From positions 1 to 64,000 of the forward strand of contig CAJYYA010000021.1 in the NCBI GenBank assembly GCA_913778905.1: 64,000 nucleotides of DNA. The letters are read 5' to 3'. The position numbers were made by a program, and so were the translations under genes. The DNA comes from an uncultured Naasia sp. (GTDB lineage: Bacteria; Actinomycetota; Actinomycetes; Actinomycetales; Microbacteriaceae). This document shows, piece after piece, positions 1 to 64,000 of this stretch. The notes below the pieces were generated by a model. That model made no database searches, had not been told where the DNA came from, and saw only the letters and a program-made list of their open reading frames with translations. Numbering within the stretch: position 1 is the first letter of the stretch; each line of letters opens with the position of its first letter.

Positions 1-481
1 GCCCGTCGCCGTCTTCTCGGCGCTCATCGGCATGCTCCTCCACCAGGTGTTCAAACACCTCGACTGGACCATCACCGTCCTCGACGCTCTCACCATCGGC
101 CTCTTCGGCGCGATCGGAACAGCCAAGGCCCTCTCGATGGGTGTGCCGATCATCCCGGCGATCTTCATCGGCACCCTCTCCGCCGTCGGCGGCGGGATCA
201 TCCGCGACGTCCTCCTCGGTGTGCCCATCGCGATGATGTACGTCGGATCGCTCTATGCCGTCGCGGCGGGAGCGGGCACCGCTCTGCTCGCCGTGACGGT
301 GCGCCTCGACGTGCCCATCGCGATCGCCGCCGTGGCGTGCGTGGTGCTGACGACACTCATCCGCATCCTCGCCGTCAGATTCGGCTGGAGTCTGCCCGAA
401 CAACGCGCGCTGGCGCGACTCAGCCTGCCGAGGGGGCGGGCGCTCAGGGCGCGGTTCGTCCTGAGGAGACCGAAAGCCTGA
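1..481 (+). CDS. TRIC/UPF0126-family membrane channel, 5'-truncated by the window edge
   Basis: The reading frame is open from base 2 to the stop at 481, so the N-terminus lies outside the window. The visible part is almost entirely hydrophobic helices, with the family signature GGGIIRD in the middle (about residues 53-59 counted from the first ATG at 32) followed by a second helical half. This two-half, glycine-rich layout is that of the UPF0126/TRIC family, trimeric cation channels of about 200-220 residues in the plasma membrane. Ion selectivity cannot be read from the sequence. It converges on leuA. The family call is good; the physiological role is unknown. Confidence 0.8.
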   Translation, partial: PVAVFSALIGMLLHQVFKHLDWTITVLDALTIGLFGAIGTAKALSMGVPIIPAIFIGTLSAVGGGIIRDVLLGVPIAMMYVGSLYAVAAGAGTALLAVTVRLDVPIAIAAVACVVLTTLIRILAVRFGWSLPEQRALARLSLPRGRALRARFVLRRPKA

Positions 482-741
482 GGGCCGGCGACTCCTGTCG
501 AGCCTTCTCGATACGTGATTGCGCGCCTCGCGGCGGCTAACCCCTAGCGCTCCCGCGCGCCGGACTCGACACGTCTGTTCGCTCCTCCTCGCCCCGGACC
601 GCGACAACACAGGGAGGCGGACGCGAAGACGCCCCGTCGCGGGTGCGGCGGGGCGTCCAGGCGGGATGGGTCTGACCTCGTGGGGCGGACCCATCCGGGA
701 TCCGGGCCGCTCGAATCTGCGCGGCCCGGATCGAAGAGGAA
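482..741. other. Convergent intergenic region with a degenerate repeat and three hairpins
   Basis: This gap separates the 3' ends of the TRIC gene and leuA. Around 500-545 it has a worn copy of the CTCGATACG-type intergenic repeat found elsewhere in the window. Then come three perfect hairpins: arms 628-636/649-657, 664-672/688-696 and 699-710/721-732. The last has 12-bp arms and starts 10 bases past the leuA stop, so it is the likely leuA terminator. None is followed by a long T run on either strand. No gene is visible. Confidence 0.7.
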
Positions 742-2580
<1,839 letters not shown>

Positions 2581-2596
<16 letters not shown>

Positions 2597-2628
2597 CGGG
2601 TAAGAAGGAGACGACCGCCGAGAAGCAT
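2581..2628 (-). CDS. Leucine-rich leader peptide upstream of leuA
   Basis: A 15-residue open reading frame, MLLGGRLLLTRRDGA, has five leucines, all encoded by CTT or CTC. It starts 25 bases after the upstream synthase gene and ends 75 bases before leuA. A TAACGT hexamer (2636-2641) ends seven bases before the ATG, the geometry of a promoter -10 box giving a leaderless transcript, and no clear ribosome binding site precedes the ATG. The peptide itself probably has no function beyond stalling ribosomes when leucyl-tRNA is scarce. Confidence 0.78.
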
Positions 2629-2652
2629 GGCGGACACGTTACCAGGTACCCG

Positions 2653-5181
2653 CTAGGGGGAAGTCCGCCGGGCTACGGCGGAATCTCGCGCGACGCCCGC
2701 TCCGACCAGCCCGCGCAGGACGGCGTGGAGCAGCGCCATGCGTTGCTGGACCGACATGCTCGGTAGGTAGGAGCGCGTGAGGGCGACCACGACCGCGGGG
2801 AGCGCCAACGGGTCCGGGTAGGCGACGATCAGCGGTCGGAGCTCGGGACCGAACTTCTGCTTGAAGGACAGAAGCGACTGGAATCCGTAGAGCGACTCCA
2901 TTCGTCGTCCCAGGTAGCCGAGCATGTGCTCGGCCATACCCGGCCCGTACGCCCGCGAGTCGTCACCCGCGTCGGGACCGGCACGGCCGACACCCGCGAG
3001 CGGGGCAGCGGAGAGGCTCACGAAGTCGACGTCGTCGTCGCGAGCTCGGAAGATCGCCTCGGCGATCAGGAATTCCATGACGCCGTTCATGCTCTCGGTT
3101 CGACGCCTCATCAGGTCGAGCGTCCACCCCACGATTCGGCCGTCTCGCCACGTAGGCAGCCAGCTGGTGACCGCGAGGACCGTCCCGTCCGCGGCGACGG
3201 CGAGCATGAGTCGGACGTCCGGATCCGCGAGCTCGTCGACGCCGCCGAGAGTGAAGCCCATCTCCGGTAAGGGTCGCCCGGCGACCCAATCCTCGGAGAC
3301 GATCCGCACCTGGTTGCGCTCACCGTGACCGAGTTCGCTCCACCCCTCCCACCTGGCCTCGACGCCCGCTTTGCGCGCGCGGTTGATGGACGTGCGGATG
3401 TCCTTCCACCGACCGCCGACGAGCGAGAACGATGACGGGTCGATGAGCGCGTCTTCGCCGACAGCGGCGTGACTCCATCCCAGGCGTTCGAACGAACCGG
3501 CGCTCGTACCCTCGACGCTGTAGAAAGCCGGGATCCATCCGCGGGTTTCGCAGAGGTCGGCGAATCCGCGGATGACGCCCTCCTCGTCGCAGGTGCCGTC
3601 CGACCCCATGACCGGTCCGCCGATCGTCAGGGCCACGTCGCCGACCACTCGATACGCGACCCCGGCGCGGACCCCGGGGGCGAACCAGTAGGAGTTACCC
3701 GGCCAGAGGGCCATGTGCGCGATCGCTCCGGACGATCCGTGACGCAGCAGCCTGCGGAAACGTTCGCGGTCCGGGGTTCCTTCACGAGTGGGGGTGTCGA
3801 TGATGAGGAAGACCGTGACCGAGACGACGGCGAGGCCGACGGCGGGCCCGAGCCAGGATCCCAACTCGCCGAGGCCGGGACTGGCAGGCGTCGAGGGCAC
3901 GACCTGACCGAGATAGCCGGCGGGAACGAACCGCCCGACGAACCACCCCCAGAACTCCCCGGCTCCTCCGGCCCGTGACAGTCGCCAGACGATCGCCGAC
4001 ACCATGGTCGCGACCGCGAGAGACGCCGCGACGACCAGGACGAAGACCTTGCGGGCGCGGGCAGTGGAACGCACGGGGAAGATCCGTCGCGACGCGATCA
4101 GAGCCGCGGCGAGCGCCACGGGGGCGAGCACGGCCAGCAGGGTCTCGCCCGGCGTGGGCGGCGTCTGCGCGTTCTGTCTCGCGAGGCGGGCGGGGTCGGC
4201 CAGCACCGGAAGGAGCATCGAGGTGAGAGCGCTGAGCGTGCCGGATGCGAAGAGGACGGCGGCGCCAGCCCACACCCCGGCTCGACGGCCCCGGGACAGC
4301 GCCCATGCGGAGAGCGCGAGCAGCACGACCGGGAGGAGAGCCAACAGGTACGGGCCGGGCGCCGACATCCGTTCGGCGGCGACGGTGACCCGGCATGCGG
4401 CGGTGGCGACGCCGTCGATGCAAGCCTCGAGCCCCGCCGAGCGTCCACCGCGGAGGACGACGCCGGCGAGATGGACGGGTCCCTGCGGGTGGCCGGTCAC
4501 GAGCGTGAGGAGGGGCCCCGCCGCCAGGAGCGCGGTCAGGCTGGCGAGGAGCAGTCTCGATTCGTGATGCGAGCTGGGCGGGATGCGGAACGGGTCGCGC
4601 CGCGCCCGGGTCGCCAGCACCCCGACGACCAGGCCCGTCAGTCCGGCGACGAAGCGCCCGACGGACTCGGGCCCGCCGACGTAGAGGGCGAGCACGACGA
4701 GGACCCCGAGCCCGATCACGCGGATGCGGCGTCGCCAGAGCTGATCGGCGAACGCGCTGGCGGTGAGGATGGTGCCGGTCACCGCGGTCAGAGGGTCGAG
4801 GATGGGGGTCTCGGCGAGACGCTCGTCCCACCGCCGTCCGAGCACGAGCCCCAGGGCGTCGACCGCGATGCCGCCCCATACCCCGACGGCGCCGGTGACG
4901 ACGAAAGCGGCCAGCGTGCGCCATGGCCCCATCAGGCGTTCGGCCGGACCTACGAGCAGGAGGATCAGACCCACAGCGGACACGACCGCCGGGACTCCGA
5001 CGGCCAGGACCATCGAAGCCACCGTCGCCCCGACGATCCGCCCGGAATCGGCCGTCGCGAACCCGACGCCCCCTTCGACGAGACTCCCGGGCCGAGCGAG
5101 CACCGTTCCGCCGGCAAGCGATGCGAGGACGACGAGCGACGCGAGGAGGCAGGTCATCCACGATCGACGGACGAGCCGCAC
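2653..5181 (-). CDS. MprF-like aminoacyl-phosphatidylglycerol/lipid synthase (DUF2156), paralogue 1
   Basis: An integral membrane protein of about 840 residues. The N-terminal two thirds is multiple helices; the first block, with an AERLMG-type turn and a WRRRIRV motif, resembles rhomboid-like modules. The last about 340 residues form a DUF2156 domain like that of MprF, with GNSYW, RWKDIRTSINRAR, SLSAAPL and ELRPL blocks. Such domains move an amino acid from aminoacyl-tRNA onto phosphatidylglycerol or diacylglycerol; which amino acid cannot be told. The upstream esterase stop lies in this gene's ribosome-binding region. GTG at 5181 has GGAGG eight bases upstream; GTGs at 5190 and 5205 are alternatives. 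It is a full-length paralogue of 8661-11144. Confidence 0.85.
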   Translation of the reverse strand: MRLVRRSWMTCLLASLVVLASLAGGTVLARPGSLVEGGVGFATADSGRIVGATVASMVLAVGVPAVVSAVGLILLLVGPAERLMGPWRTLAAFVVTGAVGVWGGIAVDALGLVLGRRWDERLAETPILDPLTAVTGTILTASAFADQLWRRRIRVIGLGVLVVLALYVGGPESVGRFVAGLTGLVVGVLATRARRDPFRIPPSSHHESRLLLASLTALLAAGPLLTLVTGHPQGPVHLAGVVLRGGRSAGLEACIDGVATAACRVTVAAERMSAPGPYLLALLPVVLLALSAWALSRGRRAGVWAGAAVLFASGTLSALTSMLLPVLADPARLARQNAQTPPTPGETLLAVLAPVALAAALIASRRIFPVRSTARARKVFVLVVAASLAVATMVSAIVWRLSRAGGAGEFWGWFVGRFVPAGYLGQVVPSTPASPGLGELGSWLGPAVGLAVVSVTVFLIIDTPTREGTPDRERFRRLLRHGSSGAIAHMALWPGNSYWFAPGVRAGVAYRVVGDVALTIGGPVMGSDGTCDEEGVIRGFADLCETRGWIPAFYSVEGTSAGSFERLGWSHAAVGEDALIDPSSFSLVGGRWKDIRTSINRARKAGVEARWEGWSELGHGERNQVRIVSEDWVAGRPLPEMGFTLGGVDELADPDVRLMLAVAADGTVLAVTSWLPTWRDGRIVGWTLDLMRRRTESMNGVMEFLIAEAIFRARDDDVDFVSLSAAPLAGVGRAGPDAGDDSRAYGPGMAEHMLGYLGRRMESLYGFQSLLSFKQKFGPELRPLIVAYPDPLALPAVVVALTRSYLPSMSVQQRMALLHAVLRGLVGAGVARDSAVARRTSP

Positions 5182-5186
5182 GACCC

Positions 5187-6488
5187 TCACCTCCGGATAC
5201 CCCACCGGTCCACGAGGGAGGCGAAGCCGACCTCGAACCCGAAGTGAGCCGTGTTCCAGTCATGGGCGGATCCGGGTGCGATGACCGATCGGACGTCCAT
5301 GCCGGCATCGCGGGCCGCCGCCGCCACGGCGTCGGCGTAAGCCGTGTAGCGCTCATCGTTCTCGCCACTGACGAAGACGGCGACGCTGTCGGGGTAGGGC
5401 GCGTTCGCGGCGAGGATGGACTCCGGCTGGGCGCGGAGGTAGGCCGCGGCGTCGCCGCCGAAACCCACGTCGATCGTCTTCTCGGGATCGCCGAGACTCG
5501 GGACCCGTTCGCCGGCGACGTCGATGATCGAGCCGAACACCTCGGGATCGCCCGCGCCGATCTGGATCGAACAGGTGCCACCCTGAGAGAAGCCGGCGAT
5601 CGTCCACCCGGTGCGATCCGTCGTCACGTTGAGGTTCTGCGAGATCCAGAGCGGGAGATCGTGAGTGAGGTAGGTCTCGGTGTCCCCGGCCGGCGAGTCC
5701 ACGCACATGGGGTTCGCGCCGGGACTGCCGAGTTGGTCGGGCACGACGATGATGGGCGCCACCCCGTTGTTGTCCCGGGCGATGGCGTCGGCGATCGACG
5801 GTAGTCGCGCGGACGAGAACATATCGGCCGGCGACCCCGGCTGACCTGACATCGCCACGACCACAGGGAGCGCCGGAGGATTCGGGATCAGGGCGGCGGG
5901 CGGCAGATAGACCACTCCCGGGCGGGGCGCGAACTCGGCGTGACTCGTCGGGATGTCCACCCGGCCGGAGACGCCGACGGTGGGGAGCTCGTCGGGCGCC
6001 GTCCACTCCGCCAACGGCGTCGGGTCGTCGACGTGCGGAGGGAGCGCGAGCGGAGCGGAGTACTCCTGCCCGAGGAGTCCCGCCACCGTCCGGTACTGCC
6101 CGAAATCGACGTTGATGGTCAGGAACAGGCACCAGCCCGTGAGGATGATCGCCAGGACCGCGACGAGCACCCTCCGCCGCCGACCCGTGACGATGTTGCC
6201 CACCGCGATACCGAAGCCGGCGAAGGCCACGACGTCGCCCGTCCGGACGACGGGGGTGAGCGCCACTCCGAAGACGTCCATCCAGTCGTCGAGGACGAAG
6301 ACGAGTGCCGCCCCGAGCGCGGCGCCGCCGAGGAGGCCGGCACCCACCACGAGGGCGAAACGCCTGCGGTCGACCCGGAGGTGCGCGTCGGGCACGAGAA
6401 GGGCGACGAGGAGCGCTCCGGCGAGGGCGTAGCTCACGGCGAAGACGGGACCGTCGATGAGGCTGATGCTCTGCCCCCACGTGTCCAT
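5187..6488 (-). CDS. Membrane-anchored alpha/beta-hydrolase (esterase), paralogue 1; putative aminoacyl-lipid hydrolase
   Basis: Four N-terminal helices (about residues 14-33, 44-67, 86-101 and 106-126) lead into an esterase-D/mycolyltransferase-like alpha/beta hydrolase domain. The nucleophile is Ser301 in GFSQGG; the likely acid is the Asp in SGENDER and the base the His in GSAHDWNT. Arginine-rich loops after helices 1 and 3 put the catalytic domain outside the membrane by the positive-inside rule. The stop abuts the downstream MprF-like gene, so the two are probably translationally coupled. In Corynebacterium, lipid aminoacyl synthases occur beside hydrolases that remove the amino acid; this role is inferred. 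AGGGG precedes the ATG. Confidence 0.8.
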   Translation of the reverse strand: MDTWGQSISLIDGPVFAVSYALAGALLVALLVPDAHLRVDRRRFALVVGAGLLGGAALGAALVFVLDDWMDVFGVALTPVVRTGDVVAFAGFGIAVGNIVTGRRRRVLVAVLAIILTGWCLFLTINVDFGQYRTVAGLLGQEYSAPLALPPHVDDPTPLAEWTAPDELPTVGVSGRVDIPTSHAEFAPRPGVVYLPPAALIPNPPALPVVVAMSGQPGSPADMFSSARLPSIADAIARDNNGVAPIIVVPDQLGSPGANPMCVDSPAGDTETYLTHDLPLWISQNLNVTTDRTGWTIAGFSQGGTCSIQIGAGDPEVFGSIIDVAGERVPSLGDPEKTIDVGFGGDAAAYLRAQPESILAANAPYPDSVAVFVSGENDERYTAYADAVAAAARDAGMDVRSVIAPGSAHDWNTAHFGFEVGFASLVDRWGIRR

Positions 6489-6602
6489 CGCGCCCCTGTC
6501 GAGTGCCCCGTCGGGGCGTCCTTCTCAGGATTTCATGAGCGGACTCCCCGGCTGATCATCGGCGGCTTTCGGCGTGGCGAACGCTCCCTCGTCGACTGCG
6601 GG

Positions 6603-7313
6603 TCAGATGAGTCGGCGTTCGTGCGCGAACACGACGAGCTGCACCCGATCCCGCAGCGCGAGCTTCGCGAGGATGCGGGAGATGTGGGTCTTCACTGTCG
6701 CATCGCTCACGAACTCGTGCGCGGCGATCTCCGCGTTGCTCAAGCCGCGGGCCGCGAGGAGGAAGATCTCGCGCTCGCGGTCGGACAGCGGGTCCAGAGC
6801 GCTCGGGTCGCCCCGCCGCCCGTCCCCGAAATGTTCGAACAGCTCGGAGGTCGCCGAGGGGGCGATGACCGCCGTCCCCGAATGCACCGTCCGAATGGCC
6901 GAGAGCAGGAACTCCGGCTCCGCGTCTTTCAGCACGAATCCGCTCGCTCCGGCTCGGATCGCCCGCGCAGCCGCCTCGTCGAGGTCGAAGGTCGTCAGGA
7001 CGAGAACCCGGGGTCCCGGAGCGTCGGATGCGCGCGCATCGTCGATGATGCGGGCCGTCCCGTCGATCCCGTCGACGCCCGGCATGCGGATGTCCATGAG
7101 CACCACGTCCGGTGCGGTCTTGCGTGCGACGACGCGCGCCGACTCACCGTCGGACGCCTCGCCGACCACCTGCAGATCCGGCTGGGAGTCGATGACCATC
7201 TTGAGCCCCGAGCGGAACAGCGCCTGGTCGTCGACGAGGAGGACCCGGATGGGCCGGTCCCCAGTGGTCTCGCTCGCCGCCGGGAGAGTCCCGGACGTGA
7301 CATCGGCGGTCAA
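6603..7313 (-). CDS. NarL/LuxR-type two-component response regulator
   Basis: The protein is 236 residues: an N-terminal receiver domain (acidic pair Asp28-Asp29, phosphoacceptor Asp74 in LMDIRMPG, conserved Lys in FVLKD) and a C-terminal LuxR-type helix-turn-helix starting at LSDREREIFLLAARG. The TTG start overlaps the TGA of the histidine kinase (GTTTGA), so the pair is translationally coupled; no better start exists before the receiver domain. Its targets are not visible, but the pair sits between the two synthase/esterase groups and is a natural candidate to control them. Confidence 0.92.
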   Translation of the reverse strand: MTADVTSGTLPAASETTGDRPIRVLLVDDQALFRSGLKMVIDSQPDLQVVGEASDGESARVVARKTAPDVVLMDIRMPGVDGIDGTARIIDDARASDAPGPRVLVLTTFDLDEAAARAIRAGASGFVLKDAEPEFLLSAIRTVHSGTAVIAPSATSELFEHFGDGRRGDPSALDPLSDREREIFLLAARGLSNAEIAAHEFVSDATVKTHISRILAKLALRDRVQLVVFAHERRLI

Positions 7314-8587
7314 ACCTCGACCGCCGATGCGTTCGATCCCGTCGGCGAGACGATCCGCACCGGTTGAGTGCGAGCCGCCGTGCGGTCCAGCGGGAAGGTC
7401 GCTCGGACACGGAAGCGACCATTGGTGCCGTCCGCGGCGCTGAACGTGCCGCCGGCCAGCGTCGCGCGCTCGTGCATGCCGGGGATGCCGTGTCCAGCCG
7501 GGTTGACGACCCGTTCCCCCTCGATGACGTCGTTGGTGACGGTGATCGCGAGCGAGGTGTCGGTCCAGTCGAACTCGATGTCGATGGGACGTTCCCGGCC
7601 GCCGTGACGCAGCGCATTGGTCAGGGACTCCTGCACCACCCGGTACACCGCGAGACCCGTCGACTCGCTGACGGGCACTCCCAGACCGTAGCTCGACCAG
7701 TCGATCTCGAGACCTGATTCTCGGAATCCGCGGATGAGACCGTCGAGCTCGTTCATGCCGGGTTGCGGGCCGCGCTCCTGCGAGTGGCGGAGTTCGGTGA
7801 GCAGGGCCCGGACATCGACCAGGGCCTCGCGAGCGGTCGTGGCGATAGTGGTCAGCGCCTCCTCGACGGCCGGCGGGGAGTTGCGAGCGGCGTAGCGGGC
7901 TCCGTCCGCCTGCGCGATCACGACGGCGAGCGAATGGGCGACGATGTCGTGGACGTCGCGGGCGACGCGATTGCGCTCCTGCTCGACCGACACGTCGTGC
8001 TCGGCGGTGTTGAGCTTGACGGCGGTCTCCTCGACCGACCGTCCGAGGGACTGGCGGGACAGGCCGAGACGCACCAGCGCACCGGCGAGCCACGGAACGC
8101 CCAGCAGGGCGGCTCCGAGCAGCACCGCGCCGATCCCCCACCCGGCCCACAGCGAGCTGGCGCTCAGCACGAGTGCGCCGAGGGCGACGGCGATGAGGGC
8201 GAAGATGCGGGTCAGTTGCTGTCCGTAGGCGGCGGCGCCGAAGATCACCACGAGGAGCGGGAACCAGGCGACCGTCACGAGATCGACCAGGCTGACGTAT
8301 CGCCCGACGAAGACCATCGAGGGGACGAGGAGAGCCATCACGGCCGAGGCGATGATGAGCGCCGCGGCCGGCCGCGCACGGTGCAGGACGACGGCTACGG
8401 CGAGCGGGAGGGCGGGCACCACGAGGCCCCCGCCACCGGTCGTCGCGACGCCGAGCGCGTAGACCACGAGGTAGAGCGCTCCGAGCGACACCTCGACGGC
8501 GACGCGCCATCTGAGCCAGTTCTCCCGGGTCATCAGATCGAGGAGGCGTTCCTCCCAGGAGCGCTGCCGGGCGGTCGTTTCGTTCAT
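7310..8587 (-). CDS. NarL-family sensor histidine kinase
   Basis: A 425-residue protein with about five N-terminal helices and almost no extracytoplasmic loop. A HisKA_3 dimerisation domain follows, with phosphoacceptor His213 in ARDVHDIVAH, then a HATPase_c domain with an HGIPGMHERA G-box. Kinases of this LiaS/DesK-like build often sense conditions in the membrane itself. The next gene, the response regulator, overlaps its stop. The ATG at 8587 is chosen; an in-frame GTG three codons upstream (8596) is possible. It begins 73 bases after the second synthase gene, close enough for the same transcript. The signal is unknown. Confidence 0.9.
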   Translation of the reverse strand: MNETTARQRSWEERLLDLMTRENWLRWRVAVEVSLGALYLVVYALGVATTGGGGLVVPALPLAVAVVLHRARPAAALIIASAVMALLVPSMVFVGRYVSLVDLVTVAWFPLLVVIFGAAAYGQQLTRIFALIAVALGALVLSASSLWAGWGIGAVLLGAALLGVPWLAGALVRLGLSRQSLGRSVEETAVKLNTAEHDVSVEQERNRVARDVHDIVAHSLAVVIAQADGARYAARNSPPAVEEALTTIATTAREALVDVRALLTELRHSQERGPQPGMNELDGLIRGFRESGLEIDWSSYGLGVPVSESTGLAVYRVVQESLTNALRHGGRERPIDIEFDWTDTSLAITVTNDVIEGERVVNPAGHGIPGMHERATLAGGTFSAADGTNGRFRVRATFPLDRTAARTQPVRIVSPTGSNASAVEV

Positions 8588-8660
8588 GGTCTGCACGCTA
8601 CGCGGCCCGGAACACCGCGGCGAGGTGCAGAGGGCGCGATCATCCTCGAGGTGCGGCGAA

Positions 8661-11144
8661 TCATCCTGCGGGGGTGGGCGTCTTGTCCTTCTCGTCCGCT
8701 TGGGGAGCTTTCGCCGCGGGCTTCGCCGCCGCAGCCTTCTTGGGCCCCGCCAGCTCGCGGGTCATCGCGAGCAGCTGACGCGTGGTCAATCCGGGCAGGT
8801 AAGCCCTGACCAGGGCGATCCCGATCGCCGGAATCGACACCGAGTCGGGATATGCCAGGTAGAGCGGGCGCAGTTCGGGGGCGAATTTGAGTTTGTAGTT
8901 GAGCAGGCTCTTGAAGTGGTACAGCCGCTCCAGCCGCGAACCCACGCCCTCCAGGAGGCGCGCCGCCGCTTCCGACCCCGACGATCCCGGTGCGATCCGC
9001 GACAGTGGCGCCGCGGACAGGCTGACGAACTCCACGCCCTCGCGTTGAGCGCGCAACACGGTCTCGGCGATCAGCATCTCCATCTCGCCGTTGGCCGAGG
9101 TCGTGCTGCGGCGCATGAAGTCGAGCGTCCACCCGCGGATCCTGCCGTCGCGGTAGGTCGGTAGCCAGCTCGTGATGGCCGAGACCCGTCCCGTCCCATC
9201 GATCGCGAGCATCAGGCGGACGTCTTGGTCACGCAGTTCGTCGATGCCACCCAGCGTGTATCCCATCTCCGGGATCTCCTTGCCGGCCAGCCATTCCTCG
9301 CTGATCCGGTTGATCTGGTTGCGGAGACTGACCGAGAGCTCGGACCACGCCGTCCAACGGGCCTCGACACCCGTGCGGCGTGCGCGATTGATCGATGTGC
9401 GGATGTCCTTCCACCGTCCGCCCTCGAGAGTGAAGGTCTGCGCATCGATGCGCGCCTCCTCGCCGATGATGAGCAATTGCCAGCCGAGATCGGTGAAGAC
9501 GGGTGCAGACTCGTCGTCGATCGCGTAGAAAGCGGGCACCTCGCCGTGGGCGCTCGAGGACTCGATGAACGCCCGGATGGCCTCCCCGCGTCGCTCCGGA
9601 GGCCCGATGGGGTCACCCAGTGCGATCGCGACTCCGCCCGTGTGCCGGGTCGCCACGATGCCGGCTCCGTCCGGAGCGGACCAATAGGAGTTCCCCGTCC
9701 AGGTCGCCATGAAAGACAGGGCCCCCGCACCGTCCCGGTGGAGCATCTCGCGGACCCGCGCCTCGGTCGCCGCCGATCGACCCACGCTGCGGGCGCGAAC
9801 GAGAGCCACTGTCGCGATGACGAGGACCACCCAGAAGACGGGTCCGGTCACGGAGTAGAGGGCGACCGCCACGGGCCCCTTAGGACTGACATCGAACAAG
9901 GACCAGTGCAGGAACCCGACCGGGACGAAACGCGACGGAAGCAGGGTGAGCAGTTCGAGGAGACCGACATGCGGGCTGAACTGATGCGACGCCAGAAGCC
10001 CGCCGACGACGAAGGTCGCCGAACAACCGACGAGGGTGGCGAGGATCACCAGGCCCCAGTTGCGGCCGACGGTTCCGGTGCGGGTGGGGAACTGGCGCAG
10101 GCTGAGAAGCAGCGCGGTCGAGACCGCGGCGGGCACGGCGACGGCGATGATCGCCCCGATGGTCTCCTCGCCCTTGAAGACGAAGGTCTCCGACGACGCC
10201 GCGGGGCCGTAGAAATAACGAGAGGTGAAGTACATCAGCTCGAGCAGGGCGAGCAGGGCGGTGACCGCCGCCGCGATGAGGGCTCCGGCGCGACGACCCC
10301 GGAGGACTCCCCAGCCCGCCACCGCCAGCACCACCAGCGGAAGCACGGCCAGGAGAACCGCCGACGGGCTGGGCAGATGCCGGTTGACGACCTCGCAGGC
10401 GATGCCGATGTCGACGGGGCAGGCCGCCTCACCGATCGGCGACTCGCCCGCGAAGATCAGACGTGGCAGCAGGTGCAGAGGTCCGTGCGGGGCCTTCGAG
10501 AAGAGGCTGATGAGGGGGCTGAAGGCGAGCGCGATGACCGTTCCCGCCAAGAGGGTCCGGACCTCGTGCTGCGAGCTGACGCCCGCCAGCCTGCCCCTGG
10601 TCGCGCGGCGCGCGAGAAGGGCGCCGAAACCCATACCGATGAGCGCGGCCCCGGTGCGCACCAGATCCGTCGAATCCCCGACGTAGAGCAGCACGAGCGC
10701 GAGGCCGCCGAGACCGAGGATACGTATCCGCCGTCGCCACAGCGGGCCGGCGAAGGAGCTCGCGGCGAGAGCGAGACCGGCGAAGCACGCGACCGGTTCG
10801 AGCGGGGACAGCGTTCCCGACCCGGCGGTCCACACGACGCCCAGCGCCTCCGTCCAGGACACCGACAGGAACCCGATGAGGTGGGCGAGCGCACCGGGGA
10901 CGACGTAGGACAGGGCGGCACGCACCGACCCCATCGCCCGCTCGGCGGGCGCGGCGATGACCACCAGCCCGATCACGACGGCGACGAGCGACAGCACCGA
11001 GCGCGGGAGGAAGACCGATCGCAGGGTCGCCGAGGGGCCCCCGCCGATGCTCCACGCCAGGACGGTGCCGCCGACGAGTACCACTGCGAGGATCGTGGTC
11101 AATGGATAGCGTCGGGCGAGCCCGAGCAGACCGGATGATCTCAT
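8661..11144 (-). CDS. MprF-like aminoacyl-phosphatidylglycerol/lipid synthase (DUF2156), paralogue 2
   Basis: About 827 residues, with the same build as the gene at 2653-5181: a helical membrane region followed by a C-terminal DUF2156 transferase domain carrying the same GNSYW, RWKDIRTSINRAR, SLSAAPL and ELRPLYLAYPD blocks. The C-terminal tail is rich in Ala and Lys. The ATG at 11144 overlaps the esterase stop as ATGA and has GGAAGG upstream, so it is preferred over a start 18 codons earlier at 11198. Two synthases in one locus may differ in lipid acceptor or amino acid, as with alanyl-PG and alanyl-diacylglycerol synthases in Corynebacterium; which is which cannot be assigned. Confidence 0.85.
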   Translation of the reverse strand: MRSSGLLGLARRYPLTTILAVVLVGGTVLAWSIGGGPSATLRSVFLPRSVLSLVAVVIGLVVIAAPAERAMGSVRAALSYVVPGALAHLIGFLSVSWTEALGVVWTAGSGTLSPLEPVACFAGLALAASSFAGPLWRRRIRILGLGGLALVLLYVGDSTDLVRTGAALIGMGFGALLARRATRGRLAGVSSQHEVRTLLAGTVIALAFSPLISLFSKAPHGPLHLLPRLIFAGESPIGEAACPVDIGIACEVVNRHLPSPSAVLLAVLPLVVLAVAGWGVLRGRRAGALIAAAVTALLALLELMYFTSRYFYGPAASSETFVFKGEETIGAIIAVAVPAAVSTALLLSLRQFPTRTGTVGRNWGLVILATLVGCSATFVVGGLLASHQFSPHVGLLELLTLLPSRFVPVGFLHWSLFDVSPKGPVAVALYSVTGPVFWVVLVIATVALVRARSVGRSAATEARVREMLHRDGAGALSFMATWTGNSYWSAPDGAGIVATRHTGGVAIALGDPIGPPERRGEAIRAFIESSSAHGEVPAFYAIDDESAPVFTDLGWQLLIIGEEARIDAQTFTLEGGRWKDIRTSINRARRTGVEARWTAWSELSVSLRNQINRISEEWLAGKEIPEMGYTLGGIDELRDQDVRLMLAIDGTGRVSAITSWLPTYRDGRIRGWTLDFMRRSTTSANGEMEMLIAETVLRAQREGVEFVSLSAAPLSRIAPGSSGSEAAARLLEGVGSRLERLYHFKSLLNYKLKFAPELRPLYLAYPDSVSIPAIGIALVRAYLPGLTTRQLLAMTRELAGPKKAAAAKPAAKAPQADEKDKTPTPAG

Positions 11145-12424
11145 GAGGTGATCCCCCACCTTCCGAGCAGCAGGGTGAAGCCGCGTTCGAATCCCCACCT
11201 GGCTGTGTTCCAGTCGTGGCCGGTGCCCGGCGAGATCTCTCGGGTGACGATCATCCCCGCCTGTTCGGCGAGTTCCGACACCTGCTCGACGTATCCCGTG
11301 AACTGCACGTCGTATTCCCCCGATGCGAAGTAGGCGATGTAGTTCGAGTAGGGCCCGTGAGTGGCGAGGATCTGCTCAGGCGTGGCCGCCTCGTACGCCG
11401 CCTCGTCACCGCCGAAGCCCTCGTCGATGGTGTCCTCCTCGGACCCGACGGACGGGACGAACTCGCCGCTGATGTCGACGATCGAGCCGAAGAGATCGGG
11501 CCGCGCGCCGCCGAGCTGGACCGAGCAGGTGCCGCCTTGCGAGAAGCCCGCGATCGTCCACCGCGAATGGTCACGGGTCGCCGGGAGGTTCTTGACGATC
11601 CACCTCGGCACGTCGACCGTGAGGTAGTTGGCCGAGTCACCGAGGGCGCCATCGACGCACATCGGGTTGTGGTCGGGGTCGGTGAGCTGGTCGGGTACCA
11701 CCACGATGGGTGCGAGGCCGCGATGTTCCTCGGCGATCCCGTCCAGAACGGAGGCGAGGTCGCCGGCGCCGAACACGTCCTCGGGCGACCCCGGCTGGCC
11801 TGACATCGCCATGACGACGGGGAGGTCGGGCGGGTTCGCGACCAAGGCCGCGGGCGGGAGGTAGAGGTAGGCAGTGCGAGGCACGTAGTTCTCGCGAGAT
11901 GAGGGGATGTCGACGGCACGCACCACGCCCTCCTCGGGCATGTCCGCGGGCGGCTGCCAGTCCTCGACCGTGGGCGGGTCGGTGGGGGTGGGCGTCGGGG
12001 TGGGCGACGCGGCCGCGAGCCGAGCGGCTTCGGCGTTCGCCGGCCCATCTTCGAGATCGACGCGGATGGACGTGCCCGTCACGAAGAGCGCGACCAGGAC
12101 GACGAGCGTGGCGACCACACGTCCGGTGGGGCGGCCCCCCACGAAGCCCGCGACCGCGATTCCGACGAACACGGCACCGGCGATGATAACCGTGGCGGTG
12201 ACCCACGGCTCAGGTGCGTCGAGACCCGCCCACGCATCGCGGACCACCCACAGGAGGACGCTTCCGGCCGCCGCTCCCGCGATCGCCCCTGCTCCGAGCC
12301 TCCCCGCGACCCGAGAAGCCTTCTCCGTCCGCGACCGGATCGCGAAGAGCAGAGCCGCGAGACACAGCAGCAACACATAGGCGACCGCCACGAGCGCCGC
12401 ACGCAGGAGGTCGAATTCGCTCAT
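11141..12424 (-). CDS. Membrane-anchored alpha/beta-hydrolase (esterase), paralogue 2
   Basis: The second of three related esterases, 427 residues. Four helices are followed by a Pro/Thr-rich linker (about residues 140-152) that the other two lack, then the hydrolase domain with Ser294 in GFSQGG, a putative acid Asp in SGEYDVQ and His in GTGHDWNTA. Basic loops after helices 1 and 3 place the domain outside the membrane. The ATG at 12424 shares bases with the upstream stop (TGATG), and its own stop overlaps the synthase start, so three genes are translationally chained. The linker may let the enzyme reach further from the membrane. Substrate inferred from neighbours only. Confidence 0.78.
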   Translation of the reverse strand: MSEFDLLRAALVAVAYVLLLCLAALLFAIRSRTEKASRVAGRLGAGAIAGAAAGSVLLWVVRDAWAGLDAPEPWVTATVIIAGAVFVGIAVAGFVGGRPTGRVVATLVVLVALFVTGTSIRVDLEDGPANAEAARLAAASPTPTPTPTDPPTVEDWQPPADMPEEGVVRAVDIPSSRENYVPRTAYLYLPPAALVANPPDLPVVMAMSGQPGSPEDVFGAGDLASVLDGIAEEHRGLAPIVVVPDQLTDPDHNPMCVDGALGDSANYLTVDVPRWIVKNLPATRDHSRWTIAGFSQGGTCSVQLGGARPDLFGSIVDISGEFVPSVGSEEDTIDEGFGGDEAAYEAATPEQILATHGPYSNYIAYFASGEYDVQFTGYVEQVSELAEQAGMIVTREISPGTGHDWNTARWGFERGFTLLLGRWGITS

Positions 12425-13719
12425 CAGGACGCGATCCCCCACTTCGGCAGCAGCAAAGTGAATCCGTGCTGGAAGCCGAACTTGGCGGTGTTCCAGTCAT
12501 GCGCAGTGCCCGGTGAGACCTCTCGGGTGACCGTCATCCCGGCCTGCGCCGCGAGCGCGGATACCTGGTCGATGTAGGGGCCGAAGATCGGGTCCTCGCT
12601 TCCCGATGTGAAGTAGGCCGGGTAGTCCGTGTAGGGCGCGTGCGCCTTGAGGATCTCAGCGGGCGTCGCAGCGAGGTAGGCGGCCCGATCTCCGCCGAAC
12701 CCCTGGGCGATCGTGTCCGCCTCGTTCCCGATGCTCGGCACCAGCTCGCCGCTGATGTCGATGAGGGATCCGAACAGCTCGGGGTGACCCGCACCGAGCT
12801 GGATGGCGCAGGTGCCGCCCTCCGAGTAGCCCGCTATCGTCCACCGCGAATGGTCGGTCGTCACCGGCAGGTTCGCGAGGATCCACGCAGGCACATCGGC
12901 GGTCAGATAGGTCGCAGCCTGCCCGATCGGCCCGTCGACGCACATCGGATTGGTTTCGGGACGCTGAAGCTGGTCGGGCACCACCATGATCGGAGCGAGC
13001 CCGTTGTGCGCAGCCGCGATGCCGTCGAGGAACACGTTCAGCTGGCCGGAGGTGATGAGATCCGTGGGCCCTCCGGGCTGACCGGACAGCGCGACGACCA
13101 CAGGAAGCGGCGGCGGATTCTCGACGAGCGCTGCCGGCGGAAGATAAACGACAGCGTCTCGCGGCGAGAACTTCGCGGTGACCGCCGGGATCTGCACGCT
13201 CTTGACAACGCCCCTGCTCGGCATCCCCGCGGGAGGCCTCCACGATGCGAGGTCGCCGGTGGCGGCCGCCACCGGCTCCGTGAGCGGGGTGATGCCGTTG
13301 TGACCGAGAAGGTCGCCCACCGTGCGGAATGCGGCGAAATCGATGTTGATGGTCATCGCCATGGCGACGAGGGTGAGGACTGCCAGCACGGGCGAGAGCA
13401 GTCGGCGAAGTAACCGCCCGAGGATCATCTCGCCGATCACGTAACCCAGCACAGCGAATCCGATGACACTCGTGATGCGCACCACCCAGGTGAGCGAGAT
13501 CTCGAAGACGTTCCAGACGTCGCCGAGCAGCCACGTGAGCAGGCCACCGACGAGCGCCCCGACCGCGATGGCGGCTCCCAGGACGCGCGCTATCCGCCGC
13601 GCTCCGCCACGGGCGCCCGTGCGGATGCGAAGGGCCACCAGCACGGCGGCGAGGACACCAGTGACGACGTACACGCCGATGACGAAAGGGCCGTCCACGA
13701 GCGAGATGTCGTCCACCAT
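12424..13719 (-). CDS. Membrane-anchored alpha/beta-hydrolase (esterase), paralogue 3
   Basis: First gene of the block, 431 residues. The start is well supported by AGGAGGGG seven bases before the ATG. The build is the same as its neighbours: four helices, basic cytoplasmic loops, extracytoplasmic hydrolase domain. The nucleophile elbow is GYSEGG (Ser299), not GFSQGG; the acid is probably the Asp in SGSEDP and the base the His in GTAHDWNTA. It shares a membrane-proximal motif (INxDF...RTV..LLG) with paralogue 1, so these two may be the closer pair. Its stop overlaps the start of paralogue 2. Confidence 0.78.
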   Translation of the reverse strand: MVDDISLVDGPFVIGVYVVTGVLAAVLVALRIRTGARGGARRIARVLGAAIAVGALVGGLLTWLLGDVWNVFEISLTWVVRITSVIGFAVLGYVIGEMILGRLLRRLLSPVLAVLTLVAMAMTINIDFAAFRTVGDLLGHNGITPLTEPVAAATGDLASWRPPAGMPSRGVVKSVQIPAVTAKFSPRDAVVYLPPAALVENPPPLPVVVALSGQPGGPTDLITSGQLNVFLDGIAAAHNGLAPIMVVPDQLQRPETNPMCVDGPIGQAATYLTADVPAWILANLPVTTDHSRWTIAGYSEGGTCAIQLGAGHPELFGSLIDISGELVPSIGNEADTIAQGFGGDRAAYLAATPAEILKAHAPYTDYPAYFTSGSEDPIFGPYIDQVSALAAQAGMTVTREVSPGTAHDWNTAKFGFQHGFTLLLPKWGIAS

Positions 13720-13814
13720 GCGCCCCTCCTCATCGTCTCGGCCTGCTGAAGACTCGAACGTCGATGCTACTGAGTCCTTCTCAGCGGCAGACCGTCATCG
13801 GCATGTGGGCCGCG

Positions 13815-14762
13815 CTAGAACCCGAGGCGTCCCAGTAGCTTCGGGTCGCGCTGCCATTCCTTGGCGACCTTGACCTGGATCGCCAGGAACACGGGCGACC
13901 CGACGAGCGGTTCGATCTGGGCACGCGCCGTCTGACCGATCTCGCGGAGGCGGCTGCCCTTCTTGCCGATGATGATCCCCTTCTGACTGTCGCGCTCGAC
14001 CCAGAGGTTCACATAGATCTCGAGCAGGTCCTTGTCCTCCCGCTCGATCATGTCGTCGACGGTGACCGCGAGCGAGTGCGGCAGCTCGTCGGTGACGCCT
14101 TCGAGCGCGGCCTCGCGCACGAACTCGCCGATGCGCATCTCGAGACTCTCGTCCGTGACGTCCTCGTCGGGGTAGAGCTTGGGCGACTCGGGCATGATCT
14201 GGATGAGCTCGGAGACGAGGGTCTCGAGCTGGATCCCCTCGAGCGCGGAGACGGGGACGATGGCTTCCCACTCGCGCAGCTGAGACACGGCGAGCAGCTG
14301 CTCCCCCACTTTGTCCCGCGGGACGGAGTCGACCTTCGTCACGAGGGCGACCTTCTTGGCGCGCGGATACTTGTCGAGCTGGTCGTTGATGAACCGGTCG
14401 CCCGGGCCGATGGGGTCGCCGGCCGGCACGCACATGCCGATCACGTCGACATCCGCGAGGGTCGACTGGACCAGGTCGTTCAGGCGCTCACCCAGCAGGG
14501 TGCGCGGGCGGTGGATTCCCGGGGTGTCCACGACGATGAGTTGACCGTCCTCGCGGTGCACGATGCCGCGGATGGCGCGTCGCGTGGTCTGCGGCTTCGC
14601 CGAGGTGATCGCGACCTTTTCGCCGACGAGGGCGTTCATGAGGGTCGACTTGCCGACGTTCGGTCGCCCGACGAACGAGACGAACCCGGCGCGATGCGTC
14701 GCCGGACGGCCGCTCGAGACCTGCTCGTGGCCATCGGTGCTCTGGTCGTCGCTCGCGCTCAC
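13815..14762 (-). CDS. era: GTPase Era, 30S ribosome maturation
   Basis: The 315-residue protein matches Era: an N-terminal GTPase domain (P-loop GRPNVGKST near residue 33, G3 DTPG, G4 TKVD) and a C-terminal KH domain with GIIIGKKGSRLREIG that binds the 3' end of 16S rRNA. It assists late 30S assembly in the cytosol. The gene overlaps the end of the CBS-domain gene by four bases and is the last gene of the ybeY-corC-era run, as in many Actinobacteria. Confidence 0.97.
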   Translation of the reverse strand: MSASDDQSTDGHEQVSSGRPATHRAGFVSFVGRPNVGKSTLMNALVGEKVAITSAKPQTTRRAIRGIVHREDGQLIVVDTPGIHRPRTLLGERLNDLVQSTLADVDVIGMCVPAGDPIGPGDRFINDQLDKYPRAKKVALVTKVDSVPRDKVGEQLLAVSQLREWEAIVPVSALEGIQLETLVSELIQIMPESPKLYPDEDVTDESLEMRIGEFVREAALEGVTDELPHSLAVTVDDMIEREDKDLLEIYVNLWVERDSQKGIIIGKKGSRLREIGQTARAQIEPLVGSPVFLAIQVKVAKEWQRDPKLLGRLGF

Positions 14763-16060
14763 GCGGGGGCCTCCTCGATTGTCGCCTCGTCCGGATCGTC
14801 CGCGGCCTGCGGGTCCCGTTCGACGAGGATCTTCGTGATGCCGCGACGACGGCCCTCGCTGCGATCGGCCGTGAGCACGAGGCCGTATGCGTGGGCAACC
14901 GAGCCTCGCTCGGGCAGACGACCCAGCGCCTTGGTCAGGAGGCCGCCGACCGAGTCGACGTCATCGTCGTCGAGTTCCAGGTCGAACAGGTCGCCGAGTT
15001 CGTCGACGGGCAGGCGGGACGAGACGCGGAAGACGCCGTCGGCCACCTCTTCGACGTCGGCTCCCCCGCGGTCGTACTCGTCCGAGATCTCGCCCACGAG
15101 CTCCTCGATGAGGTCTTCCATGGTCACGAGCCCTGCGATGCCGCCGTACTCGTCGAACACCATCGCGATGTGATTCGACTCCGTCTGCATCTGCCGCAGC
15201 GTGTCGTCCGCCTTCTTCGATTCGGGGAGGAAGACGGCCGGCCGTGCCAGCTTGAGCGCCGTCGTGCGTTCGACCTTGCCGGGCTTCTCGTGCATCAGAC
15301 GGGCGAGGTCGCGAAGGTAGAGGATGCCGGCGATCTCGTCCGAGTCGCCGTCCTCGATCACGGGCACTCGGGACACCCCCCGGGCGAGGAACAGCGCCAT
15401 GGCGGTGTCGACGGTGGCGGTCGCGTCGACCGTAACCATGTCGGTGCGCGGGACCATGACCTCGCGGATCACGGTCTCGTTGAATTCGAAGATCGAGTGG
15501 ATCAGCTCGCGGTCCTCCTCTTCGAGGACGTCGAGTTCGGCCGCTTCGTCGACCATGCTGAGCAGCTGCTCTTCCGACGTAAAGGTCGCGCTCCGGGGGC
15601 GCCCCGGGGTGACCCGATTGCCGAGGGCGACGAGCGCATCGGCCACGGGCCCGAGCAGCACACGCGCGAAGCGCACGACGGGCGCGGCGAAGCGCAGCAG
15701 CGGACGCGCATTGACACGTCCGACGGAGCGAGGACTCGAGCCGACGAGCACGAACGACACGGCGGTCATGATGAGGGCCGCCAGCACCAGAGCCAGCCAG
15801 AGCTGCTCCACCGCCTGCACCAGGGCGAAGGTGACGAGCACGGCGGCCGTCGTCTCGGCCGTGATCCGCAGGAAGCTGATCGCGTTGACGTGTGCGCCGC
15901 TGTCGTCCGCGATGGCGATGAGTGACTTCTGCGCTCTGGCCGACAGGGCCAGCTCCTGGATGTCACCGCGCGAGAGCGACGAGATGGCGGCGTCGGCAGC
16001 CGCCATGAGTCCCGCGAAGGCGACGAGGAGGAAGGCCGCGACGAGCAGCCACACCGTCAT
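14759..16060 (-). CDS. CNNM/CorC-type membrane protein with CBS domains (hemolysin family)
   Basis: About 433 residues: an N-terminal DUF21/CNNM domain of about four helices, a pair of CBS domains in the middle (starting near MVPRTDMVTVD) and a C-terminal CorC_HlyC domain. Such proteins are linked to magnesium or cobalt transport and nucleotide sensing in the plasma membrane. Two starts are possible: ATG at 16072 directly follows GGGGG, while ATG at 16060 forms an ATGA overlap with the ybeY stop and has better spacing; the latter is chosen. It is often called hemolysin, but haemolytic activity is not implied. Confidence 0.9.
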   Translation of the reverse strand: MTVWLLVAAFLLVAFAGLMAAADAAISSLSRGDIQELALSARAQKSLIAIADDSGAHVNAISFLRITAETTAAVLVTFALVQAVEQLWLALVLAALIMTAVSFVLVGSSPRSVGRVNARPLLRFAAPVVRFARVLLGPVADALVALGNRVTPGRPRSATFTSEEQLLSMVDEAAELDVLEEEDRELIHSIFEFNETVIREVMVPRTDMVTVDATATVDTAMALFLARGVSRVPVIEDGDSDEIAGILYLRDLARLMHEKPGKVERTTALKLARPAVFLPESKKADDTLRQMQTESNHIAMVFDEYGGIAGLVTMEDLIEELVGEISDEYDRGGADVEEVADGVFRVSSRLPVDELGDLFDLELDDDDVDSVGGLLTKALGRLPERGSVAHAYGLVLTADRSEGRRRGITKILVERDPQAADDPDEATIEEAPA

Positions 16061-16548
16061 CGGCGCAGCCATCCCCCGCGGCGGCCGTCACGCTGCTGCT
16101 CGTCGTGGTTGAAGCCGACGAGGATGTCGTGCTGCACACCGAACATCTCGCGCTCCTCCTCCGGCTCGGCGTGATCGAAGCCGAGCAGGTGCAGAAGGCC
16201 GTGAGCGGTGAGGAGCTGGATCTCGGCGAGCGTCGAGTGGCCCGCGTCTTTGGCCTGCGCCTCGGCGACCTGCGGGCAGACGACGATGTCGCCGAGCAGT
16301 CCCGGCGGGGTCACCCGGTCGTCGGTTCCCGGGCGCAGCTCGTCCATGGGGAAGCTGAGGACGTCGGTGGGCCCCGGCTCGTCCATCCACTGCACGTGGA
16401 GGCGTTCCATGGCCGACTCGTCGACGAAAAGCACCGCCACATCGGCATCCGCGTGGACGCGCATGAGGTCGAGTCCGAAGGTCAGCAGACGCTGGATCGA
16501 GGCCTCGTCGACCTCGATGCCGGACTCGTTGGTGATCTCAATCGACAT
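16057..16548 (-). CDS. ybeY: Endoribonuclease YbeY, rRNA maturation
   Basis: The 163-residue protein carries the zinc-binding YbeY signature HGLLHLLGFDH near residues 115-125. YbeY is a metal-dependent single-strand endoribonuclease involved in 16S rRNA 3' processing and ribosome quality control. It lies three bases after phoH and overlaps the CorC-type gene, a common actinobacterial cluster. The tail after the catalytic motif is basic (RRGGWLRR). Confidence 0.96.
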   Translation of the reverse strand: MSIEITNESGIEVDEASIQRLLTFGLDLMRVHADADVAVLFVDESAMERLHVQWMDEPGPTDVLSFPMDELRPGTDDRVTPPGLLGDIVVCPQVAEAQAKDAGHSTLAEIQLLTAHGLLHLLGFDHAEPEEEREMFGVQHDILVGFNHDEQQRDGRRGGWLRR

Positions 16549-16551
16549 GGA

Positions 16552-17757
16552 TCAGGAAGCTCCTCGGGAGCCGCGATCGCCCGACTGGGCGCGTGCCTCC
16601 TGGGCGCGACGCTCGGCTCGGTTCGATGGCGGACGGTGATCGGTGGGTGTGCGCACGCCCGACCGCTGCTCGGAGCGCTCGGTGCGACGTTCATATTGTC
16701 GCGCCTGCTCGACCGAGTCGTAACGCGTGTAGGCGTCGACGATGCGACCGACGAGGTTGTGCCGGACGACGTCTTCGGATCCGAGGTGGGCGAAGTGGAT
16801 GTCGTCGATCGAGTCGAGCACCCGCGTGACCTTCTGCAGACCGCTGGCCCCGGTGGGCAGGTCGACCTGGGTGATGTCGCCCGTGACGACCATCTTCGAG
16901 CCGAAGCCGAGACGGGTCAGGAACATCTTCATCTGCTCGGGCGTCGTGTTCTGCGCCTCGTCGAGCACGACGAAGGAGTCGTTGAGCGTGCGCCCGCGCA
17001 TGTAGGCGAGAGGAGCGACTTCGATGGTGTTGCTCGCCATGAGCTTGGGCACCAACTCGGGATCCATCATCTCGTTGAGCGCGTCGTAAAGCGGCCGCAG
17101 GTACGGGTCGATCTTCTCGGTCAGCGAGCCGGGCAGGTAGCCGAGTCGCTCACCGGCTTCGACGGCGGGACGCGTGAGGATGATCCGGCTGACCTCACGG
17201 CGTTGCAGGGCCTGGACGGCCTTCGCCATGGCCAGGTAGGTCTTGCCCGTTCCGGCGGGACCGATGCCGAACACGATCGTGTTGTGGTCGATGGCGTCGA
17301 CGTACTGCTTCTGTCCGAGCGTCTTGGGGCGCACCGCCTTGCCGCGCGCCGACACGATGGGCGTGCCGAGCAGGTCCGCCGGGCTCGAGGACCGGTCGGC
17401 TTCGAGGATGCGGGCGGAGCTGCCGACCTCGACCGTGCCGACATCGCGTCCGTTGCGGATCATCTGCAGCAGTTCCTCGATGAGACGCCGAGCCGCGTGG
17501 ACCTGGTCCGCGTCGCCCGTCAGGGTGATCTCGTTGCCGCGCGCGTGCAGCTCGACGAGGGGGTACTCGCGCTCGATCTGCTTGAGCAGTCGATCCTGGG
17601 GACCGAAGAGGCGCACCATGGCGACCCCGTCGATCTGGATCCGAACCTCGGCTGACTTGCGGTCGGTACCGACGGTGGGGATCGCAACCGTCGGGAGGTC
17701 GGCTGTGTAGCGGGGTTCGCGGGCGTCGTTGCGGTCGCGATCGCGGTCAGTTGGCAA
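16552..17757 (-). CDS. phoH: PhoH-family ATPase
   Basis: The 401-residue protein has an N-terminal KH-like segment (about residues 38-95) and a PhoH ATPase domain with Walker A GPAGTGKT and Walker B VVLDEAQN. The C-terminal tail is rich in Arg, Gln and Glu, suggesting RNA contact or disorder. It starts with TTG inside the 3' end of hinT, with GGAAGG five bases upstream; no ATG or GTG occurs before the domain. PhoH-like proteins are linked to RNA metabolism and here sit in front of ybeY. Confidence 0.93.
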   Translation of the reverse strand: MPTDRDRDRNDAREPRYTADLPTVAIPTVGTDRKSAEVRIQIDGVAMVRLFGPQDRLLKQIEREYPLVELHARGNEITLTGDADQVHAARRLIEELLQMIRNGRDVGTVEVGSSARILEADRSSSPADLLGTPIVSARGKAVRPKTLGQKQYVDAIDHNTIVFGIGPAGTGKTYLAMAKAVQALQRREVSRIILTRPAVEAGERLGYLPGSLTEKIDPYLRPLYDALNEMMDPELVPKLMASNTIEVAPLAYMRGRTLNDSFVVLDEAQNTTPEQMKMFLTRLGFGSKMVVTGDITQVDLPTGASGLQKVTRVLDSIDDIHFAHLGSEDVVRHNLVGRIVDAYTRYDSVEQARQYERRTERSEQRSGVRTPTDHRPPSNRAERRAQEARAQSGDRGSRGAS

Positions 17758-18097
17758 GGGAGCCTTCCGTCAGAGCGCCCGCGAGGACGTGCGCGTGAAC
17801 ATGGAATACGGTCTGGCCGGCGTCGGGGCCGGTGTTGAAGACGAGACGGAAGTCACCGGGGGCTGCGTGCTCGGCGGCGAGCTCACCGGCTACCCGGACC
17901 ATCTCGGCGAGCAGCGACGGATCCCCCGCCGCGAGCTCGACGACGTTCCGATACTGCTCCGACTTGGGGATGACGAGCAGGTGCACCGGCGCCTGGGGCG
18001 CGATGTCGCGGAGAACGAACACGCGCTCGGTCTCGCGGAGGATGTCGCCGGGGATCTCCCCGGCCCGGATCTTCGAGAAAATCGAGGAGTCAGCCAT
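17747..18097 (-). CDS. hinT: HIT-family nucleotide hydrolase (HinT-like)
   Basis: A 116-residue histidine-triad protein with the catalytic HVHAHV motif near the C-terminus and the usual SIFSKIRAGEIP opening. HinT enzymes hydrolyse nucleoside phosphoramidates and aminoacyl-adenylates. The reading frame stays open upstream to 18568, but the ATG at 18097 matches the family N-terminus. The gene overlaps the phoH start by 11 bases. Confidence 0.94.
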   Translation of the reverse strand: MADSSIFSKIRAGEIPGDILRETERVFVLRDIAPQAPVHLLVIPKSEQYRNVVELAAGDPSLLAEMVRVAGELAAEHAAPGDFRLVFNTGPDAGQTVFHVHAHVLAGALTEGSLAN

Positions 18098-18168
18098 TGC
18101 CGCAATCCTACGTGCGCCCTCCGACACCGCAGCCGGGCGTTCGCTGACGGATGACGGATGCGCCTGCC

Positions 18169-18918
18169 TCAGCCCCAGCGTCCCAGCAGGGCGCTCAACG
18201 CGGCGATCGCCGCGGGCCCGGCAGTAGACGTCCGGAGGACTTCGCTCCCGAGCCGTACGGACGTCGCCCCAGCCGCGACCATGCGCTCGATCTCGTCCGG
18301 TGCGATCCCGCCCTCGGGTCCGACCACGAACATCACGTCGCCCTCGTCGACACCCGAAGCGGCGTCCGAGAGGGACCTCTCCCCACCGGGAGCCAGCACG
18401 AGAACCCGGCCACCTCCCGCGATCGTCGACTCGACCAGTGCCACCAGCCCGCGCGACGACACGGGCTCGTCGACCACGGGCAGCCACGGCCGCAGCGACT
18501 GCTTGGTCGCCTCCCGCACGATCGACCGCCACCGCTCGACGCCCTTGACGGCCTTGACGCCCTCCCACCGGGAGACGCTGCGTGCCGCCTGCCAGGGCAC
18601 GATCCTGTCGACGCCGAGCTCGGTCGCCGCCTGAACGGCCAGCTCGTCGCGGTCGCCCTTCGCGAGCGCCTGCACGAGCGTCAGCCGGACGACGGGACGT
18701 GGCGTTTCGACGCGCGACTCGACGACGACCTCGACCAGCTGCGGCGTCGATGACGTGACGGGGCCCTCGATGCCGACCCCGGCACCGTCGCCGATCCGCA
18801 GGCGTTCGCCCACGCGGATCCGACTGACGGCCGACGCGTGCTTCGCCTCGGCACCCGTGAGGGTCGCGGTGCCGCCCACGTCGGGCAGCGCCGCATCGGC
18901 GAGGTAGAAGTGAGCCAT
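18169..18918 (-). CDS. rsmE: 16S rRNA m3U1498 methyltransferase
   Basis: The 249-residue protein has the RsmE layout: an N-terminal PUA-like domain (HFYLADAAL...GAEAKHASAVSRIRVGE) and a C-terminal SPOUT methyltransferase domain with the knot motif VGPEGGI and the terminal LGSEVLRTSTAGPAA. It methylates U1498 of 16S rRNA using S-adenosylmethionine. It starts four bases after dnaJ ends, in the usual actinobacterial order dnaJ-rsmE-hinT-phoH. Confidence 0.96.
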   Translation of the reverse strand: MAHFYLADAALPDVGGTATLTGAEAKHASAVSRIRVGERLRIGDGAGVGIEGPVTSSTPQLVEVVVESRVETPRPVVRLTLVQALAKGDRDELAVQAATELGVDRIVPWQAARSVSRWEGVKAVKGVERWRSIVREATKQSLRPWLPVVDEPVSSRGLVALVESTIAGGGRVLVLAPGGERSLSDAASGVDEGDVMFVVGPEGGIAPDEIERMVAAGATSVRLGSEVLRTSTAGPAAIAALSALLGRWG

Positions 18919-18922
18919 GGGC

Positions 18923-20020
18923 TCAGCTCATGAAGCGGTCGCGGAGCTTCGAGAACATGCCCTGCTGGAAGTGCGCCAGCTGGGGCTTGCTCTTCTTGTG
19001 CTTGGCCGCGAACTGCTCGATGAGCTCGCGCTCCCGGTGACCGAGCTTGGTCGGTGTCACGACCTGGACGCCGACGCGCAGATCGCCGCGCCCCGACCCG
19101 CGGAGATGCGTGATGCCGCGGTTCTTGATCACGAGCACGTCCGCCGACTGCACACCCGCACGCACCTCGAGCTCGACCTCACCGTCGAGCCCCTGGATGG
19201 TCGTCGTGGTCCCGAGGATCGCATCGGTCATGGGTACCTCGAGAGTGGCCAGGAGGTCGTCGCCGTTGCGGCTGAAGGTGTCGTGGTGCCTGACCTTGAC
19301 CTCGAGATACAGGTCCCCGTTCGGACCACCACCCGGTCCGACCTCGCCCTGGCCGGGCAGCTGGAGCCGCAGCCCGGTCTCGACGCCCGCGGGGACGTCG
19401 ACGTTGATGACGCGGCGCGCGCGGACACGCCCCTGGCCCTGGCAGGTCACGCAGGGGTTCGGGATGACGGTGCCGTAGCCGCGGCAGGTGCCGCAGGGGC
19501 TGGAGGTCACGACGTTGCCGAGCAGCGACCGCACGGTGCGCTGGATCGATCCGGATCCGCGGCAGATGTCGCAGGTGACGGGCGAAGTGCCGGGCTGAGC
19601 GCAGGATCCCTCGCAGGTCTGGCAGAGCACCGCCGTGTCGATCTCGACCTCCTGCTGCACCCCGAAGACCACGTCGGCCAGATCGACGTCGATGCGCAGC
19701 AGCGCATCCTGGCCGCGCTCGCGACGCGAACGGGGCCCGGACTGGCGGCCGGCGCCGCCACCGAAGAACGTCTCGAAGATGTCGCCGAAGCCGCCGAAGT
19801 CGCCGCCGCCCTGGCCGCGTCCGCCGTTGTCGTAGTCCTGACGTTGACGGGGATCGCTCAACACGTCGTAGGCGTGGGTCACGAGCTTGAACTTCTCGGA
19901 CGCGTCCGCACCCGGGTTGACATCGGGGTGCAGTTCACGAGCCAGGCGGCGGTAGGCCTTCTTGATCTCTTCGGTCGATGCCTCGCGCGAGACGCCGAGG
20001 ACTTCGTAATGGTCAGCCAC
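18923..20020 (-). CDS. dnaJ: Chaperone DnaJ (actinobacterial DnaJ2 type)
   Basis: The 365-residue protein has an N-terminal J domain with HPD in ELHPDVNPG, a short glycine-rich linker and a cysteine-rich zinc domain (about residues 132-200). Three of the repeats fit CxxCxGxG, while the first reads CQTCEGSCA, a form common in the hrcA-linked DnaJ of Actinobacteria. Two beta-sandwich substrate-binding domains follow. It stimulates DnaK ATPase. It begins with GTG 66 bases after hrcA and is probably co-transcribed with it under CIRCE control. Confidence 0.95.
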
Positions 20021-20086
20021 GGGAAGAGGTGAGCCTTTCGATGCAGACGTGCGGATTCGAGCCCCGCGTGGGGGCGGAGAAGGAGG

Positions 20087-21109
20087 TCATCTCTCGCCGA
20101 GCAGACGCGAGAGATAGCGGGCTACAGCGCGCACGGCCGCCATGTTGTTGGAGTAATCCATTCTGATGGGCCCCAGAACGCCGAGACGTGCGATTTCGCC
20201 CGAGGAGGAACTGTAACCGCTGCTCAGGACGGCGGCCTCGGAGAGCCCCGTCGCCTCGTTCTCGCGGCCGATGGTGACCGCGATCCCGTTGGCGTCGAGA
20301 GCCACCTCGCGGAAGAGACGGAGGAGGACGACCTGCTCCTCGATCGCGTCGAGGACCGGGTGGATACTGCCTGCGAAGTCCCGTTCCGTGCGGGCGAGGT
20401 TGCCGGTTCCGGCGAGGACGATCCGATCCTGGCGCCCCTCGCCCACCTGCTCGGTGAGAGCCGTCGTGATCGCCCGCACCAGACCCGCCTGCGGCTCGAC
20501 GTAACGCGTCGGCAATGTGGACAGGGCTTCGGCGGCGGCCGCCAGAGCGAGTCCGGCGACGGTCTCGTTGATGGCTTGACGCAACGAGATCAGGAAGTCC
20601 GGGTCGACGTCGGCGGGCATGTCGACCACGCGCTGGGCGACGTGGCCGCCGTCGGTGATGAGCACCGACAGCAGTCGGTCGGCGGTCAGCGGGACGAGCT
20701 CGACGTGGCGGACCATGACGCGCGAAAGCGTCGGGTACTGCACCACGGCCACCTGTTGCGTCAGCTGCGAGAGCAGACGCGTGGTGCGACTCAGGACGTC
20801 GTCGAGATCGACGGAGGATCCGAGGAAGCGCTCGATGGCCTGCTTCTGAGCGGGCGAGAGGGGTCGGAGATCGGCGAGCTGATCGACGAACACGCGATAG
20901 CCCTTGTCCGTCGGCACGCGCCCCGACGAGGTGTGGGGAGCGGTGATCAGCTCCTCTTCCTCGAGCTGTGCCATGTCGTTGCGGATGGTCGCGGCGGACA
21001 CCCCGAAACGGTGCCGCTCGACGATCGACTTCGAGCCGACCGGCTCACGCGACGCGACGTAGTCCTCCACGATCACGCGAAGGACCTCGAGGCTTCTCTC
21101 CGACGCCAC
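20087..21109 (-). CDS. hrcA: Heat-inducible transcription repressor HrcA
   Basis: The 340-residue protein starts SERSLEVLRVIVEDYV, the classic winged-helix N-terminus of HrcA, and continues with the GAF-like and inserted dimerisation domains. It represses heat-shock genes by binding CIRCE. The GTG at 21109 (AGGAGG four bases upstream) is chosen over the GTG at 21130, which falls inside the CIRCE operator. Autoregulation with dnaJ follows from that operator. Confidence 0.96.
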   Translation of the reverse strand: MASERSLEVLRVIVEDYVASREPVGSKSIVERHRFGVSAATIRNDMAQLEEEELITAPHTSSGRVPTDKGYRVFVDQLADLRPLSPAQKQAIERFLGSSVDLDDVLSRTTRLLSQLTQQVAVVQYPTLSRVMVRHVELVPLTADRLLSVLITDGGHVAQRVVDMPADVDPDFLISLRQAINETVAGLALAAAAEALSTLPTRYVEPQAGLVRAITTALTEQVGEGRQDRIVLAGTGNLARTERDFAGSIHPVLDAIEEQVVLLRLFREVALDANGIAVTIGRENEATGLSEAAVLSSGYSSSSGEIARLGVLGPIRMDYSNNMAAVRAVARYLSRLLGER

Positions 21110-21123
21110 GGCTCCTCCTGTCG

Positions 21124-21150
21124 CTGGCACTCCGGACGGTCAAGTGCCAA
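21124..21150 (-). promoter_or_regulatory. CIRCE operator upstream of hrcA
   Basis: On the hrcA strand the sequence reads TTGGCACTT, nine bases, GAGTGCCAG. It matches the CIRCE consensus TTAGCACTC-N9-GAGTGCTAA at 13 of 18 positions with exact spacing. It ends 14 bases before the chosen GTG. A TAGAAT hexamer (21150-21155) directly abuts it and is a good -10 candidate, so HrcA binding would block transcription starting here. Confidence 0.88.
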
Positions 21151-21327
21151 TTCTACCCGCTTCACGTGCGACGCTCCCATTGCATGGGGGCCGAGTCTGA
21201 GAGTAGGTTGAGCACCGCCGAAACGCGGGGGTGGCGGGTCGATCACGATTTTCCGGGGCGGCACCGTTTGAATAGCCACGCACCGCCCATCGGTTATGTG
21301 TCTCATCAACCACCAAAGGAACGTGAA
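21151..21327. other. Divergent intergenic region between hrcA and a DUF4870 gene
   Basis: This gap must hold promoters for both genes. The only recognisable elements are the TAGAAT -10 candidate of hrcA at the left edge and AAAGGA in front of the right-hand gene. No repeat, RNA gene or other open frame with a ribosome binding site is evident. Confidence 0.5.
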
Positions 21328-21711
21328 ATGTCCGCAACGCCTCCGCCGCCTCCCTCGAACGGCTACACGCCGCCCGCAGCCGCAGCCATGTCGCCTGAGG
21401 ACCAGCGTCTCTGGGCGACCCTCGACCACATCGGCGGTATTTTCTTCGGCTGGATCTCGACCCTGGTGATCTACCTGGTCATGAAGGACCGCGGCGGCTT
21501 CATCCGTCAGCACTCGACGTCCGCGCTGAACTTCCACATCACGATGGCCATCGCCATGATCGTCGGTTACATCCTGACCTTGGTCGTCGTCGGAGTCCTC
21601 GTGATCATCGCCGTCTACGTCGTCATCATCATCTTCGCGATCATGGCCGCTATCGCCGCGAACAAGGGCGAGCAGTACACCTACCCGCTCTCCATCAAGT
21701 TCATCAAGTAA
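21328..21711 (+). CDS. DUF4870-family small membrane protein
   Basis: The 127-residue protein has a Pro/Ala-rich N-terminal tail (about 27 residues), then DUF4870 features: WATLDHIGG with a first helix, a polar turn FIRQHSTSALNF, and two further long helices ending in an Ile/Val/Ala-rich stretch before the polar C-terminus. The ATG has AAAGGA seven bases upstream. Small Tic20-like proteins of this kind are common beside hrcA/hemW in Microbacteriaceae; their function is unknown. Confidence 0.85.
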   Translation: MSATPPPPPSNGYTPPAAAAMSPEDQRLWATLDHIGGIFFGWISTLVIYLVMKDRGGFIRQHSTSALNFHITMAIAMIVGYILTLVVVGVLVIIAVYVVIIIFAIMAAIAANKGEQYTYPLSIKFIK

Positions 21712-21731
21712 GCCGCACGGCTCAGCTTTCG

Positions 21732-21773
21732 CGAACGCCCGTCGGACCACCTCGGTGGTCCGACGGGCGTTCG
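21732..21773. terminator. Bidirectional terminator between the DUF4870 gene and hemW
   Basis: A perfect 20-base inverted repeat with a two-base centre (19-base arms at 21733-21751 and 21754-21772, plus a closing C-G pair) lies between two convergent genes. It has no clear T-run, like many actinobacterial terminators. Confidence 0.85.
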
Positions 21774-21798
21774 TCGTTCGAGAGCTCGGGACGAACGG

Positions 21799-23040
21799 TC
21801 AGGTGATGCGGCGTACGACGTCGTCGGCGAGAAGCCGGCCTCGTCGGGTCAGCACCAGCGTGCCGCGAAGAGCCTTCGCCGGCTCGACCAGACCATCGGC
21901 CAGCAGACCGGCCACCGCCGTGCGCCCCTCGGAAGTCAGCGTCGACGTCGACAGGCCGTCGCGGATACGGATCTCGAGCAGGATCCGCTCGATCCTCCGC
22001 GTCTCATCGTCGAGCGTCTCGCGGCCTACTGCAGGGGATTCTCCGCGTGCGATCCGCTCCGCGTAGGCGGCGGGATGACGGGCGTTCCACCAGCGCACTC
22101 CCCCGACGTGGCTGTGCGACCCGGGTCCGACGCCCCACCAATCCGCACCCGTCCAATAGGACAGGTTGTGGCGGGAGCGGTGCGCAGGATCGGGCTCGCC
22201 GGAGGCGTCGGCACGAGCCCAGTTGCTGACCTCGTACCAGGCGTATCCGGCCTCGCTGAGCAGGTCGTCGACCAGTTCGTACATGTCGGCCTGCAGGTCG
22301 TCGTCGGGCATCGGCAGCGCTCCCGACCGGATCTGGCGGGCCATCTTGGTGCCGTCCTCCACGATCAGCGCGTAGGCCGAGACGTGGTCGGGCTCCTGCG
22401 CGATCGCGTGTTCGACCGAGCGGCGCCAGTCGTCGAGCGTCTCACCCGGGGTGCCGTAGATGAGGTCGAGGCTGACGTTCAGCCCCGCCTCACGCGCCCA
22501 CGCGACGACGAGCGGCACCCGCGCGGGGTCGTGCGTGCGGTCCAGCGTCGCGAGCACCGACGGGACGGCGGATTGCATGCCGAAGGAGACACGCGTGAAG
22601 CCGGCCTCCGCGAGGCGCTGGAGATAGGCGAGGTCCACGGAGTCCGGGTTGGCCTCCGTCGTGATCTCGGCACCGGACTGGATTCCGATCCGCCTCCGCA
22701 CCGCCTCCAGCATGTGGACGAGGTCGTCGGCGGGGAGAAGCGTCGGCGTCCCGCCGCCGAAGAAGACGGTCGCCGCCTCGCGTCGGGGAAGGCCCGCATC
22801 GGCGAGCACGCGAGCCGCCTGGGCCACCTCGTCGGCGGCCTGCCCGGCGAAGTCGCTGCGCTTCGCACCTCGCAACTCGTCGGCCGTGTAGGTGTTGAAG
22901 TCGCAGTACCCGCACCGCACACGGCAGAACGGCACGTGCAGGTAGACGCCGAGGGCCCGCTCGTCGGATCCGGGGACGACGCTGGGCGGGAGAGCCCCGT
23001 CGAGCGGGGCCGGATCGGCGAGCGGAAGCGCACTGGGCAT
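21799..23040 (-). CDS. hemW: Heme chaperone HemW (radical SAM)
   Basis: The 413-residue protein has the radical SAM cysteine motif CRVRCGYCDF, a GGGTPTLL SAM-binding block and a C-terminal HemN-type domain. Such proteins are often annotated oxygen-independent coproporphyrinogen oxidase, but HemW inserts heme into target proteins. The frame is open further upstream, but that part runs into a palindromic element (23052-23131), so ATG 23040 is the credible start. It diverges from a HAD hydrolase gene. Confidence 0.93.
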   Translation of the reverse strand: MPSALPLADPAPLDGALPPSVVPGSDERALGVYLHVPFCRVRCGYCDFNTYTADELRGAKRSDFAGQAADEVAQAARVLADAGLPRREAATVFFGGGTPTLLPADDLVHMLEAVRRRIGIQSGAEITTEANPDSVDLAYLQRLAEAGFTRVSFGMQSAVPSVLATLDRTHDPARVPLVVAWAREAGLNVSLDLIYGTPGETLDDWRRSVEHAIAQEPDHVSAYALIVEDGTKMARQIRSGALPMPDDDLQADMYELVDDLLSEAGYAWYEVSNWARADASGEPDPAHRSRHNLSYWTGADWWGVGPGSHSHVGGVRWWNARHPAAYAERIARGESPAVGRETLDDETRRIERILLEIRIRDGLSTSTLTSEGRTAVAGLLADGLVEPAKALRGTLVLTRRGRLLADDVVRRIT

Positions 23041-23051
23041 CCCTCCATTCT

Positions 23052-23131
23052 CCCCCGCCATTGCGGAGTGTCGCGCCGACTGCGGGGTCGAAACCCGGCG
23101 CAGTCGTCGCGACACTCCGCAGTGGCGGGGG
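23052..23131. repeat. Palindromic element type A, copy 1
   Basis: Arms of 33 bases (23052-23084 and 23099-23131) are complementary except at two positions, with a 14-base centre that can itself pair partly (GGGTCGAAACCC). It fills most of the space between the divergent hemW and HAD genes, 11 bases from the hemW start and 22 bases from the HAD start, so it would lie in both 5' untranslated regions. Its core TGCGGAGTGTCGCG recurs in the element at 48365-48446. Confidence 0.85.
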
Positions 23132-23153
23132 ACGGGCATGGGAGGGTGGAGGC

Positions 23154-23831
23154 GTGGAAAGCTACGCCCTCTGGGACATCGACGGCACGCTGCTCAAGAA
23201 CGGCGCGAAGGCGGGATCGCTGTACGACATCGCCGTCGCGGAAGTGACCGGGTTCGTCGCCGGCACCGCGTCACCCGGGGAGCACGGGAAGACCGACGGC
23301 CAGATCATCTCCGAGCGTCTCGCCCAGTACGGACTCGATCCCGCCCATCACTCCGCCGTCGGCGCACGACTCGACGAGCTCTCGACCGAGGCCAATCTCG
23401 GACCGAACCGCCGCGAGCTGACCGCCGGGGTGCCGGAGGCTCTCGCCGCGGTGGCTGCCGCGGGTTGGACCAACGCGCTGCTCACCGGCAACTCGCCCAC
23501 GCGGGCCCGGGTCAAGCTCGTCGGTGCGGGCCTGAGCGAGGCCGATTTCGACTGGGACATGTCGTTCTTCGGTCAGACGGCACTCAAGCGCAGCGACATC
23601 ACGGCTGCGGCGCGGGTGGGTCTTGCCGGGCTGACGTCCGTCATCATCGGGGACACACCCAGCGACGGCTCGGCGGCGGATGCGGCCGGAATCCCGTTCA
23701 TCGCGGTCGCGACGGGCGTATTCGACCGCTCCGTCCTGGAGGCGACCAGCGCCCGAGTGGTGCTGGACGACCTCGTGAGCGGCCTGCCCGGACTGCTCGA
23801 CGAGCTGAAGCGGATCGGCTCGGAAGGCTGA
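23154..23831 (+). CDS. HAD-superfamily hydrolase
   Basis: The 225-residue protein has the HAD motif I LWDIDGTLL at its N-terminus, motif II LLTGNSPT and motif IV IIGDTPSDGSAA, with a helical cap between I and II, the layout of phosphoglycolate-phosphatase-like enzymes. The substrate cannot be assigned. It starts with GTG after GGAGGGTGGAGG. It converges tightly (26 bases) on the DUF1990 gene. Confidence 0.9.
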   Translation: MESYALWDIDGTLLKNGAKAGSLYDIAVAEVTGFVAGTASPGEHGKTDGQIISERLAQYGLDPAHHSAVGARLDELSTEANLGPNRRELTAGVPEALAAVAAAGWTNALLTGNSPTRARVKLVGAGLSEADFDWDMSFFGQTALKRSDITAAARVGLAGLTSVIIGDTPSDGSAADAAGIPFIAVATGVFDRSVLEATSARVVLDDLVSGLPGLLDELKRIGSEG

Positions 23832-23857
23832 CCTCGGCCCCGATCCGGCCTTGCTGA

Positions 23858-24520
23858 TCAGCCGCCGATGCGGGTGGGGTGCAGCGCGGTGAGCAGGCTG
23901 CGGTTGTCCTGCTTCTGGCGGAGTCGGAGCATGGCCGACGGGATCTTGGCGGACGCGTTCGCGGCGCGGAAGACCGAGCGGACAGTCAGCCAGACCTCGC
24001 CGTCCTCGCGCTGCTCGATGACCTGCAGCTGCTCACCCTCCATGGGGTGGCCGAGTCGTGTGCCGTAGGCGAAGCCGATGCGGTTGAGCTCCTGGATGAC
24101 GTAGACGACCTTGACGGGCCCCTCGACCTCGAACGGACCGACCTTGCGGTGCAGCACGGCAGTCATGCCCGCCGAGATGAAGGGGGTGCCGTCGGCGGCG
24201 TAGAGCTCTTCTTCGACGGGGGCGGCGGGTCCGATGGCACGGCCGTCCTCACCGAACTCGATGCCCGTGTAGGCGACGCCGTCGGCCTCGGCGACGATGT
24301 CGGTGACCTCGATCCCGGCGCCGCGCTGCAGTCCCCAGGTCATGAGGTCGCGGGTCGCGGTCTCGAAGCGGGCGTCGCCGCTGCCGAGCTTCTGGTCGCC
24401 CTGCCACGACTTGTAGCCTGAGGGCGGGTAGGCCAGGATCTCGTCGGTCTGGGTCGCGCCGATCGACGCGTAGTTGAGGGTGGAGTCGGCCGAGGGGCCG
24501 CCGCGCAGGGGTCCGGTCAC
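23858..24520 (-). CDS. DUF1990-family protein
   Basis: The 220-residue protein has the family opening LNYASIGAT and the YPPSGYKSWQG block, followed by a beta-rich domain. DUF1990 proteins are widespread in Actinobacteria and of unknown function; the fold may be START/lipocalin-like, but the sequence does not show a ligand. The start is GTG at 24520. It follows lepA on the same strand after a hairpin. Confidence 0.85.
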   Translation of the reverse strand: MTGPLRGGPSADSTLNYASIGATQTDEILAYPPSGYKSWQGDQKLGSGDARFETATRDLMTWGLQRGAGIEVTDIVAEADGVAYTGIEFGEDGRAIGPAAPVEEELYAADGTPFISAGMTAVLHRKVGPFEVEGPVKVVYVIQELNRIGFAYGTRLGHPMEGEQLQVIEQREDGEVWLTVRSVFRAANASAKIPSAMLRLRQKQDNRSLLTALHPTRIGG

Positions 24521-24552
24521 GTCGCGATCACTCGTCCTCTCGGCGGCAAAGG

Positions 24553-24583
24553 CCGCTCGCTCTCGGCCACCGCGAGAGAGCGG
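24553..24583. terminator. Hairpin downstream of lepA
   Basis: CCGCTC-G-CTCTCG pairs with CGAGAG and GAGCGG across a seven-base loop, giving an imperfect but GC-rich stem about 55 bases past the lepA stop and 33 bases before the DUF1990 start. It is a likely lepA terminator, though no T-run follows. Confidence 0.55.
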
Positions 24584-24637
24584 TGACGCGTCATCAACTC
24601 ATCCATCTTGCCGCGGATCGACTGGATGTCGAGCGGA

Positions 24638-26488
<1,851 letters not shown>

Positions 26489-26843
26489 ATCCGAGAAGTC
26501 TCCCACACGCCGCGCTCCCGCCGAGTAGCGCGGACCTTCCGGCCTTGTACGGGTATTGCGGCTCAGTTGGTACGCCGCAACGTTCTCTCTTGGCCGGAAT
26601 ACCCGTGCAGGTGGCGGGGGCGGGGGCGCGCTGGTATGCTCTTGCGTTGGTCCGCGTGCTCGATCACGAGCGCCGGGTCTGCCGATTCCACTCGCGTGGT
26701 CATCCTCTCGTTCGCGGACGACCTCGTTTCCTGTGCTGCTGCCACAGGGGTGCGATACCGGCTGGCGGCGTCTGCCCTCTATCCAGACAGCTTCCACACC
26801 AGTCATTCACACACGTACGAATCGAACAGAAGAAAGAGCTCTC
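26489..26843. other. Divergent lepA-rpsT intergenic region
   Basis: These 355 bases hold the promoters of lepA and rpsT. The lepA-side half contains the tRNA-like nested hairpin (26537-26606). A TATGCT hexamer near 26634 could be a -10 box for rpsT, which would leave a leader of about 200 bases; no matching -35 is obvious. I see no coding region with a ribosome binding site and cannot identify a riboswitch. Confidence 0.5.
26537..26606 (+). other. tRNA-like nested inverted repeat (possible tRNA remnant)
   Basis: ACGGGTATT (26549-26557) pairs perfectly with AATACCCGT (26598-26606). Inside it GCGGC/GCCGC (26558-26562, 26574-26578) closes a loop TCAGTTGGTAC, which is a typical tRNA D-loop. No anticodon arm or T-arm with GTTCGA follows; only 19 bases separate the D-like arm from the 3' acceptor-like strand. 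A rival stem TTCCGGCC/GGCCGGAA (26537-26544, 26592-26599) shares bases with it. This is either a decayed tRNA or an unrelated structured leader. Confidence 0.45.
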
Positions 26844-27104
26844 GTGGCAAACATCAAGTCGCAGATCAAGCGCATCCTGACCAACAAGAAGGCCCAGGAC
26901 CGCAACAAGGCCGTCAAGAGCCAGCTCAAGTCCGCCGTCCGCGCCACCCGTGAGGCCATCGCCGCCGGCGACAAGGAGAAGGCCACCGCCGCTCTCGCCC
27001 TCGCGAACAAGCGTCTCGACAAGGCCGTCTCCAAGGGCGTCATCCACCGCAACCAGGCGGCCAACCGCAAGTCGGCCATCTCGAAGCAGGTCTCCGCGCT
27101 CTGA
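26844..27104 (+). CDS. rpsT: 30S ribosomal protein S20
   Basis: An 86-residue, lysine-rich helical protein, [16 protein letters not shown] at the start and [18 protein letters not shown] at the end, is unmistakably bS20. It binds the 5' domain of 16S rRNA. It starts with GTG after AGAAAGAGC. Its position between lepA and holA is conserved. Confidence 0.98.
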
Positions 27105-27119
27105 CGCAGAGCATCCGAC

Positions 27120-27150
27120 GAAAGGCTCCGCTCCGGCGGGGCCTTTTCTC
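27120..27150 (+). terminator. rpsT terminator
   Basis: AAAGGC(T)CCGC pairs with GCGG(G)GCCTTT across a short loop, followed by TCTCGTT. It lies 16 bases after the rpsT stop and resembles a standard rho-independent terminator. Confidence 0.85.
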
Positions 27151-27289
27151 GTTAACGCCCATTGGCGCGACCCGGGCGACTGGCCGTGGAACAACGATGC
27201 TCGGCAGAGATCCGATCGCGGCTGAGCACACCCGCTCCGAGACTGATCGAGAGGCGCCGACAGGACGCGCCGGTCGTCAGGAGGTCACC

Positions 27290-27748
27290 ATGTCCGAAAC
27301 CCTCGCCACCCCGCCGCCGACACGCGACGCGGGAGCCGTTGAGCATTTTCGTCGCCGCCTGGCGTTCGAGACCGACCCCGCGGATCTCCACGCCGATCTG
27401 GAAGCCGGCACGGGAGTCGTCGTGGTCGATACCCGCAGCGACGCCGCGTGGGCCCAAGGTCGGATTCCGCAGGCGCTCCACATGCCCACGGTCCGGATCC
27501 GCGAGGAAGCTGCGAACCTCATCGCCCCCGGCACATCTGTCGTCGTCTATTGCTGGAGTCCCGGCTGCAACGGCGGCAGCAAGGCCGCCCTGGCGTTCGC
27601 CGAACTGGGCTATCCGGTCCGCGAGATGATCGGCGGGTTCGAGTACTGGGCCCGCGAGGGCTACCCGGTCGCGACCGACTCCGGCGTGAGCCGTCGCGCG
27701 GCGGACCCGCTGACCGCGCCGACCGCGGGGCCCAGCTGCGGCTGCTGA
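27290..27748 (+). CDS. Rhodanese-domain protein
   Basis: A 152-residue single rhodanese domain: DTRSDAAWAQGRIPQALHMP near the centre and the active-site loop VVYCWSPGCNGG with a catalytic Cys near residue 85, plus a second Cys in the loop. The tail ends SCGC. Such proteins move sulfane sulfur; the acceptor is unknown. The ATG has CAGGAGG nearby, and upstream in-frame sequence lacks such a site. It converges on holA. Confidence 0.88.
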   Translation: MSETLATPPPTRDAGAVEHFRRRLAFETDPADLHADLEAGTGVVVVDTRSDAAWAQGRIPQALHMPTVRIREEAANLIAPGTSVVVYCWSPGCNGGSKAALAFAELGYPVREMIGGFEYWAREGYPVATDSGVSRRAADPLTAPTAGPSCGC

Positions 27749-27800
27749 CGCCCGTCGTCCCGGTGGTCCCCGGACCGCCGGGACACTCGGCTCGAGCCGC

Positions 27801-28847
27801 TCACACGGTGATGGTGCCTCGGGAAGCGACGATCCGCACCATCCGCTCGAGAGCGTAGAGGGGGTCGCGGGCTGCACCCTTGATGCGCTCGTCGGTGTCG
27901 GCGAGCACCTCGAAACACCGACCGAGCCCCTCCTCGGTCCACCCTTCGAGGTCGCGGCGGGCGCGGTCGACCTGCCACGGAGCGGCGCCGATCGACGACG
28001 CGATCTGGCCCGACGGACCGCGAACGCCGGACACCTTCGCCATGGTGCGCAGTTTCGCGGCGAAGGCGGCGACGGTGGGCACGGGGTCGGCTCCGCTCGC
28101 GAGGGCGTGGCGCAGCAGAGCGAGGGCCTCTCCGTGTCGACCGGCGATGGCGGCGTCGGCGACCTTGAAGGCGTTGGTCTCGATGCGGCCGCCGTAGTAC
28201 TTGTCGACGACAGCCTCGGTGATCTCCTCGCTCGCATCGGAGATCAGCTGGCTGCATGCGGCGGCGAGCTCCGCCACGTCGTCCTGGAAAGCCGCCAGCA
28301 CGGCGCGCAGCGCGCCGGGTGTGATTCGACGGCCTGCACTGCGGAACTCGGCGACGGCGAAGTCGTGCTTCTCGGAGTCCTTCTTCAACTCGAGGCAGGC
28401 GACCTCGATGGCGCCGCCGGTGCCCGCGCGGATCGCGTCGAGCAGCTTCTTCCCCCGTACTCCCCCGGCGTGCCGGAGGACGACGTAGGCGTCGGCCGCC
28501 GGCGTGGCCACGTAATCGAGCGCGTCGGCGAGGAAGCGGTCGGAGCACTTCTCCACGTTCGTCACCCGAACCATCCGGGGCTCGCCGAACAGCGACGGAG
28601 ACGCGAGGCTGACGAGCTCGCCCGGTGCGTAGTCGGCGGCGTCGAGATCGTTCACCTCGAGGCTCGGATCCTCAGTGGTGAGCATGTCGCGGAGGAGCCG
28701 CGTCGCCCGATCGGCGAGGAACCCCTCGGTGCCCGAGACCAGCACGACCGGTGCAGGGCGGATGTCCGACCAGCTCAGCGCGTTGGACGCTCCACCGGAG
28801 CGTGACCCCGCCCCGCGAGCGGCGGGACGGGAGGTGCGAGTGGCCAT
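27801..28847 (-). CDS. holA: DNA polymerase III subunit delta
   Basis: The 348-residue protein follows the HolA pattern: a short disordered Ala/Gly/Arg/Ser N-terminus, then LVSGTEGFLADRAT in an AAA+-like domain without a Walker A, and the helical clamp-loader collar domain. Delta opens the beta sliding clamp. It follows comEC after 28 bases, as in most Actinobacteria. Confidence 0.93.
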   Translation of the reverse strand: MATRTSRPAARGAGSRSGGASNALSWSDIRPAPVVLVSGTEGFLADRATRLLRDMLTTEDPSLEVNDLDAADYAPGELVSLASPSLFGEPRMVRVTNVEKCSDRFLADALDYVATPAADAYVVLRHAGGVRGKKLLDAIRAGTGGAIEVACLELKKDSEKHDFAVAEFRSAGRRITPGALRAVLAAFQDDVAELAAACSQLISDASEEITEAVVDKYYGGRIETNAFKVADAAIAGRHGEALALLRHALASGADPVPTVAAFAAKLRTMAKVSGVRGPSGQIASSIGAAPWQVDRARRDLEGWTEEGLGRCFEVLADTDERIKGAARDPLYALERMVRIVASRGTITV

Positions 28848-28875
28848 TCCCCCACCCTAGCCAGCGGTGCCGACA

Positions 28876-31242
28876 TCACGGATCCCGGTCGGTCCACACC
28901 GTCATCGGTCTGCCGTCTCGACCCGCGGTGACCACGATCGTGCCGACGAGATCGGTGCGCTCGATCTGGTCGCCCAACGAGCCGAGCATGTTCAGCAACG
29001 ATGACGCCGGGTGGCCGTAGGTGTTGCCGGCCCCGACGGACACGAGCGCGAGTGCAGCTCCGAGCGAGCCGTAGAGGCGGGCGGACTGGTCGGCTGAACC
29101 GTGATGGGCCACCCCGACGACGTCGACGGGCTGCACGTCCGCCTCACGGAGCAGCCGCTCCTGCGCCTCCTCGCCCATGTCGCCCAGCAGCAGGGCGGAC
29201 GTGCCCGGGGCCCGGACGTCGAGCACCACGCTCGCGTCGTTGCCGGGCTCCACCCCGGCGACCGGCCAGAGAACGCTCCAGCGGACCCGCCCCAGAACTC
29301 CGCGGTCGCCCTGAGCGGCAGGGAAGACCTGCGCTCCACCGGCGGCGAGGTCAGCGACGAGCTCGTCCGCGTCCGCACCGTCGCTCGGACCGACCATGAG
29401 CCGGTCGACCCGTCCGATGAGATGCGGAGCTGCTCCGATGTGGTCCCGGTCGAAGTGGGTGAGGACGAGGAGGGCGATCCGGTCCACCCTCATCAGGTCG
29501 AGACAGGCCTCCAGGAGTGCCGGGTCGTCGCCCGTGTCGACCAGCGCATACAGCCCGTCACCACCGCGGATCAGTGTCGCCGCACCCTGTCCGACATCGC
29601 AGGCGGCCACGTCCCAGTCCCGGGGAACGCTCGCGTCGCGTCCGATGTGCGCGCCGAACAGACTCGCAACGGTCACGACGACGAGAGCGGCACCGATCAC
29701 GAGCAGACCGAGACGCCTTCGCAGGACACCCATACCGATCAGCAGGAGCGCAGCGCCGGCGAGCGCCGCACCGGCGAGTCCGGGTATCCACGGCAGCGTC
29801 ACCGGGACGGACGCGAAGAATCGGGCGACTGCCGCGATCCATGCCGACGGCGCCCATCCGACGGTGCCGAGCAAAGCACCGAGCCACGGCACGATTCCGA
29901 GCAGCAGGCAGGCCAGCAGGCCCAGGACGGTCGCGAACGGGGCCGCGGGCCCGGCGAGCAGGTTGGCGGGCACCGAGAGCAGCGGGATATCGGGGCGGAG
30001 AAGGATGAGGATCGGCTGGCAGGCGACCTGCGCGGCCGTGGGAATGGCGACGGCGAGGGCCACCGCGCGGGGCATGACCCTCTCCAGGCCGCGCGTGATC
30101 GGGCCGGCCAGCAGGAGGAGCCCGGCGGTGGCGGCTGCGGACAGCGCGAAGCCCGCGTTCCGGGCCAGCCAGGGGTCGACGACGAGCAGACTGACGACGG
30201 CGAGCCCCAGGGCGGACAGCCCGCCGCGCCGACGCCCCGTGGCGACCGCGACGAGCACGGCGAGCGCCATGACGGCTGCCCGGAGGACGCTGGGCTGCGG
30301 AGTCACCAGCACGACGAAAGCCGCGAGCCCCACGATCCCACCCGCGATCCGCACCCGGAGCCCGGCACCGAGTAACGCGAGCAGTCCGACGGCGCCCGCC
30401 ACGACCAGCGCGCAGTTCGCACCCGAGACGGCGGTCAGGTGACTCAGCGACGACTCCACCATCGCAGCCCGCAGCGACTCACTCACGGCGGAGGTATCGC
30501 CGATGGCCAGGCCGGGCAGCAGGGCTCCCCCATCGCCCGGTAGCCGCGCCGACCAACCCGAGAATCCCGCCCTGAGGTCGTCCGCGGCGGCGATGATCCC
30601 CGCCGGTTCCGACCTCACCCGCTCGTCGGTCACCGAGGTCAGGAGCCAGGCGACGTCGTCGGTCGTCTCCGCGCGGATGAGCGTGGCCTCGAGCGAGAGG
30701 ACGGAGCCGATCCGATGGTCGGGGACGGCCCCCTCGCCCTTCGGGCTGTCGCGGCCCGGCTGGTCGAACACGAGGACGGGCGCCCGCACCGCGATGCTCC
30801 GGTCCGGGTCCGACAGCCGGGCGACGGCGACCAGCACCCCAGCGGTGCGGGAGGCGGTGGGCATCCCGAAGCGCTCCGTCATGACGGGTGGCGCGGTCAC
30901 CTCGACGGTCGCGATGACTCGGTCCCGGTCGTCCAGGCCGTCGGGCCACCGAATCGCATGCTGCAGTTGCGCGGACAGCACGAGCACTCCGGTGAGAGCG
31001 AGCAGGACTGCGCTCGCCACCATCACGGAAGTCCCCCGCCCGCCCCGTGTCGCGGCAGCTGCACAGGTGAGGGCGAGGAGCAGCAGCAAGCCGGCCGTCC
31101 AGGGCGCCGGTTCGACGGCGGTGAAGACTAGCGCCAGGATCCACGCGATCGTCGGAAGCGCGGAAACGAGGGCCGAGCTGGCGGCGGTCGCCGGGCGCCC
31201 CCGCCTCCGGAAGATCCTGCGGCCCGCCTCAAGAGGTCTCAC
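28876..31242 (-). CDS. comEC: ComEC/Rec2-type DNA internalisation channel
   Basis: A 788-residue membrane protein: N-terminal helices and a soluble DUF4131-like region, the ComEC competence domain (LTAVSGANCALV and following helices), then a metallo-beta-lactamase-like domain with DVGQGAATLIRG and THFDRDHIG. It would carry single-stranded DNA across the membrane. The start is GTG overlapping the comEA stop (GTGA). No type IV pilus genes are in this window, so natural competence cannot be concluded. Confidence 0.93.
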   Translation of the reverse strand: MRPLEAGRRIFRRRGRPATAASSALVSALPTIAWILALVFTAVEPAPWTAGLLLLLALTCAAAATRGGRGTSVMVASAVLLALTGVLVLSAQLQHAIRWPDGLDDRDRVIATVEVTAPPVMTERFGMPTASRTAGVLVAVARLSDPDRSIAVRAPVLVFDQPGRDSPKGEGAVPDHRIGSVLSLEATLIRAETTDDVAWLLTSVTDERVRSEPAGIIAAADDLRAGFSGWSARLPGDGGALLPGLAIGDTSAVSESLRAAMVESSLSHLTAVSGANCALVVAGAVGLLALLGAGLRVRIAGGIVGLAAFVVLVTPQPSVLRAAVMALAVLVAVATGRRRGGLSALGLAVVSLLVVDPWLARNAGFALSAAATAGLLLLAGPITRGLERVMPRAVALAVAIPTAAQVACQPILILLRPDIPLLSVPANLLAGPAAPFATVLGLLACLLLGIVPWLGALLGTVGWAPSAWIAAVARFFASVPVTLPWIPGLAGAALAGAALLLIGMGVLRRRLGLLVIGAALVVVTVASLFGAHIGRDASVPRDWDVAACDVGQGAATLIRGGDGLYALVDTGDDPALLEACLDLMRVDRIALLVLTHFDRDHIGAAPHLIGRVDRLMVGPSDGADADELVADLAAGGAQVFPAAQGDRGVLGRVRWSVLWPVAGVEPGNDASVVLDVRAPGTSALLLGDMGEEAQERLLREADVQPVDVVGVAHHGSADQSARLYGSLGAALALVSVGAGNTYGHPASSLLNMLGSLGDQIERTDLVGTIVVTAGRDGRPMTVWTDRDP

Positions 31243-31895
31243 GGCACCACCAGATCCCGGAGGTTCTCGACCGTCTTGGCGCCGATGCCGTCGATCTGGA
31301 GGAGGTCGTCCACCGACGAGAAGCGGCCCCCGGCCTCCCGCCAGTCGACGATCCGCTGCGCGATGGCCGGTCCGATCCTCGGGAGCGAATCGAGCTGTTC
31401 GACGGATGCGGACGACAGGCTGATGACGCCCCCGGCGCCGGTCGCGGATCCGGAGCCCTGGCCCGCAGTCGGGACGGGCACCTCGCCGATCTTGGGCACG
31501 ATGAGCTGCTCACCGTCGATCACACGTCGGGCCAGGTTGACGGCCCCGGCTTCGGCCGCCTCGGTGAGCCCACCGGCCGCCGCGATCGCATCGAGCACTC
31601 GAGCGTCGCTCGCCAGCTCGTAGACGCCCGGCGAGCGCACCTCGCCGAGCACGTGGACCAGGGCCGGTGCCGAGTCGACCGCTCCACCGCCGGACTGCAC
31701 CGTCACATCCGACGCTCCGCCCGTGCTCGAGGGCACCGCGACCGGGCGCGGGGCGGACCCCGCGGCCGTCACCGCCGACATGGCCACGGCGACCGCCAGA
31801 GCGAGCACCACGAGCACCACCGCCGCGCCCACGCCGAGTCGAGCGCGCAGGTTCCCGGCGAGCCGTCCCAACGGTGCCAGATCCCGTTCACTCAT
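31239..31895 (-). CDS. comEA: ComEA-type DNA receptor
   Basis: About 218 residues: a single N-terminal helix (roughly residues 19-41) anchors the protein; a SLBB-like domain with VLGEVRSPGVYEL follows, then an Ala/Gly linker and two helix-hairpin-helix motifs at the C-terminus (LPRIGPAIAQRIVDWR and IDGIGAKTVENLRDL) that bind double-stranded DNA. It is coupled to comEC by a four-base overlap. ATG 31895 is chosen; a GTG at 31955 would add 20 residues without a clear ribosome site. Confidence 0.9.
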   Translation of the reverse strand: MSERDLAPLGRLAGNLRARLGVGAAVVLVVLALAVAVAMSAVTAAGSAPRPVAVPSSTGGASDVTVQSGGGAVDSAPALVHVLGEVRSPGVYELASDARVLDAIAAAGGLTEAAEAGAVNLARRVIDGEQLIVPKIGEVPVPTAGQGSGSATGAGGVISLSSASVEQLDSLPRIGPAIAQRIVDWREAGGRFSSVDDLLQIDGIGAKTVENLRDLVVP

Positions 31896-32116
31896 GGGAT
31901 CCGACGGTAGGCATCCCGGAGCTTCGACATCCGGGGGCGTCGCGAAGACGTGCACGGTCCGGCGGCGAATCGAGTTGGGGAGGAGCCGGGAAGAGCGTGA
32001 GCGGCCTCGGGACCTGAACGGGGAGTCGCCTCGGAGAACCTACCGTCGAGCCCCTAGCCTGGGGTTGCGACGTCGGTGTCGCACCCCAACCGGGACGATC
32101 GAGTCGAAGGAGGCCC

Positions 32117-33139
32117 ATGCAGCGCCCATCCTTCGGCCACCGCTCCCCCGCGCCGCCTGCCGGCGAGGTCGACAAGCCCACTCCGACCCGGGTCTCCCCC
32201 CAACTCGGGACGTCGATGATCCCCCGGGGTCGCCGCGCCAAGCTGCGCGGCCAGATCCGGGGCCTGTCTCGACACCGTCATGAGGGAACCGCGTCGATCG
32301 GAAGTCAGGCCCGCCAAGCGGTCCAACTGCTGGTTCCGACCGTCGTGCTGGCCCTGCTCGTCACACTCGGGCTCGTCGCGTTCTTCGTCGCCCCCACTCA
32401 CCGGGGACCCATGCCCGAGGCTCTCATCGCCATGATGATCGCCCTCTCCCCGCCGCTCACCTTCGGCGCGTCGCGGCGGCTCGGCCTGAGCCTCATCGGC
32501 GGACTCGTCGCGGCGACCGTCGCGGCGTGCGTGCTCCCGACCGCTTCCTCCGATGTCGTCGGAGCTCCCGAACACGTGGCTGTCGTCGCGGGTCTGACCG
32601 CCGTGGCCCTCTGGCCCTTCAATCTGGCCGGCACCGTGCGGCGCTACGCCTGCGGGCTGCTGTCCGGCGTAGCCATCGCGGCGAGTCCCATCGCGATCAT
32701 CGCCATCGCGGCGGCCATCTACTGGATCATGCGCGAGAAGGAGGACAGGCTCCGCCGCTCTCGCGCGCTGCGCGGGCCGGTGATCCTCGGCTCGGCGGTC
32801 GGCGCCCTCGGGATCGTGATCCTCACCGTCAGCGGGATCGACCTCAGCGCCTCCACCTGGGCCGGCGGGGTCGTGCTCGCGACCATCGTCATCTCGGTCG
32901 CTCCCGCGCTCGGATTCCTCGCCGGAGTGGGAGCGGATGCCGCACTCCTCGCCGCGACCAATCCCGAAGCCGACACCAAGACGCGCTTCGTCGGCGTCAT
33001 CGGCGGACTGGCGATCGGCCTCCTCATCGCGGCTGCGTTCGGAGGCGCCGCGGCCCAGATCCGGGACCGCTCCTACGTCGTCGACGTGGAGGGCGTCCGT
33101 CCGGCGGCCCTGGCGCCGTACGTGACCGACGCGAGCTGA
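32117..33139 (+). CDS. Hypothetical multi-pass membrane protein
   Basis: 340 residues, not recognised. The first about 65 residues are polar and basic, rich in Pro and Arg. About eight hydrophobic segments follow in two groups, separated by a charged stretch (MREKEDRLRRSRALRGP near residue 205). The C-terminus after the last helix is short and polar. ATG 32117 follows GAAGGAGG, a strong ribosome site. It stands alone between divergent comEA and convergent leuS. The hydrophobic pattern and this site make it preferable to the antisense frame. Confidence 0.75.
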   Translation: MQRPSFGHRSPAPPAGEVDKPTPTRVSPQLGTSMIPRGRRAKLRGQIRGLSRHRHEGTASIGSQARQAVQLLVPTVVLALLVTLGLVAFFVAPTHRGPMPEALIAMMIALSPPLTFGASRRLGLSLIGGLVAATVAACVLPTASSDVVGAPEHVAVVAGLTAVALWPFNLAGTVRRYACGLLSGVAIAASPIAIIAIAAAIYWIMREKEDRLRRSRALRGPVILGSAVGALGIVILTVSGIDLSASTWAGGVVLATIVISVAPALGFLAGVGADAALLAATNPEADTKTRFVGVIGGLAIGLLIAAAFGGAAAQIRDRSYVVDVEGVRPAALAPYVTDAS

Positions 33140-33160
33140 GGCCCAACGGAAGCCTGCTAG

Positions 33161-33254
33161 GGCCCCGATACGTCTCGCTTCTCGGCCGTAGGCTCCACGT
33201 GCGTCACGCACGAGGGACTCGGTTCGCGGCCGCTACTCGGCCTCCCGAGTTCGG
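33161..33254. repeat. Intergenic repeat type D, copy 2 (CTCGATACG/CTACTCGAC family)
   Basis: This shares a long block with 40917-41110: a CGATACG opening, then CTCGGCCGTRGGCYCCACGT and GCACGAGGGACTCG in the same order and spacing apart from small changes. It sits between two convergent genes just before the leuS terminator. Confidence 0.75.
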
Positions 33255-33261
33255 ACGCGAA

Positions 33262-33299
33262 AACGGCCGCGGACCCGAGTGGTCGGGGCCGCGGCCGTT
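33262..33299. terminator. Terminator hairpin between the membrane-protein gene and leuS
   Basis: AACGGCCGCGG (33262-33272) pairs perfectly with CCGCGGCCGTT (33289-33299), extended by an inner CCC/GGG. It is 12 bases past the leuS stop, in a convergent gap, and on the leuS strand is followed by TTT. Confidence 0.8.
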
Positions 33300-33311
33300 G
33301 GACGGGTCAGA

Positions 33312-35915
33312 TTACGGCTTGGTCGCGATGTTCACCAGGCGCGGGGCGCGCACGATGACGTTGACCACCTGACGCTCACCGATCGCACGCTGGACGGCCG
33401 TTGACTCGCGAGCGAGCTTCTCGAGGTCCTCACCCGCGATCTTCGGCGACACCTCGAGACGGTCGCGGACCTTGCCGTCGACCTGCACGACGGCCGTCAC
33501 GCTCTCCTCGACCAGGAGCGTCGGGTCGGCCTTGCGCCAGCCGTAGAGCGCGACGGACGGTTCGTAGCCGAGCGTCTCCCACATCTCCTCGGCCGCATAC
33601 GGCGCGAACAGGCTGAGGGTCAGCGCGATGGCTTCGGCGGCCTCGCGCACCGCTGCATCAGCGGGGCCTGCGCCGGAGTCGATGACCTTGCGGGTCGCGT
33701 TGGTGAGCTCCATGATGCGCGCGACGAGGACGTTGAACTTGAACGCCTCGATCAGGCCGGGTGCATCCGCCCAGAGACGGTGGGTCTGACGGCGCAGCTT
33801 CTCGTCACCCGTCTTCCACACGACATCCGGGACGCTCGTCACATCGGCCGCGATCCGCTGCGCACGAGCCAGGAACTTGGCCGCACCGGCGGGCGAGACG
33901 TCGGCCCAGTCGATATCGTCCTCCGGCGGGCCGGCGAACGCCATGGTCAGGCGGATCGCATCGACGCCGAACTCGTCGAGCTGCTCGGAGAGCTTGACGA
34001 TGTTGCCCTTCGACTTGCTCATGGCCGAGCCCTCCATGAGGACCATGCCCTGGTTGAGCAGCGCCGTGAACGGCTCGGTGAAGCTCACATAGCCCATGTC
34101 GAACAGCACCTTGGTGATGAAGCGCGCATAGAGCAGGTGCAGGATCGCGTGCGTCACACCGCCGACGTACTGATCGACGGGAGCCCACTTGTCGACCTCC
34201 TTGGGGTCGAACGCCTGGGTGTCGTCGTTCGGCGACATGAAGCGCAGGAAGTACCAGCTGCTGTCGACGAACGTGTCCATGGTGTCGGTGTCGCGGCGCA
34301 TCGGCTTGCCGTCGAGCTCGGTCTCGACCCACTCGGTGGCTCCACCGAGTGGCGAGGTGCCCTTGGGCTTGAGGTCGAGACCCTCGCTCGCGGGCAGGCG
34401 CACGGGCAGCTGCTCCTCGGGCACGGGGACCTCGTTGCCTTCACGGTCGTACAGGATCGGGATGGGCGTGCCCCAGTAGCGCTGACGCGAGATCAGCCAG
34501 TCGCGCAGGCGGTAGTTCTTGGCCTTGCGGGCGAGACCCTGCGCTTCGAGGTGGGCGACGATCTTGGCGATCGCATTGACCTTGCTGAGGCCGTCGAACT
34601 GGCCGGAGTTGACCAGACGCCCCTCGCCCGTGAGAGCGGTGCCCGTGGTCGCCGGGTCGAACTCATCGGGGTGCGCGGCGTGGTTCTCGAGGTCCTCCTC
34701 GGTGATGACCGGGATCGCCCCCGTCACCGGCTGGGTCGTGTCGACGACCACGCGCACGGGCAGGTCGAAGGTGCGGGCGAAGTCGAGGTCGCGCTGGTCG
34801 TGCGCGGGGACGGCCATGATGGCGCCCTGGCCGTAGTCGCTCAGCACGTAGTCCGCCGCCCAGATCGGCAGGCGCTCGCCCGTGAGCGGGTTGATGGCGT
34901 AGCGGCCGGTGAACACACCGGTCTTCTCACGGTCGGCCGTGAGGCGCTCGATCTCGGTGCTCTTCTGGACCTTCTCGAGGTAGTCCTGGAAGGCCATGCG
35001 GACGCCGGCGTCCTCGGCTCCGGCGACGAGTTCGCCCGCAAGGTCCGAGTCGGGGGCCACGACCATGAAGGTGGCCCCGGCGAGGGTGTCCGGACGCGTC
35101 GTGTAGACCGTCACCTTCTCGGAACGGCCCTCGACCTCGAAGTCGATGTCGGCGCCGGTCGAGCGGCCGATCCAGTTGCGCTGCATCGCGATGACCTTGG
35201 ACGGCCAGCGACCCTCGAGCTGGTTGAGGTCGTCGAGCAGTCGGTCGGCGTAGTCGGTGATCCGCAGGTACCACTGCGTCAGCTTCTTCTTGACGACCAG
35301 TGCGCCACTGCGCTCGGAGGTGCCGTCGGGAAGGACCTGCTCGTTGGCGAGCACGGTCTGATCCACCGGGTCCCAGTTGACCCAGCTGTCCTTGCGGTAG
35401 GCGAGCCCGCGCTCGTACATCTTGAGGAACAGCCACTGGTTCCACTTGTAGTACTCGGGGTCGCTCGTGTGGAGGACGCGGTCCCAGTCGAAGCTCGGGG
35501 CGTAGCGCACCATCGACTCGCGCTGCTGGGCGATGTTGGCGTAGGTCCACTCGCGGGGGTCGACACCGCGCTTGATGGCCGCGTTCTCCGCGGGGAGACC
35601 GAAGGAGTCCCAGCCGATGGGGTGGAGGACGTTGAACCCCTGCTGACGCCAGTAACGCGCGATGACGTCGCCCAGCGCATACGCCTCGGCGTGCCCCATG
35701 TGCAGGTCACCGGACGGGTACGGGAACATGTCGAGGATGTACTTGCGGGGGCGCTTGTCATCCGAGTCGGCCGTCGCGAACGGCTTGAGCTCTTCCCACA
35801 CCCGCTGCCACTTGCCCTGGATGCGGACGAAGCCGGGCTCGGCCGGCTCCGTGCCGAAGCCGTCGCCGGCCGGGACGCTCTGCTCTGCGGCAGCGTTCTG
35901 GGAAATGTCGGTCAC
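33312..35915 (-). CDS. leuS: Leucyl-tRNA synthetase
   Basis: The 867-residue protein is full length. The class I signature HMGH is at residues 72-75, the large CP1 editing domain (with [14 protein letters not shown]) in the middle, the KMSKS-type loop AMSKSKGN near residue 631, and an anticodon-binding and C-terminal domain after it. It charges tRNA-Leu. The start is GTG after GAGGTGAG. The upstream gap shows no T-box. Confidence 0.97.
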
Positions 35916-36029
35916 TCGTGGCTCACCTCGTCTGATCGCCGCGGGCGGGTGCCCCGTTCACGGCCGCAGACAAGCGTAGTAGGCCCGGATGGCGCGCGCC
36001 GCGCGAGCCCATCCGGCTCCATCCCCTGC

Positions 36030-36111
36030 GCTCAGCAGGAGGAACAACCGTTCAGCAGGAGGAATCCGACCGATTGCTCCTGCTGAGGCGTCGAAGTTCC
36101 TGCTGAGCGCG
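36030..36111. repeat. Nested palindromic element type B (CAGCAGGAGGA words)
   Basis: The word TCAGCAGGAGGAA occurs twice in direct order (near 36031 and 36051), then twice in reverse complement (near 36077 and 36096), giving an outer and an inner stem: GCGCTCAGCAGGA with TCCTGCTGAGCGC, and TTCAGCAGGAGGAATC with its near-complement. It begins right at the 3' end of the alpha/beta-hydrolase gene and may end its transcript. Confidence 0.75.
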
Positions 36112-36115
36112 AGGG

Positions 36116-36913
36116 TCAGGCGGAGGTGCGGGCCAGGAAGTCGAGCGCCCGCTCGCGGAAGGCGCGCGCGGTGGGGGCGTTGAAGTGGTTCCGGCCCGGG
36201 ATCTCGAAGAACTCGGCGCCCGGTGTCGCGGCCGCGAGTGCCTTCGACGCCGCCAGGATCCGGTCCTCACTCCCCGCGGCGAACAGGACGGGCTGCGTCG
36301 GTGGGTTGGCCGGATCCGGCTGCGGTCCGCCCCGCATGCCCTCCACCAGCGACACGAGCGCCTGCAGGTCGTTGCCCCGGATCGACGACGCCATCGTGAA
36401 GTAGGCCTGGGTCAGCGGATCGTCGATGGGCTCTCCCGTGTCGAGGTGACGTTGCGCGAGGTCGACGCGGAAGCGCGTGAGGGGGTCGCCGTCCGGGATG
36501 CCGCCCAGGACGGCACGGTCGATGAGGTCGGGCATCTCGAGGCTCGCGTGCCACCCGACGCGCGCGCCGAGCGAGTATCCGACCAGGGTCACGCGGTCGA
36601 GGAGGTAGGTGTCGAGAACGGCTCGGAGGTCGGAGACCAGGAGATCCATCCGGTAGGCGCTCGACTCGTGGGGGTGGCTGCTACGGCCATGGCCCCGCTG
36701 GTCGTAGGCGACGACGCGGTAGCCGGCGCGCTCGAGCTCCCGCGTCCACCCGGTCGCGTTCCAGTTCGCCAGGGCGGAGGACGCGAAACCGTGGACCGCC
36801 ACCACGACGGGGGCGTTCGGATCCTCGCCGTTCCACTCGTAGGTCGCGATCGACGTTCCGTCGGAGGTCAGGACGGCGCGGGGCTCGGGGGCTGGCGGCA
36901 GACGCAGGGACAC
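36116..36913 (-). CDS. Alpha/beta-hydrolase
   Basis: A 265-residue hydrolase: oxyanion-hole HGFASSA, nucleophile elbow GYSLGA (Ser near residue 110), the acid Asp in AAGSEDRIL and the base His in GRNHFNAP near the C-terminus. The substrate is unknown; it resembles esterases and epoxide-hydrolase-like proteins of Actinobacteria. GTG 36913 is chosen since the domain starts soon after; the ribosome site is weak. The frame is open upstream into palindromic DNA, which is unlikely to be coding. Confidence 0.85.
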   Translation of the reverse strand: MSLRLPPAPEPRAVLTSDGTSIATYEWNGEDPNAPVVVAVHGFASSALANWNATGWTRELERAGYRVVAYDQRGHGRSSHPHESSAYRMDLLVSDLRAVLDTYLLDRVTLVGYSLGARVGWHASLEMPDLIDRAVLGGIPDGDPLTRFRVDLAQRHLDTGEPIDDPLTQAYFTMASSIRGNDLQALVSLVEGMRGGPQPDPANPPTQPVLFAAGSEDRILAASKALAAATPGAEFFEIPGRNHFNAPTARAFRERALDFLARTSA

Positions 36914-36968
36914 ATGACCACTCTGCCGGACCACGCGTGTCTCGAACCGACATGCCCCGCCGCCAGGC

Positions 36969-36992
36969 CCGATAAGAAGCGCGGTTCTTATC
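36969..36992. promoter_or_regulatory. Palindrome upstream of the alpha/beta-hydrolase
   Basis: CGATAAGAA, six bases (GCGCGG), TTCTTATCG: perfect nine-base arms about 55 bases before the hydrolase start. Its size and position fit a dimeric repressor operator or a hairpin in the leader. No cognate regulator is next to it. Confidence 0.5.
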
Positions 36993-37035
36993 GGGCGGCC
37001 CGATCCGCTCCAGTCCGCGCCGAAGCGACGCCGCA

Positions 37036-37187
37036 CTGAACAAATGCAGGAAGTCAGTTTTCGAATGCAGGAGCGACCGCCCCGAATGCAGGAGCTCAGC
37101 CGCGACTTCCGCGTGTTTCCGGGCTTCGACGGTGGGTCCTGAGCGGAGGGTCCTGCATTCGAAAAGTGGGTTCCTGCATTTGTTCAG
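37036..37187. repeat. Long hairpin element type C (AATGCAGGA words)
   Basis: Arms of 37 bases (37036-37072 and 37151-37187) are complementary except for a six-base internal loop. Each arm holds two copies of the word AATGCAGGA; a fifth copy lies in the 78-base centre (near 37083). The flanks GCCGC/GCGGC can extend the stem. It lies 30 bases past the pabB stop. It shares the word GCAGGA and the 'direct words then inverted words' design with element B 1 kb away. Confidence 0.85.
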
Positions 37188-37216
37188 CAGCAACGCGGCG
37201 CTGAGGGGGCGGAGGG

Positions 37217-38443
37217 TCAGAGAGCACCCAAGGCGCGAAGGATGGGCGCGGCCTTCAGCTTCATCTCGGCGAGCTCGGCATCCGGGCGGGACAGCGCGGT
37301 GATGCCGCCGCCCGCACCGACGAACGCGCGGCCCGAGGAGTCGTATTCCGCACCGCGGATGGTCATCGCCAGCTCGGCGGACCCGTCGCCCCGGACGAGC
37401 CCGAACGCCCCCGCATAGAGCCCGCGAGGACCCGCTTCGAACTCGGCGAGCAACTGCATGGCCCGACGCTTCGGCGCCCCGGTCATCGATCCGGCCGGGA
37501 ACAATGCGTCCACCACGTCGGCGATCGTGTGCCCCGGCAGCAGACGAGCCGACACCGTGCTCACGAGCTGATGCACCTGCGGGTAGCTCTCGACGGCGAA
37601 GAGCGAGTCCACCGCCACCGAGCCCGTGACCGCGATCCGACTCAGGTCGTTGCGGACGAGATCGACGATCATGAGGTTCTCGGCCAGCTCCTTCTCGTCG
37701 GCGCGGAGCTCGACGGCGAGCGCGGCGTCCGCCGCCGGATCGGAGCCGCGCGGGCGGGTGCCTTTGATGGGACTGCTGGAGACAACGCCGTGAGCGGACA
37801 GCGACACGAACCGTTCCGGCGAGGCGCTCACGAGGGTCCGGTCGCCGAGGCGGAGGAACCCCGCTCGGTGAGTGGGGCTGCCCGCACGGAGCCGCGAGTA
37901 CGCGATCCACGGGTCGTCGGGCCGGGTGACCGTCGCGAGATTGGTGAGGCACAGCTGATAGGAGTCGCCGCGGCGGATCGCCTCCAGGCATCGGCCGATC
38001 CGGTCGAGGTAGGCGGCATCGTCGTGGCGCCAGGCGACTTCCGCAGCCGGAGCGTCGTCGACCGGAACGCTCGGCCGTGGGTCGGGGTCGGCGTCGGCCG
38101 ACGTGACGAGCGCGTCTACGCGTGCCCGCCATAGCGGGTCCCCCTCCACGACCAGCCGCCGATCCGCGTGTCGGAACGACAACGAGCGAGCGACGCGGAG
38201 GAAGCGGGCGGATCCGTCGTAGGCGATCCAGCCGACGGCCAGAGGCGACGACGCGGCGGCCGGGTCGAGCATGACCCGCGGGACGGCGTCGATGACCTCG
38301 TCGCCCACGACGAGGTGACTCCACCCGGAGTCGTCGCTCGCCTCGAGAAGGGCTGCATACGGGGCGTCACAGGCGAGCGCCTCGAAGGCGAGATGCGGAG
38401 CGATCCATCCCTCGGGGTGACGGCCCCCATCCGACTCGCGCAT
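37217..38443 (-). CDS. pabB: Aminodeoxychorismate synthase component I
   Basis: A 408-residue chorismate-binding enzyme with the family motifs: DSYQLCLTNL, SPERF, PIKGTRPRG, DEKELAENLMIVDLVRNDLSRI, and MTGAPKRRAMQLL near the C-terminus. The PIKGT motif marks PabB rather than anthranilate synthase. It makes 4-amino-4-deoxychorismate for folate together with a glutaminase not encoded here. The N-terminal domain is shorter than in E. coli PabB. ATG 38443 is used; it diverges from pabC with 47 bases between. Confidence 0.9.
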   Translation of the reverse strand: MRESDGGRHPEGWIAPHLAFEALACDAPYAALLEASDDSGWSHLVVGDEVIDAVPRVMLDPAAASSPLAVGWIAYDGSARFLRVARSLSFRHADRRLVVEGDPLWRARVDALVTSADADPDPRPSVPVDDAPAAEVAWRHDDAAYLDRIGRCLEAIRRGDSYQLCLTNLATVTRPDDPWIAYSRLRAGSPTHRAGFLRLGDRTLVSASPERFVSLSAHGVVSSSPIKGTRPRGSDPAADAALAVELRADEKELAENLMIVDLVRNDLSRIAVTGSVAVDSLFAVESYPQVHQLVSTVSARLLPGHTIADVVDALFPAGSMTGAPKRRAMQLLAEFEAGPRGLYAGAFGLVRGDGSAELAMTIRGAEYDSSGRAFVGAGGGITALSRPDAELAEMKLKAAPILRALGAL

Positions 38444-38490
38444 AGGCTCAGGATAGGAGCCGCGCACCGCGGGGAGAGGATCGTATTGCC

Positions 38491-39330
38491 GTGCCCGATG
38501 CAGCCTCGACCGACCCCGTCCTCGCCCCGATGCGCTGGATCGGGTCTTCTCTCCGCCCGGTCGACACCTGCTCGGTCGCCGGGGAGAAGGTGCTCGCGGC
38601 CGACTCGTGGCTCGTCGTCGACGGTCGGATCCTCGCGATCGACGCTCATCGCACGCGCTTCCTGACCGCGGTCGGGTCGACCTCGACGGTGTCTTCACCG
38701 AGCTCTGCAACCCCCTCCCCTGCCGAGACCGAGTCGTTCTGGGATGCGGCCCTGGCCTCGATCCCGCGGGACGGGACGTGGTTTCCGCGGGTCGATCTCG
38801 TCGAGACCGGCGGGAGGCCGGAACTCCGCTTCCTCCTTCGGCCCGCACCCGAACGCACCCGTTCGATCGTCGTCGCCACACATCGCGGCCGCGATCCGCG
38901 CACGGTCCCCTCGGTGAAAGGTCCCGACCTCGGGGCCATGCTGCGGCTCCGGAGCGAGGCCCAGAAGAAGGGCGCGGGCGAGGCGGTCATCGTCTCCCCC
39001 GAGGGCTACCTCGTCGAGGGTGCCTACAGCGCCTTGGCGTGGTGGCGCGGCGACGTGCTCTGCTTCCCCGCTGACGACCTGGCCAGGGTCGACTCGGTCA
39101 CCGCCCGCATCCTCGAGACCCTCGCGCGGGCACTCGGAGTCGAGACGATCCGCGAGCACGTGACCGCGAACGAGATCGACGGCCTCGAGGTGTGGGCGAT
39201 GAGCGCACTGCAGGGGTTCCGCATCGTGACCTCCTGGGTCGGCGGACCGTCGACCGCCGAGCTCCCGGGGCGTCTCGACCTCTGGCGGCGCCGAGCCGAA
39301 TCGCTGCGTCGGCCGCTCCCCGCGGCCTGA
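38491..39330 (+). CDS. pabC: Class IV aminotransferase, probable aminodeoxychorismate lyase
   Basis: A 279-residue fold-type IV PLP protein. Lys143 in SVKGPDL is the expected Schiff-base lysine, Glu176 in LVEGAYSA sits in the cofactor-binding stretch, and LQGFRIV closes the active site. A Ser/Thr/Pro-rich stretch (about residues 62-79) replaces part of the small domain. The divergent pabB neighbour makes 4-amino-4-deoxychorismate lyase the best guess, giving p-aminobenzoate plus pyruvate. The start is GTG after GGAGAGGA. Confidence 0.82.
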   Translation: MPDAASTDPVLAPMRWIGSSLRPVDTCSVAGEKVLAADSWLVVDGRILAIDAHRTRFLTAVGSTSTVSSPSSATPSPAETESFWDAALASIPRDGTWFPRVDLVETGGRPELRFLLRPAPERTRSIVVATHRGRDPRTVPSVKGPDLGAMLRLRSEAQKKGAGEAVIVSPEGYLVEGAYSALAWWRGDVLCFPADDLARVDSVTARILETLARALGVETIREHVTANEIDGLEVWAMSALQGFRIVTSWVGGPSTAELPGRLDLWRRRAESLRRPLPAA

Positions 39331-39461
39331 GACCGGAGTCGCGGCGGCCTGAGGTTCGCCGGCACCGGTCCGGAGCGCACGTTCCGGTCACCGACCGTCG
39401 AAGACGCGCCTCCTCCACCCGTCCCCGGCCGATCGCTCGTGCCGATCGCCAGAATGACCGG

Positions 39462-40199
39462 ATGGACCACAGTCATGAACTCGACCGCGTCGCATCCGCC
39501 CTGGTCGACGCGGCCCGTGCGACCCCGCTGACCGCGACGATCGCGTCGGACACGTGGACGACCGTCGCCGACATGGTCGACCACGTCGGTTGCATCCAGC
39601 GCTGGGCGACCGGGATCCTGCGCACGGGAGTCGCCGCCGACGAAGCCCACCACGTCCGCCCCGCCGAGCGCGAGCCGATCGAGTGGCTGGCCGAGGGAGC
39701 GGCCCGGCTCGTCGACGTGGTCGCCGACGCGGATCCCGACGCGGCGTGCTGGACCTTCGTCGGCCCGGGTGTCGCGGCGTTCTGGGGGCGACGCATGATC
39801 CACGAGGCGACCAAGCATCTGTGGGACCTGCGCACCGCCACCGATCCGACCCCTTCGCTCCCGGCCGAGGTGGGACCGGGCACACCGGCCGCGATCATCG
39901 ACGAATTCGACGAGGTCTTCATCACCCGCGCCCGTCGGCAGCAGAACCCCGCTCCGCTCCCAGGAAGCGTGCTGCTGCGCCCGAACGACTCCGACCGAAG
40001 CTGGCTGATCGAACCCGATTGGCTCGTCGTCCACGACCCCCGCACGCCGTCCGCCTCGGCGACGCTCACAGCGACGACCGCGGACCTGGCGCTTGTGCTC
40101 TGGGAACGCGCCGACCCGTGGATGCTCCCGAGCCGCTTCGCCCGCGCGGGCGACGACGACGCCATCCGAGCACTGCGCGACACCCCCATCCACCTCTGA
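39462..40199 (+). CDS. Maleylpyruvate-isomerase/DinB-type mycothiol-dependent family protein
   Basis: The 245-residue protein has a four-helix DinB-like N-terminal domain with putative metal ligands in VADMVDHVG and RMIHEATKH, the arrangement of the MDMPI/TIGR03083 family, and a C-terminal alpha/beta sterol-carrier-like domain. Several members use mycothiol, the actinobacterial thiol; the reaction here is unknown. ATG 39462 starts the domain. Confidence 0.82.
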   Translation: MDHSHELDRVASALVDAARATPLTATIASDTWTTVADMVDHVGCIQRWATGILRTGVAADEAHHVRPAEREPIEWLAEGAARLVDVVADADPDAACWTFVGPGVAAFWGRRMIHEATKHLWDLRTATDPTPSLPAEVGPGTPAAIIDEFDEVFITRARRQQNPAPLPGSVLLRPNDSDRSWLIEPDWLVVHDPRTPSASATLTATTADLALVLWERADPWMLPSRFARAGDDDAIRALRDTPIHL

Positions 40200-40205
40200 C
40201 CGGTC

Positions 40206-40284
40206 TGGACGAACCGACGGTAGGGCCCGTCGGTCTGGACGATACGGCGCGATAGTGTCGCCATGCCCCCGCTCGATTGGACGA
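40206..40284. promoter_or_regulatory. Three TGGACGA repeats upstream of the Lrp-type gene
   Basis: TGGACGA occurs at 40206-40212, 40236-40242 and 40278-40284; the first two sit in a longer direct repeat CGGTCTGGACGA. Spacings of 30 and 42 bases are close to three and four helical turns, so the copies face the same side of the DNA. This fits binding by an oligomeric Lrp-type regulator at its own promoter; it is an inference. Confidence 0.45.
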
Positions 40285-40312
40285 AGCGGAAGGGTCGATC
40301 CTCAGGAGCACC

Positions 40313-40897
40313 ATGGTCAGCGAGTCCCGCCCGAACAGCTCGATGCCGAGGGAGAAGCCGAGACTCGACTCGGTCGACCTGAAGATCCTCGCCGAGCTGC
40401 GCAGCAACGGGCGCATCTCGATGTCCGCCCTCGCGCAGCGCCTGGGGCTGTCACGTGCGGGCGTCTACAACCGAGTCGACGCCATGACCCGTGAGGGCGT
40501 CATCACCGGATTCAGTGCCCGGGTGGAGCCGCGGCTCGTCGGACTGGACATCTGCGCGCTCATCTTCGTGACCGTGCACCCGCAGAGCTGGGAGCCGTTC
40601 CGCGAGGCGATCCAGGCCATGCCGGACGTCGAATACTGCTCGGTCACGACCGGTGAGCACGACGCGATGCTGCTCGTCCGAGCCGAGGACGTCGGCGGTG
40701 TGCACGAGTTCGTGACGGGCATCGTCGCCGTGCGTCCCGAGGTGAAGGCCGTGGTCAGCGTCGTCGTTCTCGACGAGGTGGTCCGGAAGCCGTACCTGCT
40801 GCCGAGCGACATCCCCGACCGCACGGATCAGGCCGCGCGCCTGGGCATGACCCGCTGGACCCGCCCGGCGGCCGACCGCGAGTCGCTGCCCCGCTGA
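40313..40897 (+). CDS. Lrp/AsnC-family transcription regulator
   Basis: The 194-residue protein has an N-terminal AsnC-type helix-turn-helix (LDSVDLKILAELRSNGRISM...LGLSRAGVYNRV) and a C-terminal RAM ligand-binding domain, with about 25 extra polar residues at the end. Lrp-type proteins sense amino acids and form octamers. No target is adjacent on the same strand; the dipeptide operon beyond the repeat region is a possible one. ATG 40313 follows AGGAG. Confidence 0.9.
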   Translation: MVSESRPNSSMPREKPRLDSVDLKILAELRSNGRISMSALAQRLGLSRAGVYNRVDAMTREGVITGFSARVEPRLVGLDICALIFVTVHPQSWEPFREAIQAMPDVEYCSVTTGEHDAMLLVRAEDVGGVHEFVTGIVAVRPEVKAVVSVVVLDEVVRKPYLLPSDIPDRTDQAARLGMTRWTRPAADRESLPR

Positions 40898-40916
40898 GCT
40901 CGTCCCGGCCCGGGGG

Positions 40917-41110
40917 CCTCGATACGCCTGCGGCTACTCGGCCGTGGGCCCCACGTGCGTAAGCACGAGGGACTCGATACGGGGCGCTTCGCGGCCCCTA
41001 CTCGACCTCCGGAGCTCCCCCGGACGTCGAGTAGGCCGCCAGGCCGTACCGAGTCCCCTCCGCCTGACACGGAGTGGGCCCAGGCTCGAGTAGGAGCGAA
41101 GCGACGTACG
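40917..41110. repeat. Intergenic repeat type D, copy 3
   Basis: A roughly 190-base mosaic of CTCGATACG-type and CTACTCGAC-type words in both orientations: TCGATACG near 40919 and 40973, CTACTCG near 40934 and 40998, and inverted CGAGTAG near 41028 and 41088. Its first half matches 33161-33254. It fills the convergent gap between the Lrp gene and the dipeptide operon. Confidence 0.8.
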
Positions 41111-41159
41111 GAGAGCACAACGGATCAGCACCCGCGAAGCCGGTCCCTACCCCGGGGTG

Positions 41160-41510
41160 TCAGCGGCTCGGGATCTCCACGCACACGCTCTCGTGCTGGA
41201 CGCCATCGAGTTCGAACGCCTCGACCAGGCTCAGACCCTCCGGGCGCAGCTCGACGCGGCTCTCACCGTCGCCCGACACCACCGTGCCGTCGCTGACGAG
41301 AACATGGACGAACTCGACGGAGAGACGCTGCCCCTCACGGCGACCGACGAAGCGGCCGAATGTCACCGTGTCGCCCTCGTAGTCGCCCCAGATCACGCCG
41401 TCACGCTCGTGATAGAGGAACGTCGACGGCGATTCGGGGTCGACGCGGCTGTTCGTGGACGAGGTCATCTTGAAACGGCGGCCGTCGAGCGACGGAAGTG
41501 TCTGTGCCAT
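41160..41510 (-). CDS. Small conserved protein at the end of the dipeptide operon
   Basis: A 116-residue beta-rich protein with DGRRFK near the start, FLYHERDGVIWGDYEGDTV and then alternating strands. It resembles a small family often labelled 'N-acetylglutamate synthase' without basis; no acetyltransferase motif is visible. It begins eight bases after the dppF-like stop, so it is probably the last gene of the operon. Function unknown. Confidence 0.75.
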   Translation of the reverse strand: MAQTLPSLDGRRFKMTSSTNSRVDPESPSTFLYHERDGVIWGDYEGDTVTFGRFVGRREGQRLSVEFVHVLVSDGTVVSGDGESRVELRPEGLSLVEAFELDGVQHESVCVEIPSR

Positions 41511-41518
41511 GGGGTCTC

Positions 41519-42382
41519 TCAGCTCTGAGTGGTGGTCGCGACGGGGGCGTCGAGCCAGGTGGCGCGCTCCGCATCGGTGGGGGCGACGGGGATGCGCCCG
41601 GCGCCATCGGGAGCGGGGATCGCGGCCAGCAGCGAGCGCGTGTACGGATGCTGTGGGTTCTGCCACAGGGCCTCGGTCGGTCCCGACTCGACGACTCGAC
41701 CGGCGTACATGACGAGGGTCCGATCGGCGATTCGGCGGACGACCGCGAGGTCGTGCGAGATGAAGAGCAACCCGGCACCGACGGCGGTCGTGAGCGACCG
41801 CATGAGCGCTGCGACCGTCGTCTGGGTCGATGCGTCGAGCGCTGAGATGGGCTCGTCGGCCACCAGCAGGCGCGGCCCGGCGGCGAGCGCACGCGCGATC
41901 GCGACGCGTTGCTTCTGCCCGCCCGAGAGCTGGTGCGGGTATCGGCCGACCCACTCGCGATCGAGGCCCACGCGTGCGAGCCACTCGCCGGGGGTCCCGG
42001 TCTTCTCGCCGCGACGCGTCGACAGCTCGACGCCGTCGGCGATCTGCGCGCCGATCGACCGCCGTGGATTGAGCGACGTGGCAGGGTCTTGGAACACCAT
42101 CTGCACACCGGTCAGTTCGGGCGAGCGACGACGGAGTCCGAGCGGCGTCACGTCGCGCCCGTCGACCGTGACCGTCCCGGAGGCGCGCTTCTCGATGCCC
42201 ACCACGGCGCGGGCGAGACTCGACTTGCCGCAGCCGCTCTCGCCGACGAGCGCGACGGTCTCTCCCGCGGCGATGCTCAGCGAGACGCCATCGACGGCGA
42301 TGACGGGCGGAGAGCCCGGGTAGCGGACGACGAGCGAATCGACGTCCAGCACGCTGCGGGGGTGGCTGGTCTCAGTCGACAC
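41519..42382 (-). CDS. Dipeptide/oligopeptide ABC transporter ATP-binding protein (DppF-like)
   Basis: The 287-residue ATPase has Walker A GESGCGKSS, signature LSGGQKQRVAIA, Walker B LLVADEP, and a C-terminal Opp/Dpp extension (NPQHPYTRSLLAAIP). GTG 42382 has GAGGAGG six bases before it and overlaps the end of the DppD-like gene. It powers import with its DppD-like partner. Confidence 0.93.
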   Translation of the reverse strand: MSTETSHPRSVLDVDSLVVRYPGSPPVIAVDGVSLSIAAGETVALVGESGCGKSSLARAVVGIEKRASGTVTVDGRDVTPLGLRRRSPELTGVQMVFQDPATSLNPRRSIGAQIADGVELSTRRGEKTGTPGEWLARVGLDREWVGRYPHQLSGGQKQRVAIARALAAGPRLLVADEPISALDASTQTTVAALMRSLTTAVGAGLLFISHDLAVVRRIADRTLVMYAGRVVESGPTEALWQNPQHPYTRSLLAAIPAPDGAGRIPVAPTDAERATWLDAPVATTTQS

Positions 42383-43163
42383 GGGGCGCCTCCTCATAGG
42401 GCGAGCCCGGCATGGCCGAGAGCAACTCGCGGGTGTAGGCGTGCTGGGGGTTGATGAACAGTTCGGCGCGAGTCGCCGACTCGACGATGACGCCCTGACG
42501 CATCACGGCGATGTCGTCAGCGATCGCACTGAGGACCCCGAGGTCGTGCGTGACGAGGAGAACCGCGAGGCGGCGCTCGTCGGCGAGGTCGCGGATGAGC
42601 CGCAGGATGCCGGCCTGAACGGTCACATCGAGCGCGGTCGTCGGCTCATCGGCGAGCAGTACGTCGGGGTCGCAGGCGAGCGCGATGGCGATCGCCACAC
42701 GCTGCCGCTGTCCGCCGGAGAACTGGTGGGGGTAGCGACCGAGGGCTGCCTCCGGGTCGGGTACGCGGACCCGCTCGAGCAGTTCGAGCGCGTGCGCCTT
42801 CGCAGCCTTGCGGTCGAGCTTCATGTGGGTGCGGACGTGGTCGGTCAGCTGGTGTCCCACGGTGAGCTGCGGATGAAGGCTTGCCGACGGGTCCTGGAAG
42901 ACCATCGCCACGCGGCGCCCGCGCACCCTGTTGAGCGCTCCGGTCCTCAGTCCGATGATCTCCGTCTCACCCACACGGATGGAGCCGGTCACCCGGGCGG
43001 TGCGCGGCAGGAGACCGAGGACGGCGAGAGAGGTGACCGTCTTGCCGGATCCCGACTCCCCCGCCAGACCCTGGATCTTGCCGGGCTCGAGCGTCAGCGA
43101 CAGGCCGCGGACGACGGGACGACCGAGATCCACATTCAAATCGGTGATGGTGAGCGCGCTCAT
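42372..43163 (-). CDS. Dipeptide/oligopeptide ABC transporter ATP-binding protein (DppD-like)
   Basis: The 263-residue ATPase has Walker A GESGSGKT, signature [12 protein letters not shown], Walker B VLLADEP and the family's C-terminal [19 protein letters not shown] 43163 overlaps the upstream permease stop (ATGA). A longer open frame reads through the permease gene and is not credible. Confidence 0.93.
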
Positions 43164-44125
43164 GCCGATGCTCCCGTTCCCTTGAGGGCCTCGTCCTCGG
43201 TCTTCGGAGCCGCCACGACGCCCGATGCCGCACGCTCGGTGCGGGACGACGGATCGAGCGCATCGCGCAGCGAGTCGCCGATGAAGTTGAACGCCATCAC
43301 GACCGTGAGGATCGCGAGGCCCGGGAAGAGCCCGATCCACCAGGCGTCGAAGTTCTGCAGGGCGCTGGAGATCATCGATCCCCATTCCGCGGTCGGCGGC
43401 TGAGCCCCCAGGCCGAGGAACGACAGGCCGGAAAGCAGCAGGATCGCACTGCCGATGTCGAGGGCCGCCAGCACCACGACCGGACCCGTGATGTTGGGAG
43501 CGATGTCAGCGAGGAGCGACCGCAGCGGCGAGTGCCCCAGTAGGCGGCCGGCGATGACGTAGTTCTGGCCGCGCAAACCGAGCACGAGGCTGCGCGTGAC
43601 ACGGGCGTACTGCGGCCACGACACGACGATCGCCGCGATGACCGCGTTGAAGAGCGAGGGGCCGAGCGATGCCGCGACGACCATGGCGAGGATGACCGTC
43701 GGGAAGGCCATGAACAGGTCGGTGATCCGCATGAGCACCTCGTCGACCCACTTGCCGAAGTACCCCGCGGATGCGCCGATGACGGTGCCGATGACGACGG
43801 ACGCCGCGACGAGCATGAGCGACAGCGGAATGGTGACCCCGGCACCCGACATGAGGCGAGAGAAGAGGTCGCGGCCCAGAGCGTCCGTGCCGAGAATGGC
43901 ACCGTCCGTCCCCGGTGGGAGCAGTCGAGGGAGCATCTGAGCGTCGGGCGGGTACGGCACCCACAGCGGCGCGGTGAACGCGACGACGACCCAGGCGAGC
44001 GCGATGACGGCGCCGACGATCGCCAGCGGGGTTCGCCACACGGCGGGCAGGCGCAGGCGGCCTCCGCGCGGCGCACGCACGCGGGGTCCCCGGGAGTTGG
44101 ACGGACGGGCAGCGGTCGCGGTCAT
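43160..44125 (-). CDS. Dipeptide/oligopeptide ABC transporter permease (DppC-like)
   Basis: The 321-residue inner-membrane permease has a basic N-terminus (PRGGRLRLP), an OppC_N region, about six helices and the BPD_transp_1 EAA-type loop. It pairs with the DppB-like permease and overlaps its neighbours on both sides by four bases. The C-terminal about 25 residues are polar. Confidence 0.92.
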   Translation of the reverse strand: MTATAARPSNSRGPRVRAPRGGRLRLPAVWRTPLAIVGAVIALAWVVVAFTAPLWVPYPPDAQMLPRLLPPGTDGAILGTDALGRDLFSRLMSGAGVTIPLSLMLVAASVVIGTVIGASAGYFGKWVDEVLMRITDLFMAFPTVILAMVVAASLGPSLFNAVIAAIVVSWPQYARVTRSLVLGLRGQNYVIAGRLLGHSPLRSLLADIAPNITGPVVVLAALDIGSAILLLSGLSFLGLGAQPPTAEWGSMISSALQNFDAWWIGLFPGLAILTVVMAFNFIGDSLRDALDPSSRTERAASGVVAAPKTEDEALKGTGASA

Positions 44126-45234
44126 GCGAGGCGCACCCGGGGGTCGAGGAGACCGTAGAGGAGGTCCACGATGAAGTTGAGTCCCAGATAGATGAATCCG
44201 ACGACCAGCCCGACGCCCATGATGCCGGGCAGGTCGAGGTTGCGGGCGGCGTTGTAGGCGTAGGTGCCGAGGCCCGGCCAGGCGAAGACGCTCTCGACGA
44301 GCACCGTTCCCGAGAGCAGCGCACCGAAGGCGATGCCGACGATGGTCAGGATCGGAAGCGAGGCGCCCCGGAGGACGTAGTCGAACACGATCCGCATGGG
44401 CGACAGCCCCTTGGCGCGGGCCGCACGCACGTAGTCGCTGCCCAGCACTTCGAGGACCGAGGTGCGGATGAAGCGGGTGAGCAGGCCGACCGTGAAGAGC
44501 GACAGCACGAAGACCGGCAGCGTGAGGTGCGCGAGCGCGTCCACGAAGCCGACGCCGTCCCCGTTGAGCAGGAAGTCGACCGTGAACAGGCCGGTCACGG
44601 TGGGCGGCGGGGTCAGCGTCGCGGTCAGGCGACCGGATCCGGGCACGACCCGCAGTTGCAGGAAGAAGAAGTTGAAGCTCACGAGCGCGAGCCAGAAGGT
44701 CGGCAGGCTGAGTCCGACAAGCGACACGACGCGGACGACCTGATCGGTGACCATCCCGCGCCGGTAGGCCGCGACGGTGCCCAGCACGGTCGCGACGAGG
44801 AGGCTCACGATGATGGTCAGGACCGCGATCTCGAGCGTCGCGGGGATCGCCGTCGCGAGGTCCGTGGTCACGGGACGGCCCGTGGCCAGCGATCGCCCGA
44901 GGTCGCCCTGCAGCAGGTTGCCGAGGTAGGTCAGGTATTGCACGGGGAGCGGCTGGTCGAGTCCATACCGCTTCACGTATGCGGCGACGGTCTCGGGATT
45001 GCTCGCCGCCCCCTCCCCCAGTGCCGCGGCGACCGGGTTGCCGGGGACGAGGTTGGTGAGCGCGAAGGTGACGATCGTGACCCCGAGCAGCAGCAGCACC
45101 GAGGTGCCGAGCCGCCGCAGCAGATAGCCGAGGAGGGGGGACGTGCGGCGCGGTCGGGAACGCCCGGCGGGAGGATCTCCCGCCGGGCGCTCACCGGGTG
45201 CGCGCGACGTCTTCTGCGTGCGCGGAAGGGTCAT
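44122..45234 (-). CDS. Dipeptide/oligopeptide ABC transporter permease (DppB-like)
   Basis: The 370-residue permease has a 34-residue basic, Pro-rich N-terminal tail, then the typical LLRRLGTSVLLLLGVTIVTF first helix, a long periplasm-facing loop with GLDQPLPVQYLTYL and five further helices. It follows the binding-protein gene by 22 bases. Confidence 0.92.
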   Translation of the reverse strand: MTLPRTQKTSRAPGERPAGDPPAGRSRPRRTSPLLGYLLRRLGTSVLLLLGVTIVTFALTNLVPGNPVAAALGEGAASNPETVAAYVKRYGLDQPLPVQYLTYLGNLLQGDLGRSLATGRPVTTDLATAIPATLEIAVLTIIVSLLVATVLGTVAAYRRGMVTDQVVRVVSLVGLSLPTFWLALVSFNFFFLQLRVVPGSGRLTATLTPPPTVTGLFTVDFLLNGDGVGFVDALAHLTLPVFVLSLFTVGLLTRFIRTSVLEVLGSDYVRAARAKGLSPMRIVFDYVLRGASLPILTIVGIAFGALLSGTVLVESVFAWPGLGTYAYNAARNLDLPGIMGVGLVVGFIYLGLNFIVDLLYGLLDPRVRLA

Positions 45235-45256
45235 GCGATTCCTTGTGTGGAGGGCG

Positions 45257-46843
45257 TCAGCTGGCGGGCTTGAGCTCGGCCAGGTCCATGGTCCAGACCG
45301 AGTTGTAGACGGCGCCGGTCACGGACTTCGCCGTGGCGATGTTCGAGCCGGGGACGATCATGGGCACGAATGGGCCGGACTCCTGCATGGCCTTCGCGAA
45401 GGCGGTGAAGTTCGCCTTGCGCTCGGTCTCGTCCGTCGAGGTCTGCGCCGCAGTGGCGAGGCCCGCGATGGTCGAATTCTTGTCGGCGGTCCAGCCTGCG
45501 CGGAGACCGACCTTCAGGCCGGGTGCGAAGGGCAGGAAGTTCGCCGAGTCGGCGTAGTCCGGGCCCCAGAACCACATGCTGAACGCTTCCTTGCCGCCGA
45601 CGTAGCTGTCGAGTTCCGTGGCGAACGGCGCGGGGGCGAGCTCCACGTTGATGCCCGCGGCCTGGAGCTGCGACTGGACGCGCTCGGCAAGCGGAGTGAA
45701 CTCGACACCACCGACGGGGTAGTCGTTCGGGTACTGCAGCTTGACCGTCGATCCGTCGTAGCCCGACTTGGCGAGAGCCGCCTTGCTCGCGGCGAGATCC
45801 TGCTTCGTGCCGGTCTCGAGTGCGCCGAGGAAGCCGGGCGGGATGACGCCGGTCGCCTGGGCGGCACCGGATCCAGCGAGCTCCAGGAGCGCGTCGTAGT
45901 CGAGAGCGGAACGCACGGCCGACGCGAAGTCGACGTTGCTCGTGATGCCGCCGACTGCCGGGTCCTGGTTGACGAGCAGGAAGATCGTCTGGCCGGAGGG
46001 GACCGAGTCGACCGTGAAGTCGGTGCCGAGCTCGGACACCTGATCGCCGTTGAGGTCGAGGGCGACCATGGTGTCGCCGCCGCGGAGGTTGATCTGCTGC
46101 GTGGCGCTCTCGCTCACGTTGCGGATGACGACCCGGTCATAGGCCGCCGCCTCGTCCCCGTTGTACTTCGGGTTCTTCGTGAGGACGATCTGCGACGTGA
46201 GGTCGAGCGACTCGAGGACGAACGGGCCGGATCCGGCCGAGGCGCCGTCGAGGTAGCTCTGCGCCGAATCGGTGCCCGTGGTGGAGCCGCCGTTCTCCTG
46301 CACCACCTTGGAGTTGACGATGCCGAGCGCCGGGTTGGCGAGGATGGCGGGCAGCTGCAGCAGCGGCACCTCGCTCGCGAACGTGACGGTCTTGTCGTCG
46401 ACCTTCGAGACGGTGATGCCGGTCAGGAGGAAGTTCGGCTTGGCCTCGGTCATGCCCTTGACGCGATCCATGGTGAACACGACGTCGTCGGCGGTGATGG
46501 GGTTGCCGTCGGAGAACGTGCGGCCGTCTTCGAGGGTGAAGGTGAATTCGGTCGCCGCATCGTTCTGGGTCCAGGACGCGAGGCCCGGGATCGGGGTCGA
46601 CACGTCGGAGCCCTGGAAGTCGACGAGGGTCTCGTACAGGGCCTTCGCGACCATGTTGCCTGTCGGGTCGTAGGTGTGGCCCGGGTCGGTGGTCTCGATC
46701 GTGAAGCCGGAGTCGACGACCAGCGAGCCTCCGCTGGTGCCGGCGCTGCCGCTGGGGGCCGCGGAGTTGCCGCCGGAACAGGCGGCGAGACTGAGTGCTG
46801 CGACGGCCGCGAAGGCGATCGCTGCGAGACGAGGTGTGCGCAA
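45257..46843 (-). CDS. Dipeptide/oligopeptide ABC transporter substrate-binding lipoprotein (DppA-like)
   Basis: The 528-residue SBP_bac_5 protein has a signal peptide ending in the lipobox LAAC (Cys near residue 19), a Gly/Ser linker, and family blocks ARPGI/WTQNDAATEFTFTLEDGRTFSDG and LQYPNDYPVGG. It binds peptides or similar ligands outside the membrane and is the first gene of a five-component operon. The start is TTG with CGGGAG seven bases upstream; the open frame continues upstream into the permease gene but that part is a shadow. Confidence 0.92.
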   Translation of the reverse strand: MRTPRLAAIAFAAVAALSLAACSGGNSAAPSGSAGTSGGSLVVDSGFTIETTDPGHTYDPTGNMVAKALYETLVDFQGSDVSTPIPGLASWTQNDAATEFTFTLEDGRTFSDGNPITADDVVFTMDRVKGMTEAKPNFLLTGITVSKVDDKTVTFASEVPLLQLPAILANPALGIVNSKVVQENGGSTTGTDSAQSYLDGASAGSGPFVLESLDLTSQIVLTKNPKYNGDEAAAYDRVVIRNVSESATQQINLRGGDTMVALDLNGDQVSELGTDFTVDSVPSGQTIFLLVNQDPAVGGITSNVDFASAVRSALDYDALLELAGSGAAQATGVIPPGFLGALETGTKQDLAASKAALAKSGYDGSTVKLQYPNDYPVGGVEFTPLAERVQSQLQAAGINVELAPAPFATELDSYVGGKEAFSMWFWGPDYADSANFLPFAPGLKVGLRAGWTADKNSTIAGLATAAQTSTDETERKANFTAFAKAMQESGPFVPMIVPGSNIATAKSVTGAVYNSVWTMDLAELKPAS

Positions 46844-47019
46844 GTGGTGCTCCCGTTGTGGATGTGCTGGAGGGACAGGAGGTGCATCCTCGTGCTGGAC
46901 GAGGTAGTCGAGATTCGCATGATGGCGCGCTACAAGTCCAGCCGACACGGGCTTTGGATACGTTTTGTCGAGCATCCGGTCGTCAGGTGGGCAAACGTCC
47001 AGGTGAGTGGAGGAAGCGC
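46844..47019. other. Gap upstream of the dipeptide operon
   Basis: The promoter of the ABC operon must lie here, downstream of the amino-acid permease gene on the same strand. I find no clear -35/-10 pair, hairpin or repeat. Confidence 0.4.
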
Positions 47020-48327
47020 CTAGCCGTCCTGGACGATTCGGCGACTCCGGACGAAGAGCCGAGCCACGAGGCGGATCAGCACACCGATGCCCACGACCGC
47101 GAGGCCTCCGACGACCGAGGGGAGCGGAAGGAGGACCGCGAGCAGGAGCGTCCCCGCCATCCCCACGCACGGGATGATGCGCGGGAACAGGCGTTCCTCG
47201 CGGGGCTGGCCCACCGCGGCGAGATTCGCGACGAAGTAGTAGAGCAGGACGCCGAATGAGGAGAAGCCGATCGCTCCGCGCAGGTCGGCGACCAGCACGA
47301 TCGCCGCGACCAGGACGGCGACCGTGAGCTGCGCCGCCGCCGGAGCTCCGGACCTCCCGGACACCCGTGCGAGCGGACGCGGCAGATCTCCCTCGCGGGC
47401 CATACCCAGCGCGGTCCGCCCGATGCCGGCGAAGAGGGCGAGCATGGCGCCGGCCGCGGCGACGACCGCCGCGACCGTCACGAGAACGTTCAGCAGCGGG
47501 GAACCGACGGCACGAGCGAGGTCGACGACGGGGGCCGTGGATCCGGCGAGCGCCGTCGGTCCGACCCGGGTCAGGAGAACCCACGCCAACGTCAGATACA
47601 GCGCCAACGCGATCCCGAGGGCGAGCGGGATGGCCCTCACGAGGGTTCGCCGCGGGTCGCGCACCTCCTCCCCCAACGTCGCCATCCGGGCGTACCCCGC
47701 GAACGCGAAGAACAGCAGACCGGCAGCCTGGAGCACGCCGAGGAGAGTGGGTTCGCTGGATCCGACGACGCCGGAGCCGCCATCGGCAACGAGCGGTGCG
47801 ACGGGAACGAGGATCAGCATCGCCGTGACCATGAGGGCCACCAGCACGGCGGCCACGAACACGACCGCGACGAGAGAGGCCCTGACGGTGCGGACGACTC
47901 CCCCCGAGGCGAGCAGGCCGAGTGCCAGGGCGACGGCTACCCCGACCGGGCGCTGCCAGACGGGAGGAACGACGGCGCTCGCGATCGCGAGCGCCATGGC
48001 GGCGCAGCTGGCGGTCTTGCCGACCACGAAGCTCCACCCGGCGAGGAACCCCCACCACTCCCCCAGACGACGACGTCCGTAGACGTAGGTGCCGCCCGCC
48101 TCCGGGTAGCGCACCGCCAGCTGCGCGGAGGACAGCGCATTGGCCGTCGCGACGACCGCGGCGACGGCGAGGCCGACGAGAAGGAGGGATCCGGCACTCG
48201 CGGCCGCCGGGCCCCAGACGGTGAACACCCCGGCTCCGACCATGGCGGCCAGCCCGATGGCGACCGCCCCGCCCGTCCCGATGACTCGACGGAGAGCGGG
48301 AGTAGGCGCCGAGCCGGTAGGGGTCAC
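47020..48327 (-). CDS. APC-family amino-acid permease
   Basis: The 435-residue protein has about 12 helices and the APC opening IGTGGAVAIGLAAMVGAGVFTVWGP in TM1, with the unwound GAGVF segment that binds the amino-acid backbone; YPEAGGTYVYGRR follows. The substrate is not determined. GTG 48327 is chosen because it directly precedes TM1; the open frame upstream runs into the palindromic element at 48365-48446. Confidence 0.88.
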   Translation of the reverse strand: MTPTGSAPTPALRRVIGTGGAVAIGLAAMVGAGVFTVWGPAAASAGSLLLVGLAVAAVVATANALSSAQLAVRYPEAGGTYVYGRRRLGEWWGFLAGWSFVVGKTASCAAMALAIASAVVPPVWQRPVGVAVALALGLLASGGVVRTVRASLVAVVFVAAVLVALMVTAMLILVPVAPLVADGGSGVVGSSEPTLLGVLQAAGLLFFAFAGYARMATLGEEVRDPRRTLVRAIPLALGIALALYLTLAWVLLTRVGPTALAGSTAPVVDLARAVGSPLLNVLVTVAAVVAAAGAMLALFAGIGRTALGMAREGDLPRPLARVSGRSGAPAAAQLTVAVLVAAIVLVADLRGAIGFSSFGVLLYYFVANLAAVGQPREERLFPRIIPCVGMAGTLLLAVLLPLPSVVGGLAVVGIGVLIRLVARLFVRSRRIVQDG

Positions 48328-48364
48328 GAGCCCGGAGTGTAGCCAAACCGGATGGCGCCCCGTC

Positions 48365-48446
48365 TCCCCGGCGACTGCGGAGTGTTGCACCGACTGCGAC
48401 GGCTGCACGCCCCGCAATGGGCGCGACACTCCGCAATCGCCGGGGA
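48365..48446. repeat. Palindromic element type A, copy 2
   Basis: Left arm from 48365 (TCCCCGGCGACTGCGGAGTG) pairs with the right arm ending at 48446 over about 26 bases with three transition mismatches, each allowing a G-U pair in RNA on one strand. It shares the core of copy 1 at 23052-23131 and the same setting: between divergent genes, 38 bases from one start and 50 from the other. Confidence 0.8.
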
Positions 48447-48495
48447 TGAGACACGGGAGGACGGTTCTTAGGGTCGGACGCTAGGTTCGGGGAGC

Positions 48496-49146
48496 ATGAA
48501 CGAGGTCCTCGACAACGTCCTGCGGTTCGTGCAGGACGTCGATCCGGTTCTCCGAACGCTCATCTCGGGGCTCGCGATGTTCTTCGAGACCTCGATCCTC
48601 ATCGGTCTCCTCGTTCCCGGGGACACCATCGTGGTGGTCTCGGCCACCGGGGTCGCGAACCAGGTCGAGTACTGGTCATTGCTGATCTCGGTCATCATCG
48701 GCTCCCTGGCCGGCGAGAGCCTGGGATTCGCGATCGGGCGGTTCTTCGGCCCGCGGCTCCGCGCGAGTCGTCTCGGGACGCGCATCGGGCACCGCAACTG
48801 GGACCGAGCGGAGAAGTATCTCGAACGCCGCGGCGGACCGGCGGTCTTCATCAGCCGGTTCCTTCCGGTGCTGCACGCCCTGATCCCGCTCACCGTCGGG
48901 ATGAGCTCGATGAGCTATCGCCGGTTCATGAAGTGGACGACACCGGCCTGCGTCCTGTGGGCGGTCGCCTACATCTCGGTCGCGGCGGCCGCAGCGGACG
49001 GCTATCGGGCGCTGTCCGATCAGCTGCACTACGCCGGCTACCTCTTCGTCGGCGCGATCGTGCTGTTCTTCCTCGTCGCCGCGCTCATCCGGTTCCTGCT
49101 GCACCGGCGCGAGAAGCGCCACATGGAGACCGACACCGAGAGGTGA
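48496..49146 (+). CDS. DedA-family membrane protein
   Basis: The 216-residue protein has the DedA/SNARE-associated domain: FETSILIGLLVPGDT with the re-entrant-helix motif, then FISRFLPVLHALIPLTVGMSSM and two further helices, with a basic C-terminus. DedA proteins flip undecaprenyl phosphate or phosphatidylethanolamine in several bacteria and affect membrane stress resistance. The exact substrate here is unknown. Confidence 0.92.
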   Translation: MNEVLDNVLRFVQDVDPVLRTLISGLAMFFETSILIGLLVPGDTIVVVSATGVANQVEYWSLLISVIIGSLAGESLGFAIGRFFGPRLRASRLGTRIGHRNWDRAEKYLERRGGPAVFISRFLPVLHALIPLTVGMSSMSYRRFMKWTTPACVLWAVAYISVAAAAADGYRALSDQLHYAGYLFVGAIVLFFLVAALIRFLLHRREKRHMETDTER

Positions 49147-49173
49147 GCCCCGGCGACGCGAGCCAGTCGACGG

Positions 49174-49222
49174 AAAAACCGCACGTTCCGGCGAGATTCA
49201 CTCGCCGGAACGTGCGGTTTTT
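49174..49222. terminator. Bidirectional terminator between dedA and the osmoprotectant operon
   Basis: Two perfectly complementary 22-base arms (49174-49195 and 49201-49222) surround a five-base loop, with AAAAA at one end and TTTTT at the other. This is the strongest rho-independent terminator in the window and serves both convergent genes. Confidence 0.95.
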
Positions 49223-49244
49223 GCCGCAATATCCGATCTAGGGA

Positions 49245-50162
49245 TCAGCTGGTGAAGCCGTTCTTCTGCAGCCAGTCCTTGGCGATGTCGGCCGAGGAGC
49301 GCTGCTGGTCGACGCTCTCGACGTTCAGCTCGACGAGGCCCTCCGGGGTCAGCTTCGCGTCGATGGGGTTCAGGATGTCGGCCAGCTGGCTCGACAGGTC
49401 CTTGTTCACCAGCGGCACGACGTTCGAGGCGAGGAACAGGCCCTTAGGGTCGGTCAGCGTCACGAGGTTCTGGCTCTGGATGCGGGGATCGGCCGTGTAG
49501 ACGTTCGCCACGTTGACGGTGCCGGCGGCCAGGGCGTCGACGGTGGTGTCACCCGTCGCGCTGAAGGTCACGTTGACGCCGTAGACGCTCTGCAGTCCCG
49601 AGGGACCGTAGGGGCGCTCCTCCAGCTCGGCGTTGCCGCCGAGGATGACGCCCTGCACCTTGGCGAGGTCGGCGATCGAGGTGAGGCCGTTCGCCTGCGC
49701 GTATGCGGCGGTCACGTTGTAGGAGTCCTGGTCGGTCGCGGAAGCCTGCTCGAGGACCGCGAGGTTCGTCGGCAGGGCCGATGCCAGAGCCTTGTAGACG
49801 TCGTCCGACTTGGTCTCGGTGGCATCGGGCTTGTAGAACTGCAGCAGGTTGCCGGTGTACTCGGGGATCACGTCGACCTCGCCGCTCTCCAGAGCGGGGA
49901 GGTAGGCGTCGCGCTGTCCGATCTGGAACTTGCGCTCGACCGTCAGGCCGGCGTTCTCGATCGCCTGCGCGTAGATCTCGGCGATGATCTCGTTCGAGTA
50001 GTAGGCCTGCGAGCCGACGACGATCGTCTCGCTGCCCGAGCTCGAGCTGGCCTGCGGTTCGCTGCTCAGGGGGTCCCCCGAGGCGCACCCTGCCAGGGCC
50101 AATGCCGCCCCGACCGCGACGGCGCCCAGCGCCAGTCGGCCCTTGTTCAATGCTGTGAACAT
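49245..50162 (-). CDS. Osmoprotectant ABC transporter substrate-binding lipoprotein (ProX/OpuCC-like)
   Basis: The 305-residue OpuAC-domain protein has a lipobox LAGC at about residues 23-26, a Ser-rich linker and the glycine-betaine/choline-type blocks VGSQAYYSNEIIAEIYAQ and VIPEYTGNLLQFY. It would capture betaine, choline or a related compatible solute outside the membrane. It is the last gene of the operon, 54 bases after the second permease. Confidence 0.92.
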   Translation of the reverse strand: MFTALNKGRLALGAVAVGAALALAGCASGDPLSSEPQASSSSGSETIVVGSQAYYSNEIIAEIYAQAIENAGLTVERKFQIGQRDAYLPALESGEVDVIPEYTGNLLQFYKPDATETKSDDVYKALASALPTNLAVLEQASATDQDSYNVTAAYAQANGLTSIADLAKVQGVILGGNAELEERPYGPSGLQSVYGVNVTFSATGDTTVDALAAGTVNVANVYTADPRIQSQNLVTLTDPKGLFLASNVVPLVNKDLSSQLADILNPIDAKLTPEGLVELNVESVDQQRSSADIAKDWLQKNGFTS

Positions 50163-50216
50163 GTTCTTCTCCTCTTGATGTCCCCGGGATGTCCCGAGGG
50201 GGTCTGTGGGAGCGGC

Positions 50217-50978
50217 CTAACGGCCACTCACGGCTTGGGACGCGCGCGACATGATGTCGACGGTCTGCTCGAGCGTTCGCGTCTTCGTTTTGGCTGCGCC
50301 GCCGCCCTGAGCAAGCCGAACGCCCTTCGCCACGGCGAGTCGCTCGAGGATCCCGAAGATCGCGTCGAGCACGAGGGCGAGGACGACGACGAGGATCGCT
50401 CCCCCGAGAACCTGGTCGAGGCGTCGCAGCGGGAGCCCCTGCAGGATGGGTAGGCCGAGGCCGCCGAGGCCGACGTAGGCCGCGAGCGTGACGGTCGCGA
50501 CGATCTGCAGCATGCCCGCGCGCATGCCGCCGATGAGCAGTGGGAGGCCGAGCGGGATCTCGACCTTCGTGAGGATCTGCCACTCGGTCATCCCGACCGC
50601 GCGGGCTGCGTCGATGGTGCGCCGGTCGATCGCCTCGAGCCCCGAATAGGCGCCCGCGAGGATCGACGGGACCGCGAGGAGGACGAACGCGATGAGGACG
50701 GCGGGGACGACCTGCAGCACACCCAGGAGGCTCACCAGCAGCAGGATGAGGCCGAACGACGGCAGGGCGCGCGCAGCTCCCGACGCGCCGACGGCGAACT
50801 CCCGGCCCTTGCCGGTGTGACCGATCAGATACCCCAACGGCACCGCGATCGCACAGGCGATGACGAACGCGATGAAGGTGTAGAAGAGGTGCTGCGCGAT
50901 GAGCACCTTGAGGTCGTTGGACCCGCTGAGGCGGTCCGGGCTGAAGATCCAGGCGAGCCCGTCGAGGAGGAAGTTCAC
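50217..50978 (-). CDS. Osmoprotectant ABC transporter permease (OpuCD/ProZ-like)
   Basis: The 253-residue permease has about six helices and the EAA motif EAIDRRTIDAARAVGMTEWQ. Its C-terminal tail is basic and polar. GTG 50978 has AGGAGG eight bases upstream and overlaps the end of the other permease by four bases; the long open frame further upstream is a shadow of the ATPase and permease genes. Confidence 0.92.
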   Translation of the reverse strand: MNFLLDGLAWIFSPDRLSGSNDLKVLIAQHLFYTFIAFVIACAIAVPLGYLIGHTGKGREFAVGASGAARALPSFGLILLLVSLLGVLQVVPAVLIAFVLLAVPSILAGAYSGLEAIDRRTIDAARAVGMTEWQILTKVEIPLGLPLLIGGMRAGMLQIVATVTLAAYVGLGGLGLPILQGLPLRRLDQVLGGAILVVVLALVLDAIFGILERLAVAKGVRLAQGGGAAKTKTRTLEQTVDIMSRASQAVSGR

Positions 50979-51673
50979 GCGGTGACCTCCTGCCCGCTCG
51001 GAGCTGCGGCCCGGCGGCGGCGTCCGCGACCCTGCGGATCCGTGACCCGTGTCCACGGCATGATGAGCCGTCCGAGACGCGCGAGCAGGAAGTCGACCAG
51101 CAGGGCGATGACCGCCACCGCGACGACGCCGGTGAGGATCTCCTCGGTGATGCGACGCTGATAGCCGTTGGTGAACAGGTAGCCCAGGCTCTGCACGCCG
51201 ATGAGGATGCCGACCGTGACGAGACTGATGGTGCTCACGGCGGTGACGCGCAGACCCGCGAGCATGACGGGGCCCGCGAGCGGGAACTCGACCGTCCAGA
51301 ATCGACGCCAGCTGGAGTAGCCGACGGCCGTAGCAGCCTGGCGGACTCCCGGATCGACCGAAGCGAGCGCTTCCGCGATCGAGCGGGACATGATGGCGAC
51401 CGCGTAGAGCGTCAGGGCGATGACCACGTTGGCCTCGCTGAGGATCGAGATCCCCAGGATCGTCGGCAGGACGATGAACATGGCGATCGACGGAATCGTG
51501 TACAGCAGCCCCGCCACGGTCAGCAGGATTCCGCGGGTCAGCTTGTAGCGGTACGCGACGTAACCGAGCGGGATGGCGACGATGAAGCCGAGCACGATCG
51601 GGATGACCGCCAGCCGCAGGTGCTGGAGGGTGAGCTCGAAGACCAGGTCGAGATTGTTCGAGACCCAGTTCAC
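50975..51673 (-). CDS. Osmoprotectant ABC transporter permease (OpuCB/ProW-like)
   Basis: The 232-residue permease has five to six helices and the EAA loop EALASVDPGVRQAATAVGYS. It starts with GTG, overlaps the ATPase stop by four bases and forms a heterodimer with the OpuCD-like protein. The C-terminus is basic. Confidence 0.92.
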   Translation of the reverse strand: MNWVSNNLDLVFELTLQHLRLAVIPIVLGFIVAIPLGYVAYRYKLTRGILLTVAGLLYTIPSIAMFIVLPTILGISILSEANVVIALTLYAVAIMSRSIAEALASVDPGVRQAATAVGYSSWRRFWTVEFPLAGPVMLAGLRVTAVSTISLVTVGILIGVQSLGYLFTNGYQRRITEEILTGVVAVAVIALLVDFLLARLGRLIMPWTRVTDPQGRGRRRRAAAPSGQEVTA

Positions 51674-52569
51674 GCGCGACCCGCACCCTGCGCATCAGCA
51701 CCCGGCGCACTGCCGGCCTCTGCTCTCGAAGCAGGAGAACCCTGCACGGACGCGGGCTGGCGGAGCCGGCCGGCCGGCCGGCCGTGAGAATCGACGAGTA
51801 CCTGGCTGCCGTCGACCTCGACGATCTCGAGCGACCGCTTCCCGCGGTCGGCACCGACGAACTCGGCGACGAACTGCGAGGCGGGGTTCGCGAGGATCTC
51901 GGCGGGGCTCCCCTGCTGGGCGATGACGCCGCCCTTCTGCAGGATGACGACCTGATCGCCCAGGAGGAACGCCTCGTCGATGTCGTGCGTGACGAACACG
52001 ACGGTCTTGCCGAGCTCACGCTGGAGACGCAGGGTCTCGGCCTGCAACTCGGTGCGCACGATCGGGTCGACCGCGCCGAACGGCTCGTCCATCAGAAGGA
52101 TGTTCGGGTCCGCGGCGAGACCGCGGGCGACGCCGACGCGCTGCTGCTGACCGCCGGACAGCTGGCTCGGATACCGGTTCGCGAGCGAACGGTCGAGCCC
52201 GACGACGTCGAGAAGCTCGAGCGCACGCTCCCGCGCCTTCGCCTTCGGGGTGCCGTTCAGGATCGGCACGGTGGCGACGTTGTCGACGACCTTGCGGTGC
52301 GGCAGCAGGCCCGAGTTCTGCATGACGTAGCCGATGCGCCTCCGCAGGGCGACGGGCTCGAGACCCGCGATGTTCTCGTCGTCGATCAGGATCGAACCGG
52401 CGCTGGGGTCGACCATTCGGTTGATCATGCGGAGGAGCGTCGTCTTCCCGCACCCCGATGATCCGACCAGAACGGTGATGCTCCGTGACGGGACGGTCAG
52501 GTCGAACGACTCGACGGCGAGCGTCCCATCCGGGAAGCGTTTCGAAACGCCTCTGAACTCGATGGACAT
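51670..52569 (-). CDS. Osmoprotectant ABC transporter ATP-binding protein (OpuCA/ProV-like)
   Basis: A 299-residue ATPase: Walker A GSSGCGKTT, signature LSGGQQQRVGVA, Walker B ILLMDEPFGAVDPI. The C-terminal about 60 residues are Pro/Ala-rich without a complete CBS pair, so any ionic-strength sensing by CBS domains known in OpuA appears absent. ATG 52569 has GGAGAG seven bases upstream. First gene of the operon. Confidence 0.93.
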   Translation of the reverse strand: MSIEFRGVSKRFPDGTLAVESFDLTVPSRSITVLVGSSGCGKTTLLRMINRMVDPSAGSILIDDENIAGLEPVALRRRIGYVMQNSGLLPHRKVVDNVATVPILNGTPKAKARERALELLDVVGLDRSLANRYPSQLSGGQQQRVGVARGLAADPNILLMDEPFGAVDPIVRTELQAETLRLQRELGKTVVFVTHDIDEAFLLGDQVVILQKGGVIAQQGSPAEILANPASQFVAEFVGADRGKRSLEIVEVDGSQVLVDSHGRPAGRLRQPASVQGSPASRAEAGSAPGADAQGAGRA

Positions 52570-52777
52570 GCAACGCTCTCCTTCATCTCGGAGCGCGCGC
52601 CGAGCCGGGTGGGCTGGGTGAGCTGCGCACCGCCGGCTCGATGCCGAGTCAGAACTCAAGCATCATTCGGGGCCGAAGGCAAAGAGGTTGCGCTGTGTTT
52701 CTCCTGGGAAACACCCGGGGTGAACGAGACGACGAGAGGCTTCCGACCGCCTGGCGGGCGGGAGCGGCGGGGCGAAC
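52570..52777. other. Gap between tetR and the osmoprotectant operon
   Basis: It must contain the operon promoter. The only structure I see is a hairpin GTGTTTC-TCCTGG-GAAACAC (about 52694-52713), closer to the tetR end, which could terminate tetR. No gene is visible. Confidence 0.5.
52694..52713 (-). terminator. Possible tetR terminator hairpin
   Basis: Seven-base perfect arms with a six-base loop, about 65 bases past the tetR stop. There is no T-run, so it could equally be an operator for the operon downstream. Confidence 0.4.
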
Positions 52778-53422
52778 TCAGACGGTGGCTCCGATGAACT
52801 GCCGTGCAGCGCGGGACGCGTTCGCGGCGATCTGATCGTCGTCCTCCGCGCTGCCGATGAAGCCACGGTGGACCAGAACCTCCCCGACCAGGAAGGCGGT
52901 GACGTGCTCGTCCCGCACCTCTTCACCTTCGCCGACCGCGAGCTGAAGAAGCGGCTCGACGATCTCGGGCCCGCTCTCGTCGTGCCCACGAGGACCGACG
53001 ATCTGCATCGACTCGAAAACGCACACGACACGGAACCCGGTGTCCTCACGGTGGGCTCGGACCAGCGCAGCGAAGACGACGTCGAGGCGCTCCAGGAAGT
53101 CGGGTCCTGCGGTCTCGAGATCGGACCTGACCCGCACGAGCACCCGGTCCGCGGCGCGGGACGCCAGCCCCTGGAGAACGGCGAGACGGTCGGGGAAGTA
53201 GCGGTAGACCGTTCCGATGGACGCCGAGGCATGCTGGGCGATCAGCGCCGTGGTCAGTCGTTCATAGCCGACTTCGTCGAGAACCGCGGCGGCGGCATCG
53301 AGCAGCGCATCGAGACGCGCGGCACTACGAGCCTGCACGGGTTCGTTACGCAGGCGCCCCAGGGTGCTGCTCGTCGTTCCGGCATTCGTGTCCAGCACGT
53401 GTTCCCACTCTCTGTCCGACAT
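52778..53422 (-). CDS. TetR-family transcription regulator
   Basis: The 214-residue protein has a TetR N-terminal helix-turn-helix (ALLDAAAAVLDEVGYERLTTALIAQHASASIGTVYRYF, here shown only as its first and last parts: ALLDAAAAVL ... GTVYRYF) after a 30-residue extension, and an all-helical ligand domain. It lies directly upstream of the osmoprotectant operon on the same strand, so that operon and itself are candidate targets. A cluster of TTGTC/GACAA half-sites precedes its start. Confidence 0.9.
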   Translation of the reverse strand: MSDREWEHVLDTNAGTTSSTLGRLRNEPVQARSAARLDALLDAAAAVLDEVGYERLTTALIAQHASASIGTVYRYFPDRLAVLQGLASRAADRVLVRVRSDLETAGPDFLERLDVVFAALVRAHREDTGFRVVCVFESMQIVGPRGHDESGPEIVEPLLQLAVGEGEEVRDEHVTAFLVGEVLVHRGFIGSAEDDDQIAANASRAARQFIGATV

Positions 53423-53450
53423 TTGTCACGACAACTATCCAACACTTGTC
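53423..53450. promoter_or_regulatory. Candidate TetR operator
   Basis: TTGTC (53423-53427) and GACAA (53430-53434) form a tight palindrome touching the tetR start codon; a third half-site TTGTC (53446-53450) forms a wider inverted repeat with the second. This arrangement fits autorepression by a TetR dimer. Binding is inferred. Confidence 0.5.
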
Positions 53451-53464
53451 TGGATCGTAGACGC

Positions 53465-53481
53465 GCCCCCGTCGCGGGGGC
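53465..53481. other. GC hairpin between tetR and the HMCES-like gene
   Basis: GCCCCCG-TCG-CGGGGGC, perfect seven-base arms, lies midway between divergent genes. It could insulate the two promoters or be a leader hairpin of tetR. No T-run. Confidence 0.45.
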
Positions 53482-53488
53482 AAGCTGA

Positions 53489-53515
53489 TTGACTCTGAGG
53501 TTATATCGGTATACG
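53489..53515 (+). promoter_or_regulatory. Candidate promoter of the HMCES/YedK-like gene
   Basis: TTGACT (53489-53494) and TATACG (53510-53515) are spaced by 15 bases, slightly short for a housekeeping promoter, about 80 bases before the ATG. The leader contains a tandem TGTCGGACGG. I find no LexA-type box. Confidence 0.4.
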
Positions 53516-53595
53516 GGACCTAGTGTGCGTCGCTCGGCTGGGAAAGAACCACAGATGTCGGACGGCGTGTCGGACGGTCGGAGGAGGATGGGCGC

Positions 53596-54339
53596 ATGTG
53601 CGGTCGATATGTGGCAGCGAAAGCCGTCGGTGATATCCAGTCCTTCTTCGACGTGGATCGGGTGAGCGAACACCTCGCCGCCCCGTCGTGGAACATCGCC
53701 CCCACCGTTCAGGTCAACGTCGTACTCGACGCGCCCGACAAGACGGCTCCCGAGAACGGCGTCGTCCGTCGGCTCGAATCTGCTCGATGGGGTCTCGTTC
53801 CGGGGTGGGCCAAGGATCCGAGCGTCGGATCCCGCATGTTCAACGCGAGGATCGAGGAGGCGGCCGACAAGCCGTCCTTCAAGAACGCGGTCGTCAAGAG
53901 GAGGGCCGCCATACCGGCATCCGGCTACTACGAGTGGCACACCGCGGCGGATGGGACCAAGACGCCGATGTACATCTCGCCCGGCGAGACCGACGAGGAC
54001 GGAGACACGGCGCTGTTCGCCTTCGCGGGCCTCTACGAGTGGTGGAGGAACCCCGCCGCGGCTGATGATTCCCCCGACAAATGGCTCCTGTCCACCACGA
54101 TCCTCACTCAGGACTCGGAGGGACCACTCGCCGAGATCCATTCGCGCATGCCCGTCGTCCTCGACCGTGACGCGCTCGACCTGTGGCTCGATCCGACCAC
54201 CGAAGGGGATCGGGACCTGCTCGACGATGTCGCCGCCTCCGGTGCCGAGACGATCTGGTCGTTCCAGGCGCACAGCGTGGGTCGCGACGTGGGGAACGTG
54301 CGAAACGACGGTCCGGGGCTCATCGTCCCTCATGCCTGA
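53596..54339 (+). CDS. SOS-response-associated peptidase-like protein (YedK/HMCES)
   Basis: The 247-residue SRAP-domain protein has all known active-site features: catalytic Cys2 (exposed after Met removal), Asn in WNIAPT, Glu in GYYEWH and His in EIHSRMP. It covalently traps abasic sites in single-stranded DNA. GGAGGAGG lies seven bases before the ATG. A 12-base acidic insertion region (PGETDEDGDT) is typical of actinobacterial members. Confidence 0.95.
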   Translation: MCGRYVAAKAVGDIQSFFDVDRVSEHLAAPSWNIAPTVQVNVVLDAPDKTAPENGVVRRLESARWGLVPGWAKDPSVGSRMFNARIEEAADKPSFKNAVVKRRAAIPASGYYEWHTAADGTKTPMYISPGETDEDGDTALFAFAGLYEWWRNPAAADDSPDKWLLSTTILTQDSEGPLAEIHSRMPVVLDRDALDLWLDPTTEGDRDLLDDVAASGAETIWSFQAHSVGRDVGNVRNDGPGLIVPHA

Positions 54340-54413
54340 GCACGCCGTCATCCGCACCTCGCCCGGCGGGAAGTCGGATGGGGTCGCCCATATGAACCGC
54401 ATAGGGTGAAGCC

Positions 54414-55469
54414 GTGTCATCCCCCCGGAAGTCCCGCAGCATCGCCTCGGGCTCATCCTCGGTCCTGCTGGGTCGCGCGGCTCGCATCGAAGACGCGATC
54501 CAGGAGTTCCGCGAGAAGCGGGCCCGCAAGCGCGGTCTCCTCCCGACCGTCATCCCCTACGCGGGCTACGGCGGGTCCGGATGGGTGCGCGTCCTCGGGC
54601 GCGTCCTGCTGACTCGGGAGCCGCGTACCACGCGACCGAGCGTGCGCGGGTGGCGCAGCTTCACGAGCGTCGCGGTCAACGACGTCACCGTCGTCGTCAC
54701 CGTGGGCGGCGTCGAACACCGCGTGCATGCAGACCGAGGCGGAGTGATCGACGCCCGCGTCCCCTCCGATCTGTTCCCGGGGTGGCACACGGTCACGATC
54801 CGATCCGACGATCCGACGAGCGACGACGGGCCGCCTGTCGAGGCCCCGGTCTACGTCGTCGACGGGGCAGCGACGCAGGGCATCGTGTCGGACATCGACG
54901 ACACCGTCATGGTGACGGCGCTGCCTCGCCCGTTCCTCGCGTTCTGGAACACGTTCGTGCTCAACGAGCACGCTCGAACCCCCACACCCGGAATGGCGGT
55001 CCTCTACGACCGTCTCACCGAGTCGCGTCCGGGCACCCCGTTCATCTATCTCTCGACGGGCGCCTGGAACGTCGCCCCGACCCTGCAGAGATTCCTGACG
55101 CGCAACCTCTACCCTCGCGGTCCGCTGCTCCTGACCGACTGGGGTCCCACCCACGACCGGCTGTTCCGCAGTGGCCGCGACCACAAGGTGCAGAATCTCA
55201 AGCGACTCGCCGAAGAGTTCCCGGCCATCAAATGGACGCTCATCGGCGACGACGGGCAGCACGACGAGGAGATCTACGGCGAGTTCGCGCTCGCGCATCC
55301 GGAGAACGTGGAGGCTGTCGCCATCCGCCAGCTCTCCGACGCCGAAGCGGTGCTCGCCGGTGGCCGCAGCAAAGCGGCCGACTACAGCCGTCGCACGGAC
55401 GTGCCCTGGATCTACGGTCCCGACGGCGCCGAGATCGCGCGCCAGTTCGTCGCCAACCACCTGCTCTGA
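54414..55469 (+). CDS. DUF2183 (APP1-like) phosphatase-family protein
   Basis: The 351-residue protein has an N-terminal beta-rich region and a C-terminal HAD-like DUF2183 domain with SDIDDTVMVT (catalytic DxD), a STGAWN second motif and GDDGQHDEEIY as motif IV. Yeast App1 with this domain is a phosphatidate phosphatase; bacterial members are not characterised in detail. The start is GTG 54414 with GGGTGAA upstream. Confidence 0.88.
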   Translation: MSSPRKSRSIASGSSSVLLGRAARIEDAIQEFREKRARKRGLLPTVIPYAGYGGSGWVRVLGRVLLTREPRTTRPSVRGWRSFTSVAVNDVTVVVTVGGVEHRVHADRGGVIDARVPSDLFPGWHTVTIRSDDPTSDDGPPVEAPVYVVDGAATQGIVSDIDDTVMVTALPRPFLAFWNTFVLNEHARTPTPGMAVLYDRLTESRPGTPFIYLSTGAWNVAPTLQRFLTRNLYPRGPLLLTDWGPTHDRLFRSGRDHKVQNLKRLAEEFPAIKWTLIGDDGQHDEEIYGEFALAHPENVEAVAIRQLSDAEAVLAGGRSKAADYSRRTDVPWIYGPDGAEIARQFVANHLL

Positions 55470-55599
55470 CGGCCCTACGTCCATCGAGCACAGCTGCGAG
55501 GGAAGTCCGAGACGCCTCACTGAGTGAGCACGTGAGCTCGCGGCCTCCTGCCCCGGAGTGGCAAACCGCCATCCATCGCGTGAATGTCACGATGTCGAC

Positions 55600-56907
55600 A
55601 TGGCCTCTCGTACGAGTCGAACGACGATCGCGGCGCGAGTCGCTCGCGCTGTGCGGACGTCGCCGATGCTGCACCCGTTCACCTACAGCGACGCGCCGAT
55701 CGTCCGCCAGACCCCGACGGTGATCGGCACCGTCATCGCCGTCCTCCTGACGACGGTCATTCCGGCGTCCGCCGTTACAGACGGCCCGGTGTTCGCGAGC
55801 GGCGTGGTCCTGATCGTCATCGCCACTCTCTGGGCTGTCGTCGTCGGCCGGCTGCCCCACCTCGCTCCTGCGTCGTCGCTGGTGCCGGTCCTGGACTTCG
55901 CGGGCCTCGCCGTCATGCGTACGGCGTCGGGCGGGACCGTTTCGATCGTCTCGAGCCTGGCCATCCTGCCCGTCGTGTGGTTGGCGATGGAGGCGGGCCG
56001 CCGTAACGTCGTCTACGCCGCTGTGGGCGGTCTCGTCGTGGTGATGGCACCCATTCTGGCGACAGGCCTTTATCGCGAATCGCCCGGTGAGCTGCTCCGC
56101 GGCTTCTTCGTCGCGTTCGTCTACGCCGTTGCGGCCTTGGCTATCAACGAGGTCGCCCGGCGGGCTCGCGAGTTGCTCTCGATCTCAGTCCGTCGCGACG
56201 AGCAGCGCGGTGCCGAACTCGCCCGGGGCGGAGCGGCCCAGCAAGCCCTGCTGCCCGGCAACACGGCGAGGCTCGGCCCGTTCGAGGTCGCCGGCGTCTG
56301 CCTTCCCGCTCGCGCGGTCGGAGGGGACTTCTACGACTGGTACGCGACCCCTGACGGCTACGCGGTCACGCTGGGTGACGTCATGGGCAAGGGCGTGGCG
56401 GCCGGGATCATCGCGGCCACCACGAGAGCCGTCGTCCGCAGCGCACGGGACGACACGAACCCACTCGTCGGCGCGCAACGGGCTGACGAGTGCCTCGCGA
56501 CCGAACTCGGCGAGATGAATCCGTTCGCCACTCTTTTCCACGCGCGTCTGACCGACAGCGGATCTGTGGCGTTCGTCGACGCGGGCCACGGTCTGACCCT
56601 GGTCAGACGCGCTTCGACCTGGGAACGACTCCAATCCGAGGGCCTGCCGTTGGGACTCGGAATGGGCGACGGTTGGGACCAGCAGACCGTCCAGCTCGGG
56701 ACCGACGATTGGCTGATCTGCTTCAGCGACGGACTGCTCGATCTCTACGGGGGCGACGACGCCGCGATCCACGCCATCGCGGCCCACCTGATGCGGGCCG
56801 AAGATCCTTCTGAACTCATCGACGCACTCATAGCGTCAGCACCTGGGTTCGACCAGGACGACGACGTGACGATCGTCGCTCTCCGACGCCGCGCAGTCTC
56901 GCGATAG
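55600..56907 (+). CDS. Membrane SpoIIE/RsbU-type serine phosphatase
   Basis: The 435-residue protein has six N-terminal helices (about residues 30-185), a short coiled linker and a SpoIIE PP2C domain with GGDFYDWY, GDVMGKGVAAGI, FVDAGHG and DDDVTIVAL metal-binding motifs. Such phosphatases usually dephosphorylate anti-sigma-factor antagonists. No antagonist or anti-sigma gene is nearby. ATG 55600 has a poor ribosome site; GTG 55558 is an alternative. Confidence 0.88.
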   Translation: MASRTSRTTIAARVARAVRTSPMLHPFTYSDAPIVRQTPTVIGTVIAVLLTTVIPASAVTDGPVFASGVVLIVIATLWAVVVGRLPHLAPASSLVPVLDFAGLAVMRTASGGTVSIVSSLAILPVVWLAMEAGRRNVVYAAVGGLVVVMAPILATGLYRESPGELLRGFFVAFVYAVAALAINEVARRARELLSISVRRDEQRGAELARGGAAQQALLPGNTARLGPFEVAGVCLPARAVGGDFYDWYATPDGYAVTLGDVMGKGVAAGIIAATTRAVVRSARDDTNPLVGAQRADECLATELGEMNPFATLFHARLTDSGSVAFVDAGHGLTLVRRASTWERLQSEGLPLGLGMGDGWDQQTVQLGTDDWLICFSDGLLDLYGGDDAAIHAIAAHLMRAEDPSELIDALIASAPGFDQDDDVTIVALRRRAVSR

Positions 56908-57000
56908 GAGCCGGACGGCAGCGGATCGGTTCCTAGCTTCGACGGGTTCGACGGGTTCAGATGCTCCGGTCCGACAGCCGCGCCTCTCGAGCAGCCCCGG

Positions 57001-58401
57001 TCAGGCCGTCCAGCTCTCCGGACCGTGGGAACCCGCGGTGTACTCATCGAGTGGCACCTCGCCGGCTTTCCACGCCTCGATGACGGGCTCGACGATGCGC
57101 CAGCACTGCTCCGCGACGTCCGCACGCACCGACAGGGTCGGGTCGCCGGACAGGATGCCGCGCAGGACCTCGCCGTACTGGGTCAGCTCCGGTGTCGCGA
57201 CCTCCGTCTCGAGGGTCCCCTGATCGAGGCGGAACGGGTCCTGATCGCCGTTCACCGCGAGATCCAGCTCGAACCCGGACGGGTGGATCCCCACGACCAG
57301 GCGTTCGGGGCGGTGCGGCGCCTCGAGTCCGCGCGGCACGAAGTTCGGACGCTTGAAGGTGACGACCACCTCGCGACGCGCATCGCCGATCGCTTTGCCG
57401 CTGCGAAGGATGAAGGGCACGCCCGACCAGCGGCGCGTGTCGACCTGCACGACCATCTCGGCCAGCGTCTCGGTCTCGTTCGACGGATCGACGCCGTCCT
57501 CGTCCACGTAGGAGGGCAGTTTCCGCCCGTCGATCTCGCCAGCGGTGTACCGCGCGCGCCGGGACGACGCATCCGTCCCCGGTAGCACCGGATCGCCCTC
57601 CCACAGCCTCGTCGCGTTGATGACCTGGGCGGTCGCGCCGCGGAAATCGACCTCGTCGATCGATCCGGGAGCCTCCATGGCCACCACGGAGAGCACCTGG
57701 AGGAGATGGGACTGGAGCATGTCGACGAGTGCACCGGCCGTGTCGTAGTAGCCGGCCCGACCCTCGAGAGCGAGCTCCTCGTCGTAGACGATCTCGACGG
57801 ACTCGATGTTCTCCGCGTTCCACACCGGGTCCAGGAGGCGGCCCGCGAAGCGCATACCGAGGAGGCCCAGCACGGTCGGCTGACCGAGGAAGTGGTCGAT
57901 GCGGTGCACCTGGTGCTCCGGGACGAGCTTCGCGATCTTGGCGTTCAGCTTCGCGGCCGTCTCGGAGTCGTCGCCGAACGGCTTCTCCATCGCGAAGATC
58001 ACACCATCCGGCAGGTCGACCTCGGCGAGAGCATCCACCGCCTTCTCGACGACCGAGGGCGGGAGGGCGAAGTACAGGACGGGGATCCCCTCGGCGGCTC
58101 CGAGGATGTGGGTGAGGTCCGCAGGCTCCGAAGGGTCCCCCCGGACGTAATCGGCCCGATCGACCAACCTCGACACCGCGTCGCCCGGCGCGCCACCCTC
58201 GTCGAGCGCGTCGCGCACCTCGTCTCGCCATTCATCGCGGCTCTTCTCGCTGCGACCGGTGCCGAGCACGATGAGATCGGCGGCGAGCTTCCGGTCGGCA
58301 TCGTCAGCCGACCCGAGAAGACTTCCGAGGCCGGGGAGGAGGAGCCGCTTGGTGAGGTCTCCGCTCGCGCCGAAGATGATGAGGGTGCCTGCTTCGCTCA
58401 T
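57001..58401 (-). CDS. zwf: Glucose-6-phosphate dehydrogenase-like protein, atypical active site
   Basis: The 466-residue protein has the Zwf layout: N-terminal NADP-binding domain with GASGDLTKR, the EKPFG motif and a C-terminal G6PD domain. The signature DHYLGK is DHFLGQ here (residues 169-174), with Gln174 replacing the substrate-phosphate lysine; the later RDMxQNH motif reads VDMLQSH, keeping only the histidine base. It stands alone, not with tkt-tal-opcA-pgl, so it may be a second paralogue with altered substrate. The start ATG 58401 gives the standard N-terminus. Confidence 0.88.
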   Translation of the reverse strand: MSEAGTLIIFGASGDLTKRLLLPGLGSLLGSADDADRKLAADLIVLGTGRSEKSRDEWRDEVRDALDEGGAPGDAVSRLVDRADYVRGDPSEPADLTHILGAAEGIPVLYFALPPSVVEKAVDALAEVDLPDGVIFAMEKPFGDDSETAAKLNAKIAKLVPEHQVHRIDHFLGQPTVLGLLGMRFAGRLLDPVWNAENIESVEIVYDEELALEGRAGYYDTAGALVDMLQSHLLQVLSVVAMEAPGSIDEVDFRGATAQVINATRLWEGDPVLPGTDASSRRARYTAGEIDGRKLPSYVDEDGVDPSNETETLAEMVVQVDTRRWSGVPFILRSGKAIGDARREVVVTFKRPNFVPRGLEAPHRPERLVVGIHPSGFELDLAVNGDQDPFRLDQGTLETEVATPELTQYGEVLRGILSGDPTLSVRADVAEQCWRIVEPVIEAWKAGEVPLDEYTAGSHGPESWTA

Positions 58402-58567
58402 AGTCGCCGAGCCTAGGACGGGCGCCCTGCGTGCCAGCCCGGTATCGCCTCCGGGAACTCGGAGTGCGCGGCGAGCGCCGATCATGCGATCGGCCGCGCA
58501 GTCGGCTGCGGCGACACCGCGTAGTGTCGGAGTGCACCTCGGGGCGCCTGTGGACTAGCGTGTCGCC

Positions 58568-59092
58568 ATGTCGGCCCCCACGACGTCTGTCCCCTTCGAG
58601 GGCGGCACCAGCTTCCTCCTGACCACCTGCGGCTCCGAAGTGCGCAGACGATGGGCGCGCGTGCTGTCCGACCACGGTTTGACGCCCCATCACTTCGCAC
58701 TGCTCGAAGTCCTCGACCATGTCGGCGGAGCGAGTCAGAAGGAGCTGGCGTCCGCGGTCGGCGTCGATCCGCGGAACGCTCCCCCGCTGCTCGATCTCCT
58801 CGACAGCCGCGACCTCATCACCCGAGCCGATTCGACCCTCGACCGGCGGCGTCAGGTCATCGAGATCACCTCGCTCGGGCGCTCGATCGTCGGGCTTCTG
58901 CGCACCACGGGCATGGAGGTGGAGAACGAGTACTTCGCTCCTCTCGCCCCGCATGAGCGGCAGGAATTGCGGCGACTCCTGCTGGTCCTCGGATCACGCT
59001 CGAATCGCGAGGAGCAGAAGTCCGAAACCCCTGCACGGTCGGGTACCCGTCCCCGTCGACCGCGACTCGACGACCAGCCGTTCCTGTACTGA
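58568..59092 (+). CDS. MarR-family transcription regulator
   Basis: The 174-residue protein has a winged-helix MarR domain (HFALLEVLDHVGGASQKELASAVGVD and a DRRRQVIEIT wing) and a basic C-terminal tail. It diverges from the zwf-like gene and precedes a FUSC transporter on the same strand; regulation of either is possible. Confidence 0.9.
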   Translation: MSAPTTSVPFEGGTSFLLTTCGSEVRRRWARVLSDHGLTPHHFALLEVLDHVGGASQKELASAVGVDPRNAPPLLDLLDSRDLITRADSTLDRRRQVIEITSLGRSIVGLLRTTGMEVENEYFAPLAPHERQELRRLLLVLGSRSNREEQKSETPARSGTRPRRPRLDDQPFLY

Positions 59093-59160
59093 CGGGCCCG
59101 TCGGGCCGAGACGGCGGGGCGGGCACGGGGCGGTCAGCGGTGTCGGTCTAGCCTGATTCC

Positions 59161-60219
59161 GTGCCTCTGACCCCGCCCATGCGAGCCGCCGCTCGCGTGC
59201 CGCTGCTGCAGGTCGTCAAGACGGCCATCGCCGTGGTCGCGAGCTGGTTTCTGGCCACCCTGCTGCTCCCGAACGCGATGCCGGTCTTCGCCGTCGTCGC
59301 GGCCGTCATCGTGGTGCAGCCCAGCGTGAACCAGACGTATGCGCGGGCGGTCGAACGCAGTTTCGGTGTCGTCCTGGGAGTGCTGGTGGCACTCGCAGCC
59401 GTAGCCGTCTTCGGCCAGCACTCGTGGCTGGTGCTCGCTGCGACCGTCGTCGCGCTGTTCGTCGGGTGGGCTCTACGTCTCCCGCCCGGTTCGAGTGCGC
59501 AGATCGCGATCAGCGCGCTCCTCGTCCTCACGATCGGTGCGGCGACCCCCGACTACGCCCTCATCCGCATCGCGGAGACGGTCTTGGGCGCCGTCGTCGC
59601 GCTCGTCATCAACGCCGCCCTCGCCCCACCGCTCGCGACGGCTCCGGTCCGCGCCGCCGTCGGACGCCTCGCCCGTGCCGAGGCGGACCGGATGGACGAT
59701 CTCGCCGGCCTGCTCGAGAGCGATCCCGATCGGGAGACGCGCGATGCGGCCCTCGTTCGTGTCCGGGAGCTGCGCACCCTCCGCACCGATGCGCAGGAGG
59801 CGATCACGCGCGGCACCGACAGCCTCGCGTTCAACCCGCGGCGATCCCGGGCCAAGGACCAGTTCGAGAGGGATCAGGCTCTCTTCGCACGCCTCGATCC
59901 GCTCGTGACCCGGATCGTGGGGATGACGAGGACCTTCCACGACCAGTGGGATGCTTCCCTCTCCGACGAGCCCCTCGTCGAGGGCATCGCCGAGGAGCTC
60001 CGCCGCGCCGCGCACGACCTCCGACTCCTGGTGCGCCACGAGGAGACAGCCGCGAACCCGAAGCGCCAGACGACCCCCGCGCCGGAGGCGGAGCCCACGC
60101 CTGCCCCCGCGCTCACGCGCCCGATCGCGCTTCCCGAACCGAACGTCCGGCACTGGGTGCTCCTCGGCGCCCTCCTCGAGGACCTCCGCCGCATCCGCGA
60201 GGAGGTCGTCGGTGAGTGA
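59161..60219 (+). CDS. FUSC-family (aromatic acid exporter-like) membrane protein
   Basis: The 352-residue protein has about six helices in one FUSC-type block (VVAAVIVVQPSVNQTYARAVER, cut here to its start and end), followed by a cytosolic helical region (residues 170-285) and a Pro/Ala-rich linker before the end. FUSC proteins are linked to export of fusaric or hydroxybenzoic acids. The gene starts with GTG and overlaps the next gene. Confidence 0.82.
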   Translation: MPLTPPMRAAARVPLLQVVKTAIAVVASWFLATLLLPNAMPVFAVVAAVIVVQPSVNQTYARAVERSFGVVLGVLVALAAVAVFGQHSWLVLAATVVALFVGWALRLPPGSSAQIAISALLVLTIGAATPDYALIRIAETVLGAVVALVINAALAPPLATAPVRAAVGRLARAEADRMDDLAGLLESDPDRETRDAALVRVRELRTLRTDAQEAITRGTDSLAFNPRRSRAKDQFERDQALFARLDPLVTRIVGMTRTFHDQWDASLSDEPLVEGIAEELRRAAHDLRLLVRHEETAANPKRQTTPAPEAEPTPAPALTRPIALPEPNVRHWVLLGALLEDLRRIREEVVGE

Positions 60220-61159
60220 ACCCGCGCCCGAGGCGGACGGCCGCGTCCGCACCGTGGCCGTGCCGACCGGCATCGGCGAGGCGCTCATCGAACTCGCGGA
60301 CCAGCGCCTGTCCGCGCCGTCCGGTCACGGCAAGTACTTCCTCATCCACGGCGCCTCGGGGTCGTCGCGCACGTGGGACCGCATCGTCTCGCACCCGTTC
60401 GCGCGCCGAGGAGCGGCGATCATCGCGTGCATCGACCTGCCCGGCTGGGGGGCCACATCGGCCGTCCTGCCCGCGGGTGCGACGCTCGCCGACATGCGCG
60501 ACGCTGTGATCGCCTGCCTCGACGTGCTCGACGAGCGGACGGGCTCGAACGACCCATGGCATCTCGTGGGCCACTCGATGGGCGGCCTCCTCGCCCTCGA
60601 GGTCGCCGCATCGGTGCCGGATCGGATACGCGGGGTGACCGCCGTATCGCCGAGCGCGAGCGGCGTCATCGCGTCGGTTTCGCACCCGTGGCGGACGCTG
60701 ACCGGCGGTCGGCACGGTGGTGGGCTGCCCGCGCTCGTGCTGCTCGCCGGCGGATTGCGTCCCTTCTCCCGCCTCGAGCGCTTTCCCCCTGGACTGGTCC
60801 GATTCGCCATCCGGATCGGGCTCATGCGCCTGCTGGTGTCACCACTGTTCCGCCATCCGAGACGGATCCCGTTCGAGACGGTTCGTCAACTGGGCTTCGA
60901 GATGCGACCTCGATCGTTCCGCGCGGCGACCGAATCGATCGTCGGCTACGACATCGGACGGTGGCGGCGCATCGAGTCGCCGCTCACGACCATCGAAGGC
61001 GACCGCGACGTCTTCGTGGGCGAGCAGGACGCCGAGGGCGTCGCCGTCGTCCTCCCGGCGACCCATCGGGTGGTCATCGCCGACTGCGGCCACTTCCCCC
61101 ACGTCGAGCACGCCACCACGGTCGCCGGCCTCATCTGGCGCCCCGTACCGAGTCCCTAA
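60212..61159 (+). CDS. Alpha/beta-hydrolase
   Basis: The 315-residue hydrolase has oxyanion-loop HGASGSS, nucleophile elbow GHSMGG (Ser near residue 121), acid in EGDRDVF and base His in CGHFPHVEH. It overlaps the FUSC gene by eight bases, GTG 60212 having GGAGG upstream, so the two are made together. Substrate unknown. Confidence 0.88.
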   Translation: MSEPAPEADGRVRTVAVPTGIGEALIELADQRLSAPSGHGKYFLIHGASGSSRTWDRIVSHPFARRGAAIIACIDLPGWGATSAVLPAGATLADMRDAVIACLDVLDERTGSNDPWHLVGHSMGGLLALEVAASVPDRIRGVTAVSPSASGVIASVSHPWRTLTGGRHGGGLPALVLLAGGLRPFSRLERFPPGLVRFAIRIGLMRLLVSPLFRHPRRIPFETVRQLGFEMRPRSFRAATESIVGYDIGRWRRIESPLTTIEGDRDVFVGEQDAEGVAVVLPATHRVVIADCGHFPHVEHATTVAGLIWRPVPSP

Positions 61160-61178
61160 CCCTAGGTCGCGCTGTGCG

Positions 61179-61325
61179 CTCTCGGTACGCTCCTCTACTC
61201 GAGCCGTCTCGATACGGCCTAGCGGCCTACTCGACGTCCGGAACGGCGGCATCGGCGGAGCCGATTCCGCTTGCGCGAAAGCGGCGTCTGCCCATGGAGG
61301 CCGAGTAGGGGCCGCGTATCGAGGC
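61179..61325. repeat. Intergenic repeat type D, copy 4
   Basis: TCTCGATACGGCCTAGCGGC then CTACTCGACGTCCGG near 61207-61241, and an inverted partner GCCGAGTAGGGGCCGCGTAT...CGAGG near 61300-61325. It lies between two convergent genes and can fold as a long stem. Same word family as the other D copies. Confidence 0.75.
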
Positions 61326-61365
61326 CCGCCGTCGGAGAAGTCGAAGGCGTACCGCCCCGAGGTGA

Positions 61366-62559
61366 CTACTCGTCGCGGGCCAGGATCCGAGCCTTCAGGA
61401 CGTGGCGCACAGCGTCGTCGAGGCGGTCCTGAGAGAGCTGGCCGTTCTGGACGGCGGCGACGATGCCGTTCTTCAGCTGGTCCGGGGACACTCCCGACGT
61501 CGCGTCGTCGTGCGCGAGCACATGCAGCAGCAGGTCCCCGCCCGCGCCCAATGCGCGAACGGCGTTGGCAACCGGGTCCGCGTACTCGTCCTGACCGGAG
61601 TTCAGCAGCATCAGCATGTCGTCGGTCACGACCAGCCCGTCGAAGCCCATGTCGTTCCGCAGGATGTCGTGCCACTTCGTCGAGAAGGTGGCGATGTCGG
61701 GATCGACCGAGGAGTAGAGGAGGTGGCCGGTCATGACGGCCTCGGCTCCCGCACCGATCCCTCGCTCGAAGGGCACCGCATCCGTGGTGCTCCATTCGGC
61801 TTGGGAGACGTCGGTCACCGGGATCGAGTTATGCGAGTTCGCCTCCGAACGGCCGTGCCCCGGGAAGTGCTTGAGTGTCGACAGTACGAGGCCGCGCTCA
61901 CCCAGAACCGCCTGTTCCACACGGTCCCCCGCCGAAGTCGGATCACCCCCGAAGACGCGATCGAAGATGAACGAGTCCGGATCCGACGTCATGTCGGCGA
62001 TGACCCCGAAGTTGAGGTTCGCCCCGGCCGTGTTCACCAGCTGACCGCGCGAGGCGAATGCGGACCTGGTGTTCTCCGCCGGCTCGTTCTTGAGAGTGGC
62101 CGCGGCGGGGAACGTGTCGTCGTCGAGGCGCGCGACGTCTCCGCCCTCCTCGTCGATCCCGATCAGCGGGGGCAGGTCCGAGGATGTCGCCTTGATCGCC
62201 GCGGTGATGGGTTGGACCGACGCAGCGGTCGACGGCACGTTGTCACCCATGAGGATGAAGCCGCCCGCACCCGTCGTGGTCATGTAGGAGGCGAGGTCGG
62301 ACGGGTCGGTGCCGGGCGTGTGGAGCATGAGCACGGTGGCGGCCTTGGTGGCCAGGTCCATCTTCGCCAGGCGCTCGTCGATCTCCGCGGCCACCGGGTC
62401 GACGGGAGTCGGCGACGCCGACGGGGTCGAGGGCACCGGACTCGGCGCGGGCGGGGTGTCGCCGCCGCCGACGCACCCGGTCAGCAGAAGCGGGGCGAGG
62501 AGGAGCCCGAGGGCTGCACGGCGGACCACGGGACGACGTACGGGAGCGACGACAGGCAC
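61366..62559 (-). CDS. Glycoside hydrolase family 3 lipoprotein (NagZ-like)
   Basis: The 397-residue protein has a signal peptide with lipobox LTGC (Cys29), a Pro/Ser/Thr linker and a GH3 barrel with KHFPGHG (residues 230-236) and the nucleophile in GFDGLVVTDD (Asp313 or 314). The second part of the NagZ motif, normally DSH, is NSH (241-243), so the Asp of the Asp-His general acid/base dyad is replaced by Asn. Likely an N-acetyl-beta-glucosaminidase-type enzyme on cell-wall sugars. GTG 62559 is chosen; 62529 is an alternative. Confidence 0.85.
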   Translation of the reverse strand: MPVVAPVRRPVVRRAALGLLLAPLLLTGCVGGGDTPPAPSPVPSTPSASPTPVDPVAAEIDERLAKMDLATKAATVLMLHTPGTDPSDLASYMTTTGAGGFILMGDNVPSTAASVQPITAAIKATSSDLPPLIGIDEEGGDVARLDDDTFPAAATLKNEPAENTRSAFASRGQLVNTAGANLNFGVIADMTSDPDSFIFDRVFGGDPTSAGDRVEQAVLGERGLVLSTLKHFPGHGRSEANSHNSIPVTDVSQAEWSTTDAVPFERGIGAGAEAVMTGHLLYSSVDPDIATFSTKWHDILRNDMGFDGLVVTDDMLMLLNSGQDEYADPVANAVRALGAGGDLLLHVLAHDDATSGVSPDQLKNGIVAAVQNGQLSQDRLDDAVRHVLKARILARDE

Positions 62560-62641
62560 GACTGCGAGGATATCTCCGCGCGGACGTTCGAGGCCCTGCC
62601 CACAGCCCGCGTCGTGAGGGGTCCGCCTACGATCGAGCCTC

Positions 62642-63457
62642 ATGCTGGCACTGCTCCGCGCCTCCCACCCCGCTCCGGGAGCCGCCGTCACGATCGTCGC
62701 CGGTGTCCTCGCGGCCGCGGTGGGACTGGGACCGGTGCAGATCGCGCTCGTCGTCGCCGTCATGGCTCTCGATCAGCTCTCGGTGGGTTGGTCGAACGAC
62801 TGGATCGACGCCGGACGGGACCGCGCGAGCGGTCGCCGGGACAAGCCGGTCGCCACGGGCGAGGTGTCGGTCCGGATCGCGCGGTTCGCCGCGCTGGCAT
62901 CGGCGCTGGCCTCGCTCGTCCTCGGCTTCGCGCTGGGCCCGGCCGCCGGGCTCGCTCACGCCCTCTTCCTGGTGTCGGCATGGGCCTACAACGCCGGCCT
63001 CAAGCGCACGGCCCTCTCGGTCGTCCCCTACGTCGTCAGCTTCGGGATCCTGCCGGCGTTCGTGACGCTGGCCCTCCAGCCGCCGCGATGGCCGGACTGG
63101 TGGGTCCTGGCCGCCGGTTCCGCCCTGGGGATCGCGGCGCACCTGGCGAACGTCCTCCCGGATCTCGAGGATGACGCGGCGACCGGGGTGCGCGGCTTCC
63201 CGCATCGTCTGGGGGCCCGCGCCTCCGGCATCGGCGCGTTCACCGTGCTGGCTACGGCCTCCGTCCTCCTCGCCGTCTTCGTCTCCGGGGTGGGCGCGGT
63301 GGTCGGGTGCGTCATCGTGATCCTCGTGAGCATCGCAGGGGTCACGCTGGTCCTCCGGGGTCGTCTGACGCGCACGCTGTTCGTCCTCATCCTCGTGAGT
63401 GCACTCGTCATCGTCGTCTCGCTGGCGGCCGCCGGACCCGAGCTGCTCGGGAGCTGA
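62642..63457 (+). CDS. UbiA-family prenyltransferase
   Basis: The 271-residue membrane protein has about eight helices and both Asp-rich motifs of the family: NDWIDAGRDR in the first half and DLEDD in the second, which hold magnesium and the prenyl diphosphate. It would prenylate an aromatic or alcohol acceptor in membrane quinone or lipid synthesis; no partner genes are adjacent, so the acceptor is unknown. Confidence 0.9.
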   Translation: MLALLRASHPAPGAAVTIVAGVLAAAVGLGPVQIALVVAVMALDQLSVGWSNDWIDAGRDRASGRRDKPVATGEVSVRIARFAALASALASLVLGFALGPAAGLAHALFLVSAWAYNAGLKRTALSVVPYVVSFGILPAFVTLALQPPRWPDWWVLAAGSALGIAAHLANVLPDLEDDAATGVRGFPHRLGARASGIGAFTVLATASVLLAVFVSGVGAVVGCVIVILVSIAGVTLVLRGRLTRTLFVLILVSALVIVVSLAAAGPELLGS

Positions 63458-63497
63458 TTCCCGTGCCCTGCACCCTGTCGGAGGAAGGGCATAGCCT

Positions 63498-64000
63498 GTG
63501 CGGGTGACAGCGGAGCGCAACTGGGCAGGCAACCACGTCTTCACGGCCGACAGGGTCGAGCGGCCGACGACGGTCGAGGAATTGAGAGGAATCGTCACGG
63601 GCAATCCCCGCGTGCGCGCCCTCGGGTCCCGGCATTCGTTCAACGATCTCGCCGACTCCGCGGGCGGCGTGCTGATCGAGCTCGGCGAGTTGGACGTCCC
63701 CCTCGACATCGATCGCGACGCGTCGATCGTCTGGGCTCCGGCGGGTATGCGGTACGGGGATCTGGCCTCCACCCTGCAGGCGGAGGGCCTGGCTCTGCAC
63801 AACCTCGCCTCGCTCCCCCACATCTCCCTGGCCGGGACCGTCGCGACCGGCACTCACGGATCCGGCATCCGCAACGGCAGCCTGGCCACCGCAGTGGCCG
63901 GTCTCGAACTCGTCACAGCTGCGGGCGAGGTGCTGGTCCTGCGGCGAGGTGACGCCGACTTCGACGGCGCCGTGGTCTCGCTGGGCGCTCTCGGCATCGT
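63498..64000 (+). CDS. FAD-dependent alditol oxidase, 3'-truncated by the window edge
   Basis: The first 167 residues show a VAO/AldO-type FAD-binding domain: NWAGN near the start, LGSRHSFNDLAD with the histidine that carries covalent FAD in AldO, and LPHISLAGTVATGTHGSG. Alditol/xylitol oxidases convert sugar alcohols to aldoses with release of hydrogen peroxide. GTG 63498 has GGAAGGG eight bases before it; a GTG two codons later is possible. The substrate domain is outside the window. Confidence 0.9.
   Translation, partial: MRVTAERNWAGNHVFTADRVERPTTVEELRGIVTGNPRVRALGSRHSFNDLADSAGGVLIELGELDVPLDIDRDASIVWAPAGMRYGDLASTLQAEGLALHNLASLPHISLAGTVATGTHGSGIRNGSLATAVAGLELVTAAGEVLVLRRGDADFDGAVVSLGALGI

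Follow-up and report, generated by a model that had tools for sequence, protein, structure and literature searches.

Esterase and MprF-type synthase genes in doubled arrangement around a NarL-family kinase–regulator pair in an uncultured Naasia sp.

The window analyzed here, a 64,000-nucleotide stretch of contig CAJYYA010000021.1, carries on its minus strand, between era and leuA, the genes estA-estB-synA, HK-RR, and estC-synB (Table 1). Gene calls bore out the order given by the initial annotation (esterase-esterase-synthase, kinase-regulator, esterase-synthase, all on one strand), as well as the start/stop overlaps within each group, which range from 4 to 58 nt (estA/estB 19 nt, estB/synA 58 nt, HK/RR 4 nt, estC/synB 19 nt; the HK/RR value hinges on an RR start chosen within a longer open frame). 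Intergenic gaps measure 95 nt (era-estA), 64 nt (synA-HK), 114 nt (RR-estC), and 147 nt (synB-leuA). No tRNA genes or Rfam families were found within the window, and a sequence scan for sigma-70-type promoters returned none. The minus strand between 2300 and 14000 yielded no terminator-like site; the two such sites that were found lie on the plus strand, a number within chance.

Table 1. Genes, domains, and sequence elements of the locus (positions in the window)
Feature	Position	Strand	Description
estA	13719-12424	-	431 aa, membrane-anchored PF00756 esterase, paralogue 1, tandem sister of estB
estB	12442-11141	-	433 aa, membrane-anchored PF00756 esterase, paralogue 2
synA	11198-8661	-	845 aa, rhomboid-like part, further TM helices, and DUF2156/PF09924 aminoacyl-tRNA:lipid transferase
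synA rhomboid-like N-terminal domain	10614..11120	-	limits approximate, by analogy with synB
PF01694 match in synA	10800-11018	-	15.8 bits, below cut-off
synA catalytic domain (PF09924)	8850..9746	-	
Direct repeat GGATGA-N15-GGATGA upstream of HK	8640..8666	-	candidate response-regulator operator
HK	8596-7310	-	428 aa, NarL-family (HisKA_3) sensor kinase
RR	7313-6603	-	236 aa, NarL/LuxR-type response regulator, start approximate
estC	6488-5187	-	433 aa, membrane-anchored PF00756 esterase, adjoins RR as in G001-G004
synB	5205-2653	-	850 aa, second synthase
synB rhomboid-like domain	4609..5160	-	residues about 16-199
synB catalytic domain (PF09924)	2818..3756	-	

Both synthases belong to the PF09924 family (276 and 248 bits; cut-off 27.5) and are 40-41% identical to each other. 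Their catalytic domains retain the conserved columns: at 75 positions, defined as those conserved in at least 90% of other synthases, synB departs at 2 and synA at 7, compared with 0-3 for the genus orthologues and 8-11 for five other members of the family and order. The initial proposal that the two synthases differ in specificity finds no clear support in these counts. Solved structures 4V36, 4V34, and 7F47 were matched by both synthases or their profile, and 6LVF by the profile and synA. The model for canonical bifunctional MprF (NF033480) scored 207.8 and 133.2 bits, on the C-terminal part only and below its cut-off of 600, and that for LysX (NF002821) 196.7 and 156.0 bits, without the LysRS part and below its cut-off of 742. 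The C-terminal catalytic domain is shared with canonical MprF/LpiA; the N-terminal half is rhomboid-like. Mycobacterial LysX, a Lys-DAG synthase fused to LysRS, likewise shares the PF09924 catalytic domain, but the window synthases have no LysRS fusion. In all three LysX loci fetched (L107-L109; NCBIfam LysX 1838-1867 bits, cut-off 742), an esterase of the same family lies directly after lysX, and the match of the LysX proteins to the synthase profile begins only at position 304-362, so that the rhomboid-like part is missing from them.

Where canonical MprF has its flippase, the N-terminal half of these synthases is, judged by profile comparison, rhomboid-like. Comparison of a rhomboid profile with that of the synthases gave an E value of 2.5e-7 (probability 93), the rhomboid profile having been built from the 24 of 30 loci that encode GxSG and AHxxG in a single frame and thus chosen by catalytic motif; GlpG was matched by the synthase profile at 7e-5. 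In the AlphaFold model of synB (mean pLDDT 84), the domain comprises TM1, a short helix, and five further helices (16-36, 54-66, 71-92, 94-121, 139-152, 155-176, and 179-199), so that at the family level the profile match is joined by the helix order of the rhomboid superfamily, six TM helices and a short helix following the first. Of the synthases in 40 genomes, about 27 by a tally from the match table, 5 score above the PF01694 cut-off and 7 more below it (E up to 1), and synB is not listed. In a separate PF01694 search, a Rhodococcus synthase reaches 16.8 bits and the Corynebacterium silvaticum synthase is not listed. The domain appears to lack the catalytic Ser-His pair of an active protease. 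With column assignments that depend on the A4 profile alignment, neither the Ser of GxSG nor the His was found in any of 25 rows, and among 45 rows 2 had the Ser and 6 the His, but none had both; in synB T140 and R184 occupy the two positions. (Alignments A4 and A5 contain 43 of 63 and 41 of 65 usable named rows, respectively, plus the window rows.) PMC10580965 gives AlaDAGS of C. pseudotuberculosis six TM helices, versus 11 segments counted in the C. silvaticum synthase next to its esterase. Among the matches listed from open-licence PMC full text, we found no rhomboid part coupled to an MprF-type synthase; the one listed paper that contains both terms, PMC6656915, treats Rv1337 (rhomboid) and Rv0204c (MprF-like translocase) as distinct proteins. 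In the same body of text, one paper, on a Leucobacter genome, mentions Microbacteriaceae and MprF together.

The three esterases match PF00756 (estA 46, estB 36, and estC 43 bits; cut-off 22), with identities of 49% for estA/estB, 51-52% for estA/estC, and 50-56% for estB/estC. Their earlier description as four-helix proteins holds for estA and estB, in which a simple hydropathy scan found four N-terminal segments, but not for estC, which has three; estA has one extra hydrophobic segment inside the catalytic domain. Because of positive-inside loops, sequence suggests that the catalytic domain faces outward. S301, D378, and H409 (estC numbering) are invariant across 23 aligned proteins, including all three from the window, and are taken as the putative catalytic triad. 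Solved structures matched by the esterase profile include “Protein PS1” (2.5e-8), PS1 being a mycoloyl transesterase of C. glutamicum; transfer therefore has a precedent in the esterase fold.

Across 249 Microbacteriaceae genomes, the esterase was found in 99, 98 of which also have a DUF2156 synthase, and a synthase occurs without an esterase in 16; the esterase therefore depends on the synthase. A synthase starts within 400 nt directly downstream of the esterase in 59 of 80 named loci, adjacent pairs occur in 32 of the 34 Corynebacterium-titled loci among the 80, and, among the matches listed, 82 of 150 esterases lie upstream of a listed synthase, on the same strand and within 6 kb. Exceptions exist, as some genomes place the esterase after the synthase, opposite to it, or away from it. 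The original proposal of an aminoacyl-lipid locus with two paralogous synthases is supported, and the esterase-synthase gene pair very probably serves to aminoacylate membrane lipids. The layout resembles pesT-alaDAGS of C. glutamicum, in which an esterase lies directly upstream of an MprF-type synthase on the same strand, as in estB-synA and estC-synB. This likeness is one of synteny and homology with other Corynebacterium species, because C. glutamicum is not among the 80 loci. The adjacent pair of C. silvaticum (L144) scores 59 bits for PF00756 and 220 bits for PF09924, and estC and synB are about 24-30% and 28-33% identical to Corynebacterium esterases and synthases, respectively. What differs from pesT-alaDAGS is the presence here of two synthases, three esterases, and a kinase-regulator neighbor.

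Seven other genomes of the genus have one synthase each, and one incomplete genome has none. Because the synthase is single elsewhere in the genus, the extra synthase and esterases likely arose by local duplication inside it; the tree does not settle the order of events. Window synthases fall in an 8-row genus clade both in the first trees (support 100/91), which omitted esterase matches below 200 bits and synthase matches below 60 bits, and in the second (91/97). In the second, reduced trees (16 of 44 synthase rows and 15 of 24 esterase rows), the window esterases lie within a 9-row genus clade with support of 100/100. The view that synA and synB are recent duplicates of one another was rejected, as support for them as closest relatives was only 63/83 in the second tree; a tree constrained to group the three esterases was neither favored nor rejected (p-AU 0.50). 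Among the matches listed, two synthases lie within 15 kb of each other in 1 of 109 genomes with listed synthases. The initial annotation knew of no description of this arrangement: the doubled form does occur only here among the matches listed, but a single-copy form stands beside era in congeners and some other genera. Genomes G001-G004 have the same HK-RR-est-syn order, G005 and G024 lack HK-RR but have est-syn next to era, and G008 has RR fragments only.

The kinase (HisKA_3 67 bits; six N-terminal hydrophobic segments) and regulator (Response_reg 83 bits, GerE 62 bits) had led to the locus being called two-component-controlled, a claim to which comparison across the family lends little weight. 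With the kinase counted at E ≤1e-48, a threshold that may let in paralogues alongside the era-linked orthologue, 53 of the 249 genomes have both kinase and esterase, 76 the kinase only, 46 the esterase only, and 74 neither, and the two are present independently (odds ratio 1.12, p 0.70). In addition, era-kinase-regulator-leuA occurs in seven genomes without either lipid gene. These two observations rule out dedicated two-component control as a general rule. In at least 23 of the 53 genomes with both, the kinase lies within 8 kb of a listed esterase, always on the same strand and in more than one order; random placement would give far fewer such cases, and the closeness may have a functional or an ancestral basis. 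The GGATGA repeat, which was found after the fact, lies 43 nt before the HK start codon, partly in the last bases of synA and partly in the spacer between synA and HK. It precedes the kinase in all six genus genomes that have the kinase, and G009 has the same repeat and no lipid genes. Exact copies are commoner than a reversed control in most genomes (4 versus 1 in G000), often far from HK, and none was found before estA or estC. A shared operator before these two genes was also rejected, since the sole match with two mismatches (13709-13735) runs across the start of estA and is no better than expected by chance.

Control may be confined to estC-synB, through one HK-RR-estC-synB transcript from an autoregulated promoter with estA-estB-synA outside it. 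This reading is tentative, and compatible with the explanation that we prefer. The RR-estC gap has no terminator-like site, the repeat is close to HK, and the gene order recurs in G001-G004; however, 114 nt could hold a promoter, and the repeat is post hoc and shared with G009. Control of estC-synB via a transcript shared with HK-RR is possible, and no sign of kinase-regulator control over estA-estB-synA was found. Somewhat less likely, HK-RR serves an ABC-FtsX transporter that was lost in this genus, and its place beside the lipid genes reflects shared chromosomal real estate. The transporter adjoins the kinase-regulator pair in many genera, with an ABC ATPase frame after RR in 9 of 11 intervals (L059, L112, L119, and L214-L219; not L213 or L223) and ABC_tran and FtsX confirmed in both loci tested (L059 and L218), and 76 of the 129 genomes with the kinase lack an esterase. 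The frequent adjacency of kinase and esterase, in several orders, speaks against it.

AhyD is a hydrolase that undoes MprF products and, like AcvB/VirJ, a serine-hydrolase-type partner of an MprF, in which it resembles the window esterases. AcvB, which also undoes MprF products and is operon-linked with lpiA in Agrobacterium, is soluble and periplasmic according to PMC13197417. The window esterases, in contrast, match PF00756 and no VirJ-type family and look membrane-anchored. Corynebacterium hydrolases had been cited at the outset as undoing lipid aminoacylation; Smith and colleagues are said to have found in 2015 that PesT is needed together with AlaDAGS to form Ala-PG in C. glutamicum. PMC10580965 agrees, in that Ala-PG of C. 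glutamicum is treated as the product of a secondary enzyme. The preference for transfer over hydrolysis draws on these two papers, and the “reversible switch” is probably a misreading. We consider it unlikely that the esterases hydrolyze aminoacyl lipids, with the kinase-regulator pair acting as an on/off control of surface charge. The lpiA-acvB operon, the esterase-synthase co-occurrence (which fits a hydrolase too), the same-strand nearness of the kinase, the repeat before HK in the genus, and the terminator-free minus strand would all suit such a switch, but the reported need for the Corynebacterium esterase in Ala-PG synthesis, the independence of kinase and esterase, the loci of G005, G024, and G008, and the want of an exact repeat before estA or estC argue against it. 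That the esterases act on unrelated substrates, such as other cell-wall esters, and merely ride along is very improbable, for although PF00756 is a broad family, the co-occurrence and the tight linkage in Microbacteriaceae and Mycobacteriaceae oppose it.

On balance, we lean toward a locus of two PesT-AlaDAGS-type modules in which the esterase extends the pathway and HK-RR is an older resident. The synthase would move an amino acid from aminoacyl-tRNA onto a membrane lipid, probably diacylglycerol, at the inner face, and the aminoacyl lipid would cross the membrane, possibly via the synthase's own rhomboid-like domain. At the outer face, the membrane-anchored esterase would take this lipid as donor and hand the amino acid to phosphatidylglycerol, a step that would extend the aminoacyl-lipid pathway and not reverse it. 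A single module, placed after the kinase-regulator pair, was probably present in the ancestor of the genus; the present lineage would then have gained a copy of it on the other side of the pair, and its esterase would have duplicated once more. HK-RR would be the older occupant of the era-leuA site, probably regulating its own promoter, from which estC-synB may be read, with estA-estB-synA lying upstream of that promoter. A bolder version, which we think rather doubtful, is that in actinobacterial synthases a catalytically dead rhomboid replaced the MprF flippase as a membrane-thinning, Derlin-like translocator, which passes aminoacyl-diacylglycerol to an outward-facing, membrane-anchored esterase for transacylation onto phosphatidylglycerol, and that this three-step device was duplicated around the sensor kinase in this species, leaving one copy regulated and the other not.

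The two-component result is a useful caution, as control suggested by neighborhood alone was not borne out by family-wide counts. As for the two-module reading, should the esterase act as a transferase and the rhomboid-like half as a translocator, the actinobacterial aminoacyl-lipid route would differ from that of MprF, and the rhomboid fusion, if true, would be a new role for inactive rhomboids.

Between era and leuA, the minus strand carries the seven genes in the order estA, estB, synA, HK, RR, estC, synB (est, esterases; syn, DUF2156 synthases; HK-RR, a NarL-type sensor kinase and response regulator), as the initial annotation described them. Within the locus genes overlap by 19, 58, 4 and 19 nt, given an approximate start for RR; HK-RR is set off by a gap of 64 nt before it and one of 114 nt after it. 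Pfam places the synthases in PF09924 and the esterases in PF00756, with HisKA_3 in the kinase and Response_reg plus GerE in the regulator. Upstream, era is preceded by genes that we take, from their sequences, to be corC, ybeY and phoH, an order that is the same in relatives.

The idea of an aminoacyl-lipid module is supported across the family. Scoring esterases at E at most 1e-30, we found esterase and synthase together in 98 of 249 genomes, an esterase only in 1, a synthase only in 16 and neither in 134 (99 with the esterase, 114 with PF09924). Of 150 esterases among the matches listed, at least 93 have a listed synthase no more than 6 kb away. The esterase is upstream on the same strand in 82 of these cases, downstream in 8 and on the opposite strand in 3. 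In 80 named loci, collected with a Corynebacterium-centred profile, the synthase starts no more than 400 nt downstream of the esterase in 59 and not in 21; for Corynebacterium-titled loci the count is 32/34. In three loci from one Mycobacteriaceae genus (L107–L109; genomes of 5.4–6 Mb), a full LysX gene is directly followed by an esterase, which could be the maker of Lys-PG from Lys-DAG. A further same-family esterase, matched without its N-terminal membrane part, adjoins the pair in the related genome G024 on the opposite strand. Plasmids of Cnuibacter physcomitrellae also bear DUF2156 synthases (L056, from G034 contig C4, and two further matches); G034 has five synthases spread over four contigs and a stretch 100% identical to such a plasmid over 10,001 bases. 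Since C. physcomitrellae belongs to the Microbacteriaceae and G034 to the family of the window genome, that family is the Microbacteriaceae.

The doubling of the synthase is local. Two synthases within 15 kb occur only in the window genome, of 109 genomes with synthases among the matches listed. In our sample of nine genus genomes, window genome included, seven of the eight others carry a single synthase; the remaining one, 68% complete, lacks it. Downstream of era, G001–G005 and G008 carry a single esterase–synthase pair. In G002, G003 and G008 leuA immediately follows the pair; in G001, G004 and G005 it comes about 6–9 kb later. In G007 a frameshifted esterase sits between RR and leuA and the synthase is elsewhere. 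Both synA and synB fall inside the genus clade (8 rows; support 100/91 and 91/97 in two trees), and estA, estB and estC inside one genus clade of 9 rows (100/100), with estA and estB as sisters (100/99 and 99/97 in two trees). Tandem esterases ahead of a single synthase occur in another genus (G219). At 75 strongly conserved catalytic columns, synA departs 7 times, synB twice and genus orthologues 0–3 times; an altered substrate of synA is no more than hinted at, because five more distant members depart at 8–11.

Two-component control of the lipid genes, as first proposed, is unproven and not general. A kinase match (E at most 1e-48) is present in 129 of the 249 genomes, 53 with both kinase and esterase, 76 with the kinase only, 46 with the esterase only and 74 with neither (Fisher p 0.70). 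In G009, G010, G012, G014, G029, G031 and G033, where neither an esterase nor a synthase was matched, the genes run phoH-ybeY-corC-era-HK-RR and leuA lies downstream. G016, G025 and G028 have HK-RR at era but carry their lipid genes at another place (11 kb away in G028), and the lipid genes stand beside era without HK-RR in G005 and G024. Because kinase and esterase occur independently and each set of genes is found at era without the other, a dedicated role of HK-RR in lipid regulation does not hold for the family as a whole. In G008 only regulator fragments, a three-piece remnant, replace HK-RR beside an intact pair; the pair thus outlives loss of the two-component genes. Counting against pure accident of position, at least 23 of the 53 genomes with both have a listed esterase no farther than 8 kb from the kinase, always on the same strand, the esterase being about 2–3 kb downstream, about 4–6 kb downstream, or upstream. 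In the 4-kb cases inspected (L059, L112, L119), RR and the esterase are separated by genes for an ABC ATPase and FtsX permease, identities tested by Pfam in L059 and in L218, from a genome without lipid genes. The ATPase frame comes after the regulator in many Microbacteriaceae, namely in those three loci and in L214–L219, with an FtsX-type permease where tested. This transporter is perhaps the original partner of HK-RR. In G003, era and the kinase gene are separated by an open frame of 372 aa that has hydrophobic stretches and matches nothing in Pfam.

In all six kinase-bearing genus genomes (G000, the window genome; G001–G004; G007), a candidate operator, GGATGA-N15/16-GGATGA, begins 37–73 nt ahead of the kinase, whose start is approximate. 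The same placement recurs in G009; the exact repeat is absent from the other 13 of 20 loci examined. It was spotted by eye, so that its significance is after the fact and its weight rests on recurrence at one position. The whole window genome holds four exact copies. With two mismatches the window gives 21 matches against 6.3 expected, and near-matches therefore mean little. The repeat suggests that HK is preceded by a self-regulated promoter. The estC–synB genes could be on the transcript from it, and estA-estB-synA lies upstream of this putative promoter.

Coordinates of individual features
Feature	Sequence	Position	Strand	Remark
GGATGA repeat, candidate operator	Window	8640-8666		Sole exact copy in the window
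Regulator remnant	L038 (G008)	3588-4184		
372-aa open frame	L034 (G003)	3495-4610	minus	
Additional esterase	L047 (G024)	7651-8664	plus	

The N-terminal half of the synthases resembles a rhomboid. Against solved structures, the synthase profile matched GlpG rhomboids at 7e-5 (positions 19–118). Among about 27 synthases in the genomes scanned, five, all from relatives, exceed the PF01694 cut-off in their N-terminal region (29.7, 28.6, 27.8, 22.9 and 22.8 bits, the 27.8 from a frameshifted gene), seven more fall below it (10–19 bits; synA 15.8), and the rest, synB included, have no listed match. A Rhodococcus synthase aligned to almost the full rhomboid profile with 16.8 bits, and scans of the full-length C. 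silvaticum synthase and LysX gave no PF01694 match. In profile–profile comparison with 24 true rhomboids, a Corynebacterium-rich synthase alignment (A4) aligned over 179 columns (probability 93, E 2.5e-7), and a Microbacteriaceae alignment (A2) over only 96 columns, short of the catalytic positions (E 2.8e-7). The catalytic Ser column in A4 is mostly Thr/Ala/Gly and the His column mostly Arg/Ala; Ser is found in 2 and His in 6 of 45 rows, never together, and each in 0 of 25 rows of A2. The AlphaFold model of synB (mean pLDDT 84; 85.5 for residues 1–200) runs TM1, short helix, then five helices, which we take to be the rhomboid order. Hydropathy gives 8–13 membrane segments ahead of the catalytic domain (45 rows). 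An excerpt of PMC10580965 states six TM helices for C. pseudotuberculosis AlaDAGS and LysX; this fits the shorter match of LysX to our synthase profile but differs, for AlaDAGS, from our count.

The synthase catalytic domain needs aminoacyl-tRNA and therefore works inside, while the esterase domain appears from hydropathy to lie outside the membrane, so the lipid must cross between. The full MprF profile, flippase part included, was unmatched by the window synthases. These points lead us to propose that the synthase would make an aminoacyl lipid on the inner side, that the lipid would be translocated, possibly via the rhomboid-like half, and that the esterase would transfer the amino acid on the outer side. 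The direction of that last step is taken from work in C. glutamicum, where Smith et al. reportedly found that formation of Ala-PG needs the esterase PesT as well as AlaDAGS. The earlier reading of the locus as reversible is probably wrong. Ala-DAG and Ala-PG are among wild-type C. glutamicum lipids in an excerpt of PMC8698533. The esterase may instead hydrolyse the aminoacyl lipid, a live rival because Agrobacterium has hydrolases linked to MprF-type genes, according to an excerpt of PMC13197417. We consider the rhomboid-like half of the synthases the most interesting lead of the locus.
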